Below are positions 1 through 64,000 of a DNA stretch of 64,000 nt, piece by piece. Numbering within the stretch: the first letter of the stretch is position 1; each line of letters begins with the position of its first letter. The stretch comes from Eledone cirrhosa (Eukaryota > Mollusca > Cephalopoda > Octopoda > Eledonidae). Both the position numbers and the translations under genes were made by a program. The stretch spans positions 64,888,547-64,952,546 of the forward strand of contig OZ024744.1 of NCBI GenBank assembly GCA_964016885.1, written 5' to 3'. The notes beneath the pieces are model-generated. The model searched no databases. It saw only the letters and a program-made list of their open reading frames with translations, and was not told the DNA's origin.

Positions 1-888
1 GTCTGATCTGGACCATAATTATGTATTATTGATTGCCCTGTAAGTCCTGACTTAATCAAAAATTCTCTACCACAGTATCACTATGGCAGCAAGGAATTGG
101 TCATATTTGACTTGTGGTGTTTCTGCATTCTTACATAAAAAAACTTGTATCACTAGCTTTTGACAGGGCAAATTTAGCCACATACATTGCATACAGAGTT
201 ACAGAGGTCTCAACATGTTGGCCTTTCTTAGCTGCATCCTTAATCTTAACCATTTCTGAAGCAGATTCCTGAAATAGTCTTACAGCATTAGACATACTGG
301 TGTGCCACTTGTTTCTATCTTATGCCATAACATCCCAGCCAGGTCAAATTTGCATTGTGTTAACCCTTTAGCATTTAAACTGGCTATATCTGGCCAGAAT
401 TCTCTCACCTCCTTCTGTTCAAACTGGCTGTAACGGTTGTTCATACTTACATTAACGTATTGTTCTCAAAATAAATAATATCAAAATCTCATAGATTTGA
501 TATTATGTGAGATAATTATGTGGAATAAAGTGTTTGCCATGAAAATACGATAGTATATATAGATTAGTGTAAATGCTCAAGGATTAAGGAGTCTTTCACA
601 CAATCCTTGAAATGTCGCTTTGATTTGTGTTGTGGTCTTGCACCAGATATTTGGGATTCTGCTGTCATCAGATCTAACAGTCTGATGACTTACCCATCAG
701 AGTTGGTGCCTGTGAATGTGAGCTTTAATGCCGACATGGCTTCATTTTGTAATATTTCAGTATCTACTGTGTGTGTACTCCAGTGAACCCAGAAAATGTC
801 ATGGAAGCTATATTGGTGAAAACATTCAAGGAGTTTAATGTGCTTATGATAGACAACCCATAATTCATAGGGATACAAGAGACCAGAT
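1..888 (-). pseudogene. RTE-ZnF LINE relic, C-terminal part, split by a MITE
   Basis: Reading leftwards from about 888, the conceptual protein has the region between reverse transcriptase and zinc fingers seen in the better copies at 3.4-4.1 and 7.2-8.0 kb: an HIKLLECFHQ-like block, then DSRIP, then FKDCVKDSL. At 587-360 a MITE interrupts it. Beyond the MITE the same protein resumes with WDVMA-stop-DRNKWH (compare TWENIAADRNKWR in the better copy) and LSKAS, then CGREFLIKSGL (compare CGRECKSAGGL), so the zinc-finger part runs off the left edge. There are several frameshifts and stops, so it cannot make protein. It is the oldest copy of this lineage here. The assignment rests on matching short blocks in the right order and strand. 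Confidence 0.72.
360..587 (+). mobile_element. TTAA-flanked MITE, family M1 (copy 1)
   Basis: A 228-bp element bounded by TTAA on both sides, with inverted ends starting CCCTTTAGCATTTAAA and closing with a complement of it (TAAATGCTCAAGGA, slightly eroded). Five other copies lie at 15878, 21755, 24537, 28356 and 41631. No coding capacity. TTAA targets with ends beginning CCC are the hallmark of the piggyBac superfamily, so a piggyBac-like transposase is the likely mover (inference). It sits inside the LINE relic at 1-888. Confidence 0.82.
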
Positions 889-898
889 TAACACATGC

Positions 899-1093
899 AA
901 TGTCCCACACTGTAAATGTGGTTGGTGTTAGGTAGGGCATCCAGCTGTAAAACCCCAGCCAATCTTACAGTCCCGTCAGAGCAAGGTATGGTGTGGCCAG
1001 TCCTGGCCAGACTTGTCTCAACACAGATGACCTGTCTGACCTATGCAAACATGGAAAAATGGACATTAAACGGTGATGATGGTGATGATGATG
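899..1093 (+). repeat. ATG-tailed LINE 3'-end repeat
   Basis: Contains the block 'gtggttggtgttag' followed by 'gggcatccagctg', then 'catggaaaaatggacatta' and a (GATGGT/GATGAT)n end. This is the 3' untranslated end seen behind the family 3 LINE at 38.7-39.0 kb, so it is a 5'-truncated copy of that LINE or of a SINE sharing its tail. No ORF. Confidence 0.65.
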
Positions 1094-1487
1094 GTTGTAT
1101 ACTGCAATTTTTGTCACTTTTCTGTTTTGATTCCAAAGAAACCCTAAAAATTGAAAAAGAATCAGTTGGTTTTTTTTTAAAGGAGATACTATTTCAATAT
1201 TCTAATGAACAACGCTGGTTAATTGTACTTATCAAAATGGACATTTATGGACAACTTTAAGCTTTTGGCTATCTAATGGATGGTTTTCTACATACATACA
1301 TATACACACTCACACATGCATATGTACATACATACACACACACTCACACACATTCATACACACATACATACTATCTACCTACGAGGCATGATGTAGTGGC
1401 CAAAAATCTATCCAATACAATCGCTAGAAAGGATAGTCCTAAGAATAAACATATAAAAAGTTAATGATGTGGAGTACTAGTGGAATA
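1094..1487. other. AT-rich spacer with CA/CATA tracts
   Basis: No gene recognised. A CA/CATA-rich microsatellite occupies about 1299-1375. The rest is AT-rich unique-looking sequence ending in a (CATA)4 tract at about 1484-1499, which is the 3' tail of the next element. Confidence 0.5.
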
Positions 1488-2587
1488 CATACATACATGA
1501 GGATTGCAGTGTCTTCACAGATGATTGCCATCCCTTATTGTTTCTTCATTGTCATCCCATCAGCATCCATGACTTCGTAGATAACCTTGTAGGCCAGCTG
1601 TAAATCTGCATGGTTATGACACAAGTGACAGAAGAGAGTTGTGCTTTCCACAGGACCGGTGGTGTCACCCTGTGGGACACAATCTATATGTACCACCATG
1701 TGTCTTTTTAGCCCGGTGCTAGTTCTACACACTTTGTTGCATATCACGCACATTGTTTCACCAGGTCTTTGTTGAGTGGTGTTGCAGGTGGTTATTCTTT
1801 CATGTGACTTCAGGTGATTAATGGCACCAGCTTTTGAGAAGAATACACGTTGACAGAATTTGCATATCCAACTATTGATGTCTTTATCAAGACTGAGCAT
1901 AACCCTTCCGGAGCTGACGTTTCAGTTGTTTATGTTCTAGATGACATTCCTCAAAAGTTTTATAACTGCCCTTTATACACTTTCTCCACTCAACCCTATT
2001 TAGAGCTATCGCCTCCTAATTGTCTATATCAAATGCCAGATCTATGAGGTTGTCCTTGATGCTGTCCCTGAACCTCATTATTGGTTTGCATTGAGGCCTT
2101 TTTCCAAGATGGAGCTCACCGTAAAACAGTTGCTTCAGAATCCTGCTTTCTTTCATGAGGACGATATGTCCTTTACAGCAGATTTGAGAAGTTACTTGAG
2201 GCTCAATGCTGAGACATTCTGCTTTGAAAAGTCCATGGATGTCAGGAGTTCTGTCTTGCCACTTGATGTTGAATATGCTCCTTAAACATTTCAGCTGAAA
2301 CACTCAAGCAATTTGATGTGTTTGCGGGATAGCGTCCAGGTTTCGGTGGAGTATAACAAAAACAGACAGAACACATGATCTATACACACACACCTTGGTA
2401 TTGTTGGTAATGTTGTGATTTGCCCAAACTCTCTTTTCCAATTTTTCAAAGGCAACAGAGGCCTTCTGGGTGTGCAGATGTATTGCAGCATCCAAGGAGC
2501 CATCATTTGACAATGTGCTATCCAAGTAGACAAATTTATCTACTACTCCCAACCTGATTCCATCAACCATGATATTGGGTTCAGTGC
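1488..2587 (-). pseudogene. RTE-ZnF LINE relic, diverged subfamily (3' half)
   Basis: Right to left this reads as thumb and C-terminal RTE-like LINE protein: GIRLGVVDKFVYLDSTLS (motif E region), KASVAFEKLEKRVWANHNIT, then SRILKQLFYGELHLGKRP, then a zinc-finger segment (1535-1900) with CKFCQRVFFSKAGAINHLKSH and CVICNKVCRTSTGLKRHMVVH, both C-x2-C-x12-H-x3-H. A third finger keeps CHLC but has lost its histidines. Stops and frameshifts separate the blocks. It is clearly diverged from the copies at 3.4 and 7.2 kb, so it is another subfamily. The 3' end carries a 33-nt hairpin (1501-1533, arms tgccatcc/ggattgca) directly before the (CATA)n tail. Confidence 0.75.
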
Positions 2588-3190
2588 ATACATACATACA
2601 TGATGATGGCTGCCCCCTCGTTATCGAGTATGGCCATTGCACGATATACCATTATTAATAATTATTAATTAATTCTATCGTGCAATGCCTGTGCGTGAAG
2701 ATATTTTTCAAAGTGAGGAAAGACTGTGCACTGAGCCAATCCCACTCTCTGAGTGACATTAGCTATAACCCGAAAAGAAGAAAAGATCAACATCATAGGT
2801 AACTACAGAGCCGCAGGTTTTATATCGGAGTTATCCTAGTTTCCTGAGTTGTCTACTCCTAGAAGTGGTTTAACTGCGCGATCGGGTATCCAGCCCGACT
2901 ATTTCTATGTCCCCGCACATATACACATACATGCACCCATGTATATACACATATACATATACATACATATGTACATGTGTATATACATATTTACACACTT
3001 TTGGATGGCCGTTGACCCTTATGAGTTCTTCCACCCTTTGTCAGGTTTTGTTTTTTGTCCTGCAGGGTGTCCCAAATCACCCTCCTCACAAAGTAAACTT
3101 GGTGGGGTTGCCGGTTTAATCGCCAACGACCGGACCATGCGACAGGTTGAACTGGGTTACATGTTACCAGTAGCACTCAAGAGTGACCCG
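2588..3190 (-). mobile_element. Short non-autonomous RTE-ZnF derivative (leader plus 3' end only)
   Basis: From its 5' side (3190) it carries the leader segment 3000-3189 shared with 11715-11905 and 30750-30945, an AT/CA tract (2922-2998), and leader segment 2670-2921 shared with 10690-10987 upstream of the full LINE. It then runs straight into the 3' hairpin (2606-2637) and (CATA)4 tail. The whole ORF is missing. 'tatcgtgcaatg' at 2673-2684 is an inverted copy of 'cattgcacgata' at 2635-2646, making an imperfect palindrome at the deletion junction. It cannot encode protein and would depend on a full-length relative. Confidence 0.7.
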
Positions 3191-6100
3191 ACATACATAC
3201 ATCCATACATGATGGCTTCCTCCTCGTTATTGAGTATGGCCATCGCACAAGAAAAAAAAATATATATATATACATATATATTAATAACAATAATAATAAT
3301 AATAACAACAATAATAATAACGACAACAACAACAATAATAATATATATATATATATATACACACACGTAAACATATCTATACACACATGATAGCAACTAA
3401 CAGCGCTGCGATCGAATGTGGCTTTTTAGCCCAGCCAATGATCTAAAATGTCTTGCACAGAGTCGGCAACCAAAACATTCACTGGGAATAGTCGGCTGTG
3501 GTTGGAGTTTGTGTACTTTTGCATGTCGCTTGAGCCCTCCTGCTGATTTACATTCTCTACCACATGTTTGGCAAGCATGATGAGTAGCATCTCCAACAGC
3601 AGCCTGGTAGTCAACCACTGGTCTTACTTTATGACTGCGAAGATGACTTTCGAGTCCAGCTTTGCTTAGGCAGAGTCTCGCACAGACGCTGCATGTCAGC
3701 ACCTTAGGAGGACCCTCGCCGTCTGGAAGTGCAACAGCAATGCCCTTCCTCACATCCCGCTTTACTTTCTCATATGCGTTTCGAGATGCCTCAAAGGCAA
3801 CTTTTCCCTCATATACAGTCTTTCTCCATTTATTACGATCAGCAGCAATATTTTCCCATGTATCAGCAGAGATGTTAGCGTCTTTCAAAGAGGCTTTCAA
3901 GGAATCCTTATACCTCTTTTTTGGTTTATGTGGCAGTCGTTTTTCTTTAACTAACTCTCCATAAAAGAGTTGTTTTGGTATTCTAGAATCCTTCATCCTG
4001 GCAAGGTGACCACTCCAACGGAGTCGTTGCTTAAGCGCAAGAGCTTCTATACTATCACACATAGATCTTTCCAAAATCTCGAACTGATGTGGTCCCTCCA
4101 GTGAACGCCATGGATCTGTCTGAGACACATCTGATGGAAACGCTCCAATTGCTTAAGTTGGTGTCGATATATGACCCAGGTCTCGCAGGCATAAAGAAGA
4201 GAAGAGAGCACACATGCCTTGTACACCTTTACCTTTATCTTTCTAGCTTTCCAAAAGCATCACTTGCTTTCCTAATCCTAAGTGAGATTTCACTATCAAG
4301 GTTGCTGTATCGATTGACAGTGCTTCCCAGGTAGACAAGTCGTTTACCATACACATAGATATTTGGTTCACTGTACTGCTTACCAGGGGAAGGTTGGTAC
4401 ATGACGACGGTTTTCTTGAGACTGACAGTCAATCCTAAGGCAGTGCAAGCATAAGAAAATACATTCAAAATGTGCTGCATATCACTCTCTGTGTGCGCTA
4501 CAAGATCGCAATCATCTGCATACAAGAGGTCTATTATGATTGATGTAAATACTTTTGTTTTTGCAGCAAAGTGCCTGATGTTAAATATGCTGCCTGAGGT
4601 TCGATATCGGATGTAAACATCATGCTCACAATTCCTGAATGCAATACAGAAAACCATTGCAAAGTATATGGCAAACAGGGTCGGTGCTGGAATATCCCCG
4701 TTTCACTCCATTTTTTACTGAGATAGGCTCCGACATATTACCTCTGACATTAACCCAAGCCTTCATGTCGTCATGGAAAGACCTAACTAAAGCAAGGAAC
4801 TTATCAGGGCAACCAAGTTTCTGGAGAACCTTCCATAATGCATTTCTATTAACAGTATCGAAAGCTTTTGTCAGATCGACAAAAACCTGATACAGAGCCA
4901 AACCTTGTTCAATGCACTTCTCCTGGAGCTGTCTAGCTGAGAAGATCATATCAGTAGTGCCGCGTCCAGCACGAAAACCAGATTGACTTTCAGGAAGAAC
5001 ACAATCTGCAATGTGTGTCAGCAGACGGTCCAGAAGCACTCTACATAAAACTTTCCCTACGACAGAAAGCAATGATATACCTCTGTAGTTCCCACAATCA
5101 TTCCTGTTACCCTTTCGCTTGTACAAGACCACCATTACTGCATCTCTCCAGTCATCAGGTATGGATTCATTAGCCCATATCCTGCCAAACAAAGAGTGAA
5201 GATGTTGCAGGAGTCTCTCACCACCATATTGTAGGAGCTCTGCATGTTTGCCATCCATACCTGGAGACCTTCCACTGTTCAGCTTTGAGATAGCCACTGC
5301 AACCTCCACAAGCGTCGGAGGTTCTGCAAAAGCTACTTTCACAGGACTTTCTGGAATGAGATTGAGGAAATCTTCATTGACGACAGACGGCTGATTCAAA
5401 AGTTCATGAAAGTGCTCTCGCCACCTTCATAGAATTCCTTGTGAGTCACGAAGAAGTTCTTTGCCATCCTTGCTGCGAAGCGGTGTCACCAGAGAAGAAG
5501 ACGGTCCATAAACTTCATGCAAGAGACTGTACAACAGCTTTGTGTTATTAGAATCTGACGCAGTTTGTATCTCATCAGCCTTCTCACTCCACCACTGATC
5601 CTTCATCTGAGAAAGACTCCGCCTCACACGTGATTTCACATCCTTGAGTTCCTTATGCAACATATTCTTCTCCTATGGTTTTGTCGTCAAGTAGCGTGAC
5701 AGAGCATGCCTCTTATCAGCCACCAAGTCTTCTATAAGTTCATCATTCTCATTAAACCAGCCTTGATGTTTTCTCTGCACCAATCCCAGAACATGCCTGC
5801 CTACATCATAAACTGACTTTTTAAGGGTCGGCCAATCCTCACCAAGATCTGCAGCCTGCATCTCTTCTCGCAATGTCCTCTTCACATCTTTATCCCTAAA
5901 ACGAGCAGCATTCAATCTTCTAGGCAGGGCAACACCAGGAGCCCGGATTTTACGTTTAGTGATTAGTTTCACTTTTGCGCATAGTAGACGGTGGTCCGTC
6001 CAGCACTCAGCTCCACAAAGAGCACGAACACACTGCACATCCCGTCTGTCACGCATCCTGACTAGGAAGTAGTCCAAAAGATGCCATTCCTTAGATGCAG

Positions 6101-6191
6101 GATGCATCCATGTAGTTTTAAATTTGTTCTTTTGTTGGAACATGGTGTTGGTAGCACACAGATCCAGCTCCTCACACATCTGCAGCAGGAG
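3191..6191 (-). mobile_element. RTE-ZnF LINE copy 1, 5'-truncated
   Basis: Minus-strand LINE of about 3 kb. Its 3' end has a (CATA)n tail (3191-3210), a 32-nt hairpin (3212-3243), a 3' untranslated region swollen by A-rich, TA and TAA/CAA repeats (3244-3396), then the stop codon at 3397-3399. The body carries reverse transcriptase and fingers. The 5' end breaks inside the endonuclease at about 6191, where another element's (CATA)n tail begins. By eye it is well over 90% identical to the copy at 6.8-11 kb, so both are recent relative to the relics on the left. Confidence 0.85.
3397..6191 (-). pseudogene. RTE-like ORF: partial endonuclease, reverse transcriptase, three C2H2 fingers (broken)
   Basis: Would encode an apurinic-type endonuclease (only its end is present: WHLLDYFLVRMRDRR and TDHRLL), then reverse transcriptase with motif A DLTKAFDTV, motif C LLYADDCDLV and a YLGSTV block. 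The C-terminus has CSVCARLCLSKAGLESHLRSH, CQTCGRECKSAGGLKRHAKVH and CRLCARHFRSLAGLKSHIRS followed by QRC. Breaks: TAG at about 5673 (CAG in copy 2), TGA at about 5427 (probably from CGA), a 2-nt loss near 4692 ahead of the motif B position, and a frame change near 4235 after GKLER. It keeps 30 nt (WREHFHELL) absent from copy 2. The third finger has lost its last histidine (SQRC against SQHC in copy 2). Confidence 0.85.
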
Positions 6192-6665
6192 CATACATAC
6201 ACACATACATACATACGGACATACATACATATATACATACATACATGTATGGTGGCTGCCAACTCGTTTTTGAATACGGCCACTACTTTATATCCATGTA
6301 GGAGAACCCCTACCAATGCGCTGAACAAGTGTGACTTTTTAGTCCAGCCAGCGACTTGAAAACTCAGGTACAAACACTACACTTGTGACAATTATTGACA
6401 CATAGTGCTGGGCCCATGGTACCATGTGACGACAAGTGCAGCGAGATCTCCAGATATAAAGCAATGCCTGTGCCGTGAAGCTTTTATAGTGAGCAAAGGC
6501 ACTGCACAAAGCCAGTCCCACTCTCTTAACCAAGATGATATTTACCAAAAAGAAGAACAAGTCAACATCATTGGATACCATCAGGGTTGCAGGTGTTATA
6601 TCAGAGTTTTCCTTCTCCTAGAATTCTGCCTTGACAAAGGCTAAGGGGTCATCTCTCCCGGAGAT
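6192..6665 (-). mobile_element. Internally deleted RTE-ZnF derivative N1
   Basis: Tail (CATA)n at 6192-6248, hairpin 6252-6283, then the last zinc finger of an RTE-ZnF ORF (CSVCARVF-like followed by GLKSHTRSAHR and a stop, on the minus strand at about 6310-6390), joined directly to leader sequence up to 6665. The junction, read on the plus strand as 'cacttgtgacaattattgac', is the same in N2, N3 and N4. One deleted master therefore gave rise to all four. The inner hairpin stem is eroded here (tgaa instead of cgag) but the outer stem remains. Confidence 0.75.
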
Positions 6666-6895
6666 ACATACATACACACATACATACATACAATCATACA
6701 TACATACATACACACATACATACAATCATACATACATACATACATACAATCATACATACATACATGATGATGGCTGCCCCCTCGTTATCGAGTATGGCCA
6801 TTGCACGAGAAAAAAAAAAATAAATAAAAATAAAAATAAAAATAAAAATAAAAATAAAAATAAAAATAAAATAAAATAAAATAAAATAATAATTG

Positions 6896-6932
<37 letters not shown>

Positions 6933-7024
6933 GAAATATATATATATATATAGATGCATACATATATACATACACACATACATACACATACACACACACA
7001 TATACACACACATACATTAATAAC

Positions 7025-7057
<33 letters not shown>

Positions 7058-10000
7058 GACAACAACAATAATAATATACATATTCATATATATATACACA
7101 CACACGCACGCACATAAGCATATCTACACACACACACACACACACGATAGCAATTAACAGTGCTGCGATCGAATGTGGCTTTTTAGCCCAGCCAATGATC
7201 TAAAACGTCTTGCACGGAGTCGGCAACCAAAACATTCACTGGGAATAGTCGGCTGTGGTTGGAGTTCGTGTACTTTTGCATGTCGCTTGAGCCCTCCTGC
7301 TGATTTACATTCTCTACCACATGTTTGGCAAGCATGATGAGTAGCATCTCCAACAGCAGCCTGGTAGTCAACCACTGGTCTTACTTCATGACTGCGAAGA
7401 TGACTTCCGAGTCCAGCTTTGCTTAGGCAGAGTCTCGCACAGACGCGGCATGTCAGCACCATAGGAGAACCCTCGCCGTCTGGAAGTGCAACAGCAATGC
7501 CCTTCCTCACATCCCGCTTTACTTTCTCGTGTGCGATTCGAGATGCCTCAAAGGCAACTTTTCCCTCATATACAGTCTTTCTCCATTTATTACGATCAGC
7601 AGCAATATTTTCCCATGTATCAGCAGAGATGTTAGCGTCTTTCAGAGAGGCTTTCAAGGAATCCTTATACCTCTTTTTGGTTTATGTGGCGGTCGTTTTC
7701 CTTTAACCAACTCTCCATAGAAGAGTTGTTTTGGTGACCACTCCAACGGAGTCGTTGCTTAAGCACAAGAGCTTCTATACTGTCACACATAGAGCTTTCC
7801 AACATCTCGACATCACTGATGTGGTCCCTCCAGTGAACGCCATGGATCCGTCTGAGACACATCTGGAAACGCTCCAATTGCTTAAGGTGGTGTCGATATG
7901 TGACCCAGGTCTCGCAGGCATAAAGAAGACAAGAGAGTACACATGCCCTGTACACCTTTACCTTTGTCCTCCTGCATATGTCTCGCCGACCCCAGAGTCA
8001 CCTTTCTAGCTTTCCGAAAGCATCACTTGCTTTCCTAATCCTAAGTGAGATTTCACTGTCAAGGTTGCCGTATCGATTGACAGTGCTTCCCAGGTAGACA
8101 AACTGATCAACCACTCCAAGTCGTTTGCCATACACATAGATGTTTGGTTCAGTGTACTGCTTACTAGGGGCAGGTTGGTACATGACAACGGTTTTCTTGA
8201 GAGTGACAGTCAAACTCAGGGCAGTGCAAGTGTCAGAAAATGCATTCAAAATGTGCTGCATATCACTCTCTGTGTGCGCTACAAGATCGCAATCATCTGC
8301 ATACAAGAGGTCTCTTATGATTGATGTAAATACTTTTGTCTTCGCAGCAAAGCGCCTGATGTTAAATATGCTGCCTGAGGTTCGATATCGGATGTAAACA
8401 CCATGCTCGCAATTCCTGAATGCAATACAGAAAACCATTGCAAAGTATATGGCAAACAGGGTCGGTGCTGGAATATCCCCCTGTTTCACTCCATTTTTTA
8501 CTGAGATAGGCTCCGACATGTTACCTCCGACATTAACCCAAGCCTTCATGTCGTCATGGAAAGACCTAACTAAAGCAAGGAACTTATCAGGGCAACCAAG
8601 TTTCTGGAGAACCTTCCATAATGCATCTCTGTTGACAGTATCGAAAGCCTTTGTCAGATCGACAAAAACCTGATACAGAGCCAAGCCTTGTTCAATGGAC
8701 TTCTCCTGGAGCTGTCTAGCTGAGAAGATCATATCAGTAGTGCCGCGTCCAGCATGAAAACCAGATTGACTTTCAGGAAGAACACAATCTGCAATGTGTG
8801 TCAGCAGACGGTCCAGAAGCACCCTACATAAAACTTTCCCTACGACAGAAAGCAATGATATACCTCTGTAGTTCCCACAATCATTCCTGTTACCCTTTCC
8901 CTTGTACAAGACCACCATTACTGCATCTCTCCAGTCTTCAGGTACGGATTCATTAGCCCATATCCTTCCAAACAAAGAGTGCAGATGTTGCAGGAGTCTC
9001 TCAACACCATATTGTAGGAGCTCAGCATGTATGCCATCCATACCTGGAGATCTTCCACTGTTCAGCTTTGAAATAGCCACTGCAACCTCCACAAGCATCG
9101 GAGGTTCTGCGAGAGTTACTTTCACAGGACTCTCTGGAATGAGATTGAGGAAATCTTCACTGACGACAGACGGCTGATTCAAAAGAATTCCCTGTGAGTC
9201 ACGAAGAAGTTCTTTGCCATCCTTGCTGCGAAGCGGTGTCACCAGAGAAGAAGACGGTCCATAAACCTCACGCAAGAGACTGTACAACAGCTTTGTGTTA
9301 TTGGAATCAGACGCAGTTTGTATCTCACCAGCCTTCTCACTCCACCACTGATCCTTCATCTGAGAAAGACTCCGCCTCACACGTGATTTTACATCCTTGA
9401 GCTCCTCATGCAACATATTCCTCTCCTGTGGTTTTGCTGTCAAGTAGCGTGACAGAGCACGCCTCTTATCAGCCAACAAGTCTTCTATATGTACATCATT
9501 CTCATTAAACCAGTCCCGATGTTTTCTCTGCACCAATCCCAGAACACGCCTGCCTACATCATAAACTGACTTTTTAAGGGTCGGCCAATCCTCACCAAGA
9601 TCTGCAGCCTGCATCTCTCCTTCCAATGTCCTCTTCACATTTTTATCCTTAAGACGAGCAGCATTCAATCTTTTGGGCAGGGTAACACCAGGAGCCCGGA
9701 TTTTACGTTTGGTGATTAGTTTCACTTTTGCGCATACCAGGCGGTGGTCCGTCCAGCACTCAGTTCCTGTCGGTCACGCATCCTGTCTGTCACGCATCCT
9801 GACTAGGACGTAGTCCAAAAGATGCCATTCCTTAGATGCAGGATGCATCCATGTGGTCTTGAATTTGTTCTTTTGTTGGAACATGGTGTTGGTAACACAC
9901 AGATCCAGCTCCTCACACATCTGCAGCAGGAGAATACCATTGCTGTTACACTTTCCCACCCCATGCCTTCCGATTACATTCCATGTGTTAAAATCCCTAC

Positions 10001-10987
10001 CCACTCTAGCATTAAAGTCACCAAGCACGATGACTTTGTCTGCCTGAGGGATATTTCTTAGAACACCTTTCAAGGCATGGTAAAAGGACAGTTTTTCTTC
10101 ATCGCCAGAATTCATAGTTGGAGCATACACACTCACCAGGGTAGCATATCTTCCCTTGTCCAGCGGAACTCTCATGGACATAAGACGCTCACTAATCCCT
10201 ACTGGGAATTCTTCTAATTTATTCACAAGTACAGTCTTAACAGCATCTACCCCAGCCTCTCTTCTGGTTCCTTCATCTCTTCCTTTCCAGAAGAATGTAT
10301 ATTCTCCACAAAATTCCGTAAGATGACCATCTCCAGCTAACCTCGTCTCAGATAAAGCTACGATGTCAAGATCGTAACGTCGAAGCTCCTTTGTAACAAG
10401 AGCGGTCCTTCGTTCAGGACGCTCCAAGGAATCCCTGTCAAGCAGCGTCCGTACGTTCCAGCAGCCAAGACTAAATGCCTTGTTTGGCTCTATTACAATG
10501 GCACGATGACGAGCAGGCCCAGGCTGTGATAACTTGGGGCCCCTGCCCTTATTGCCAATGATCTTTTTTGTTCCAGAACCTAAATTGCCAATTATCTCGT
10601 TTACATTGTTCTGGAACATCATTGAATTGGAAAAAAAAAAAAAAAAAAAGTAATAATAATAGTAATAATAATAATAATAATAATAGTACACTATTAATAA
10701 TTATTAATGCACTCGTGCAATGCCTGTGCGTGACGAATATTTTTAAAGTGAGGAAAGACTGTGCACTGAGCCAATCCCACTCTCTGAGCGACAGTAGCTA
10801 TAACCCGAAAAGAAGAAAAGATCAACATCATCGGTAACTACTGAGCCGCACGTTTTATGTCGGAGTTAACCCAGTTTCCTGAGATGCCTTCTCCTAGAAG
10901 AATGCCCTGACAAGGGCTAGGGGTTCTTCACTCCCAGTGGTTTAACTGCGCGATCGGGCATCCAGCCCGATTATTTCTATGTCCCCG
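6666..10987 (-). mobile_element. RTE-ZnF LINE copy 2, near full length
   Basis: From the 3' end: (CATA)n tail 6664-6767, hairpin 6770-6801, a 3' untranslated region with long A-rich, AAAATA, TAA, TA and CA tracts (6802-7153), the ORF (7154-10622), a short poly-A/TAA tract (10630-10685), then leader 10690-10987. The leader ends in a plus-strand A-run at 10984-11014. The leader contains 'cgggctggatgcccg', a small perfect hairpin. It is the only copy of this lineage here with endonuclease, reverse transcriptase and fingers all represented. Confidence 0.85.
7154..10622 (-). pseudogene. RTE-like ORF: endonuclease, reverse transcriptase, three C2H2 fingers (nearly open)
   Basis: Start chosen at the paired ATGs (10622/10619); the tyrosine/phenylalanine run upstream is translated TTA/A repeat. 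The endonuclease shows CWNVRTL (Asn), ALSETRL (Glu), VSVYAPT, LGDFNARVG (Asp, Asn), LLDYVLV (Asp) and TDHRLV (Asp-His). Reverse transcriptase has KGKGNRNDCGNYRGIS, DLTKAFDTV, NGVKQG, LLYADDCDLV and VYLGSTV. The frame is the same from 10622 to about 7740 with two in-frame stops: TGA at 9774, inside a locally rearranged segment with repeated 'gtcacgcatcctg', and TGA at 7998, where R-L-W is expected (CGA to TGA). A 28-nt deletion at about 7735 between GGT repeats and one missing T near 7660 shift the zinc-finger part. Finger 3 has lost its second cysteine (CRLR) but kept the histidine that copy 1 lost. Confidence 0.87.
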
Positions 10988-11240
10988 CGCAAAAAAAAAA
11001 AAAAAAAAAAAAAAAAACTCACTTATTGACACTTATACGTACGACATACACACACGTATACATATGCGCGCACACAGCAACACATACAAACAAACACACA
11101 CACACGCTACTCTACTCACTTACACACACACACACATATATATATATATATTACCGTCATTACTGATACAAGATTACAAGATTATGTCAACTGTTGACTT
11201 TCAAGAGTTTATATAGTTGAAGCCGATCGTATTACAGTCC
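10988..11240. other. Poly-A, CA-rich and unique spacer
   Basis: An A-run to 11014, then CA/TA-rich simple sequence to about 11150 and about 80 bases of unique-looking DNA. No gene or element recognised. Confidence 0.5.
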
Positions 11241-11247
11241 AGTATTA

Positions 11248-11278
<31 letters not shown>

Positions 11279-11911
11279 CACACATACATACAATCATACA
11301 ATCATGGTGGCTGCCAACTCGTTTTCGAGTACGGCCACTACTTTATATCCATGTAGGAGAACCCCTACTGATGCGCTGAACGAGTGTGACTTTTTAGTCC
11401 AGCCTGCGACTTGAAAACTCTGGAACAAACACTACACTTGTGACAATTATTGACACATAGTACTGGGCCCATGGTACCATGTGATGACAAGTGCAGAGAG
11501 ATCTCCAGATATAAAGCAATGCCTGTGCCGTGAAGCTTTTATAGTGAGCAAAGGCACTGCACAAAGCTAGTCCCACTCTCTTAACTAAGATGATATTTAC
11601 CAAAAAGAAGACCAAGTCAACATCATTGGATACCATCAGGGTTGCAGGTGTTATATCAGAGTTTTCCTTCTCCTAGAATTCTGCCTTGACAAAGGCTAAG
11701 GGGTTATCTCTCCCGGTGATTTTGGATGGCCATTGACTCTTTAGAGCTCCTTTGCCCTTTGACAGGTTTTGTTTTTAGTCCTGCAGGATGTCCAGTCACC
11801 CTCCTCACCAAGAAACCTTGGTGGGGTTGCCAGTTTCGTCGCCAACGACCCGACCATGAGACAGGTTGTACTGGGATACATGTTACCAGTAGCACCAACC
11901 AGTAGCACCAA
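11241..11911 (-). mobile_element. Internally deleted RTE-ZnF derivative N2 (longest leader)
   Basis: Tail (CATA)n 11241-11303, hairpin 11307-11338 (both stems intact), last finger with stop, the shared deletion junction at about 11440, leader to about 11700, then the distal leader 11715-11911 that also occurs at 3000-3189 and in N4. The distal end has a short direct duplication of 'agtagcaccaac'. Non-coding apart from the last about 20 codons of the parent ORF. Confidence 0.75.
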
Positions 11912-12336
11912 CACATACAATCATACATACATACATGGTGGCTGCCAACTCGTTTTCGAGTACGGCCACCACTTTATATCCATGTAGGAGAGCCCCTATC
12001 GATACGCTGAACGAGTGTGACTTTTTAGTCCAGCCAGCGACTTGAAAACTCTGGTACAAACACTACACTTGTGACAATTATTGACACATAGTGCTGGGCC
12101 CATGGTAACATGTGATGACAAGTGCAGAGAGATCTCCAGATATAAAGCAATGCCTGTGCCGTGAAGCTTTTATAGTGAGCAAAGGCACTGCACAAAGCCA
12201 GTCCCACTCTCCTAACCAAGATGATATTTACCAAAAAGAAGAACAAGTCAACATCATTGGATACCATCAGAGTTGCAGGTGTTATATCAGAGTTTTCCTT
12301 CTCCTAGAATTCTGCCTTGACAAAGGCTAAGGGGTC
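11912..12336 (-). mobile_element. Internally deleted RTE-ZnF derivative N3
   Basis: Tail (CATA)n 11912-11934, hairpin 11938-11969, last finger with stop, the same deletion junction at about 12075, and leader up to 'ctaaggggtc' at 12336, where a further (CATA)n tract begins. It lies head to tail with N2, so this is a second self-chain of the same lineage. Confidence 0.75.
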
Positions 12337-12494
12337 ATACATACATACATACATACACACATACATACACATATACACACATACAATCATACATATATAC
12401 ATACATACAATCATACATACATACATACATGCATACATACATACATACATACATACAATCATACATATATACATACAATCATACATACATCCAT
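12337..12494 (+). repeat. (CATA)n microsatellite with interspersed CAAT
   Basis: About 158 bp of CATA repeats with CACA, CAAT and CATATA variants. Position and phase suggest it is the leftover tail of an element whose body is missing, or the target tract into which N3 inserted. Confidence 0.85.
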
Positions 12495-12499
12495 ATTTT

Positions 12500-12643
12500 C
12501 CAGCCCTTTGATTATAGTGCTAACCTCATCAGAATTTCCAAGCAACAATAACAACAATGGTGGCAGCAACAGTAGCAACAGTAACAGCAGCAGCAACAGC
12601 AACAACGTCAGCAACAACACCAAATTTTCTTCTTCTTCTTCTT

Positions 12644-12707
<64 letters not shown>
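12500..12707. repeat. Triplet microsatellites (CAA/CAG, TTC, TTA)
   Basis: CAA/CAG-rich block to about 12622, then (TTC)n to about 12672, then (TTA)n to 12707. The (TTA)n abuts the 5' end of a SINE. Predicted serine, tyrosine or leucine runs here are translated repeats, not genes. Confidence 0.9.
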
Positions 12708-12900
12708 GGCGGTGGATTGGCAGTATTGGTAGAGGGTCGGACGCCATGCTTTGCAGCATAGAGTTACGGCCCTTTATGATCTGAGTTCAAATCCTGCCAA
12801 GGTCAACTTTGCCTTTCATCCTTACGGGGTCGATAAAATAAAGTACCAGTAATGCACTGGGTTATTGCTGGCCTTGTGCCTAACGTAGAAACAATTATTA
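12708..12900 (+). mobile_element. SINE-A (tRNA-derived), complete short form
   Basis: Head has pol III-type boxes: A-box-like 'tggcagtattggtagag' and B-box-like 'gagttcaaatcctgcc'. The body has 'cctttcatccttacgggg' and 'aaagtaccagtaatgcactg'. It ends 'gtagaaacaattatta'. About 190 bp, like tRNA-derived SINEs described from octopus (named from memory). Non-coding; it would borrow a LINE reverse transcriptase. It forms an inverted pair with the next SINE. Confidence 0.88.
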
Positions 12901-12912
12901 GAGAATAATAAT

Positions 12913-13031
12913 AATAATTGTTTCTACTTTAGGCACAAGGCCAGCAATAACCCAGTGCATTACTGGTACTTTATTTTATCGACCCCGTAAGGATGAAAGG
13001 CAAAGTTGACCTCGGCGGGATTTGAACTCAG
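12913..13031 (-). mobile_element. SINE-A, 5'-truncated, inverted partner
   Basis: Minus-strand copy from the TTA tail through body and B box ('gggatttgaactcag'), truncated before the A box. With 12787-12900 it makes a hairpin of about 115-bp arms around a loop of about 16 nt of TAA repeat. Confidence 0.88.
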
Positions 13032-13160
13032 AATAATAATAATAATAATTATTATTATTATTCTCTTTCTCATCCTCCTCCTCTTCCCCTCCTCCACCTC
13101 CTCACTCCCCCATCACCCCTCTCCCACTCCTCATCTTCTTCCCCCTCTTCATCCGCCTCT

Positions 13161-13192
<32 letters not shown>

Positions 13193-13604
13193 TTCCTCCT
13201 CCCCATCCTCCTCCTCCCCATCTCCTCATTTTCCTCATATCTTCCTCCTTCTCCCCATCTCCTCATTTTCCTCATATCTTCCTCCTTCTCCCCCTCCTCC
13301 TCCTTTTCCTCATATCTTTCTCCTCCTCCATTTCCTCTGCCCCTCCCCCCCTGCTCCCCCCCCCCCCTCATCATCATCATGATTCAACCCCCCTGCTCCC
13401 CCTGTCCTCCTCCTCCTCCAAAATTGCACTAAATCACCCCCAGGGGTTTTGGTACACACACCAAGCAGGAAAGGTAATTTTGCAACATTGCTCCACTGAA
13501 ACCGGACCAATGTTGCTGACTTTTCTAACTTATAACATCCAACCTTTTCAGTCACATGCCTTTTTTTTTTCTTCTTATGTTATTTTTGTTATTATTTCTC
13601 ATAG
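13032..13604 (+). repeat. TAA tract, CCT/TTC pyrimidine tract and spacer
   Basis: Short TAA/TTA palindrome (13031-13062), then about 360 bp of almost pure pyrimidine on the plus strand (13060-13430), with internal 40-50 bp repeats of 'ccccatctcctcattttcct'. Then about 170 bp of unique-looking sequence. Long homopurine/homopyrimidine tracts of this kind can form triplex DNA (general knowledge). No gene. Confidence 0.75.
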
Positions 13605-13606
13605 GA

Positions 13607-13934
13607 GGGCGGTGGGATGGAAGTATCGGTAGAGATTCGGACGCCATGCTTTGCAGCATAGAGTTACGGCCCTTTATGATCTGAGTTCAAATCCTGCCAA
13701 GGTTAAATTTGCCTTTCATCCTTACGGGGGTCGATAAAATAAAGTACCAGTAATGCACTGGGGTCGATTTAATCGACCCCCCCCCCCCCCCCACCTCCCA
13801 CAAAATCGATGGCCTTGTGTCTAGTTCAAATCCCGCCAAGGTTAACTTTGCCTTTCATCCTTACGGGGTCGATAAAATAAAATACCAGTAATGCACTGGA
13901 GATAATTACTGGCCTTGTGCCAATATAAGAAACA
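13607..13934 (+). mobile_element. Dimeric SINE-A within one target duplication
   Basis: A long-form SINE (13607 to about 13820, with C-run) is fused to a second SINE that starts at the B box ('agttcaaatcccgcc') and runs to the end. The pair is flanked by one 16-bp direct repeat, 'attatttctcatagga', at 13591-13606 and 13935-13950, so the two halves entered as a unit. Confidence 0.85.
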
Positions 13935-13972
13935 ATTATTTCTCATAGGATAACAACAAGAAATAATTGTTT

Positions 13973-14082
13973 CTACTTTTGGCACCAGGCCAGCAATTAC
14001 CCAGTACATTACTGGTACTTTATTTTATCGACCCCGTAAGGATGAAAGGCAAAGTTAACCTCGGCGGGATTTGAACTCAGAC
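13973..14082 (-). mobile_element. SINE-A, 5'-truncated, minus strand
   Basis: Tail, body and B box as in the copy at 12913. It faces the dimeric SINE tail to tail, the second such inverted pair within 1.4 kb. Confidence 0.85.
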
Positions 14083-14089
14083 TGTAATA

Positions 14090-14202
14090 TTAACAATAAT
14101 TAAAACAACAACAATAACAACAATAAGAGCAACAGCAGCAGCAGCAGCAGCAACAACAACAACAACAATAACAACAATAAGAGCAGCAGCAGCAGTAGCA
14201 CC

Positions 14203-14262
<60 letters not shown>

Positions 14263-14480
14263 AACAGCAACAATGACAACAATAACAACAATAACAACAA
14301 TAAGAGAAACAGCAGCAATAACAACAACAACAACAACTACAATAACAACAATAAGAGCAGCAGCAGCAATAACAACGACAGCAACAACAGCTATACTACT
14401 ACTACTACTCCTACTACTGCTGCTGCTGCTGCTACTGATGCTGCTGCTGCTACTACTGCTGCTGCTGCTGCTGCTGTTGT
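14090..14480. repeat. AAC/AGC and CTG/CTA triplet repeat
   Basis: Imperfect (CAA)n with CAG blocks, then (CTA)n and (CTG)n. Translations give serine, valine or leucine runs on every frame, typical of repeat rather than coding sequence. Confidence 0.9.
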
Positions 14481-14489
14481 AGTCAAAAA

Positions 14490-14846
14490 CCACAAAGAAA
14501 AAAATGCCTTCTAATAGATGTATGAATCCCCACAGACGACAATATATCTTCCAAGGAAATAGAGGAACTCTTCAAATATAAAGATCTAGAGATATAAATA
14601 ACTCTAATGTGGAAAATGAAAACAGAAACAATACCTATAATAATAGGTGCTCTGGGAATGATAAAACAACACACAGACAAATACAAAGCCGAAACCACAG
14701 GACTTACAAATATATACAGCATACAAAAGATAGCAAGCACTACTAGGCACTGCACACATATTACGAAAAGTACTATCAATACAATAGAAACAACATCAGC
14801 AAAAACTACACTGCTCATACCAAGGTGCATAGAGCTGTGCGTCTGA
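14490..14846 (+). pseudogene. Restriction-like-endonuclease LINE relic, C-terminus
   Basis: Conceptual translation gives CLLIDV-stop-IPTDDNISSKEIEEL, FKYKDLEI, then MWKMKTETIPIIIGALG. This matches in order the end of the endonuclease LINE at 62.8-63.4 kb (IVDVACPFDTRVQEKE, NRYQDLKWEV, IWNCHEVRVIPIVIGALG). The remaining about 55 codons are degenerate. It is diverged enough to be a different family. At least two stops, so not functional. Confidence 0.6.
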
Positions 14847-14849
14847 TAG

Positions 14850-15327
14850 CACAGGCGTGTCAGTAGAGTTTATCTCGAACCGGCAGTGTCTTTCCTCATC
14901 CTCCAGTAGCACTGCCAAGCGAGGGATTTCTGGAAGTTGTCCATAGTACCCTGGCTTGAAAGTCCTCCGGAACAGACTAGTCAGTTCAACTTGGTCAATA
15001 CCCAGAGCCTATCCGAGTGCCTCATTGCACTTGCCCACCATTAATCCTCTATAGAACTCAAGAATGCAAGTTCCACTGACTGCATTGCCCACCTGGTAGA
15101 GGGCAATGAGCGCCTGGCAACATTCCAGATGCCAGGCACCCTGTCTTGGTCTCTCCTTGACCCAGGACTGCATAGAGCATGCTGGCAGCAGATGGACTAC
15201 CCGCCAATGGAACCTATCCCCCCCCCCCCACACACACACAGACACACAAGAAGTTGAAAAGGAGCCGCTCCAATTTGGCAAGGTGCGAACAAGCGCAAGG
15301 CACAACAGCCAATCCACCACCCAACTA
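14850..15327 (-). pseudogene. Tx1-like LINE relic, C-terminal segment
   Basis: Minus-strand translation gives LERLLFNFL, then (after a TG insertion) GGDRFHWRVVHLLPAC, then MQSWVKERPRQGAWHLECCQ, QALIALYQVGNAVSG and FYRGLMVGKCNEALG. These align with the intact Tx1-like protein at 57.4-57.9 kb (LERLLFRFLWKG, LQSWVKRRPRGSAWRLEC, AFYRGLVEGKSDDVLG). About 45 residues between the first two blocks are missing. The plus strand at 14850-15000 also matches the region around 57390-57530. Same family, older copy. Confidence 0.78.
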
Positions 15328-15334
15328 CAATAAT

Positions 15335-15524
15335 AATTGTTTCTACTTTTAGCACAAGGCCAGCAATTACCCAGTATATTACTGGTACTTTATTTTATCG
15401 ACCCCGTAAGGATGAAAGGCAAAGTTAACCTCGGCGGGATTTGAACTCAGACCATAAAGGGCCGTAACTCTTTGCTGCAAAGCATGGCATCCAACACTCT
15501 ACTAATACTGCCAATCCATCCAAC
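15335..15524 (-). mobile_element. SINE-A, full length, short form
   Basis: Tail 'aattgtttctac' through body, B box and an eroded A box, ending near 'ccaatccatccaac'. It sits directly beside the Tx1 relic at a TAA tract. Confidence 0.85.
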
Positions 15525-15626
15525 TATAATAATAATAATGCTCCCTTACTTATGGCACATTGCCTAAGTCACAAAAGAGAATACCTCATCTGACCATATT
15601 CAATCCTTCCACCATCACCTATTATT
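15525..15626. other. Short spacer
   Basis: TAA tract then unique-looking AT/CT sequence. Nothing recognised. Confidence 0.5.
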
Positions 15627-15810
15627 GTAGTTGGGTGGTGGATTGGCAGTATTGGTAGAGGATCGGATGCCATGCTTTGACATATAGAGTTACGGCCCTT
15701 GCTATTCTGAGTTCAACTTTACCTTTCATCCTTACGGGGTCGATAAAATAAAGTACCAGTAATGCACTGGGTAATTGCTGGCCTTGTGCCAAAAGTAGAA
15801 ACAATTATTA
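15627..15810 (+). mobile_element. SINE-A, full length with internal deletion at B box
   Basis: Head 'gattggcagtattggtagag', body and tail 'gtagaaacaattatta'. The B box keeps 'gagttcaa' but has lost the following atcctgcc block, so its internal promoter is probably dead. Head to head with the preceding SINE. Confidence 0.83.
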
Positions 15811-15877
15811 TCCTGCTGTTACCTCTCTCAGACAATCACACAGCTACCACTTTACCATTCTTCCATTATGTTTCTGT

Positions 15878-16091
15878 TTAACCCTTTAGCATTTAAACCT
15901 GACATATTTGGCCAGAATACTCTGACCTCTTTTTGTTGAAACTGGCTGTAGCCAGCCCCTCATACTGATGTTAACGTACTGTTCTCAAAATAAATAATAT
16001 GAAAATCTCAGATTCGATATTATGTGAGGTAAAGCTTTTACTGTCAAAAAATAATTGTAAATATAGAGTAATGTAAATGCTAAAAGGTTAA
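15878..16091 (+). mobile_element. TTAA-flanked MITE, family M1 (copy 2)
   Basis: TTAA at 15878 and 16088, ends CCCTTTAGCATTTAAA and TAAATGCTAAAAGG, 214 bp, with the same interior as copy 1. Confidence 0.85.
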
Positions 16092-16189
16092 CAAGAGCTG
16101 GCACAGAATCTGTATATATTCAGTACTGTCAACCATCATCTTCTACTACTAGCCATCATTCTCTCTCTCCCTTCCATGTAATTCTTAGC

Positions 16190-16529
16190 TCAGAAGTTCT
16201 CAAAGTGGGCACTACTGTCCCCTGGGGGGTGTTGAGAAGGTCTAGGGGGGTACTGTTGCCTAATGGGGTGGTAGAGATGATATAACAGTATATTAAATAT
16301 CAAATGATACATATTACATATATAGTAAAATAAAAAATATAATATTTATTTATACATAGTATATATTATATTATTTATTATATATAAATTAACGATTTTA
16401 TTTATTATATATTATTTACAATTTGCATGTAGGAAGGTCTTTCTGGGAAATAGAGGTGGGGTGCTGAGGGTATATGTGGCTGGGAGGGGGGGGGGGGGGG
16501 GGACAAAAAGTTTGAGAACCTCTGTCTTA
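16190..16529 (+). mobile_element. hAT-like MITE
   Basis: Inverted ends CAGAAGTTCTCAAAGT (left) and the complement of CAGAGGTTCTCAAACT (right), a sequence typical of hAT superfamily termini. The interior is AT-rich with a G-run. Flanks TCTTAGCT and TCTTATCA match at 5 of 8 bases, compatible with an eroded 8-bp hAT target duplication. No transposase. Confidence 0.6.
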
Positions 16530-16827
16530 TCAACCATTCTCACCATCACCATTTCCTGTTGCTATCCATCATTCATTCTCTCTTGCTATCTCATTTCCTT
16601 ATTCACATCCCACCACATTGCTCATGCTGTTTTCAATTTCTTGATAGAAACAATGGACACAACTTCAACTTATTAGATCTCATCAGTGAAGTATATTCAC
16701 TCAAAAAGTTGGTTAAACTAGAATGGCCAAATGTAGATATAGAAAAGGAGGAAATATATATGAATAGGCTATGTAGCCAGTAAACCCTAAAGGGGCGCAA
16801 CATATATCGCTATACTGTTTCACCAGC
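16530..16827. other. Unassigned sequence
   Basis: A short open frame (16559-16783) has no recognisable motif. 'ggctatgtagcc' at 16769 recurs in inverse at about 17168, possibly marking ends of a small element. Nothing firm. Confidence 0.4.
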
Positions 16828-17035
16828 CCCTTCTTTCTGTTGTCTGTATCTGTTTATGTATTTACATGTAGATGCACTTGTGTGTGTGTGTATGTGTGGG
16901 TTTGCACTTCTGTTGTCTCTATCTGTTTATGTATTTACATGTAGTGTATGTATGTGGTGTGTGTGTGTGTATCTATGGGTTTGCACTTCTGTTGTCTCTA
17001 TCTGTTTATGTATAAATGTAGATATGTGTGTATGT
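16828..17035 (+). repeat. Minisatellite, about 75 bp x 2.7
   Basis: Units start 'cttctgttgtctctatctg' followed by 'tttatgtatttacatgtag' and a TG-rich segment ending 'gggtttgca'. Three successive units, the last shortened. Confidence 0.8.
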
Positions 17036-17530
17036 AACTAAAGCATAATGGACGACCAAAAGATTTTAACTTGTTTTTTTAACAATTGATGGTGGAAAAT
17101 ATTCCAAGTTGTCTAAACAATTGTCTTAACTCGGACCGCAACTCTTGGTGTCTGACACTCTTACCGGCTACATAGCCTCTTCCAAATAAATATTATGTGC
17201 TGATTATCTGTTCTTTTTCATAACCAAAGTAGTGATGTTTTCCATGTGACTTTTCCTAGTTCAGACCATTTATGTATTCATGCTCAATAACTCTTCAGAT
17301 AAATTTAATACAAAAGACAAAAAAAAAAAAAAAAAAAAGAAAAACGAAATTTTTTTGACATAAAAAGAAAGTAGAAAAAATATAATACATAACCTTTTCC
17401 TTAGTAACATGACAAAAACAAATAAACAAACAAATAAATTACACACACAACCACTATAACAGCAACCACAACAGTTGCAAAATAATACAGAGCACAGGTG
17501 TTATTTTTCAAGTCAATTTATCCTGCTTCT
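17036..17530. other. AT-rich spacer
   Basis: Homopolymer A tract near 17320-17340 and unique-looking sequence. No gene seen. Confidence 0.5.
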
Positions 17531-17537
17531 AGGCCCA

Positions 17538-17539
17538 AA

Positions 17540-17614
<75 letters not shown>

Positions 17615-17631
17615 CAGAGCAGCAGTAGCAA

Positions 17632-17673
<42 letters not shown>

Positions 17674-17765
17674 CAGTAGCAGCAGTAGCAGTAGTAGTAG
17701 TAGTAGCAGTAGCAGCAGTAGCAGCAGCAGCAGCAACAGCAATGGCAGCAACAGCAGCAACAGCT
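17538..17765. repeat. (AGT)n/(AGC)n triplet repeat
   Basis: About 225 bp of AGT with AGC interruptions. It generates false serine, valine, tyrosine and leucine ORFs on both strands. The 23 codons after it (to 17846) are open but carry no known motif. Confidence 0.92.
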
Positions 17766-18297
17766 TTGGCAAAGACTCTTTACACAAGTGACCTCAGCTT
17801 TGTTGCCAAATCTATGGAGGTGCTGAAAGATAAGATTGATACCTGATCTTACAGGGTTTTGTGAAAGTCGAGATCTTTATATTCATGCTGAGTTGAGAAA
17901 CTTAAAACCAATATTAGAGATTATAAATTAAATTTAGCCAGGTAAATAAAAATAAAAAAAATAAATAAAAAAAATGAAAGTTTCTTCCTTTCTTTCTTTC
18001 TTTCCTTCTTTCTTTATTTATTTACTTATGTTTCATGCGAATCTTTAAAGATAATTACAAAAAAAAAAGAAAAAAGAAAACTATCTCAGGATAGAATTAA
18101 AATCATCACCATTCAAGTTTGGCTTTACATCAATGCTTAATTTATTGGTGGCAGTGGTGGTGTTGCTATTGTTGTTGTTGCTGTTGTTGGTTTTGTTGTT
18201 GTTGTTATTGCTATTTTCACCATAGTAGTAGTAGTAGTAGTAGTAGTAGTTGTTGTTTTGTTGTTGTTGTTGTTATTGGTGGTGGTGGTGGTGGTGG

Positions 18298-18344
<47 letters not shown>

Positions 18345-18715
18345 GTTTGTTTGTTTGTTTGTTTGTTTGTTGGTTGGTATTGTTGCTGTTCTTGCTGTCA
18401 GCTTTGCTGCTCTGAAAATTTGTTATATCTCTGATCCATAATAAAAAGGACATAATTCTATAGAAATATGACCAATTTTTCCTTGATCAAATCCCAAGAA
18501 GCCTAACATTGGTGTGATTCAATTAAAGTTTATAAGAAATTACATTGGTCTGGGGCTCAGAGAACCAAGGAAAAGCCAATGTATATCTGATGCAGTCCCT
18601 AAAAAATTTTCTTTGTCTCTTTAAATTTTGCTTTAAAGTAGTATTTTTCTTTCTTGCAGAATTTTCCTCAAAGGCCCTTTTAAATGATGAATGAAAGAAG
18701 TCAAAAGTCTTTCGA
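17766..18715. other. Simple repeats and unassigned DNA
   Basis: TTC/TTTC tract near 17985-18010; (TTG)n, (AGT)n, (GGT)n, (TTG)n and (TTTG)n at about 18145-18375. 'tttctttcttgcag' at 18646-18659 looks like a splice acceptor, but no supported exon follows. Confidence 0.6.
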
Positions 18716-18960
18716 AACTATCATCATCATCATCATCATCATCATCAACATCTGGTTTAATGTCTTCTTTACTTGACACAAGCATTAGACATTTTGATAA
18801 CCTCTTTTAAAGCATCTCCCCAGGGTGTTCTTTCCAGGGATAGCTTTTGTTCCAGGTTCCAGGCTTTCAGATCATTCCTGATTACCTCTTCCCAGCTCTT
18901 ATGTGGACACTCCCTTCTGCATCTACCAGGAGCCACTATCTTGGTACATCAATGTATCCA
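18716..18960 (-). pseudogene. Family-3-like LINE relic, last codons and ATG tail
   Basis: (ATC)n on the plus strand (18720-18745) is the complement of an ATG tail. Behind it, minus-strand translation gives HKSWEEVIRNDLKAWNLEQK, similar in layout to the family 3 C-terminus (RKTWDELINSDLTRLHL). Highly diverged. Confidence 0.55.
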
Positions 18961-18989
18961 CTAACCCACTCAAAACCACCTCTGGTTCT

Positions 18990-19589
18990 ATGAAACAAAG
19001 CCACCCATTATAAAATCTTCCAAAATAATTTTCACATTAGAACCTTTTGTTACAAATACCATCTTAATAATGAAATAATTAATAATTTTAGTAAGGTTCT
19101 TACTTAACAAAAAAATTTGTAAATAAAATAATTGTTTCTATTTTTGGCACAAGGCCAGCAATTACCCAGTACATTACTGGTACTTTATTTTAGGATGAAA
19201 GGTAAAGTTAACCTCGGCGGGATTTGAACTCAGAATGGCAAGGGCCGTAACTCTATGCATCAAAGCATGGCGTCCGACCCCTCCCCCCCCCCTACCGATA
19301 CTGCCAATCCACTGCCTTGTAAATAAAATAATGATAGAAGGATTTTAAACATTTTAAAATTAGCAGTTTTGTAATATAAACCCAGAGCTGTTTGAGGCAG
19401 TTTGGTATCTACTAGGGTTTCTACTTAAATCAAAATCTTTCAATGCAATTTTATATTAGAACCTGTTTAAGTTATGTTACAAATAACATCTTAATAATGA
19501 AATAATACATAGTTTTAGTAAATCCCTCCAAATTCTTCATTAATTCAAATACATATATTTCATTAGAAATATGATAACGAAAGGGTTAA
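18990..19589 (-). mobile_element. TTAA MITE family M2, two adjacent copies split by a SINE
   Basis: The right end reads, in reverse, TTAACCCTTTCGTTATCATA then TTTCTAATGAAA, matching the starts of copies at 27636 and 27833. The block 'taccatcttaataatgaaat' recurs inside both halves (about 19056 and 19486), indicating two adjacent copies. A SINE-A lies inside (19133-19316). Confidence 0.6.
19133..19316 (-). mobile_element. SINE-A with perfect 16-bp target duplication
   Basis: A full-length SINE on the minus strand flanked by 'ttgtaaataaaataat' at 19117-19132 and again at 19317-19332. This fixes both ends and shows target-primed insertion. It interrupts an M2 MITE. Confidence 0.92.
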
Positions 19590-19894
19590 GATATACCATT
19601 TGTTGAAGTTGATCTTTAACTGTTTTTATCTTATAGACAAGTTTTCTCATGCACGTATTTCACAGAGCATAGAAAACAAACAAAGATTAAACTTATGCTA
19701 CAGTTTTGTTAAAATTGACAGCTGCCTGTTATATATTTTTTTACATCTTTGATGAAATATGCTCCTCATAGGATGTTACCATATGTATGATGTAGTCTCA
19801 CCAGAATCTCAAAGGGTTTTTAAAATGCGTCACTTCATTTATTTCTATATAGTTTCTTTTTATTAGTGAAACACACATACACCATTACCATTTG
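19590..19894. other. AT-rich spacer
   Basis: No gene, repeat or motif recognised. Confidence 0.5.
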
Positions 19895-20450
19895 ACACCT
19901 AATTTTCCATGCTTGCATGGGTTGGATAGATATTTTCCAGTATATCATCCCCCCACTTGCTGTGGTCCTTTGCCATCTCTCCTGTGAGCTTCAGCAATTT
20001 GGATTTAGCTCTTACCATCTCTGCTTAGGTTTACCTTGGTTTTCCTCTAGTGCAGCTTCCCTCCATTGGGATTTCTTGGCACTTCTTTACCCAGCGATCA
20101 TTATCCATGCACACCACATGTCCATACCAGCATAGTCTTCTCTCTTGCATCCTACATCTGATTCCACTTCTATCCAGTTTTTCTCTTAGTTCATTCATGC
20201 TCCAGATTTTCTCTTGTACATCTATTGAAGCATGTTTACTTCATTTCTCTCAAGACTTTGTATATCCCCTGTATTTATAGCTCATGCATGTCTCACTACC
20301 ATGCAGTAAACATAGCAATAGGCTTCCTTGACTACCACAGAATGTTTGTTGAATTTTTTAATCAAGATTTTCCGAGTCCTTCTCAAAGTTTTTCTGTTCT
20401 TTAACAGATTCAAGAATGTGGTCCTTCTTTTTACAAGGATATTATATTGA
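19895..20450 (-). pseudogene. Family-3-like LINE relic, C-terminal about 180 codons
   Basis: Minus-strand translation in several frames gives LLHGSETCMSY, RNEVNMLQ-stop-MYKRK, CKREDYAGMDMWCAWIMIAG and GKPKQRW, following the order of the family 3 C-terminus (MLHGSETWALCAEDIRRLER, NEACMLRWMCNSNIRE, LLERRLRWYGHVMRMKD, GRPRKTWDEL). The 3' end is near 'ccatgcttgcatgggttgg' (19908). Many stops. Confidence 0.65.
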
Positions 20451-20460
20451 AGCATGTAAA

Positions 20461-20488
20461 TGCATTACCTCAAAGGGAGGTAATGCAT
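20461..20488. other. Small perfect hairpin
   Basis: 'tgcattacctc' and 'gaggtaatgca'-type arms around a 4-5 nt loop ('aaag'). No U-run or gene context to make it a terminator, which would in any case be out of place in a eukaryote. Confidence 0.5.
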
Positions 20489-20672
20489 TACAAGGTAGAT
20501 ATGCTAAAAAATTCAGTCTAACTTGTGGGGATCGTTCTTACAGATGGACACCTTCATCCCAATTGAAATGAGTAGAGAGGTGGCTTGGGAACCCAGAATG
20601 CCAGGGGTTTCACTAAGAAAGCCTTCAGATAACAATCAATTCTTTGTCAGCTTGTGATCTTCAACCTATCAG

Positions 20673-21218
20673 TCAATGAAGCTTGGTCAACAAAACTTTA
20701 TCAACAAAGCTTGTTCAACAAAGTTTGGTCAACAAAGCTTGGTCAACAAAGCTTGGTCAACAAAGCTTGGTCAACAAAGCTTGGTCAATGAAGCTTAATC
20801 AATAAAGCTTGGTCAACAAAGCTTTGTCAACAAAGTTTAATCAATGAAGTTTGGTCAACGAAGCTTAATAAATGAAGCTTGGTCAACAAAGCTTGGTCAA
20901 CAAAACTTAGTCAACAAAGCTTGGTCAACAAAGCTTGGTCAATGAAGCTTGGTCAATGAAGCTTGGTCAACAAAGCCTGGTCAATGAAGCTTGGCCAACG
21001 AAGCTTAATAAATGAAGCTTGGTCAACAAAGCTTGGTCAACAAAACTTAGTCAACAAAGCTTGGTCAACAAAGCTTGATCAATGAAGCTTGGTCAACAAA
21101 GCTTAGTCAACAAAGTTTAATCAATGAAGCTTGGTCAGCAAAGCTTGATCAATGAATCTTGGTCAACAAAGCTTGATCAATGAATCTTGGTCAACAAAGC
21201 TTTGTCAACAAAGCTTGT
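20673..21218 (+). repeat. 14-bp minisatellite, 39 units
   Basis: Unit TCAACAAAGCTTGG with variants TCAATGAAGCTTGG and TCAACGAAGCTTAA. Starts at 20673, 20701, 20883, 21065, 21191 and 21205 are all in 14-base register, so 546 bp hold 39 units without net indels. A longer pattern recurs at 140 bp (variant AAGCTTAATA at 20861 and 21001). The unit is not a multiple of three and has no open frame of note. Confidence 0.95.
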
Positions 21219-21660
21219 CTCTGATACTGATTTCACCAGGTTGCTACTGGTGAAAGTATTACTGCAGATCACATCCCAGATAAAAGACCTACCACCTCAG
21301 AACTGTAAAATTATGATGCCATCTGATCTTTTGATGTCCTCTTTGTCTAATTCTGCTGGTTCCAGTACTGATGGGAAGCCAGCTGTATCCAATCCACATT
21401 TAACAATATGTTAAGGACATGTTGTGAGAAGCAGCCATCACTGAGGAGACATGACAATGGATGGACTGTAGACCCATAATATCATTTGTGTTGCTCACAG
21501 ATTCAGAGATCAAGCCTTAGCGAGATGACAATGTGGAGACAGTTGTCATCTAGTTGAGTATCAGTTGACCATGAGGGCATGATGTTCAGCCAGGCACTGG
21601 TGTGGGACTGGGAGGCAAATATAAAACATGCTAGTCAGTGCTGCTCAATCAAAAGTTATG
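21219..21660 (+). repeat. Unclassified dispersed repeat U (copy 1)
   Basis: 'gagtatcagttgacc', 'tgttcagccaggcac', 'actgggaggcaaatataaa' and 'cagtgctgctcaatca' reappear in the same order, diverged, on the minus strand at 27945-28355. No intact frame; an old transposon relic of unknown class. Confidence 0.5.
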
Positions 21661-21754
21661 AGTTATGTTAGATGTTTTGATAAGTGTTTTGAAAACTTAA
21701 TAAAAACATAAAAATATTCCCCTTTTCAGAAGTAGCAGCTCTCTGTTTTTATCC

Positions 21755-22295
21755 TTAACCCTTTAGCATTTAAAGCAACCATCATCATCATCATCATTTC
21801 ATTTTACGTCCGCTTTTTCCCTGCTTGCAAAGGCGGGACGGGAACTGATTCTGGCTTTATTTCTACAGCTGGATGCCCTTCCTAACACCAACCTCATTTA
21901 CAGTGAGTGCTGGGTGCTTTTTTGCCGTGGCACCTCCACGACCACTTTGCAGTGGAATGATAGGGAACCCAGTCCTATCATCTCATTTCTACAGCTGAGT
22001 AAACTGGAGCAATGTGAAATAAAGTGTCTTGCTCAAGGAAACAACACATCACCCAGTCTGAGAATTGAACAGGCTGATGTGTTGTTTCCTTGATATCCAG
22101 CCAAAATTCTCTGACTTCTTTCTGTTCAAACTGGCCGTAACTGGCCACTCATACTGATGTTAAGGTATTGTTCTCAAAATAAATAATATCAAAATCTCAT
22201 CATTTTGATATTATGTGAGATAATTATGTAATGTAAAGACTCTACCACGAAAATACAATAGTATATATAAAGTAATGTAAATGCTAAAGGGTTAA
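21755..22295 (+). mobile_element. TTAA-flanked MITE, family M1 (copy 3), with nested SINE-B
   Basis: TTAA at 21755 and 22292. Left end CCCTTTAGCATTTAAA, right end TAAATGCTAAAGGG. The interior is interrupted after about 22 bases by SINE-B and resumes at about 22093. Confidence 0.88.
21779..22092 (-). mobile_element. SINE-B with snap-back 5' end
   Basis: Starts with (ATC)4, the complement of an ATG tail, then the SINE-B body ('ccctgcttgcaaaggcggg', 'ctggatgcccttcctaac', 'actcagctg'-type blocks read on plus). Instead of the tRNA-like head it ends in an 18-bp inverted repeat: 22034-22051 and 22075-22092, arms CAAGGAAACAACACATCA and its exact complement. Confidence 0.85.
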
Positions 22296-22669
22296 TACTA
22301 TGTAGTCATATCTAAAATAATTGACATGTACTATATTAGATTAAATTATGGGTGGGGAGTGTTTTAGGGTTTTAGTTATTTATTCATCTTTTCTTTCTCA
22401 ACAAACTAACTTTTTTTTAATTAATTAATTAATAGCTAAGATTTTCAACATAAAATAATTATTGACATGAAAAGATTTTCAACATTATAAGCACACATTT
22501 GAACAAATGAAATAAAAAAAAAGCAACATGTTTACAAAAATCAATGCTTTATCTATTTTAACTTTCCTTTCTTTTGTGACAGGAATGTTTTCATTATATC
22601 GTTTCAACACTTCTCTGTGTACAGGTGTCAAACGGTTACTTTTACAGTTTTTCTGTCTCCTTTCTTCCT
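22296..22669. other. Unassigned AT-rich DNA
   Basis: No element recognised. Short ORFs lack motifs. Confidence 0.5.
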
Positions 22670-22683
22670 CATGTTATCATTAT

Positions 22684-22715
<32 letters not shown>

Positions 22716-23165
22716 CCACCACCACCACCATCATCAACATCATCATCACCATCATCATCACCACCATCATCATCAGCATCATCACCACCATCATCATCAT
22801 CATCACCATCATCATCATCATGATTTAATGGCCATTTTCCATGCTAGCATGGGTTAGATGGGTTGTCCTGTTTGAGGCAAGTTGGGTTCGGTAACCTTGT
22901 CTTGCTCATACAAGAACTGTTTTTGTCTAGGTTTCAACAGCTGGATGCACTTCCTAACACCAACCATATCTACAGTGTGTGCTGGGTGCTTTTTGTCGTG
23001 ACACCTACACGACCACTTTATAGTGTGAGCTGGGTGCTTTTTGTCATGACACCTATACAAACACTTTACAGTGTGTACTGGGTGCTTTTTGTTGTGACAC
23101 CTACATGACTACTTTAGAGTGTGGGCTGGGTGGTTTTTATCATGATACCCACATGACGACTTTAT
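22670..23165 (-). repeat. ATG-tailed LINE 3'-end repeat with 4 tandem about 57-bp units
   Basis: Long (ATC)n/(ACC)n tract (22681-22828), then 'ccattttccatgctagcatg', 'cagctggatgcacttcctaa', then four tandem copies of a unit containing 'ctgggtgctttttgtcgtga' and 'cacctacacgaccactttat'. Same 3'-end family as 34.4, 38.6 and 43.3 kb. Confidence 0.75.
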
Positions 23166-23984
23166 AGTATAGAATACAATATATACACTTTAGAATAGAG
23201 GATTAAATCATCATTGTAATCTATAATTTTTATTTATTGCTTAGTCAGAGAAGAAAAGCAACATTCATAACCATTTTTAGGGAGCTCCAAAACTGATGGG
23301 GAGGAACAACATAGATATCCTCAGAACAGATACCTGGCCCAATAGCTTACACAAGACTGGGACTTAGTTAAAGATACCCAAAAGTCAGGTGATAATGTCA
23401 TACTGGAAAACAATCACTGAAGATTTAGGACAAATGAGGCCCTGTACTAGTTAAGTTATGAGGCCTCTTACTCATAAAAATTCATTGTAAAATATTTTTT
23501 TTGGCAGGAAGATGCCCCCCCCCCCCCTGCTAACCAACCTTAAGCACACCTAAGCACAATGGTAAATCCGACAATGATATCACCCATGTAAAATGAAGAA
23601 GGAACCCAAAGAACAAGAACAAAATCCTGCATGCAAGATCTGATGAAGTTCCTTTGAGGCTCCAAGCACTTAAAAGATTATGCACAGACCTCCCTCCCCA
23701 TATAGTTTGCAACAGCAAAAAAGAAAAAAAAGCATTTAGAGGGATGACAAAACCTATCCTTAGCTTCTGCTGGAATCTGTTAGATAGTGCTACACCATCA
23801 GTTTTCAAATTCATTGCTGAAGGCTTTCAAAATGTTTATTTATAAACATACTGTATATCACTAGATATACAAATTCACATACTTCAAATACACTCAATTT
23901 AAATATAATACTTCCTCTTTTCCCTTGATACCCTACTAAGCATATAATTATTTTCGTAAATGGTTAATCCAACCTTGTCTGCAA
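23166..23984. other. Unassigned DNA
   Basis: A C-run at 23515-23527. The frame 23654-23845 has no known motif and no splice context; I do not call a gene. Confidence 0.45.
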
Positions 23985-24115
23985 GGCATCCTATCCAGCA
24001 CTTTGGAAGGATAAAAGGTAAAGTTGACCTCCTTCAGCAGGATTTGAACTAAGAACCTCAGGAACTGGAATAAATATCACAAGGCAATTTGTTGAACATT
24101 CTAACACTGCTATTA
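23985..24115 (-). mobile_element. Old SINE-A relic
   Basis: 'ggataaaaggtaaagttgac' and 'caggatttgaactaagaac' match the body and B box at reduced identity. Confidence 0.6.
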
Positions 24116-24536
24116 ATGCACTACATGATTACGTAATGTAAAATATCTAACAATCAAATATTCTTCAATTTATCTTTTTACTACAGGTTGCATCTACTGA
24201 ATAATCCGACAAGCTTGGTATCAGACAGGTGTTGAAGAAGTTGATTTTTCTGAACCAGTGAAACTTAGGGTAAAATAATGTCAAAATAATGTATATACTG
24301 TACTATATTACTGATACAGGTAAAGCTCTCACTGATATATGTCTCTATAATTTTTTTGTTTTTGTTTTTCTTCATTATGAGCACTTTTTAATAGAGTTAA
24401 TGTCACATATACGTACACTCTTAAGAGTGAAGCCTGCTCTACTCTGCATGACAAGATTAAGTCTCTGAAAGCAAAATTGGTGAAAGTATGGGACACCATC
24501 CCAATTGAAACTGTGTGCGCTGCCTCCAGGCTTTTA
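24116..24536. other. Unassigned AT-rich DNA
   Basis: Nothing recognised. Confidence 0.45.
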
Positions 24537-24765
24537 TTAACCCTTTAACATTTAAACCAGCCATATCCAGTCAGAATCCCCTCACCTTTTTCTGTTCAAA
24601 CTGGCTGCAACCAGCTACTCATACTGATGTTAAGGTATTGTTCTCAAAATAAATACTATATAATTCTCATAGATTCAATATTATATGAGATAATTATGTG
24701 AGGTAAAGCCTTTAGTGGTAAAATACAACAGTATATATAGAAAAATGTAAATGGTAAAGGGTTAA
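24537..24765 (+). mobile_element. TTAA-flanked MITE, family M1 (copy 4)
   Basis: TTAA at 24537 and 24762, ends CCCTTTAACATTTAAA and TAAATGGTAAAGGG, 229 bp. Confidence 0.87.
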
Positions 24766-24899
24766 GAAACTTCAAGGTGTTGTGAGAGCAAAAGGAAAGC
24801 ATATCAAATACGATTTTATGGTGTTAATAAACATTTTATTAATTACTTTGTGCTGAACCAGAAAAATTGCTGAACTAATGATTGCCTGATTAATGAAGT

Positions 24900-25035
24900 C
24901 TAGCGGCAAATTGGGAGGGGTGTTAGAACGTCAGATAACTCTCTACTCTGAGTTCAATTCCCACAGAGGTCAACTTTACCTTTCATTTTTTTAATGTTGA
25001 TAAAAAAGTACCAGTCTTGTACTGGAGTCGATTCT
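24900..25035 (+). mobile_element. Old SINE-A relic
   Basis: 'ctgagttcaattcccacag' (B box), 'caactttacctttcat' and 'aaagtaccagtcttgtactg' in SINE-A order, diverged. Confidence 0.6.
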
Positions 25036-25984
25036 TCCTCCATACCTCTTTCTCACTTCCTCTCTTTCACCCTCTCTATCCTTCTCTGGAAGAAATCTGC
25101 TGTATTCAGACCTGGAGAGGAGATGGGCTCTGCCAGGTTTAAAAACTGTCTTAGAAACATTGTATCAATGCGACGTGCACCCCTATGACTCCATCAAGAG
25201 TTATGGGACCATACATGTATACACATAAAACCTGTAGTATAAATATTCTAGAATTCTGTGTGAAAATTTCTTGGCTTCCTACATTCAGTATGATAGCACA
25301 CACTTTACTACTATGTTTTCATACAACAAGCACTCCTTGGTATTTTTCCCCATTGTGTTCATTCACAAAAATCCTAAGATCTGCAGTCATAGTTAGACCT
25401 CTTCACTGAGGAGGTCAAATAAAACTGAAACATCCCTGAAGCTATGACCATACTTCCTAAGACTAGACTCAATCTCTTACTCTATTCCATATTTTTAAAA
25501 TTAAATCCTAGGTTTATTTCACCTGCTTTTTTCAACAGAATTAGTCAGCAATATAATTTTTTTTTCTTCTCACAACACATAATTTTAATTGATTAAAAAT
25601 TTCCAACTCACTTTATTAAGTGTGCTTGCACCAACTTTACTAACAATTCTTCAGGCTTAACTGGGTATTTTACCCCTTGTCATTTTTCATAGAAATCAAT
25701 AGATTTTTTTTGTTTTTTTTGTTTTGTTTTTCAGCAATTATTTTTCTGTGACAACTGACACCTCTCAATTGCAGAACTATCTTCATATTTTGGATTTTAA
25801 AATGGAACAGCTTGCTCATGAAATTAACTTGCAAGTGATTGAGCATCCCACTGACATATACTTTCAATGTAGTTCTCAAGAAGATTCAGCATGAAGACAC
25901 AGTGCATGACATGGCTGTCCCTTTGTACTTATAAGTACAATTTTTATTTTTATCAGATGAGTGAACTGATGTAATAAATGAGAA
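25036..25984. other. Unassigned AT-rich DNA
   Basis: About 950 bp with no recognised repeat or coding motif. Confidence 0.5.
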
Positions 25985-26070
25985 ATAAAATGTCTTGTTC
26001 AAGGACACAATCCATAACCGGGAATCAAATTCACGATCATAAGTTGAACACCCTAACCACTAAGTCCTTT
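25985..26070 (-). mobile_element. SINE-B head relic
   Basis: 'caaggacacaatccata', 'gggaatcaaattcacgatca' and 'ccctaaccactaag' match the tRNA-like head of SINE-B in reverse (B box, then A box). Confidence 0.55.
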
Positions 26071-26184
26071 ATGGATTAAAAAATAAAACAACTCTTAGTT
26101 TTATCCTACAAAAAACAAACTTATATTGTTAACACAAGAGCATAGTACAGGCAAATTCAAGGACCCAGTTTTCAGTGACATGGC

Positions 26185-26295
26185 GGTGCGAATAATAATT
26201 GTTTCTAATTCATGCACAAGGCCAGCAATTTTTGAGGTGGATGGAAAAGTTGATTATATTAACTCAGTGCTTGGCTGGCACTTGATCCTATTATT
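26185..26295 (-). mobile_element. SINE-A tail relic
   Basis: 'aataattgtttctaattcat', 'gcacaaggccagcaat' and a gtcgattaatc-like block; the rest is lost. Confidence 0.55.
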
Positions 26296-26329
26296 GTTTA
26301 TTATAAACTGAGGCTCTGGGCCTGACCAA

Positions 26330-26570
26330 GGACACACGCACGTTATTACTGAAAAGTGGTGGTGCTGGTTCCACAATAAAATACATACAGCCTATTCTAT
26401 AAAGTGGGAGTGTTGGTGTCATGGTAAAATGCACTCAACCTACTCTGTAAAGTGGTAGTTCAGGTGCCATGATAAAAAGCAACCAGTTCAGGTGGTAGTG
26501 GTGGGTGGCACCATGATGAAATGCATCTGGTATACACAGTGAAGGGGTTGACATTACGAAGGGCATCTAG
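26330..26570 (+). repeat. Diverged tandem units of the ATG-tailed 3'-end repeat
   Basis: Repeated blocks of about 55 bp ending 'ctataaagtgggag' or 'ctgtaaagtggtag', each followed by a 'gccatgataaaa'-like block. This resembles, in the opposite orientation, the units at 22930-23165. Confidence 0.5.
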
Positions 26571-26584
26571 CTACAGAAATCATA

Positions 26585-26765
26585 TCTAGTTTTAATTAAT
26601 TTCAAAAATAATCAATAATTTGGAAGGGGTTTTTTTAGCTGGTATTTGGAACATAACTTAACATAAAATCTTTGATCAGATGTCGTATTTAAAATATGAA
26701 CACTTTAAAATTAGAGGATTTATATAATAGGGCTAATTTTAAACAGGTTGTTATCAAAAGAATTA
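26585..26765 (+). mobile_element. MITE family M2 relic
   Basis: 'aacataacttaacataaaat' and neighbouring blocks match the interior of the M2 copy at 27636. Confidence 0.45.
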
Positions 26766-27204
26766 AATAAGAATTTGTTGATATTTGCAAAACTAAACTC
26801 CTACAAGTACAAAAGTGTATAAAAATTCTCAAACATACCAAAAAACATAATTAATCAGCATGATTTCTTTTTACATTTTTTTTTTATCAAATTAAAACCA
26901 TTGATTCCAGTAGTTACATAAAGTTAACATCTTTCAGGAAGTTTTCAATTTCTGTGTCACATTTTTAAATGATTGTTGGCACTTTTGAAATGTATTTCCT
27001 TTAAGAGTTTTGTAAACAGGAAAAAAATATTTTGTGTCAAATTGGGCAGATACAGCAGTAGGCTGGTGAGTAAGTGGAATCCTATATTCTTTAAAGAACT
27101 TTGGCATGATTGGTGCTCTGATGTAGTAGAGATGTTTAATGAAAAATGTATGAACATTTTCAGCTGGGAAAGTTTAGTGCATATTTTCCAGATGAAGACA
27201 GGAT
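26766..27204. other. Unassigned AT-rich DNA
   Basis: Nothing recognised. Confidence 0.45.
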
Positions 27205-27320
27205 GGTGGTTCAGGGTTTGAAAGCCAGGTTCAACTTGTCAAAATTAATTAACTTATATTTTCATCCTTTAAGTTTGATAAAATAAATACCAGTGGTTTA
27301 TACTGGGGTTAATAGTCAAC
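27205..27320 (+). mobile_element. Old SINE-A relic
   Basis: 'ttttcatcctttaagtttga' and 'taaaataaataccagtggtt' in SINE-A order; no head remains. Confidence 0.5.
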
Positions 27321-27635
27321 TTTAATTCTTAGTAGAAGACTCAATTTTCACAAAACAAAACTAAGCAGACTTGACAGCTACTGGGTCTTTTAGATTAAAA
27401 ACATTATTAATTTATTGCCAAGAAATGTATTTTCTAACAAGTAATGCTACTTTGATAATTTTTTTCCTCTTTGGTTATTATACAATTTGGTAGAAACCTT
27501 AATTGTCAAAAACAGAAAACATCTTTGACAGCTACAGGCTAGAATCTCACTGGGTGACTTCACAAAATATAGGGAGTGGTGTTGCTTACATCAATCTCTT
27601 GATTGAAGAAAGCTGTATGAAAAATATTGGGTCTC

Positions 27636-27945
27636 TTAACCCTTTCATTACCATATTTCTAATGAAAGACGTTGCCTATGTAATTCAAATTATTGTGAAA
27701 ATAATCAAGAACTTGGAAAGATTTACTAATGTAACTAACTTTCTCATTATTAAGCTAGGATTTAGAATATAACTTAACAAATGTTCTTACATAAAATTAT
27801 GATGTAAGGTTTTTCGGTAAATATAAACACATTTAACCCTTTCATTTCTGTATTTCTAATGAAAAGACTCTGCCTATGTAATTTAAATCATTTGGAAAAT
27901 AATCAAGAATTTTGAAAGATTTAGTAACTAACTTTATCATTATTG
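27636..27945 (+). mobile_element. TTAA MITE family M2, two adjacent copies
   Basis: Starts TTAACCCTTTCATTACCATA at 27636 and TTAACCCTTTCATTTCTGTA at 27833, same orientation, with similar interiors ('gcctatgtaatt', 'aataatcaagaa'). The second copy is truncated. Same TTAA-CCC end type as M1 but different sequence. Confidence 0.65.
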
Positions 27946-28355
27946 AATTATTTTTGCCAGTGTAATCCTTTGTATTCTCATCAACAAGGTTCTCCACAAC
28001 ACAACAAAAAGGTAGCCTTTGTGACTTGGGACCAGCTCAGCTTCCATCCTGTATGTGACCATCCCCTTCTTCACCCCTGTAGACATCCAGTCCCCCAAAG
28101 CAAATGTGATGCCATCCAGTGCGACATGATTTCAGATAGGCTACTGTGCTGGATTGATCAGCATTGTCTGGCATGTTTATGTTTGGCCTCCCAACCCTGC
28201 AGGGGTGCCTGGCTTAACACAGCATTATCACTTTCAACTGACACTCAGCTGGACAGCAACAATTTGTGCATGGGTGTTTCTCAGATCTGTGAGCCTCACA
28301 AACGCCTCTGTGGATCCACTGTGAACTCTATCAATCTCCACTCACTGTCATGTCA
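27945..28355 (-). repeat. Unclassified dispersed repeat U (copy 2)
   Basis: Minus-strand counterpart of 21219-21660. An open frame on the plus strand (27943-28359) is antisense to this shared sequence and starts at a TTG, so I do not call it a gene. Confidence 0.5.
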
Positions 28356-28530
28356 TTAACCCTTTAGCATTTCAACCAGCCATATTTGGCCAGAATTTTC
28401 TCACCTCTTTCTGTTCATACTGATGTTAAGGTATTGTTCAAAATAAATAACACCAAAATCTCATAGTTTCAATATTATGTGAGATAATTATGGGAGATAA
28501 AGCCTATACCACAAAAATATAATAGTATAT
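28356..28530 (+). mobile_element. TTAA-flanked MITE, family M1 (copy 5, 3'-truncated)
   Basis: TTAA at 28356 and end CCCTTTAGCATTTCAA. The interior stops near 'aatagtatatg', losing the right end. Confidence 0.8.
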
Positions 28531-28800
28531 GTCTCTCTCTAGACACTAACTCCACCAGTTGCAGACTGCGCATCAATATGAGATATTTTTCTCCACAAAG
28601 TTCGATCACCAACAGGATCCCTACTCACTACTGTCGAGGTGGGGCTGGCTACCCATAGGAGTGAGTCCAGTAAGTTGGTATTGGTATTGGTATAAGTTTT
28701 CTCCATCTTGATATGTTAGTTAGTAGTGGACCAGTGCTGTCAATAATGACAGCAATAATGTTGAATGTATTTTATTTTTGAGGCAAGGACTGGTACACTA

Positions 28801-28834
<34 letters not shown>

Positions 28835-28886
28835 AAACAAGAAGTGTAAGTCAACAGGTTAAAATTAACTTCCTTTATTCATATTC
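28531..28886. other. Unassigned DNA with TC/TA tract
   Basis: (TC)n(TA)n at 28800-28832. The remainder probably belongs to the ribozyme-bearing repeat that follows; its left edge is not visible. Confidence 0.4.
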
Positions 28887-28945
28887 GCTGCAATATATAT
28901 TTCGGTGATAACCATAATTCAATAGTTATGACCTCATCAGGCAGC
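28887..28945 (-). ncRNA. Hammerhead ribozyme (type I), minus strand
   Basis: Read 5' to 3' on the minus strand: stem I strand GCTGC (28945-28941); core CTGATGA (28940-28934); stem II GGTCATAACTAT with its partner across 28933-28904 (12 pairs with one mismatch); core GAAA (28903-28900); a six-base loop TATATA; T at 28893 (position 16.1); T at 28892 (position 17, a permitted base); and the closing stem I strand GCAGC (28891-28887). All invariant core bases are present (C3, U4, G5, A6, G8, A9, G12, A13, A14, A15.1-U16.1). Predicted cut is after 28892. Hammerheads of this minimal type I form are known from Penelope-like elements and small circular retrozymes; no such ORF lies nearby. Confidence 0.75.
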
Positions 28946-29051
28946 TAGAACTTGAACAGAAAAAAACAGGGAAATATAATGGTAAAATATATATTTTATT
29001 TGAATTTGGCAAAGCCGGCCATTTATTGCTCGTATACAGGAAACTGACTGA

Positions 29052-29150
29052 CCAGTCTGCTGATATGCAAATCTGGCTGATCAGTGGATCTGCTAATATG
29101 CAGATCTGACTGATCAGCCAGTCTACTAATATGCAAATCAGACCAATCAG
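29052..29150 (+). repeat. 33-bp tandem repeat x3 carrying an octamer motif
   Basis: Three exact 33-base units (29052, 29085, 29118). Units 1 and 3 contain ATGCAAAT, the POU-factor octamer; unit 2 has ATGCAGAT. Each ends in a gatcag or aatcag block. Confidence 0.8.
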
Positions 29151-29408
29151 TCACTGTATATTTTAGAAAATAGCATATATTTTCACTAGCTCTGACAGTT
29201 TGGCAGGTGAACAGTGAGCTGTACTGATGAAGGGTGATACCCAGAAACATTAGTGTCTGCCATTCTGTTCGCATGCCAACACAAGAGCAAGAATGAAGGG
29301 TTCATTCTACTGACATGGCTATACAATTGAGGCTTGTTTGCAAAATTGCAAATGAATCGAATGTTATTATTAATATTCGAAAAACTCAGATTACATTTAT
29401 TGTATTCA

Positions 29409-29755
29409 GCCATCATCATCATCATCATTTCATTTTACGTCCACTTTTCCCTGCTTGCAAGGGTGGGACGGGAACTGATTCTGGCTTGATTTCTACAGCT
29501 GGATGCCCTTCCTAACACCAACCTCATTTACAGTGAGTGCTGGGTACTTTTTTGCCATGGCACCTCCATGACCACTTTGCAGTGAAATGATAGGGACCCC
29601 AGTCCCTCTCATCTCATTTCTACAGCTGAGTAAACTGGAGCAATGTGAAATAAAGTGTCTTGCTCAAGGAAACAACACATCACCCGGTCTGAGAATTGAA
29701 TTCACAACCTTTCGATTGCAAGGCCAATGCTCTAACCACTAAGCCATGTGCCTCC
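29409..29755 (-). mobile_element. SINE-B, full length with tRNA-like head
   Basis: (ATC)n tail complement at 29411, the body blocks 'ccctgcttgcaagggtggg' and 'ctggatgcccttcctaac', and the head in reverse at 29690-29755. On the minus strand the head reads tggcttagtggttagagc (A-box) and ggttgtgaattcaattc (B-box). About 345 bp. The 3' end matches a family-3-related LINE at 40.0 kb. Confidence 0.85.
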
Positions 29756-29876
29756 ACATGTAGAGCGAAATTTTCTTTTATATATATATATATATGTTTG
29801 TGTGTGATCATATAAACTGGGAAATTGTATTTTGATAAATTCATGGTTTGCTTAAGGCTTAACAAACATGGTGGCA

Positions 29877-29880
<4 letters not shown>

Positions 29881-29942
<62 letters not shown>

Positions 29943-29985
29943 CTTCTTCTTCTTCTTCTTCTTCTTCTTCTTCTTCTTCTTCTTC
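29881..29985 (+). repeat. (TTG)n(TTC)n microsatellite
   Basis: About 60 bp of TTG followed by about 45 bp of TTC. It generates false cysteine, serine, lysine and asparagine frames. Confidence 0.95.
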
Positions 29986-30189
29986 TCATTCACCCACTTA
30001 TTTCTGCAAGGGTCATGGAGATGAGTCCTCAAGCACTCATTCCAGCAAGTCCTGTCAAAATTAACCATTTCCCAAACAAGATCAGCTGAGCTCATAGATG
30101 CTATCCAACCATCTTGTAAAATCTGACCAGTGATTCTTTTCTGAGACATTCTAACCTTATGCCCATAGTATCGGAGTTGTGATCTCACA
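29986..30189 (-). pseudogene. Possible LINE C-terminal fragment
   Basis: Minus-strand frame reads LRYYGHKVRMSQKRITGQIL, then GWIASMSSADLVWEMVNF. LRYYGHxxRM resembles the LRWYGHVMRMKD segment of family 3, but the rest does not follow convincingly. Confidence 0.35.
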
Positions 30190-30945
30190 ATTCATACATA
30201 CATGCATACATGCATACATACATGCATACATACATACATTCATGCATACATACATGCATACATACATACATAGGGAAAAAATTTGTGAAATTATAAAACC
30301 AGAAGAACATATACATACATACATACATGCATACATACATACATGCATACATACATATATACATACATACGTACATGGTGGCTGCCAACTCGTTTTCGAG
30401 TACGGCCACTACTTTATATCCATGTAGGAGAACCCCTACCGATGCGCTGAACGAGTGTGACTTTTTAGTCCAGCCAGCGACTTGAAAACTCTGGCACAAA
30501 CACTACACTTGTGACAATTATTGACACATAGTGATGGGCCCATGGTACCATGTGACGACAAATGCAGAGAGATCTCCAGATATAAAGCAATGCCTGTGCC
30601 GTGAAGCTTTTATAGTGAGCAAAGGAACTGCACAAAGCCAGTCCCACTCTCTTAACTAAGATGATATTTACCAAAAAGAAGAACAAGTCAACATCATTGG
30701 ATACCATCAGGGTTGCAGGTGTTATATCAGAGTTTTCCTTCTCCTGGTGATTTTGGATGGCCATTGACTCTTTAGAGCTCCTTTGCCCTTTGACAGGTTT
30801 TGTTTTTAGTCCTGCAGGATGTCCAAAGTCACCCTCCTCACCAAGAAACCTTGGTGGGGTTGCCAGTTTAGTAGCCAACGACCCGACCATGAGACAGGTT
30901 GTACTGGGATACATGTTACCAGTAGCACCAACTGGTGACCTGACA
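30190..30945 (-). mobile_element. Internally deleted RTE-ZnF derivative N4
   Basis: (CATA)n tail 30190-30374 (interrupted at 30270-30310), hairpin 30378-30409, last finger with stop, the shared deletion junction near 30515, leader, and distal leader to 30945. About 43 bases ('agaattctgccttgacaaag' and following) are absent compared with N2. A second (CATA)n tract follows immediately. Confidence 0.78.
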
Positions 30946-31280
30946 TAACATATATACATATATATATACGTACATACATACATACATACATCCATACATA
31001 CATACATAGACACATACATACATACATACATACATACATACATGCATACATGCATACATACATACATACATACATACATCCATACATACATACATAGACA
31101 CATACATACATACATGCATACATGCATACATGCATACATGCATACATGCATGCATACATACATACACGTGTGCCTACATACATACATACATACATACATA
31201 CACACATACATGCATGCATACGTACATACATACACACATACATACGTACATACATACATACATGCATGCATACATATACA
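30946..31280 (+). repeat. (CATA)n/(CATG) microsatellite
   Basis: About 330 bp of CATA with CATG and CACA variants, containing a duplicated about 70-bp block ('catacatagacacatacata' at about 31000 and 31085). It is probably the target tract of N4. Confidence 0.9.
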
Positions 31281-31507
31281 CAAACATATAGACATTGATA
31301 ATGTTATTAAACACATACATAGACAAGCATATACATATACTCTTTCTCTTATTCTCTCTTACACAAATTGTTTCATACATACACACACACAAGTTTGTTG
31401 GTTATAGGAATTAGGACCATCCCAGATATATTTTGATTGTAAAGAATCCTTTAACAATTATTCTGACCCCACCCCCACCACCACCACCACCCTCACAAAA
31501 AAACTAC

Positions 31508-31538
<31 letters not shown>

Positions 31539-31862
31539 GAAACCTTGAAGAAAATGTTTTGCAGATTTCTTCATAGTTTTAGTTAGTTTACCAGGAGGAA
31601 TCTAACTAAGGAATCAGTATCCTTCAGCAATTGGAAATGGTAACCTTCAGCAACCACCTTATAATCCTAATCAGGAACCACTCGTTAAGAAGGAGGATAA
31701 TAGTCATGAAAATGAAAGATGGAAAATGGCGTTGGGGGAAGGAGGGGGGGGGGTGAACAAAAGAAATGGAAAAAAAAATTACTGGCAATATACATCTGAT
31801 GATTGGAATGATAACTGCCAAGTGGTAGAAATTCCACTGGAAAATATTATTCATCATTACCA
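31281..31862. other. Unassigned DNA with A-runs
   Basis: A-runs at 31495-31545 and a G-run at 31740. The last 65 bp ('ttggaatgataactgccaag' onward, 31799-31862) recur at 33347-33402, so this is a short dispersed repeat of unknown origin. Confidence 0.5.
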
Positions 31863-32160
31863 TATGATGTGTGTGAGTGAGTGTGTGTAAGTGTGTGTGT
31901 GTGTGTGTAAGTGTGTGTGTAAGTGTGTAAGTGTGTAAGTGTGTGTGTGTGTGTGTGTGTGTGAGTGTGTAAGTGTGTGTGCATGCACATGTGTGTGTGT
32001 GTTCGTGTGTGTGTGTGCATGTACATGTGTGTGTGTGTGTGTGTTCATGTGTGTGTAAATGTGTTTGTGTGTATGTGAGTGTGTGTGTGTGTGTGCATAC
32101 GTGTGTGAGGGTATATGTGTGTGCATATGTGTGTGTGTATGTGTGTGAGTGTGTGTTTCG
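31863..32160 (+). repeat. (GT)n microsatellite
   Basis: About 300 bp of GT with GTAA, GCAT and TTC interruptions. Confidence 0.95.
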
Positions 32161-32351
32161 TATGTGTCTAGCAATAAGGGAAGTAGAAGGGGAGGGTGCA
32201 TGGTAAAGTATTTAATTAAGAATCGAAGAGAATACCGCCAACATTTCGGGTTCCGCCTTCTTCCGAAATTCTTTAAGTTGTCAATATTTCAAATGATGGG
32301 AGTTTATGTTTCTATAAACTGAGAAACTAATATTCCTATTATTCATGCCTA

Positions 32352-32813
32352 AGCCTAACCTGCTGGATTGGCAGTATCGGTAGAGCATCAGACACCATGC
32401 TTTGCAGCATAGAGTTACGGCCCTTTATGGTTAGTTCAAATGCCGCCAAGGTGAGCTTTGCTTTCATCCTTACGGGGGGGTGGGGGTCGATAAATTAAAG
32501 TACCAGTCACGCACTGGGGTTGATTTAATCGACTTTCCCTTCCCCCAAAATTGCTGGCTTTGTGCCTACATAAGAAACCATTATTTATGCCTCATTTGGT
32601 GGATTGGCAGAATCAGTAGAGAGTCAGACACCATGCTTTGCAGCATAGAGTTACACCTCTTTATGTTTAGTTCAAATGCCGCTGAGGTTAACTTTGCCTT
32701 TCATCCTTATGGTATCGATAAAATAAAGTACCAGTAATGCACTGGGATAATTGCTGGCCTTGTGCTGCTAAAAGTGCAGTATCAGTAGAGAGTTGGATAC
32801 AATGCTTTGACAT
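32352..32813 (+). mobile_element. Three SINE-A copies in tandem (long, short, head only)
   Basis: Copy 1 (to 32587) is the long form with 'ggggttgatttaatcgactt'. It is flanked by attattcatgcct (32339-32351) and attatttatgcct (32580-32592), 12 of 13 matching. Copy 2 (32595-32773) is the short form without the gatttaatcgac block. Copy 3 is about 40 bases of head ('gcagtatcagtagagagttg'). Confidence 0.82.
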
Positions 32814-33403
32814 AACGCTTTCTGAGATCTCTACAACCTGGTCCATCAGCTTGATGCTTCTATAGTTTTCTCTATCTAGTACATCTCCTTGGCCCTTATA
32901 ACAGTTGATGATATTGCTGCTATGCCATTCTTTGGATATGACACTATTTTATATTACTTGGTTTACAATACGAGTAGTTAAGGTATGACCCACTATCCCA
33001 GATGCTTTCTTGGCAATTATCCCCAATGAACCAGCTACTTTTCTTGTCTTTATATCCTTAATTACCTTACTATGGTGTTGCTGACTTGTATGGCTGGGCC
33101 CTCTGATGGGTACTTGGGTAAACTATCTTTCTTTCATGCATTCTTCTCATTCAGTAATTTTTCTTAGTGGCACTTCCATGTTACTTTCGTTTTTAGCATC
33201 AGTTCCATTACCCTCTCGGACACACTTCTCCCCAACAACATTACAATCTTCCCTAATTACAATCTTGAACATTTCATAACTTCGGTCTCATATTGGCAAA
33301 TCCTTAAATTTTCTATTTTCTGCACAATATTTGTCCCATCTGGTCATTGGAATGATAACTGCCAAGTGTTAGAAATTCCTTTGAAAAATATTCATTACCA
33401 TAG

Positions 33404-33915
<512 letters not shown>

Positions 33916-34346
33916 TACAAAGTATACTTGTCATATAGCTTCTCTCCTTGCTTCCGGGTAGTGAACCCAACTTCTCCCATTCTGCCATTCTTTCGATGCC
34001 AGTCTCTTGGCCTTAATTGACTTATCTACCTTACTGTTCCACCACTAAGTCATTCTCCTTCTTTCTGGAGCCCTGCTCCAACCACAGATCTTTTCTGTCA
34101 TCTTCAGCAGATTATCTTTCAGGAACTCCCAATGCTCTTATATATTGAATTTTTCTATTTGTTCTTCCTTACTGACATAAGCATCAGGCAACATATCTCT
34201 GAATTTATTACTGGCTGAGGGCTGTTTCAACTTACATATCCTTCCCCTCAAGGTTGCTCTCTAACTCCAAGTTCATCAAGCTCCAACTATGAAGTCACTA
34301 ACTACTATATATATAATATATGTGTGTGTGTGTATATATATATACA

Positions 34347-34758
34347 CAGTAATAGAGAAGACCCGCCTTACCTAAGTGCAAAGTGAAACCTACTACAGTC
34401 AGTAGGGACCTCTAACAAAATACACCCCGTCCCACTACCCCCACCCCATCCACACCACCCCTTTCAATGTAAAGTTATGTTGGTACCACAACATCCAGCC
34501 TGAAACAAATGAGGTCGTGTAGGTGTCACAACAAAAAAACACAGTCCACGCTGTAATGTGGCCGTGTAGGTAACACGGTAAAAACCTTCCAGTTCCACAC
34601 TGTAAATGTGGTTGGTGTTAGGAAGGGCATCCAGCCGTAGAAAACCCGCCAGACAGTCCTATGCGAGCAAGACAACCACTCTTGCCTCAAGTGGGAAAAC
34701 TCCCGTCCAAACCCATGCAAGCGTGGAATATGGACGTTAAACGATGATGATGATGATA
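34347..34758 (+). mobile_element. Family 3 LINE 3' end, single-unit UTR
   Basis: Begins within the last codons of the family 3 ORF (cagtaatagagaagacccgc, then cttacctaa, encoding the SVIEKTRLT end). It continues through the UTR with one copy of the about 113-bp unit and ends in (GATGAT)n at 34741-34757. Confidence 0.85.
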
Positions 34759-34793
34759 TATATATATATATATATATTATATTATATATATAT

Positions 34794-34902
34794 AATCCCG
34801 CCGAGGTTGACTTTGCCTTTCATCCTTACGGGGTCGATAAAATAAAGTACCAGTAATGCACTGGGTAATTGCTGGCCTTGTGCCTAAAGTAGAAACAATT
34901 AT
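34794..34902 (+). mobile_element. SINE-A, 5'-truncated at the B box
   Basis: Starts 'aatcccgccgaggttgac' and runs to 'gtagaaacaatta', flanked by TA repeats on both sides. Confidence 0.85.
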
Positions 34903-35244
34903 ATATATATAATGCCCAATTTTTTCTCGATTCTTCTCTCCATTCGAACCCATTCATTCAATCACTTCTATGTCCTAATTTCACACTATATCATATTTTC
35001 ACCATTATATATCATATCTTTTCTCTAAAAATCATATTTTCCCTATCACCGCATTTTCTCTATCGTAATTTCTTAAACAAAACAAATCTTGTATTTTCGT
35101 TTATTGTTAAATCATGCCCAAAATACGGCGATCTTATCTTAAACCTTACATTCTCGCTAACAACCCATCATCCCTCCCTCCCGCCCCCACGCACCACCAT
35201 TATTACGTGGACCAATCATAAGTCAGAGGCCCATACTATCGCTT
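34903..35244. other. Unassigned AT/CT-rich DNA
   Basis: No element recognised. It may include untranslated leader of the following LINE, whose true 5' end is not defined. Confidence 0.45.
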
Positions 35245-38200
35245 AACTGGTTGCTTTTCGATATGATGGATGGACTACGGAATTCTGGAGAGTTGAAGAG
35301 AGAAAAATGTGGACGCTCAGCGACAATGCCAAAGATAAAGCCAAATTCACCTCGTGGACGAGAATGCAAGCACTCCTCCTTGTTTCGGCCCAGGATGGCT
35401 AACATAACCCCATCCCCCCCCCGCGCCCCACCGCTCCCACCCTCCAAACGCAATCCAAAACTTCAGAGTTGGTACCATGAATGTAGGCACCTTAAAGGGT
35501 CGCTCTAACGAGGTTGTAGAAATGCTTGAACGTAAGGAGGTCGATGTTTGTTGTATTCAAGAGACCAGGTGGAGGGGAGGGTCGGCTAGATTCATCGTGG
35601 GTAAAGAGCGATGCTATAAGCTTTTCTGGGTGGGAAATGACAATGGGTTGGGTGGGGTAGGAATCATGGTAGCAGAAAAGTGGGCAGATAAGATAATAGA
35701 CGTAAATAGAGTGAACGACAGAATAATTAAAATAAGACTTGTCCTCAATAAAACTACGGTGACAGTAATATCTGCGTACGCACCCCAATCCGGACAGCCC
35801 CGCGCTATAAAAGACAGATTCTACGAGACACTGATGCTCGCTACCTCCCAAATAACCGACAGTGACTATATAGTTATTGCAGGCGACCTAAATGGTCACG
35901 TTGGACAACATTGTGACGGCTATGACGGAATCCATGGAGGCTATGGGTTCGGTACTAGAAATGAGGAAGGCTCCAGAATCCTGGAATTCTGCGACGCAAA
36001 TAACTTAACTATCTGTAACACTAACTTCAAAAAACGAGACAATCACTTGATCACCTATAGATCGGGGGAACACACAAGCCAGGTAGATTATATCCTTACC
36101 AGAAGACGTGACAGAGTGTCTGTTGTTAACACTAAATCCCACCCCCATGAAGAATTCACCTCCCAACATAGACTGATAATTAGCGACCTCATAGTCAGGA
36201 CGAGACGTACTAGACAGCGAAAGAGGACTATCCTCAGGAGAAAAATATGGAAGCTAAAGGACCCCATAGCCAGAAATAAATTTCAAAGCAAATTACTTTA
36301 CGCTTTCGACAGTAAGGAAGAGCAATTAGAGTCGTATAATATAGAGGAACAGTGGGAATTCCTGAGAGCAAACCTGCTGACGGTGGCAGACGAAGTCTGT
36401 GGCTGGAGCAGGCCTGTAGGTAGGAGGAGAGTAACATGGTGGTGGAACAGTAAGGTGGAGGAGTCAATTAAGGCCAAAAAGCAGGCTTGGAAAGTATGGC
36501 GGGATGGGGGAAGTAGAGAAGACTATCAAGTGGCCAGGAGGGAAGCTAGGAGACAAGTGTACTTCGCAAGAAGGGAAGCAGAGGAAAGAAAGTTCAAGCA
36601 TGTTCTACAACGTGAGGACCAAAAACGTGAGGTGTTCAGGATTGCCAGGCAATGTGTCAAGGAAAACCGTGATATTGTCGGGGAGAAGTGTGTACTTAAC
36701 GATGATGGCATACTTGCCATCACCGACGCTGATAAGAAGGTAGCTTGGAAGTGTCACTACGAAAGGCTTCTAAATGAGGAGAACAAATGGGAGAAAGACA
36801 GTCTCCCCCAGATCGATCCAATAGAGGGACCAGCAGTGTTAGTTGAAGGTAGTATAATAAGTAAGGCAATCAAAGATATGAAGACGGGTAAGGCGGCTGG
36901 GCCTTCGGAAATAGTTGCTGAGATGCTGAAGGCATCTGGTTCGGTGGGACACACCATGGTCACCCGGATAGTTAACCAAGTCGTACAGAATGGGGTTGTT
37001 CCGAAGGAATGGCGTAGCAGCATCATCGTTAACTGCTATAAGGGAAAAGGAGATGCCCTAGATAGGAGTAACTATAGAGGCATTAAATTAATCGACCAGG
37101 TCATGAAGGTCACGGAAAAAGTAATAGCGCAACTAATCAGAGAGAGAATTGATCTAGATGAAATGCAGTTCGGGTTTGTGTCAGGCAAAAGTACCACAGA
37201 CGCTCTTTTCATTGTACGACAACTACAGGAGAAGTACCTAGCTAAAAGTAAACCCCTATACTTAGCTTTTGTCGACTTGGAGAAAGCCTTCGACAGAGTC
37301 CCCCGTTCCATTATCTGGTGGTCTCTTAGAAAACTAGGTGTTGACGAATGGCTTGTGAGAGCTATACAAGCCATGTATAAAGAAACAGTCAGTAAGGTTA
37401 GAATTAACAACGAATATAGTGAAGAGTTTAGCGTAAAAGTTGGTGTCCATCAGGGCTCTGTACTTAGCCCCCTACTATTTATTATTGCCCTTCAGGCTAT
37501 AACAGAGGAGTTCAAGACCAGCTGCCCATGAGAACTCCTATACGCAGATGATCTAACGCTCATAGCTGAATCAATGACCGAACTAGAGAAGAAATTCCAA
37601 ACGTGGAAGCACGGCCTAGAATCAAAAGGCCTTAAAATTAACCTGGCTAAGACTAAAGTTCTAGTTTGTAGGAAAGAAAATAAGGCGGCGGTCCCATCGG
37701 GGAAATGGCCATGCTCAGTGTGTAGGAAAGGCGTAGGTAGAAACTCCATTTTATGTCCCAAATGCAAAGTATGGGTGCATAAAAGATGTAGTGGGATCAC
37801 AGGTAAGCTAACTAAGAACATAGATTTTACATGTGGCCGGTGCTCTGGTGCAATAAGTAGCAGCAAGTGCCCACAAAATACTAGCTCCTTCAACTGCGCA
37901 GAGGGTTCTATAGAAATAGTGGACAGCTTCCGTTATCTGGGTGACAAAATCAGCAGTGGGGGAGGGTGCTCTGAAAGTACAGTAGCTAGAGTCAGAACTG
38001 GATGGAAAAAGTTCAGAGAGCTTATACCACTATTAGCCGCTAGAGGGTTCTCCCTAAAAATGAAAGGCAGGTTATACGATGCCTGCATACGAACTGCAAT
38101 GCTGCATGGCAGTGAGACCTGGGCATTGTGTGCAGAGGATATACGCAGACTAGAGAGGAACGAAGCTTGCATGCTCCGCTGGATGTGCAATAGTAATATA

Positions 38201-39002
38201 CGTGAACGGCAAAGCATAAACGAACTAAGGAAAAAATTAGAAATAAGAGGGATCAGATGTTGTTTACTCGAGAGAAGGCTACGTTGGTACGGTCACGTGA
38301 TGCGCATGAAAGACGACAGCTGTATAACAAAGTGCAGGGCAATAAAGATAGACGGTAGCCACGGAGTAGGCAGACCCAGAAAAACATGGGACGAGCTGAT
38401 AAATTCCGACCTCACACGCTTACACCTCTCCAAGACAATGTCACTGGACCGAGACCTTTGGCGGTACTCAGTAATAGAGAAGACCCGCCTTACCTAAATA
38501 CAAAGTAAAAACCTACTACAGTCAGTAGGCACCTCTATCAAAACACACCCCCGTCCCACCACCTCCACCCCACCCACACCGCCCCTTTCAATGTAAAGTT
38601 ATGTTGGTCCCACAACATCCAGGCCGAAACAAATGAGATCGTGTAGGTGTCACGACAAAAAACACACAGTCCACGCTGTAAATGTGGCCGTGTAGGCAAC
38701 ACGGTAAAAACCTCCCAGCCCCACACTGTAAATGTGGTTGGTGTTAGGAAGGGCATCCAGCTGTAGAAAACCCGCCAGACAGTCCACGCTGTAATGTGGC
38801 CGTGTAGGCAACACGGTAAAAACCTCCCAGCCCCACACTGTAAATGTGGTTGGTGTTAGGAAGGGCATCCAACTGTAGAAAACCCGCCAGACAGTCCTAT
38901 GCGAGCAAGACAACCACTCTTGCCTCAAGTGGGAAAACCCCCGTCCAAACCCATGCAAGCGTGGAACACGGACGCTAAACCTGATGATGATGATGATGAT
39001 GA
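35245..39002 (+). mobile_element. Family 3 LINE copy 3, near full length
   Basis: Shares its start 'tggttgcttttcgatatgat' with the inverted copy at 54073, carries the whole ORF, a 3' UTR (38498-38984) with two tandem copies of an about 113-bp unit, and an ATG-type tail (38985-39002). Only one nonsense codon lies in the main ORF. It is the best copy of this family in the window. Confidence 0.88.
35477..38497 (+). pseudogene. RTE-like ORF with PHD finger between RT motifs D and E (one stop)
   Basis: 1006 codons from ATG 35477. The frame probably begins further upstream (ATG 35263), as in the inverted copy, but a C-run indel shifts it here. Endonuclease: MNVGTL (Asn2), IQETRW (Glu29), SAYAPQSG, AGDLNGHVG, SQVDYIL, SQHRLI. 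Reverse transcriptase: NCYKGKGDALDRSNYRGIK, VDLEKAFDRV (motif A), HQGSVLSPLL (B), LLYADDLTLI (C, about 687-696), LAKTKVLVC (D) and FRYLGDKI (E, about 818). Between D and E lies C746-x2-C, C760-x2-C-x4-H-x2-C, C786-x2-C, a C4HC3 PHD spacing. The C-terminus has LRWYGHVMRMKD and RKTWDEL. The only break is TGA at 37529-37531, where the copy at 49.7 kb has TGG (Trp). Confidence 0.9.
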
Positions 39003-39053
39003 TATTATATTATATATATATATATAATATAATATCATCATCATCATCATCTG
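38985..39053. repeat. (GAT)n(AT)n(ATC)n palindrome
   Basis: The ATG tail of the LINE, a TATA tract and an (ATC)n run form a near-perfect palindrome with arms of about 30 bp, centred near 39019. It is the remains of a tail-to-tail junction. Confidence 0.85.
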
Positions 39054-39211
39054 ACGCTATGCTTTGCAGCAAAGAGTTACGCCCCTTTATGGTTTGAGTT
39101 CAAATCCCGCCGAGGTTAACTTTGCCTTTCATCCTTACGGGGTCGATAAAATAAAGTACCAGTAATGCACTGGATAATTGCTGGCCTTGTGCCAAAAGTA
39201 GAAACAATTAT
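39051..39211 (+). mobile_element. SINE-A, short form, A box truncated
   Basis: Starts 'ctgacgctatgctttgcag', with B box 'gagttcaaatcccgcc', body and tail 'gtagaaacaatta'. Confidence 0.85.
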
Positions 39212-39288
39212 ATATATATATATATATAGAACTTGAACCGATAAGGTTCGGTTTACCGATTATATCACTATTTATAAAATAAATTTTG

Positions 39289-39352
39289 TATTTTATCTGA
39301 TGAGAGCGTACCAAAGTTTTTTTGGTACCCTTGAAATATATATAATAAATAA
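39289..39352 (+). ncRNA. Hammerhead ribozyme (type I), upstream unit
   Basis: Stem I TATTTTAT (39289-39296); core CTGATGA (39297-39303); stem II GAGCGTACC with GGTACCCTT (39304-39312/39324-39332, eight pairs including one G-U, and one mismatch); core GAAA (39333-39336); loop TATATA; T39343 as 16.1 and A39344 as position 17; and 3' stem I strand ATAAATAA (five contiguous pairs). All invariant core bases are present. Stem I is weakened by two mismatches, so activity is less certain than in the next unit. Confidence 0.68.
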
Positions 39353-39607
39353 ATATGGTTTTATAAATATAGTTTCCATTTATTAATATTATTAATATCA
39401 TTGATATTATACTCCAGGAAACTTGTAGAGTGCTTCAAATCTGTTATAATAAATAAATTTGTTGAATTACCAGCAAATTAAATATCTCTTTGCTTATATA
39501 TATATATATTATATTATATGTAGGAAGTGAGTATTATTGTAGCACAATAAAGCAATGCAAATATCAGATAAGTAGCACTCTACAGTTTGTAGGACTGGAG
39601 TATAAAT

Positions 39608-39779
39608 AATATAAGATCAAAAGATGGTTAAAAGAATTCCAAGTATTTTTAACCTTCATATCATGTATCCCTATTTTATCTGATGAAAACGCAGATATCA
39701 TCTCATGATGATATTTGTTTTTGAAATGCGCATAATAAAATACTTGGAACTCTTTTAACCATCTTTTGATCTTATATTA
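39608..39779. repeat. Long inverted repeat around the downstream hammerhead
   Basis: About 39 bases at 39610-39650 (ataagatcaaaagatggtta and onward) reappear as complement at 39737-39779 with one mismatch. It encloses the ribozyme and could extend or compete with its stem I. Confidence 0.85.
39672..39742 (+). ncRNA. Hammerhead ribozyme (type I), downstream unit
   Basis: Stem I TATTTTAT (39672-39679) pairs perfectly with ATAAAATA (39735-39742). Core CTGATGA 39680-39686. Stem II is 16 pairs (39687-39702 with 39707-39722, one mismatch, two G-U) closed by tcat. Core GAAA 39723-39726. Loop TGCGCA (39727-39732), T39733 as 16.1 and A39734 as position 17, so the predicted cut is after 39734. The first stem II pair is A-U instead of the usual G-C. 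It shares the 15-base string TATTTTATCTGATGA with the upstream unit 383 bases away, as expected for paired ribozymes of a retrozyme or Penelope-like repeat. Confidence 0.82.
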
Positions 39780-39995
39780 TATTATATTATATATATATAT
39801 ATTATATTATATATATATATATAATATTATATATATATATATTATATATAAAAATGACTTCTATAGGACTAAACTGTTTCATTTATAGGAAATCAGCATA
39901 TGTATAATAAAGATGCCTATACTCTACCAATATATTGAGTACCTTTTTTAAACTGTGATTACCCCCAAACACGACTTGGAAATCTACATATTATA
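39780..39995. other. TA tract and unassigned DNA
   Basis: (TA)n/(TATAT) to 39850, then unique-looking sequence. Confidence 0.5.
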
Positions 39996-40535
39996 TCATC
40001 ATCATCATTTTATGTCCGCTTTTCCCTGCTCACAAGGGTGGGACGGGTCCTATTCAGCACAGCATCTCTCCATTCGTGACAGTCCTTTGTTATCTCCTCC
40101 ATGAGCTTCAGCGATCTGAGGTCAGCTCTCACCAGCTCTGCCCATGTTTTTTGTGGTCTTCCTCCCACATGTCCATACCAACGCAGTCTTCTCTCTCGCA
40201 CACTACAGCCTATCCCTCTTATACACAGTTTCTCTCTCAACTCGTCTATGCTTCGTCATTCATGCACATCGACATTGCACATCCAATGGAGCATGCTTGT
40301 TTCATTTCTCTCCAGCCGTCGCATATCCTCCACAGTTGCTTCCCATGTCTCACTACCATGCAGCATTGCACATCTCACACAACCATCATATAACTGGCCT
40401 TTCATTCGTAGGAGGAACCCTTCTTTGTGAACAGAGGAAGCAGCTCCCTAAACTTCTTCCAACCCGTCCTTATTCTAGATACTATGGCCTCAGAGTACCC
40501 TCCTCCCTTACTAATCTGATCAAGTAAGTATGTTT
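39996..40535 (-). pseudogene. Family-3-related LINE, C-terminal part with ATG tail
   Basis: Minus strand: ISKGGGYSEAIVSRIRTGWK, then KKFRELLPLF, a frame change, then RERRLRWYGHVGGRPQKTWA and LVRADLRSL, ending near NRTRP. After the coding part come 'acccttgtgagcagggaaa' and 'gcggacataaaatgatgatg', which is the SINE-B tail. Different subfamily from the 35.2-kb copy. Confidence 0.78.
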
Positions 40536-40654
40536 TGAACCAGCGAGCAGGGTTGAAAATAGAAATAGAAGCTTTTGTTGTATTTTTGACTAAAGAAATT
40601 TTAGCCTGACAGTGAGGTTTAGAACGCTCTAAGAAATGGAAAAAGATGAGTATT

Positions 40655-40720
40655 GACATACATGGGAGTCGAACCCACATCTCTGGTTATCCAGACCACT
40701 GTGCTACCATTACACATATT
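40655..40720 (-). pseudogene. tRNA-like pseudogene or SINE head
   Basis: Minus strand reads 'gtaatggtagcac' (D-arm-like), 'tggtctggataacca' (stem TGGT/ACCA, seven-base loop), then 'gtgggttcgactcccat' (T-arm with a perfect B-box GGTTCGACTCC). The acceptor stem is poorly matched and no SINE body follows that I recognise. Probably a tRNA-derived pseudogene. Confidence 0.45.
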
Positions 40721-41510
40721 TTATTCAAACAAAACTTCAAAGTCACATTGCATTTCGTTCAAATGAAATATTCAGACTCAACATCTTTTATCAGTTTGTG
40801 TTACTTGTTGTTTTTAAGGTTTCTTATAAACACACATTCCAAATATATATATATATATATACGTGTGTGTGTTGTTTGTGTGTTGTTTGTGTGTGTATGT
40901 GTGTGTGTGGATGTATGACACCGTTGATGATATATTTCCATCCTTCAAGAACATTATTTTGTACCAAAGTTAAACAATATTATCGTAATATTCTGAGAAA
41001 GTCATTTAATACAACGTAGTGTGCTTCAAAATCTCACATTAATTGAGACTTGAAGTAATTTCTTTGACAATTTTTATTTGTAAATTTGTTTTAAATATTT
41101 TATATGTTATTTATTTTATCAAAAGTGATTCATTTGGCACCAAAATTGAACAACCTACTTTGAATAAATCACAAGACTTTAGCTCATATGTCTATGACCT
41201 CTTGTGGAGATCAGTGATACCGGAAGAGTGTAACGAAATTTTTCTTCCCCAGCTAATATGCCCAATCCTGAACTATTAAATATTCCATCAGATATACTGC
41301 AGTTGAAATAAAACAACTAGAAATTTAATGGAAAAAAAAACAAAACTGTTATAATGTTATAATGCAGTGTGTCAATGAAATTGCTTACAAAAAGCAAAAA
41401 AACAAAAAATGGAATTGCTTACTAAAAAACTAAAAAATAGCAGACTATATATTGGAAATATTCCTGTTGATAAACACCTCTTACTTTACAGCACTGATTG
41501 TTTTACCATT
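40721..41510. other. Unassigned DNA
   Basis: TA/TG tract at 40845-40915. A 78-codon frame (41043-41279) has no motif, and I cannot say it is a gene. Confidence 0.45.
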
Positions 41511-42033
41511 TTATATGTGGTCTTTATTGTATTTGTTTAACATTGATAATTGTAGGATAAGTGAACAGGCTTGAGCAGGCTTGGGCAAAGTGGGATAATA
41601 GGCCTTAAATGTGGTCTTTATTGTGTTTGTTTAACCCTTTACCATTTACATTACTCTATATATACTATTATATTTTCATGGTAAAGGCTTTACCTTACAT
41701 AATTATCTCACATAATATTGAATCTGAGATTTTGATATTATTTATTTTGAGAACAATACCATAACATCAGTGTGAGCAGCCAGTTACAGCCAGTTTGAAC
41801 AGAAAGAAGTGCGATGATTCTGGCTGGATATGGCTGGTTTTAATACTAAAGATAATTGTAGGATAAGTGAGTAGGATAAGGGAGCAGAGTTAAGCAGGCA
41901 TGGGCAAAGTGGGATAATAGGTCTTATATGTGGTCTTTATTGTATTTGTTTAACATAATTGTAGGATAAGTGAGCAGGGTTGAACAGGGTTGAGCAGGCT
42001 TAGGCAAAGTGGGATAATAGGCCTTATATGTGG
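41511..42033 (+). repeat. About 95-bp tandem repeat x3, second unit split by a MITE
   Basis: Units start 'ttatatgtggtctttattgt' at about 41511, 41605 and 41924 and contain 'aattgtaggataagtga' and 'caaagtgggataatagg'. The MITE at 41631-41856 interrupts unit 2 at its TTTAA. Confidence 0.85.
41631..41856 (-). mobile_element. TTAA-flanked MITE, family M1 (copy 6)
   Basis: TTAACCCTTTACCATTTACA at the left; the right end is eroded to 'tttaatactaaag'. Units 1 and 3 of the host repeat show the empty site 'tttgtttaacat'. Confidence 0.85.
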
Positions 42034-42214
42034 ATAATGATTTTTGTAAATCCCTCAAAATTATTAATTAATTAATTAAAGTAGAATATTTTTTCATAAG
42101 AAATGCAGTCGTAAAGGGGTTAAGGTCTTGTTGGATCACAAATAGATCTTCATTTGTTTTGGTTTTCAGTATTATTTTAATCTCATCTGTAAAACTGCAA
42201 TAACTGACAACATG
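42034..42214 (-). mobile_element. MITE family M2 end and spacer
   Basis: 'tcataagaaatgcagtcgta' and 'aaggggttaag' at 42098-42122 match the reverse of the M2 terminus. The rest is unassigned. Confidence 0.45.
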
Positions 42215-42340
42215 ATGATCAACATTCATCAACATTTGTTTGTGTCAATTTTTCTGTGCTTGCATGGGTTGGACGGGTCCTTTCAAGTATAGCCTGCCTC
42301 GACTCACTACATTCCTTCATCCTCTCCTCTGTAAAGTTCA
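42215..42340 (-). repeat. LINE 3'-end fragment
   Basis: 'tgcttgcatgggttggacgg' followed by 'gtcctttcaagtatagcctg' resembles the junction of coding end and ATG-tail UTR in the 40.0-kb LINE. Confidence 0.5.
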
Positions 42341-42865
42341 GTGTTTTTCTCAAGTAACAGAAACAATCCATGAATGCATGCCTGTTTCAAGTATATATAT
42401 ATGAGGCCCCTTGGCAAAGCAATATACTGAAACTTTGCAGCATCTCATTACAGAAAATTGCTTTATAATTGAGAGGAAGTCTTTGTTATTTACCGATGTC
42501 ACTTTCAATGCAGATAAGAGCAAACAGATTCAACTACTGCTGTTCTATTGTGTTGCAAAGATGATTCAACATAGAAATAGAAAATGAACATGCCCTGTCA
42601 CCAGCATGTACATAAATATTTGAAATGTAATTTCAATATGGGAAACATAGATTTCAATTTATCTGAAATGATTTTTCTCTACATGTCTGGAAGAGTTTTC
42701 ATTCTTCATTGTAGACAATGTAGTGCTTGAGTTTCATATATTCCTTGAGCAATTTAATATAATTAGAGAATTACAGCATATAAGAACCATTTTAGCCATT
42801 TAAAAATAAACAAAAACCATTAACTTTACTTTATAAATAAATAGATATATATATATATACTCGTA
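42341..42865. other. Unassigned AT-rich DNA
   Basis: Nothing recognised. Confidence 0.45.
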
Positions 42866-43210
42866 TATATAGGTGTCACAACAAAAAGTTCCCAGGCCAT
42901 GCTGTAAAGTGGCCGTGTATGAGTCACAATAAAAAACACCCAGCCCACAATGTAAAGTGGTTGCGTAGGTATGACAATAAAAAACACCAAGCCCAAACTG
43001 TAAAGTGGTGGTGTAGGTATCTCAACAAAAAAACACCCAGTACACACTAAATGTTGATGGCATTAGGAAGGGCATCCAGCCATAGAAACCAAGCCAAAAT
43101 CAGTTCTGTGTAAGCAAAACATGATCCTCCGACCTGGCTTGACACAAATGGGGCAACTCATTTAACTCATATTAGCATGGAAAATGGACATTAAACCGTG
43201 ATGATGATGA
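42866..43210 (+). repeat. ATG-tailed 3'-end repeat, three to four tandem units
   Basis: Tandem units 'cacccagcccacaatgtaaa' with 'gtggttgcgtaggtatgac'-type spacers, then 'gggcatccagccatagaaac', 'tagcatggaaaatggacatt' and (GATGAT)n to 43211. It faces the next element tail to tail across TATA/(ATC)n. Confidence 0.75.
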
Positions 43211-43257
43211 TAATATATATATATATCATCATCATCATCATCTTTATATATATATAT

Positions 43258-43829
43258 CATCATCATCATCATCATCAACGTTTAACGTCCGTGTTCCACG
43301 CTTGCATGGGTTTGGACGGGGGTAGTCCCACTTGAGGCAAGAGTGATTGTCTTGCTCGCATAGGACTGTCTGGCAGGTTTTCTACAGTTGGATGCCCTTC
43401 CTAACACCAACCACATTTACAGTGTGGGTCTGGGAGGTTTTTACCGTGTTGCCTACACGGCCACATTACAGCGTGGACTGTCTGGCAGGTTTTCTACAGT
43501 TGGATGCCCTTCCTAACACCAACCACATTTACAGTGTGGGTCTGGGAGGTTTTTACCGTGTTGCCTACACGGCCACATTACAGCGTGGACTGTGTGTTTT
43601 TTTGTCGTGACACCTACACGATCTCATTTGTTTCGGCCTGGATGGTGTGGCACCAACATAACTTTACATAGAACGGGGTGGCGTGGATAGGTGGGGGTGG
43701 TGGGACGGGGGGGGGGGGGGTATTTTGTTAGAGATGCCTACTGGCTGTAGTAGGTTTTACTATGTATTTAGTTAAGGCGGGTCTTCTCTGTTACTGAGTA
43801 CCGCCAAAGGTCTCGGTCCAGTGACATTT
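43258..43829 (-). mobile_element. Family 3 LINE 3' end with duplicated UTR unit
   Basis: (ATC)n tail complement, UTR with the same two tandem about 113-bp units as copy 3, a G-run, and the last about 20 codons of the ORF, breaking at 'ccagtgacatt' (43829). 'cagtgacatttat' occurs twice at the break (43820 and 43834), a possible short target duplication. Confidence 0.85.
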
Positions 43830-43930
43830 ATAGCAGTGACATTTATATATATATAAATAAATAAATATACTTTGTTTTTGAATTTGTTTTGCAAGATTTC
43901 TTATCTGAAAATGTGTGTTGAAACAGATAT

Positions 43931-44256
43931 TGTTATACTTTGGAAGGGTCATGTTGCCATTAAAAACAGATGCACCTGTTGGTTGATTGGTTCAATAACT
44001 TGATGGTTGTTTATATATTGTCAAAGCACTTTTGTCACTCATTCTGTGACCTCCTCAGTGACTGATTTCTTATTTTGTGTCTCTCCTTTGTTCTATCCTA
44101 TACCATCTTGTTTTCATGTGTTGTGTGGTGTGACACAGATAAATAAACAACCATCCAATTATTGAACCAACCAACCGGAAATTTGTAATAAATTGAAGTG
44201 AAAACCAACTGGCGCATGTGTTTTTATTGGCAGCATGACCCTCCCAAAGTATAACA
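43931..44256. mobile_element. Fold-back MITE with about 50-bp inverted ends
   Basis: Left 'tatactttggaagggtcatg' with following 'ttgccattaaaaaca' matches, as complement, the right end 'gcatgaccctcccaaagtat' and preceding 'tgtttttattggcag'. About 85% over 50 bp. A second inner pair (ttggttgattggttcaataa against attgaaccaaccaacc) extends the fold. 326 bp, non-coding. Confidence 0.8.
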
Positions 44257-44277
44257 ATAAATAAATAAATATATATA

Positions 44278-44600
44278 AATCATCATCATCATTTAACATC
44301 TAACTTCCACGCTAGCATAGCTTAGATGGGTTTGTCCCATTTAGAAGCAAGTTGGGTCAGGTAACCATGCCTCACTCATATAGGACTGTTTCTGGCTGGT
44401 TTTCTACAGCTGGATGCCCTTCCTAACACCAACCACATTTACAGTGTGGACTGGGTGCTTTTTGCCGTGTCTCCTACACAACCACTTTACAGTGTGGACT
44501 GGGTGCTTTTTGCCGTGTCTCCTACACAACCACTTTACAGTGTGGACTGGGTGCTTTTTATTGCGACAGTCTCACATCGCCAGTCTGAAGAGCAGATTGA
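44278..44600 (-). repeat. ATG-tailed 3'-end repeat, about 2.5 tandem units
   Basis: (ATC)4, 'cagctggatgcccttcctaa', then perfect repeats of 'cagtgtggactgggtgcttt' about 57 bases apart. Confidence 0.75.
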
Positions 44601-44847
44601 TAAAGGAGTCGGGTTCATGACTCCTATGGATGACCCTGAACCAATCCTCTGTGAAACGTGTGTAACAGATCGATACACAATAAAAATCTAATACATGTAA
44701 ATGAAACTTCATCGTTTATATATATATAAATATATATCAATCCCTTTGTTGAACCACTACAGGATATAAACACAAAAGCAGATACAAACCTAAACGCAGA
44801 CATGGATACATATACATACAAATATACATGTATGTGTGCATGTGTAT
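44601..44847. other. Unassigned DNA
   Basis: No element recognised; small TA tracts. Confidence 0.45.
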
Positions 44848-44884
<37 letters not shown>

Positions 44885-45220
44885 CCACCACCATTTAATG
44901 TCTATTTTTCCATGCTTGCATGGATTAGATGGGTTGTCACATTATGAGACAGGTCTGGTGAAGTGATCCACATCCTGCTCATATGGATTTCTATCATGGC
45001 TTGGTTTCTACAGCTGGGTAGAACAATGTAGAACATATTAAAATGTGGACTGAATGATTTTTATCAAGGCTCCAAAACAACTATCTAACAGGGTGAATTA
45101 AGTGCTTTTTTCTCATGTCATCAACATGACCATCTTACAAGACCAACTGGGTGTTTTTGCTGTCAGATCAGCATACAGGGTGGAAATAGTGCTTTTTGTT
45201 GTGACAACTTCATTGCGAGA
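44848..45220 (-). repeat. ATG-tailed 3'-end repeat, diverged
   Basis: (ATC)n/(ACC)n 44848-44893, 'tatttttccatgcttgcatg', then diverged tandem units ending near 'ttgttgtgacaacttcatt'. Confidence 0.65.
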
Positions 45221-45439
45221 GATCAGATATTGAGTGCGCCTAGCTTTCATGCTTGTATTCATGAGTTAGGCATGTAGGGTGAGGGTTTGGAGAGGCAGGA
45301 CAAGTAAGCAGGTTAGACGTCAATGAGGTGCATGGGATATTTAGCTGGTGAGAGTGAATGGGGAGGGGTAAAGAGAAGATTGGTGCAGACTAGTGTCCTC
45401 TATATGTTTGTTTTATCTCTGGACACGGGAAGGGGGATT

Positions 45440-46800
45440 TTCTGAACTGCAGCATGACTCCAGAGATCTTGATCCGGTGTCATCTCTTTTGTGAGGTTTA
45501 ATTGGATAAGGTTAGCTTTTATCACTTCATCTCAAACTTTCCTAGGTCTTCCTTCCTCTTCCATAGTTTCCATTGACTTTGAGCACCCTGCACTTTTATA
45601 TGCAGCTGTCATCTTCCATACGCATCACATATTCTACCTCTCTAATGTGAAGTTTTTTGCTCAGTCTATTGATGCTTTGTTCATGCACATTACTATTACA
45701 CATCCATCAGAGCATGTAATCTTCATTTCTTTCCAATCTTCGTAGGTTCTGCACAAAGTGCCCTGGTCTCACTTCCATGCAACATTGCTCTCCATACACA
45801 CATCATATAATCTGCCTTTCACTTTGAGGGAAAAATCATTTGTGGTTAGCAGTGGTAGTATCTCCCTGAACTTTTTCCATCCAGTTCTCACTCAGGCTCC
45901 TGTACTTTCAGAACACCTACTGCCATTGCTAATTTGGTCACCCAGGTAAATTCCTCACTATAATCATTATTAATTCTAACCTTTCTGACTGCTCCTCTGT
46001 ACAATGCTTGTAACACCTTCACAAACCATTCATCTACCCTCAGTTATCTAAGAGCCCACCAGATTATGGAATGGGGGACTCTATGAAATACTTTTTCCAG
46101 GTCAACAAATGCCAAGTAGAGGGGCTTACTTTTAGTTAAGTACTTCTCTGTCAGTTGCCTTACAAGGAAGAGGGCATCTGTGGTACTTTTACCTGGCACA
46201 AATCCGAACTGCATCTCATCTAGGTTAATTCGATCCCTAATCAGTTTGACAGTGACTCTTTCTGCAACGTTCATGACCTGGTCCACCAGTTTGATGCCTC
46301 AGTAGTTTCCTCTGTCTAGAGTATCCCTTTTGCCCTTGTAGCAAAAATGCTACTGTTATGCCAGTCATTGGGTATGGCACCATTTTGTATAACTTGGTTT
46401 ACAATTTGGATGGTTATAGTGTGTGCTACCATCCTAGATGCTTTAAACATTTTAGCAACTATTCCTGATGGCCCAGCTGCATTGCCTGTATTAATGTCCT
46501 TAATTGCCTTACTTACTATACTGCTGCTGACTTGTAGAACGGGACCCTCTGTAGGGTCCACTTAGGGCAGGCTATCTTCCTCACACAGATTCTCCTCATT
46601 CACCAGTCTCTCATAATGACACTTCCATGCTGCCTTCTTTGTGGTTTCAATAAGGGCAAGTGCACCATTGTCATCTCAGTTACACGTCTCCCCAACAACA
46701 TAACTCTTTCTCCTGACACACTCCCCCATGATCCTGAACACCTTATGTCTTTGGTCCTCATGTTGCATAACATGCATAAGCTTTTTACTTTCTTATATAT
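45440..46800 (-). pseudogene. Family 3 LINE relic with YADD region deleted
   Basis: Right to left: MQHEDQRHKVFRIMGECVRR, AAWKCHYERLVNEENL, AIKDINTGNAAGPSGIVAKM, QIVNQVIQNGAIPNDW, then MDQVMNVAERVTVKLIRDRI and AFVDLEKVFHRVPHSIIWWA. The break at about 45955 jumps from before motif B to after motif E, removing about 500 bases including YADD and the PHD finger. The C-terminal part continues to about 45440. Several frameshifts. Confidence 0.8.
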
Positions 46801-47100
46801 ATATATATATTTATTATCACCATTCTCGTCCATTATTTGCTCCCTTGCGAGGGGTGAAAGCTTTGCCAAGTCAGTGCCAATTGTTCCTATGCCACTCTCA
46901 CCCTTGTAATGCCCATATACTTAGCAATCTCATGTCTTCACCTTAACCTCTGTCTTCCTAGACTATTTGAACCATTCCCCACTAAGTCCTCATTCTGTAC
47001 ATATCCTTGTCGATCTGTAGTCATTTATTCATGCCACATGCTCTACTTACTTTCATTTTCTCCTCTTAATACCTTTCATAGATCCTTATATTTTTTTGTT
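46801..47100. other. Unassigned DNA
   Basis: TA tract at 46796-46812. The remainder, pyrimidine-rich on plus, may be further diverged LINE sequence. Confidence 0.4.
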
Positions 47101-47104
47101 TTCT

Positions 47105-47510
47105 GATCCATTGACAAGTTTTTTCAGTAATTCCTAATATGCATCTTTCCATATTTCTTTGTGTTATTCCAAGCCTCTGTTCCATATTTTTAATTATAAA
47201 CTATGTATCTATTCCAGATGTCATCGCTGGAATGATACACTGGTATCAAACACTCTGTACTTTAAGCATAGTGGCATCTTACTCTTCATGTCATTTCATC
47301 TACCAAAATAACATCATCTATCTTGGATTCACCATTTTACTTCCTCTACATAACTGTATTCCATGTTTACCAAATATATTTGCCAGTTGTTGTTATAGTC
47401 TCATAGTTGAATTTTATGACTTTGCTTACTGCATGGCTATTGAACATGACTTGTGTTTTCTTTATATTTATTTTTAGTTCCATCTTGTATTCACTGTTAA
47501 GTTTATTTAA
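47105..47510 (-). pseudogene. RTE-like LINE relic, motif D to thumb
   Basis: Minus strand reads KINIKKTQVMFNSHAVSKVI, then FNYETITTTGKYIW, and later KYGTEAW and TKK. This has the layout INLKKTKVMFN...YLG...YGAETW...TKK of RTE-type reverse transcriptases and differs from both families above. Confidence 0.55.
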
Positions 47511-47524
47511 CATTATTTCGGAAT

Positions 47525-47646
47525 AATTCTGAGTTCAAATACCTCTGAAGTTAGCTTTGCCTTTCATCCTTACAGGGTTGATAAAATAAAGCACCAGTAA
47601 TGCACTGGGGTAATTGCTGGCCTTGTACCAAAAGTAGAAACAATTA
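47525..47646 (+). mobile_element. SINE-A, 5'-truncated at B box
   Basis: 'ctgagttcaaatacctctg', 'cctttcatccttacaggg', tail 'gtagaaacaattattta'. Confidence 0.82.
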
Positions 47647-47827
47647 TTTATATTGATCAGAGAAAACATTAAACTTATATACAAATTGTTAAGAGAATTT
47701 ATTGCCAGGGTACATCATCATTAAGATTTCATGCTAGAAATGAAAAGATTGTATATATACATATAATAATATATATATACTATATAGGTTATATTTATAT
47801 CACATATATAATATATATATGTGTGTG

Positions 47828-48190
47828 AAGGTGCATGACTTAGTGGTTAGGGCTTTGTACCTGCAATTGTGAGGTTATGAGTTTGATTCCTAGACCGGAT
47901 GATGTGTTGTGTCTTTGAGCAAGACACTTTATTTCACTTTGCTCCAGTTTACTCAGCTGTAGAAATGAGTTGTGGCATCACTGGTGCCAAGCTGTATCAG
48001 CTATAGTATTTCCCATGGACAACATCGGTGGCGTGGAGAGGGGAGGTTGTTATACATGGGTGACTGCTGGTCTTCTACAAACAACCTTGCCCAGACTTGT
48101 GCTTCAGAAGGGAAATTTCTAGGTGCAAATCCCTTGGTCATTTGTGACTGGAGGGCGTCTTTACCCTTTTTACCCATAGTGATATATATA
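47828..48190 (+). mobile_element. SINE-C: SINE-B-type tRNA head joined to a different body
   Basis: Head 'gacttagtggttagggc' (A box) and 'gaggttatgagtttgattcc' (B box), continuing like SINE-B to 'agctgtagaaatgag'. It then switches to 'ttgtggcatcactggtgcc' and 'tggtcttctacaaacaacct', absent from SINE-B copies here. It ends by 48190, directly before a LINE. Confidence 0.7.
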
Positions 48191-48208
48191 TTTATAGAAC
48201 TTGATCAT

Positions 48209-50601
48209 AACTTGATCACCTACAGATCAGGGGAACATACCAGCCAGGTAGATTATATCCTTACCAGAAGACGTGACAGAGTGACTGTTGTAAACACTAA
48301 ATCCCTCCCCCATGAAGAATGCATCTCCCAACATAGACTGATAATTAGCGACCTAATAGTCAGGACGAGACGTACTAGACAACAGAAGAGGACTATCCTC
48401 AGGAGAAAAATATGGAAGCTAAAGGACCCCACAGCCAAAAATAAATTTCAAAGCATATTACTTGATGCTTTCGACAGTAAGGAAGAGCAATTAGAGTCGT
48501 ACAAGGTAGAGGAACAGTGGGAATTCCTGAAAGCAAACCTGCTGACGGCGGCAGACGAAGTCTGTGGCTGGAGCAGGCCTGTAGGCAGGAGGAGAGTAAC
48601 ATGGTGGTGGAACAGTAAGGTGGAGGGGTCAATTAAGGCCAAAAAGCAGGCTTGGAAAGTATGGCGGGATGGGGGAAGCAGAGAAGACTATCAAGTGGCC
48701 AGGAGGGAAGCTAGGAGACAAGTGTACTTCGCAAGAAGGGAAGCAGAGGAAAGAAAGTTCAAGCATGTTCTACAACGCGAGGACCAAAAACGTGAGGTGT
48801 TCAGGATTGCTAGGCAATGTGTCAAGGAAAACAGTGATATTGTCAGGGAGAAGTGTGTACTTAATGATGATGGCTTGCCATCACCGACGCTGATAAGAAG
48901 GTAGCTTGGAGGTGTCACTATGAAAGGCTACTAAATGAGGAGAATAAATGGGAGAAAGACAGTCTCCCCCACATCGACCCAATAGAGGGACCAGCAGTGT
49001 TAGTCGAGGGTAGTATCATAAGTAAGGCAATCAAAGATATGAAGACAGGTAAGGCGGCTGGTCCTTCGGAAATAGTTGCTGAGATGCTGAAGGCATCTGG
49101 TACGGTGGGACACACCATGGTCACCCGGATAGTCAACCAAGTCATACAGAATGGGGTTGTTCCGAAGGACTGGCGTAGCAGCATCATCGTTAACTGTTAT
49201 AAGGGTAAAGGAGATGCCCTAGATAGGAGTAACTATAGAGGCATTAAATTAATCGACCAGGTCATGAAGGTCACGGAAAAAGTAATAGCGCAACTAATCA
49301 GAGAGCGAATTGATCTAGATGAAATGCAGTTGGGGTTTGTGTCAGGAAAAAGTACCACAGACGCTCTTTTCATTGTACGACAACTACAGGAGAAGTACCT
49401 AGCTAAAAGTAAACCCCTATACTTAGCTTTTGTTGACTTGGAGAAAGCCTTTGACAGAGTCCCCCGCTCCATTATCTGGTGGGCTCTTAGAAAACTAGGT
49501 GTTGATGAATGGCTTGTGAGAGCTATACAAGCCATGTATAAAGAAACAGTCAGCAAGGTTAGAATTAACAACGAATATAGTGAAGAGTTTAGTGTAAAAG
49601 TTGGTGTTCATCAGGGCTCTGTTCTTAGCCCCCTACTATTTATTATTGCCCTCCAGGCTATAACAGTGGAGTTCAAGACCGGCTGCCCATGGGAACTCCT
49701 ATACGCAGATGATCTAACGCTCATAGCTGAATCAATGGCTGAGCTAGAGAAGAAATTCCAAACATGGAAGCACGGCCTAGAATCAAAAGGCCTTAAAATT
49801 AACCTGGCTAAGACTAAAGTTCTAGTTTGTAAGAAAGAAAATAAGGCGGTGGTCCCCTCCGGGAAGTGGCCATGCTCAGTGTGTAGGAAAGGCGTAGGTA
49901 GAAACTCCATTTTGTGTCCCAAATGCAAAGTTTGGGTGCATAAAAGATGTAGTGGGATCACAGGTAAGCTAACTAAGAACATAGATTTTACATGTGGCCG
50001 GTGTTCTGGGGCAATAAGTAGCAGCAAGTGCCCACAAAAAATACTAGCTCTTTCAACTGCGCAGAGGGTTCTATAGAAATAGTGGACAGCTAGAGTCAGA
50101 ACTGGGTGGAAAAAGTTCAGAGAGCTTATACCTCTACTAGCCGCTAAAGTGTTCTCCCTAAAAATGAAAGGCAGGCTGTATGATGCCTGCATACGAACAG
50201 CAATGTTGCATGGCAGTGAGACCTGGGCATTGTGTGCAGAGGATATACGCAGACTAGAGAGAAACGAAGCTTGCATGCTCCGCTGGATGTGTAATAGTAA
50301 TATACGTGAACGGCAAAGCATAAACGAACTAAGGAAAAAATTAGAAATAAGAGGGATCAGATGTTGTTTACTCGAGAGAAGGCTACGTTGGTATGGTCAC
50401 GTGATGCGCATGAAGGACGATAGCTGTATAACAAAGTGCAGGGCAATAAAGATAGACAGTAGCCACGGAATAGGCAGACCCAGAAAAACCTGGGACGAGC
50501 TGATAAATTCCGACCTCACACACTTACACCTCTCCAAGACAATGTCACTGGACCGAGACCTTTGGCGGTACTCAGTAATAGAGAAGACCCGCCTTACCTA
50601 A
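48209..50601 (+). pseudogene. RTE-like ORF with PHD finger (frameshifted)
   Basis: Same protein as at 35477 from residue about 190 onward. Breaks: a 4-nt deletion near 48873 (ggcatactt to ggctt), a 2-nt A insertion near 50036 after KCPQ, and a 59-nt deletion at about 50090 between AGC repeats that removes motif E (FRYLGDKI). The palm is intact: VDLEKAFDRV, HQGSVLSPLL, WELLYADDLTLI. The PHD finger is intact (CSVCRKG, CPKCKVWVHKRC, CGRC). It ends VIEKTRLT at 50601. The frame from 47972 upstream of 48209 is fortuitous. Confidence 0.87.
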
Positions 50602-50863
50602 ATACAAAGTAAAACCTACTACAGTCAGTAGGCATCTCTAACAAAATACACCCCCGTCCCACCACCCCCACCCCATCCACACCGCCCCTTTCAATGTAAA
50701 GTTATGTTGGTGCCACAAAATCCAGGCCGAAACAAATGAGATCGCGTAGGTGTCACGTCAAAAAAACACACAGTTCACGCTGTAATGTGGCCGTGTAGGC
50801 AACACGGTAAAAACCTCCCAGCCCCACACTGTAAATGTGGTTGGTGTTAGGAAGGGCATCCAG
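48209..50863 (+). mobile_element. Family 3 LINE copy 5, 5'- and 3'-truncated
   Basis: Begins inside the endonuclease (LITYRSGEHTSQVDYIL), carries the rest of the ORF and about 280 bases of UTR, and stops within 'gggcatccagc' at 50863, where the inverted copy begins. It retains Trp (TGG) where copy 3 has a stop. Its low divergence from copies 3 and 4 suggests a recent common source. Confidence 0.88.
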
Positions 50864-53800
50864 CCGCCAAAGGTCTCGGTCCAGTGACATTGTCTTGGAG
50901 AGGTGTAAGCGTGTGAGGTCGGAATTTATCAGCTCGTCCCATGTTTTTCTGGGTCTGCCTACTCCGTGGCTACCGTCTATCTTTATTGCCCTGCACTTTG
51001 TTATACAGCTGTCGTCTTTCATGCGCATCACGTGACCGTACCAACGTAGCCTTCTCTCGAGTAAACAACATCGGATCCCTCTTATTTCTAATTTTTTCCT
51101 TAGTTCGTTTATGCTTTGCCGTTCACGTATATTACTATTACACATCCAGCGGAGCATGCAAGCTTCGTTCCTCTCTAATCTGCGTATATCCTCTGCACAC
51201 AATGCCCAGGTCTCACTGCCATGCAGCATTGCTGTTCATATGCAGGCATCGTATAACCTGCCTTTCATTTTTAGGGAGAACCCTCTAGCGGCTAATAGTG
51301 GTATAAGCTCTCTGAACTTTTTCCATCCAGTTCTGACTCTAGCTACTGTACTTTCAGAGCACCCTCCCCCACTGCTGATTTTGTCACCCAGGTAACGGAA
51401 GCTGTCCACTATTTCTATAGAACCCTCTGCGCAGTTGAAGGAGCTAGTATTTTGTGGGCACTTGCTGCTACTTATTGCACCAGAGCACCGGCCACATGTA
51501 AAATCTATGTTCTTAGTTAGCTTACCTGTGATCCCACTACATCTTTTATGCACCCATACTTTGCATTTGGGACATAAAATGGAGTTTCTTCACACTGAGC
51601 ATGGCCATTTCCCAGATGGGACTGCCGCCTTATTTTCTTTCCTACAAACTAGAACTTTAGTCTTAGCCAGGTTAATTTTAAGGCCTTTTGATTCTAGGCC
51701 GTGCTTCCATGTTTGGAATTTCTTCTCTAGTTCGGTCATTGATTCAGCTATGAGCATTAGATCATCTGCGTATAGGAGTTCCCATGGGCAACCGGTCTTG
51801 AACTCCTCTGTTATAGCCTGAAGGGCAATAATAAATAGTAGGGGGCTAAGAACAGAGCCCTGATGGACACCAACTTTTACGCTAAACTCTTCACTATATT
51901 CGTTGTTAATTCTAACCTTACTGACTGTTTCTTTATACATGGCTTGTATAGCTCTCACAAGTCATTCGTCAACACCTAGTTTTCTAAGAGACCACCAGAT
52001 AATGGAACGGGGGACTCTGTCGAAGGCTTTCTCCAAGTCGACGAAAGCTAAGTATAGGGGTTTACTTTTAGCTAGGTACTTCTCCTGTAGTTGTCGTACA
52101 ATGAAAAGAGCGTCTGTGGTACTTTTGCCTGACACAAACCCAAACTGCATTTCATCTAGATCAATTCTCTCTCTGATTAGTTGCGCTATTACTTTTTCCG
52201 TGACCTTCATGACCTGGTCGATTAATTTAATGCCTCTATAGTTACTCCTATCTAGGGCATCTCCTTTTCCCTTATAGCAGTTAACGATGATGCTGCTACG
52301 CCAGTCCTTCGGAACAACCCCATTCTGTACGACTTGGTTAACTATCCGGGTGACCATGGTGTGTCCCACCGAACCAGATGCCTTCAGCATCTCAGCAACT
52401 ATTTCCGAAGGACCAGCCGCCTTACCCGTCTTCATATCTTTGATTGCCTTGCTTATTGTACTACCCTGGACTAACACTGCTAGTCCCTCTATTGGGTCGA
52501 TGTGGGGAAGACTGTCTTTCTCCCATTTGTTCTCCTCATTTAGAAGCCTTTCGTAGTGACACTTCCAAGCTACCTTCTTATCAGCGTCGGTGATGGCAAG
52601 TATGCCATCATCGTTAAGTACACACTTCTCCCCGACAATATCACGGTTTTCCTTGACACATTGCCTGGCAATCTTGAACACCTCACGTTTTTGGTCCTCG
52701 CGTTGTAGAACATGCTTGAACTTTCTTTCCTCTGCTTCCCTTCTTGCGAAGTACACTTGTCTCCTAGCTTCCCTCCTGGCCACTTGATAGTCTTCTCTAC
52801 TTCCCCCATCCCGCCATGCTTTCCAAGCCTGCTTTTTGGCCTTAATTGACTCCTCCACCTTACTGTTCCACCACCATGTTACTCTCCTCCTACCTACAGG
52901 CCTGCTCCAGCCACAGACTTCGTCTGCCGCCGTCAGCAGGTTTGCTCTCAGGAATTCCCACTGTTCCTCTATATTATACGACTCTAATTGCTCTTCCTTA
53001 CTGTCGAAAGCGTCAAGTAATATGCTTTGAAATTTATTTCTGGCTATGGGGTCCTTTAGCTTCCATATTTTTCTCCTGAGGATAGTCCTCTTCCGCTGTC
53101 TAGTACGTCTCGTCCTGACTATGAGGTCGCTAATTATCAGTCTATGTTGGGAGGTGAATTCTTCATGGGGGAGGGATTTAGTGTTAACAACAGACACTCT
53201 GTCACGTCTTCTGGTAAGGATATAATCTACCTGGCTTGTGTGTTCCCCCGATCTATAGGTGATCAAGTGATTGTCTCGTTTTTTGAAGTTAGTGTTACAG
53301 ATAGTTAAGTTATTTGCGTCGCAGAATTCCAGGATTCTGGAGCCTTCCTCATTTCTAGTACCGAACCCATAGCCTCCATGGATTCCGTCATAGCCGTCAC
53401 AATGTTGTCCAACGTGACCATTTAGGTCGCCTGCAATAACTATATAGTCACTGTCGGTTATTTGGGAGGTAGCGAGCATCAGTGTCTCGTAGAATCTGTC
53501 TTTTATAGCGCCGGGCAGTCCGGATTGTGGTGCGTACGCAGATATTACTGTCACCGTAGTTTTATTGAGGACAAGTCTTATTTTAATTATTCTGTCGTTC
53601 ACTCTATTTACGTCTATTATCTTATCTGCCCACTTTTCTGCTACCATGATTCCTACCCCACCCAACCCATTGTCATTTCCCACCCAGAAAAGCTTATAGC
53701 ATCGTTTTTTACCCACGATGAATCTAGCCGACCCTCCCCTCCACCTGGTCTCTTGAATACAACAAACATCGACCTCCTTACGTTCAAGCATTTCTACAAC

Positions 53801-54058
53801 CTCTTTAGAGCGACCCTTTAAGGTGCCTACATTCATGGTACCAACTCTGAAGTTTTGGATTGCGTTTGGAGGGTGGGAGCGGTGGGGCGGGGATGGGGGG
53901 GGGGGGGATTGGGTTATGTTAGCCATCCTGGGCCGAAACAAGGAGGAGTGCTTGCATTCTCGTCCACGAGGTGAATTTGGCTTTATCTTTGGCATTGTCG
54001 CTGAGCGTCCACATTTTTCTCTCTTCAACTCTCCAGAATTCCGTAGTCCATCCATCAT
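50864..54058 (-). pseudogene. RTE-like ORF with PHD finger (one frame, three stops)
   Basis: First ATG at 54058. A single frame runs through endonuclease (MNVGTLKG, QETRW, GDLNGHVG, SQVDYIL), reverse transcriptase and C-terminus. Stops: TGA at 51962 (Trp codon in the other copies), TGA at 51590 created with a 15-nt in-frame deletion that removes the second half of CSVCRKGVG (so the PHD finger is broken), and TGA at 51236 (CGA Arg in copy 3). The open frame to 50753 beyond DLWR is translated antisense UTR of copy 5 and not part of the protein. Confidence 0.88.
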
Positions 54059-54073
54059 ATCGAAAAGCAACCA
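50864..54073 (-). mobile_element. Family 3 LINE copy 4, 3'-truncated, inverted against copy 5
   Basis: Full 5' part from 'tggttgcttttcgatatgat' (54073) to the codons for DRDLWR (50864). It then meets the UTR of copy 5 in opposite orientation. The last about 11 codons, UTR and tail are missing. Confidence 0.9.
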
Positions 54074-54119
54074 ATATATATATATAGTGGAGCCATGGTG
54101 GCATACTTTTGGATGGAAA

Positions 54120-56090
54120 AGGACATGTTTTCAATGTCAGAAACTAAACTAATGGATCAAATGCGGGCGATTAGGAGGAAGGGTTGGTTTACTAAGGGAG
54201 GTAGAAATATCTTGGATTAGTGAACATTTAAGGGAAGCTGCAGACGTGCAAAAAAGAGAGATTAAAGTAGAAGTTCAAGCTGTTTCTACAGTTGAAGTCA
54301 GAGAAAAATAGACAATGGGGACAGGGAAATTATGAAGAGACTGTTAGGATTGCTGAGGTTATAGATTAAACTCTGGTATTGTTGAAGATGGTTATACAAG
54401 AGGAGGGAGCCAATTGGATGTTGAAACACTTGCATTACAAGGACAGCTTACAGATTTGATGAAAGCCCCTGAAGAAAAAAAACCCTGATGAATACTAGAT
54501 GGATAAATAGAAGTATGATGAATGAAATTACAAAAAAGATAAATGTTATCATACCTCATATCCAGACAGAGGACATAATGTAAAGAAGGAATCTTGTCAA
54601 AGCTATTGCACTTGTTGAGGGAAATTTACAACTAATGTAAACAAAGGAGAGTAAACCTAAAAGAACCACAGTGGAAAAGCCACATTGGAAATGATATTAT
54701 GCAGTTAAGGCAAGATCTAAGTAAAATTGAGCAATGGTTTAGAATAAAATGGAAAATGGAAAAAAGACTGATCGAGAAACATTAGACAAGAAGTATAAAA
54801 TATGGAAGAATGGATTCTATACAGTAATGGAATAACTAAAATTGAGGATTTTGTCGAAAAGATAAGATATGTGAACAGAAATAAGCAGTTCAAGGAGAAT
54901 AGATTGTTCTAAAATAATCCTAAACAATTCTTCTATATTTTGGAAGAAGGCAATGGGAAGGATGCTGTTCCTAATGCTGACCAGGCCAAGGAGTTCTGGA
55001 ATGAGGTATGGGGGAACATTGTGATACATGGAACAGATGCTGAGTGTATATAAACCATTTCTAAGGAGGAAATAAACTGAGACATTAATTACCATAAGGC
55101 CAGTTGATGTGAAGGATTAAGTGGCCAAAATACCAAGCTCCTGATCCAGATGGAATCCATAGCTGCACAAAAGTGATCTTAAACTGGAAACGAATGCCTT
55201 AATTTGTGCAATGCAGGAGCAAGCCATGAAAACAAATTAACGTATTTCTCGGCACCAAGATGCTTTGTCTTTGAGGACGTACCCTAATTTTGACAACCAA
55301 AAATTTGAAAAAAAAATAATAAACAACCTTTGGCCTCCGGGACGCATGGTAGATTTTTGAGACTTATTTTAGGAAAAAAGTAGCGTCTTTGATGCCGGGA
55401 AATATGATATATTAAACATAAGATTGACAACTCAAGTAAAACAGAAAAGTGTAGGATGTGCAGATAAAAGGGAGAAACTGTGTGGCAGATCACCAACCAG
55501 TGGACAAAGATGGCACAGAGAGGATACAAGCGATGACATGGTAATATAGCAAAAAATATTCATTGTGTGGAAAGTATGGTCTGGAAAGAGCAAGCCAGTG
55601 GTATGAGTACAAACCAAAAGGTGTTATAGAAAATGACCATGTCAAGATTCTATGGGACTTTATGATCTAATGTAATCATGAAATTGAAGATTGCAAACCA
55701 GATATTGTGGGGATCAACAAAGTTAACAAACAATGTTTGAGTCTGGAAGCAGCTTGTTCCACTGACATTAAGGTTTGTTACAAAGAATTGGAGAAAGTTA
55801 AGAGATTCGAATCCCTTGCATAGGAGATAAAGTATTTGTGGGTAATGAAAAAGGTTGAGGTGATCCCAGGTATAGTCAGGGTGCTTGGTACTGTTGGCAC
55901 CAGATCTGAAATCTATTTTTAAAAAATTGGGACCAACATCAGAGTGGAGCCCTTACATAAAACAACACTCATTGGAACAGCCAAGATACTCAGAAAAGTG
56001 CTTGACAACTGAAGGTGCCACCTCAGTCCACCGGCTGTGGACAGCTGACACCAGAATTACATCACCAGCAACAAATGGCATATGACATGT
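54120..56090 (+). pseudogene. Restriction-like-endonuclease LINE, old degenerate copy
   Basis: Discontinuous frames: MRAIRRKGWFTKGG, LREAADVQKREIKVEVQAVS, later NPKQFFYILEEGNGKDA, QAKEFWNEVWGNIV, YQAPDPDGIHSC (start of reverse transcriptase), and CRMCR-stop-KGETVWQIT with KMAQRGYKR (the zinc knuckle before the endonuclease). It then fades out. Most of the palm is missing, and a MITE lies at 55240. Same order as the end-pieces at 56.1 and 62.8 kb, so one element group. Confidence 0.65.
55240..55408. mobile_element. MITE inserted in the degenerate LINE
   Basis: Inverted ends 'tatttctcggcaccaagatg' and the complement of 'atatttcccggcatcaaaga', matching at about 18 of 23 bases, 169 bp, AT-rich interior. 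The class is not clear from the ends. Confidence 0.65.
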
Positions 56091-56091
56091 G

Positions 56092-56148
56092 GATAATAAT
56101 AATAATAATAATAATGATGATAATAATAATAATAATAATAATAATAAG
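56092..56148 (+). repeat. (AAT)n microsatellite
   Basis: AAT/GAT tract joining the old LINE copy to the next fragment. Confidence 0.9.
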
Positions 56149-56641
56149 TGGTATGAGCATAAGCCAGAGTCGGTGATAGAAAACGATCAGGTGAAGGTGC
56201 TGTGGGATTTTAGGATACAGACGGACAAGAAACTGGAACACAATAGACCTGACCTGGTGGTTGTGGACAAAAAAAAAAGATCGTGCCTGATTGTGGATGT
56301 GGCCTGCCCATTTGACACGAGAGTGCAAGAGAAGGAGATGGAGAAAATTAACAGATACCAGGACTTAAAGTGGGAGGTAAAAAGGATTTGGAACTGCCAT
56401 GAAGTCAAAGTGGTCCCGATTGTCATAGGCACATTCGGGACTATCTCAAAAAGTTTCCAGGGATGGTTAAAGAAAATTGGCCCCTTCACGCTTTTTGGAA
56501 TGCTTCAAAAGGCATGCTTGCTGGGAACAGCAAGAACCATCCGATACGTCCTGAATATCTGAGGCTGCAGGTAGTGGCTTGATATTCATTTCAACAAACT
56601 TTCCAGTTAACTAACATCAATGACTGAGACTCAAAGAGTAA
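56149..56641 (+). pseudogene. Restriction-like-endonuclease LINE, 5'-truncated 3' end
   Basis: Frame WYEHKPESVIENDQVKVLWD, then RPDLVVVDKKKRSCLIVDVA (PD...D spacing of the endonuclease), CPFDTRVQEKEMEKINRYQD, IGTFGTISKSFQGWLKKI, LLGTARTIRYVLNI and stop at 56562. Then a 75-base UTR and (TAA)n. The zinc knuckle and everything upstream are missing. Nearly identical to 63010-63500. Confidence 0.85.
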
Positions 56642-56643
56642 TG

Positions 56644-56698
<55 letters not shown>

Positions 56699-56959
56699 TT
56701 TCTTTATTAACCACAAGGGTTTACATAAAGTAGACATTAAGGACAGTGCAGGACAATGCAGGACGGTACAAATGGGCATTTCTGCGTGTAAAAAAAACAA
56801 AAATAGAGGATGTAACAAAAATAACAATGAAAATAACAATGAAAAATTCCCCAATAGGGGGGAGACTTCGGAGGGACATTTGTGGAGAAAGCCCAGTAAA
56901 AAGCCACAATGACCCTGACCACCAAGGCAAGTGCCCTCTCCCAGTTTTCCACCTTTAGT

Positions 56960-59900
56960 TTACAGATATATACTCAGAGTCGGCCCATTCACTCGGGCCA
57001 TTCTTGCTTCTCTCACCCATCTTTCAACAAAATGCTGGGAAGAGAGCACTTCCTTCTCTACTCTGATTTTCCTTTTCAAATGAAATTTGAAAAAGTCAAT
57101 CAGAGCATCACCGAAGAGGTAAGTGCTCGTCTTCAGCCCTTTCAAACGTGTCCACCATACTATCTCTTTCGCCATGGCCACCAGACAGATAAAAACTGCC
57201 TGCCCTTCCCGGCTAAAGGAGGAGGGCGGGGCAATCCTCACGATAGACTCAGATGATAGCTGGATCCGTCCTAAACGCGACAGCAGGTGTTCGACATAAA
57301 CCCACAAGTCAGCAATTTTCGGACACTGGACGAGTGCGTGCAGGACGGTTTCGTCGCCCTGCGCGCATCTCGGACATGCCCGGCTGACGGCACCTCCATG
57401 CCTGTAGAGTTTATCCCGAACTGGCAAGGCTCCTCGGTAGCACTGCCAGGCCAGAGATTTCTGGAAGTTGTCCATAGGCCCTGGCCCGAAGGTTCTTCCG
57501 AAGAGATTGGCTAGTTGATTTTCGTCGACGCCTAGAGTTTCCCCAAGTACGTCGTCGCTCTTCCCCTCCACTAATCCTCTATAGAACGCCGAGGTGGAGT
57601 TTCCACCGATCACATTGCCCGATTGGTCGAGGGCTGTGAGCGCCTGAAGACATTCCAGTCTCCAGGCGCTCCCTCTCGGTCTTCGCTTGACCCAGGACTG
57701 CAGCTCCGTCAAGGAAACGAGCTGGGGAAAAACGCGTCTAGCAAACGGCGACCACACCTGATCACCGTCGAGGAAGAGGTGGAGATGTCGTAGCCTGAGC
57801 GCGTGCCTGCGCATCATCAGCCACGGCATGCCCAGCCCTCCACGTAGCGGGTGTTGACAACAGATGGACCGCCTGACCATCGGAGCACGTCCCTTCCACA
57901 AAAAGCGAAAGAGCAAACGCTCCAGCGCAGTCAGGCGAGGCTTAGGACAAGGTACGACGGTTAGGCGGTAGCAGATGACAGACGCGATGTACGCGTTAGC
58001 CACCTCCGCTCGACCTTTCAGGGATAGCTTCCTCTCCGCCCATTTCTGGGTGAGAGAAGCCACCCTGCTCGTCACCTCGTCCCAGTTTTTGTCCGTCTGG
58101 AGGTCCGGACCGAACCAGACCCCTAGCAATTTAACCGGTCCGTCCGTCCAGCGCCCGACGACGCTGTTGGACGGCATGGACCTGCCTCTCCAGGTGCCGA
58201 GCTGCAGGCCCACTGACTTTTCCTGGTTGATCATTGCTCCTGTCACCGCTTCGTATTCTCTTAGTGTAGTGCCGATCGCCTCGATGTGTTTGGCGTTCGA
58301 CACCACTACGGTGACATCGTCCGCATATGCTGACACGGATCTTCCGCATCCTAGTTCGCGCGGGACTCCCCTCAACGTCTCCAGTTTGTGCAGTAATGGC
58401 TCGAGAGTCAATACGTACAAGAGGGACGAGAGGGGACATCCTTGGCGGACCGAGCGCATGATGTTGAACGGTTCCGACAGGTGACCGTTCACTCTCACCA
58501 CAGAGCAGATGTCGCTGTGCATGGCAGCGATCCAGCCTCTGAAGACGGGCCCAAAGCCAGCCGCCCTCAGGACTGCCGCTAGGTAACGATGGTCGACCCT
58601 ATCGAAAGCTTTCGACTGATCTAAATTGATCAAGGACCCACCCGTGCCAGGTTCCCTAGCTACCCTCTCTACGATGTATCGCATGAGGTGGAGGTTGTCG
58701 TGGATGGATCTGTCGGGAATGGCGCATGTCTGCGCCTCTCCCACCAGACCACCAACGACAAGCGCCAACCTCTTTGCTAGCACCTTGGCCAAAATCTTAA
58801 ACTCTGTGTTTAGCAGAGTTATGGGCCGGAAATTGTCTATGTTATCCCCCTTGTTCGGATCCTTTCTCAGCAGTGCCACCGCTCCTCGGCTCACAGAACT
58901 GGGAATTCTCCCGTTCTGTTGCCAGTTGCAGTAGACGTCCGCCAAGAGGCCTCCGAACAAGTCTGGCATCTGTACGTAAAGTTCATAGGGCAGACCATCC
59001 AAACCAGGCGATTTACCCCTTGTGCAGCCAGTCATTGCCTCCCTTACTTCAGCGGCTGTTATCGGCTTTTCGCAACACTTCGCCTCAGTGGCCGAGAGCC
59101 GCGGCAGTCCGTCGAGGTAGACACTAAAGTCCATCCCTCTACCCGGCCCCCCGCTGCCCCCGAACAGCTGAGCGAAGTGTCGCTGAAAAGCTTCACACAT
59201 TTGCCCGGGATCGAGTAGCATGCGCCCGTCGTGGTCCACCAAAGACCGGATCGTGGCTTTGTTGCCACGACGCGCCTCCGCCACTCGGGCCCATTGAACG
59301 GCTTTCGTCCCCTCGTGTCTGAGAGCACGCACCCTAGCTCTGACAACGCAGCCTTCGTGCTTTGCATTGAAGAATTGGTCAAGGGCCAATTTCGCCGCAA
59401 GCACGTCGGTCGCAATGCCTTTGCTAAGCGCCTCGTCTAATTTTCTAACTAGTTCTCCCTCTGCTCTATTTTTCTCTATTGCTAAAGCCTTACTAAACCT
59501 AATCGATTCTATTCTAATCGCTCTTTTCAGAGCAAACCACCACTTGTTGTTGACGATGGCCCCCGTCAACGCCCGCTTAACTAGTTCGCTAATCCGGTCT
59601 CTGTAGGCCTTGCGCGCTGGTAAGGACGCGTTTAGCTTCCAGTAGCCGGGTCCTCGTCTATGAAGCCTATCTAAGTCAAGCACACAGATCACGAATTTGT
59701 GGTCCGTGTAGCTGACTATCTTGAATTGTGGACAGCCTATGCTAGACCTATCTATTTCCCTACAAAATACTCTATCTAGATATGATCTGGATGACCCTAT
59801 GCGGTTTGTCCAAGTCCACATTGGCACATTCGGGAAATCCAATCGGTACCTGTCAGACAGTTCAAAACGCCTGAGCAGGTTGGTGAGGCTCTTGCACCCT

Positions 59901-60379
59901 CCACCCCTATCCGCTAATCCCACACAGTCCCAGCGTGCATCTAAGATCCCGTTCCAGTCGCCCACTAACACTAAAGAGCGCGACGTTCCAAGAAAGGTCT
60001 CCAGACGCCGGAAGAAATCAGGCCGCCCTGCTCCTGTCGGGGCATAGACGGCCACTAGCCTGAAAGCTTGCCCGTCTCCGCTGGTCACGTCCAGCACCAC
60101 CAGCTTACCCTCTGGGTCCAGGAAGATGGCCCGTATGGCGAGATCCAAACCTCTCCGAAAAAGCACAGCAACTCCTCCACCCGATCCAGGACGGCTGGGA
60201 GATGCGTACACATCGTAGCCGCCGAAGATCGGTGCGAAGGCCCGTGCTTCGGAGATTCTGGTCTCGCTGATGGCCACTACATCTATGTTTAGTGACCTGA
60301 GGTCGTTGAGCAGGTGACCCTGCTTCCATGACGACCCCAAGCCACGCGCATTTATGCTGCCTATTCTGAGTGAGGTCAT
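56960..60379 (-). CDS. ORF2: Tx1-like LINE ORF2: endonuclease and reverse transcriptase, intact
   Basis: 1139 residues from ATG 60379. It nicks target DNA and reverse-transcribes its own RNA at the nick. Endonuclease: SINARGLGS (Asn10), AISETR (Glu39), VYAPTG, VGDWNG (Asp141, Asn143), SYLDRVF (Asp202), TDHKFV (Asp226, His227). Reverse transcriptase about 440-770: GKSPGLDGLPYELY, NFRPITLLNTEFKILAKVL, IPDRSIHDN, INLDQSKAFDRV (Asp587), RQGCPLSSLLYVLTLEPLL, SAYADD (685-688), LLGVWFG. C-terminal zinc knuckle C1002-x2-C1005-x8-H1014-x4-C1019. 'PDRSIHDN' and 'GCPLSSLLYVLTLEPLL' are the style of the Xenopus Tx1 protein (family from memory). All catalytic residues are present. The ORF starts 35 bases after ORF1 stops, so translation may depend on reinitiation. 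Confidence 0.94.
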   Translation of the reverse strand: MTSLRIGSINARGLGSSWKQGHLLNDLRSLNIDVVAISETRISEARAFAPIFGGYDVYASPSRPGSGGGVAVLFRRGLDLAIRAIFLDPEGKLVVLDVTSGDGQAFRLVAVYAPTGAGRPDFFRRLETFLGTSRSLVLVGDWNGILDARWDCVGLADRGGGCKSLTNLLRRFELSDRYRLDFPNVPMWTWTNRIGSSRSYLDRVFCREIDRSSIGCPQFKIVSYTDHKFVICVLDLDRLHRRGPGYWKLNASLPARKAYRDRISELVKRALTGAIVNNKWWFALKRAIRIESIRFSKALAIEKNRAEGELVRKLDEALSKGIATDVLAAKLALDQFFNAKHEGCVVRARVRALRHEGTKAVQWARVAEARRGNKATIRSLVDHDGRMLLDPGQMCEAFQRHFAQLFGGSGGPGRGMDFSVYLDGLPRLSATEAKCCEKPITAAEVREAMTGCTRGKSPGLDGLPYELYVQMPDLFGGLLADVYCNWQQNGRIPSSVSRGAVALLRKDPNKGDNIDNFRPITLLNTEFKILAKVLAKRLALVVGGLVGEAQTCAIPDRSIHDNLHLMRYIVERVAREPGTGGSLINLDQSKAFDRVDHRYLAAVLRAAGFGPVFRGWIAAMHSDICSVVRVNGHLSEPFNIMRSVRQGCPLSSLLYVLTLEPLLHKLETLRGVPRELGCGRSVSAYADDVTVVVSNAKHIEAIGTTLREYEAVTGAMINQEKSVGLQLGTWRGRSMPSNSVVGRWTDGPVKLLGVWFGPDLQTDKNWDEVTSRVASLTQKWAERKLSLKGRAEVANAYIASVICYRLTVVPCPKPRLTALERLLFRFLWKGRAPMVRRSICCQHPLRGGLGMPWLMMRRHALRLRHLHLFLDGDQVWSPFARRVFPQLVSLTELQSWVKRRPRGSAWRLECLQALTALDQSGNVIGGNSTSAFYRGLVEGKSDDVLGETLGVDENQLANLFGRTFGPGPMDNFQKSLAWQCYRGALPVRDKLYRHGGAVSRACPRCAQGDETVLHALVQCPKIADLWVYVEHLLSRLGRIQLSSESIVRIAPPSSFSREGQAVFICLVAMAKEIVWWTRLKGLKTSTYLFGDALIDFFKFHLKRKIRVEKEVLSSQHFVERWVREARMARVNGPTLSIYL

Positions 60380-60414
60380 GTTTAAAATAGAGTGGAAAAG
60401 ATGGGAAAGACCAC

Positions 60415-62514
60415 TTACCGTATTTTTGGTAGAGGAGGGATGGTTTTTACATCCCTTTTCACTTGATCGTCTGGTGAAGGGACCGTTGAATCGTCCCTTC
60501 GGCTGGTCGTCGGCTCTTCTAAGAGAATGTCTGAATATACTCTTCGATTAATGGTTCCTCCTAGGTCCCTGAAATCACCAACTGCGTTGGGGAATTTCGT
60601 TTTAATGTTTGTGTATTGTTTCTGTGCTATTTTTAGCAGTCTTATGTTAGTTGGCGTTTTGATTGGTGCTGGTATTATGTAGTCCTGTTGTGAAATGTCT
60701 GTGTGTTCAATTATGTAAGTCATTAGTTTCTTGTTGTGTGTGTTTATTGCCGTGCATTTGTTTTTCTGGGGGTGGGGTGTGGTTCTGCTATTTTCTTGTC
60801 GTTGTTGCTGGGTGTGTGTGTTTTGTTGTTGTGTTTGCGATGTTGGTGCTTGTGGTGGTGGTGTTGAAGGTGTTGTTGGCGGTGGGGTTGTCGCCGGTGG
60901 TGATGGTGGTGCTGGTGTGGGTGGTGATGGTGTTGGTGGTGTTGCTGCTGTGGGTCTCTTTGCAGTAGACTTTACCCTTTTCTCATTTCTTTCCTCCCTT
61001 TTCAAAGGCGACGATGCGCTGCTTCTGCGTTTGTGCCTTCTTGAGACCTTTTGCCATCCCTCTCCCACCTCACACTCCATGTCTGATTCTGTAAGGTCGG
61101 GGAGGGGTACCAGCTCCACTCTTTCACTTGTTGTTGTTGGTGATGTTTGCACTGGAGTCTCTGTTGCAGCTGCATTTGGTATTGCTGTTGTTGTTGTTAA
61201 TATTTCCACTGCTGCTGCTGTCTTTGATTTCCGTGGAGTGGGTATGGGTGCCACGGACCTATCGTTCCTGGTTGCCGCTTGTCCTGTTGCTGGTAGCCGT
61301 GGAACCGGATTCGGGAGGAGGGGGGTTTTCTCCTTTCTCAGGGTCTTCTCGTTGCAGAAGGCCCTGAGGTGAGTCTTCGATCCACAGCGAAAGCATTTCG
61401 GGCGTTTGCCCTCAACACTTATGGGCAGTTGAGTGCCGTTATCGAAGTCTATCACATCCGGGATAGCTTCGATGCACTCCTGGTTGGTTTGTATTAGCAT
61501 CTCAATGGAGGAGCCGACCCAATCTTCTCTTACTTTTTTCTGTACTTGCAGTACAGTTGTTTTGTCCTCGATTCCGACGAGGACAGACGCGGCCAGCCAA
61601 GAAGGGGTCATTCCGGGGGGGACGTGGGTCAGTTTGACCCTCACAATTTTTTGCCCGCAGTAGGAGGGCACCAACACCATTTCCTCGCTCCTTAGGGTCA
61701 CTACTGATTGGGCCTTTGCCTCCTGGGGTGTGGCAAAAAGTACGTCTACGGTGGCGTATTTTTTGCCTCGGGTGATGTGCGTTTTCCTCTGCCACACAGA
61801 CCCCAAGGCTTTTTGTATTTGGGCCTCTGTGGCTCTTTCCACCCTACGGGATTTTGTACTTACTGTACGGTACGTGACCGTACAGTGCTCTTGGGTTTCG
61901 AAAAAATTTTTCGCTGCCTTGCAGATTGCTCGGTGTCCGTTCTTTGTCACCATCTTCTTCGCTTCCTCTAATTCCTCATTTGTTATGAGGATTGTTTCCA
62001 GGTTTTTCGCAATACCTGCAAATGAGATTGGTTTTTCTCTGCTGTTGTTGTTGTCGTCAGAGCTGCTGGTACTTTTGTTGTTGCTGCAGGTACTACGACT
62101 ACTGCCTCCGCCGCTGTTGCTGTGGTTGTTGTTGGTGTTGCTGCTGCTAATGGTGTTGTTGTTTATGCTGCTGGTGATGCTGTTGCGGCTGCTACTGTTG
62201 TTTTCATTGTCACTGTTGCTGTTGTTATTACGGCTGCTACTGCTATTATTCCTGACGTCAGACGAATGAACTGGGTTTTCGTATTTCCCGCACACCTGTT
62301 TCGTCGCTGTCGTCGTCGTCGTGGAGAAACCTTGCACGCTTTGCACGAGACTTTTCTTTTCTTTCGTCGCTTGCGAAAGAGAAGGTAGGGAGAGAGACAC
62401 ATTTAAAGAAGGGAGGGAGAGAGACAATCTTCTCTCTCCTGTAGTGATGATTGAGGAAGAAGAAGACGGAATGAGTGGGAGTGACGTATGAAATTTTTTT
62501 TTTTTGGTAGCCAT
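60415..62514 (-). CDS. ORF1: Tx1-like LINE ORF1: RNA-binding protein with CCHC knuckle, intact
   Basis: 699 residues from ATG 62514 (the frame extends upstream to a TTG, but ATG-GCT-ACC is the first ATG). Residues about 10-160 are low-complexity Ser/Asn/Thr-rich. About 165-370 is a folded-looking region (FAGIAKNLETILITNEELEE through ISVEGKRP). A knuckle follows, KCFRCGSKTHLRAFC, with C374-x2-C377-x4-H382-x4-C387. The rest is Pro/Thr-rich and basic. In the family this protein coats the element RNA to form the particle. No frameshift despite triplet-rich codons. The exact boundary and fold of the middle domain are inferred only from composition. Confidence 0.9.
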   Translation of the reverse strand: MATKKKKFHTSLPLIPSSSSSIITTGERRLSLSLPSLNVSLSLPSLSQATKEKKSLVQSVQGFSTTTTTATKQVCGKYENPVHSSDVRNNSSSSRNNNSNSDNENNSSSRNSITSSINNNTISSSNTNNNHSNSGGGSSRSTCSNNKSTSSSDDNNNSREKPISFAGIAKNLETILITNEELEEAKKMVTKNGHRAICKAAKNFFETQEHCTVTYRTVSTKSRRVERATEAQIQKALGSVWQRKTHITRGKKYATVDVLFATPQEAKAQSVVTLRSEEMVLVPSYCGQKIVRVKLTHVPPGMTPSWLAASVLVGIEDKTTVLQVQKKVREDWVGSSIEMLIQTNQECIEAIPDVIDFDNGTQLPISVEGKRPKCFRCGSKTHLRAFCNEKTLRKEKTPLLPNPVPRLPATGQAATRNDRSVAPIPTPRKSKTAAAVEILTTTTAIPNAAATETPVQTSPTTTSERVELVPLPDLTESDMECEVGEGWQKVSRRHKRRSSASSPLKREERNEKRVKSTAKRPTAATPPTPSPPTPAPPSPPATTPPPTTPSTPPPQAPTSQTQQQNTHTQQQRQENSRTTPHPQKNKCTAINTHNKKLMTYIIEHTDISQQDYIIPAPIKTPTNIRLLKIAQKQYTNIKTKFPNAVGDFRDLGGTINRRVYSDILLEEPTTSRRDDSTVPSPDDQVKRDVKTIPPLPKIR

Positions 62515-62727
62515 GTTTTTTTGTTTAAAATGAAATTTTGGGTACAAAACCCCAATAACTGGCTATTTAACCCCGAAGGGCCAAATAACGGACAGAAAGA
62601 CCCCTCTCACGAGGAGGAGGGTGTCTTTATCAACAATTTGGTTCAAGTTTTAAACAATTTACAATTGTTTTAACGGTTAAAAATTACTATACCTTACAGA
62701 GCCGAGCCTCCGTCAACCATGGCATTC
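62515..62727 (-). promoter_or_regulatory. 5' untran­slated region of Tx1-like LINE (probable internal promoter)
   Basis: 213 bases between the AAT repeat and ORF1, containing a GC-rich stretch (ggctcggctctgtaaggt on minus) and 'cctcctcctcgtgagagggg'. LINEs of this group normally carry promoter activity here; no specific motif identified. Confidence 0.5.
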
Positions 62728-62754
62728 AATAATAATAATAATAATAAACCTTAA

Positions 62755-63512
62755 AAAGGCTACAGAAGGAATGCTAATGGCTGCGCAAGAGCAGGCCCTC
62801 AAAACAAAGTGGCTGAAACACCATATTTACAAGGAAGAGGCTAGCCCACTGTGCAGGATCTGTGGAGAGAGAGAGGAGACTGTGGCTCACATTGTATCCG
62901 AGTGTAAACACCTAGCCCAGACTCACTATAAAGGCTGGAGACATGATATGATTCGCAGGGTGATCCACTGGCATCTATGCAAAGTAAACAATTTACCACA
63001 TTCTGAGAAATGGTATGAGCATAAGCCAGAGTCGGTGATAGAAAACGATCAGGTGAAGGTGCTGTGGGATTTTAGGATACAGACGGACAAGAAACTGGAA
63101 CACAATGGACCTGACCTGGTGGTTTTGGACAAGGAAGAAAGATTGTGCCTGATTGTGGATGTGGCCTGCCCATTTGACACGAGAGTGCAAGAGAAGGAGA
63201 GGGAGAAAATTAACCGATACCAGGACTTAAAGTGGGAGGTAAAAAGGATTTGGAACTGTCATGAAGTCAGAGTCATCCCGATTGTCATAGGCGCACTAGG
63301 TACTATCTCAAAGAGTTTCCAGGGATGGTTAAAGAAGATTAGTCCAGCCCCGATTTTTGGAACACTTCAAAAAGCATGCTTGCTGGGAACAGCAAGAACC
63401 CTCCGATACGCCCTGAATGTCTGAGGCTGCAGGTAGTGGCTTGATATTCATTTCAACAAACTTTCCAGTTAAATAACATCAATGACTGAGACTCAAAGAA
63501 CAATAATAATAA
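62755..63512 (+). pseudogene. Restriction-like-endonuclease LINE, C-terminal 218 codons open
   Basis: Open from at least 62771 to 63424. Knuckle C-x2-C-x8-H-x4-C (CRICGEREETVAHIVSEC), then CKVNNLPHSEKWYEHKPESV, then the endonuclease core GPDLVVLDKEERLCLIVDVA, with Asp 14 residues after the PD. Then INRYQDLKWEVKRIWN, VIPIVIGALGTISKSFQGWL, LLGTARTLRYALNV and stop. The order knuckle-endonuclease at the C-terminus is that of R2/R4/NeSL-type LINEs; I cannot fix the clade. 5'-truncated before 62755 (no reverse transcriptase), so inactive. UTR of about 75 bases then (AAT)n. Confidence 0.86.
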
Positions 63513-63520
63513 TAATAATA

Positions 63521-63738
63521 ATTGTTTCCGCAATAGGCACAAGGCCAGTAATTTGAAGGTGGGGTGGAAGTTGATTAAATCGACACCAGTGCGTGACTGG
63601 TACTTTATTTTATCGACCCCATAAGGATGAAAGGCAAAGCTAACCTTGACAGGATTTGAACTCAGAACGTAAAGGGTCATAACTCTACGCCACAAAGCAT
63701 GTTGAGTGATACTCTACCGATACTGCCAATTCACCGAA
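63521..63738 (-). mobile_element. SINE-A, full length, long form
   Basis: Tail in the AAT repeat at the end of the preceding LINE, body with 'gttgattaaatcgacacc', 'cccataaggatgaaaggc', B box and diverged head ending 'ctaccgatactgccaatt'. Confidence 0.85.
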
Positions 63739-63747
63739 TAATATAAA

Positions 63748-63837
63748 TAGTGATTTCTTTATTAACCACAAAGGGTTTACATTGAGAAAAACATTATGAT
63801 GGATGAAAACATAGAGCATGTGTATGAATGTGTGTGT
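63748..63837 (-). mobile_element. Tx1-like LINE 3'-tip fragment
   Basis: 'gatttctttattaaccacaa' then 'agggtttaca' matches the 3' end of the intact Tx1-like element (56696-56727). Only about 30-40 bases are clearly shared; what follows is not recognised. Confidence 0.55.
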
Positions 63838-63841
63838 ATGA

Positions 63842-63903
<62 letters not shown>
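63838..63903 (+). repeat. (TG)n microsatellite
   Basis: About 65 bp of TG. Confidence 0.97.
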
Positions 63904-63904
<1 letters not shown>

Positions 63905-63950
63905 GGTGAGTAAGTTTTGCATGTAAACAAATAAAAATAATTAAGATAAT

Positions 63951-64000
63951 AATTGTTTCTACTTTTGACACAAAGCCAGCAATTATCCCAGTGCATCACT
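63951..64000 (-). mobile_element. SINE-A, cut by window edge
   Basis: 'aattgtttctacttttgac' and 'acaaagccagcaattatccc' are the tail of SINE-A in reverse; continues beyond 64000. Confidence 0.8.

Follow-up and report, generated by a model that had tools for sequence, protein, structure and literature searches.

Three hammerhead sequences in the window

The window analyzed here, a 64-kb stretch of DNA, contains three sequences with the anatomy of a minimal type I hammerhead ribozyme (Table 1). Two of these, U1 and U2, are in direct orientation, with their starts 383 bases apart and 390 nt from cut to cut; U3 lies ~10 kb from this pair. The first-pass annotation had described two hammerheads, and all of the bases that it named were found in place. 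Both units proved real, but U3, on the minus strand, had been overlooked.

Table 1. Coordinates of the hammerhead units and neighboring features in the window.
Feature	Position	Strand	Basis
U1, minimal type I hammerhead	39289-39349	+	Bases read directly and strict descriptor
U2, minimal type I hammerhead	39672-39742	+	Bases read directly and strict descriptor
U3, minimal type I hammerhead	28887-28945	-	Strict descriptor, both strands
Probable 189-bp TIR transposon	39412-39600		Inverted repeats score 38; 2000 shuffles reached at most 31
Left arm of 44-nt inverted repeat around U2	39606-39649	+	98% complementary to 39737-39780
Right arm of 44-nt inverted repeat around U2	39737-39780	+	98% complementary to 39606-39649

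In U1, TATTTTAT (39289-39296) is followed by CTGATGA (39297-39303), a stem II with 12 of 13 positions paired (39304-39332), GAAA (39333-39336), the loop TATATA (39337-39342), U16.1 (39343), A17 (39344) and the 3' strand of a 5-bp stem I (39345-39349). U2 begins with the same TATTTTAT (39672-39679) and continues with CTGATGA (39680-39686), stem II (39687-39722), GAAA (39723-39726), the loop TGCGCA (39727-39732), U16.1 (39733), A17 (39734) and the 3' strand of stem I (39735-39742). For this downstream unit, a perfect 8-bp stem I and a 16-position stem II with one mismatch had been claimed, and the 8 bp of stem I and 15 of the 16 stem II positions indeed pair. Across 39289-39308 and 39672-39691, 18 of 20 bases are common to U1 and U2. 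On the minus strand, the CTGATGA of U3 starts at 28940, stem I is GCTGC/GCAGC, the loop is TATATA, and G10.1-C11.1 forms the base of stem II. The usual pair at 10.1-11.1 of hammerheads is G-C; U2 departs from it with A-U and U1 with G-U, which counts against these two units. U3 is the most regular unit, with G-C pairing both in its stem I and where its stem II begins. Cleavage is predicted after A39344 in U1, after A39734 in U2 and after U28892 on the minus strand in U3.

All three units have the type I features, namely a CUGANGA and GAAA core, stems I and II, a UH site and an open stem I, and in each of them a one-pair stem III carries a self-complementary six-base loop. This anatomy, shared by 3/3 units, supports the initial assignment to type I hammerheads in sequence and fold, with a minimal stem III and a likeness to Penelope-associated and retrozyme hammerheads.

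The three units exceed chance expectation

The strict descriptor consisted of CTGANGA, a stem II with its first two pairs and five of its first six, GAAA, a loop of 4-6 bases or a stem III of at least 3 pairs, UH, and a stem I of at least 5 pairs. Applied to both strands of the 64-kb window, it matched exactly three times, at U1, U2 and U3; when the dinucleotides were shuffled within 2-kb blocks, none of 300 shuffled windows gave a match. Relaxed scans, which required only the first stem II pair plus five of six, still returned three matches: the shuffled mean was 0.06 when stem I was reduced to at least 3 pairs and 0.23 when one core mismatch was allowed (100 shuffles each). Order-3 sequences were scanned with a close variant of the descriptor (loop 3-6, stem I of at least 5 pairs). 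Training on the whole window gave 12 matches in 249 Mb, or 0.0062 expected per window, and training on the AT-rich stretches around the units gave 13 in 236 Mb, or 0.0071 per window. None of the 25 simulated matches (485 Mb in total) had a palindromic six-base loop.

As a natural control, we used 87 stretches of IMG/VR viral contigs (79 + 8) containing CTGATGA, GAAA and a TATATA or TGCGCA loop at the right distances. Stem II formed in 3/87 of these skeletons, a five-pair stem I in 0/87 and both in 0/87, whereas both stems formed in 3/3 window skeletons with these two loops, a small sample from a window chosen for holding two of the units. Allowing any six-base loop added one window skeleton, at 31796, which the descriptor rejected. 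A model built on the three units (R1) revealed no fourth copy in the window, the next match having an E-value of 0.86. At the level of sequence, these data confirm the three units as genuine hammerhead ribozyme sequences and not chance matches.

The units have a common stem II plan in 3/3 cases: three pairs, a C-C or C-U mismatch and then 8-12 pairs, with sequences that are unlike. The mismatched C faces C in U1, U in U2 and C in U3, and the pairs beyond it number 9 in U1 (8 in the folded model), 12 in U2 and 8 in U3. Beyond the six stem II positions scored by the descriptor, 23/24 still pair (U1 7/7, U2 10/10, U3 6/7). In an alignment of the three units, 36/36 cells pair and 9 of the 12 modelled pairs change on both sides, counts that are partly or largely the product of construction because the descriptor picked the units for pairing; sliding the partner strand lowers pairing to 36-61%. 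Although the descriptor asked for no such property, the loops are palindromic in all three units (TATATA, TGCGCA and TATATA). Palindromes make up 1.9% of the 6-mers in the window and 6/181 of those between GAAA and TH, the three units included.

Covariance searches and predicted folds

A covariance search of the region with Rfam had been proposed as a check, and it gave no hammerhead match for any unit. At the gathering score, the Rfam hammerhead models had no match in the whole 64-kb window, and at E-values up to 10 they had none in 38800-40300, in 28800-29050 or in short stretches around U2 and U3; U1 was covered inside the window and the 1.5-kb stretch 38800-40300. We do not take this result as a refutation, given the strength of the chance and control tests and given that a stem-III-poor hammerhead whose stem II is long and interrupted is probably distant from the usual Rfam model.

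The short fold of U1 was weak and formed without stem I (z -1.5; 11/200 shuffles as good), and that of U2 had a z of -2.9 (3/200 as good). With 90-nt flanks, the hammerhead fold lay 4.5 kcal/mol above the free optimum in U1, 8.1 kcal/mol above it in U2 and 0.4 kcal/mol above it in U3. Judged by its short fold, U1 is the weakest of the three units. With regard to a loop 1-loop 2 tertiary contact, stem I of U1 and that of U3 may carry 5' bulges in the hammerhead folds with flanks, but flank pairing beyond 5 bp was not above chance in these two units. An extended stem I was also considered. At 50 nt, shuffles were as good in 2/1000 cases for U2, 413/1000 for U1 and 400/1000 for U3; at 30 nt the counts were 62, 929 and 133 of 1000, and no unit beat chance. 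Random positions in the window matched the extended stem I of U2 at 50 nt in 431/2000 cases. The extended stem I was dropped as a common feature, since U1 and U3 are at chance and random positions are often as good.

Predicted pairing between copies

The self-complementary loops suggest how a hammerhead with so short a stem III might act. Upon transcription, each RNA would form its own stems I and II. When two like copies meet, their palindromic loops could pair over 8 bp, as ATGCGCAT for U2 and as ATATATAT for U1 and U3, which would complete the one-pair stem III, and the RNA would then be cut after position 17.

The predicted loop III duplexes had energies of -10.5 kcal/mol for U2-U2, -3.2 kcal/mol for U1-U1 and +1.7 kcal/mol for U1-U2. 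Cofolding of whole units gained 11.5 kcal/mol for U2-U2, 8.0 kcal/mol for U3-U3, 5.4 kcal/mol for U1-U1 and 5.6 kcal/mol for U1-U2 (-35.4 kcal/mol together vs -29.8 kcal/mol separately). Some pairing of U1 with U2 outside loop III is possible in these models, but a proper double hammerhead of the two is unlikely because TATATA and TGCGCA each pair with themselves but pair poorly together.

Sequences around the units

About half of the spacer between U1 and U2 is occupied by a 189-bp inverted-repeat element that begins with CTCCAG, ends with CTGGAG and has TA (or TATA) on both sides. It is probably a TIR transposon, judging from these ends; no second copy was found in the 64-kb window. U2 itself is enclosed by the arms of a 44-nt inverted repeat, the free fold of which reaches -72.4 kcal/mol (z -13.3). 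Stem I of U2 shares six bases of its 3' strand with the start of the right arm, and therefore two folds compete. In the free fold of U2 with 90-nt flanks, the left arm takes the stem I bases, and the hammerhead fold lies 8.1 kcal/mol above this fold, as noted. If the entire hairpin were transcribed, U2 would therefore probably be hindered, unless folding proceeds during synthesis.

Other repeats were also seen. A SINE-like tail at 39150-39220, which looks cephalopod, recurs at 16 further places in the window with 82-100% identity (for example, 34841-34911, 15747-15808 and 47585-47653). A partial tRNA match lies at 40662-40715 on the minus strand (33.9 bits). Just upstream of U1, a long palindrome of TGA/TCA and TA repeats (38986-39051) gives many weak and surely spurious microRNA matches.

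Several protein-coding frames in the window belong to LINEs. A PHD finger is encoded in two places: at 35477-38497 in the frame that comes after endonuclease and reverse transcriptase, and at 48997-50076 together with the reverse transcriptase in a single frame. On the minus strand, a reverse transcriptase fragment (4626-5399) lies between two C2H2 zinc finger frames (3397-7657). The longest LINE frame has 52 protein relatives, only three of them named: one from Octopus sinensis with 64% identity over 5% of the query, one from Vicia villosa with 23% identity over 40%, and an unplaced reverse transcriptase. The DNA is probably of cephalopod origin.

Origin of the units

Taken together, we consider it likely that U1-U3 are genuine stem-III-poor type I hammerheads from a dispersed animal retroelement family, either the pLTRs of Penelope-like elements (PLEs) or retrozyme-like, non-autonomous kin, and that U1 and U2 bound no working monomer. 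On this reading, U1 and U2 are separate or long-decayed units whose spacer was probably enlarged by the transposon, and U2 is embedded in an inverted repeat that forms a helix at the expense of U2 stem I.

A more specific origin is possible but doubtful, namely that the pair is the remnant of a broken-up Penelope-like element whose pLTRs once held U1 and U2. According to two studies, PLE pLTRs harbor hammerheads of this stem-III-poor kind (PMC7761336, PMC11167929). However, a Pfam scan of 29 ORFs of the window found no GIY-YIG domain and no Penelope-type protein. Among six reverse transcriptase frames, Exo_endo_phos was found in the same frame in three and in the next frame in one, and a PHD finger was present instead in one, as in LINEs; the sixth had no second domain.

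It is less probable still that U1 and U2 bound one non-LTR retrozyme monomer of ~390 nt (39345-39734) that is cut at both sites and circularized, as the first-pass annotation had inferred. The direct orientation is as expected, the cut-to-cut length falls within the 150-450 bp published for type I hammerhead repeats of animals (PMC7229834), and the GC content of the interval is 25%. The 18 common bases of 20, the perfect complementarity of the U1 stem I 5' strand to the U2 3' strand and the U1-U2 cofolding gain point the same way. Against this, if the monomer were a tandem repeat, the sequences before and after both units should resemble each other, and they do not: shuffles were as good in 350/500 cases for the upstream flanks, 296/500 for the downstream flanks and 714/1000 for both combined. 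Stem II and loop III also differ between the units, the loop III heteroduplex is unfavorable, and no other copy of 39221-39900 was found in the window (blastn, E up to 0.01, low-complexity filter). The full 390 nt folded strongly as a circle (z -5.5), but the transposon alone reached z -5.9, and without it the cut-to-cut length fell to 199 nt and the circular fold to z -2.4; the strong fold of the interval therefore probably owes much to the inserted element. A retrozyme is marked by a single monomer repeated in tandem with similar ribozymes, and no such array is seen here; flank alignment, loop duplexes and circular folds do not support the monomer. The ribozyme parts of U1 and U2 themselves look related (0/500 shuffles as good, a score helped by the common catalytic core), so an old, decayed pair is compatible with the data. 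For U2 and U3, one test of the downstream flanks stood out (0/500 shuffles as good; 16/1000 with both flanks combined); as one of several comparisons, and of AT-rich sequence, this may serve only as a lead.

That the units are accidental look-alikes formed by DNA hairpins such as AT-rich palindromes or MITE ends is very improbable: palindromes abound in the region, a 44-nt inverted repeat encloses U2 and Rfam gave no match, but the shuffles, the simulation trained on AT-rich stretches (0.0071 expected) and the 0/87 natural skeletons speak against it, as does the presence, 10 kb away, of a third unit whose stem I is rich in G-C.

Discussion

Our analysis adds three units, not two, to a known kind of hammerhead. 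The sequences suggest that this genome contains hammerheads of a dimer-acting kind that escape the standard library. Because the library misses units of this type, library-based counts, such as the 235 listed for giant squid, may be too low. If the loops differ between copies yet stay self-complementary, they could form a self-recognition code among the copies of an element.

A bolder reading, which we think unlikely, is that the units represent a large, Rfam-invisible family in a probably cephalopod lineage. Its members would act as homodimers. Stem II would have a fixed base, with three pairs and a C facing a pyrimidine, followed by a hairpin that is hypervariable in sequence yet always self-complementary, and loop III would vary from copy to copy while remaining palindromic. 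If so, only like copies could activate each other. Three units per 64 kb, if typical of a whole genome of a few billion bases, would amount to tens of thousands or more, a density biased upward because the window was chosen for holding two of them.

Stem-III-poor type I hammerheads of Penelope-like elements were reportedly described by Cervera and de la Pena in 2014 and by Lunse, Weinberg and Breaker in 2017. According to PMC7761336, most minimal type I hammerheads of animals are dispersed, and some lie in PLE pLTRs; they may cut as dimers, and Penelope-like elements carry them in tandem. In vitro activity has been published for a PLE hammerhead, apparently with help from the protein of the element (PMC11167929). 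U1-U3 resemble the hammerheads of Penelope-like elements in CUGAUGA, GAAA, a weak stem III, a self-complementary loop III and a location in dispersed non-coding animal DNA. Unlike those, they are found without a Penelope reverse transcriptase or GIY-YIG domain in the frames scanned. A further difference may be stem II, which in U1-U3 is long (29-36 nt) and mismatched at its fourth position.

With the metazoan non-LTR retrozymes (PMC7229834), the units share the type I form and an AT-rich setting, and U1 and U2 share the direct orientation at 390 nt. In contrast to those elements, U1 and U2 have no tandem common monomer, and their stems II and loops differ.

Palindromic stem III/loop III sequences occur in several hammerheads, according to a figure legend (PMC3088659, Figure S8 legend), and repeat hammerheads with a palindromic loop III are mentioned in PMC6466107. 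As in the Aedes aegypti repeat-type hammerhead of that legend, loop III of U1-U3 can pair fully between two copies, a likeness that concerns the loop.

Beyond a giant squid count, we found no study of hammerheads in octopus or other cephalopods in the open-access literature. That count lists 235 hammerhead 1 ribozymes obtained with covariance models of known families (PMC6962438). U1-U3 are like this Hammerhead_1 set in being the same ribozyme class in a cephalopod, and unlike it in that Rfam release 15 matches none of them.
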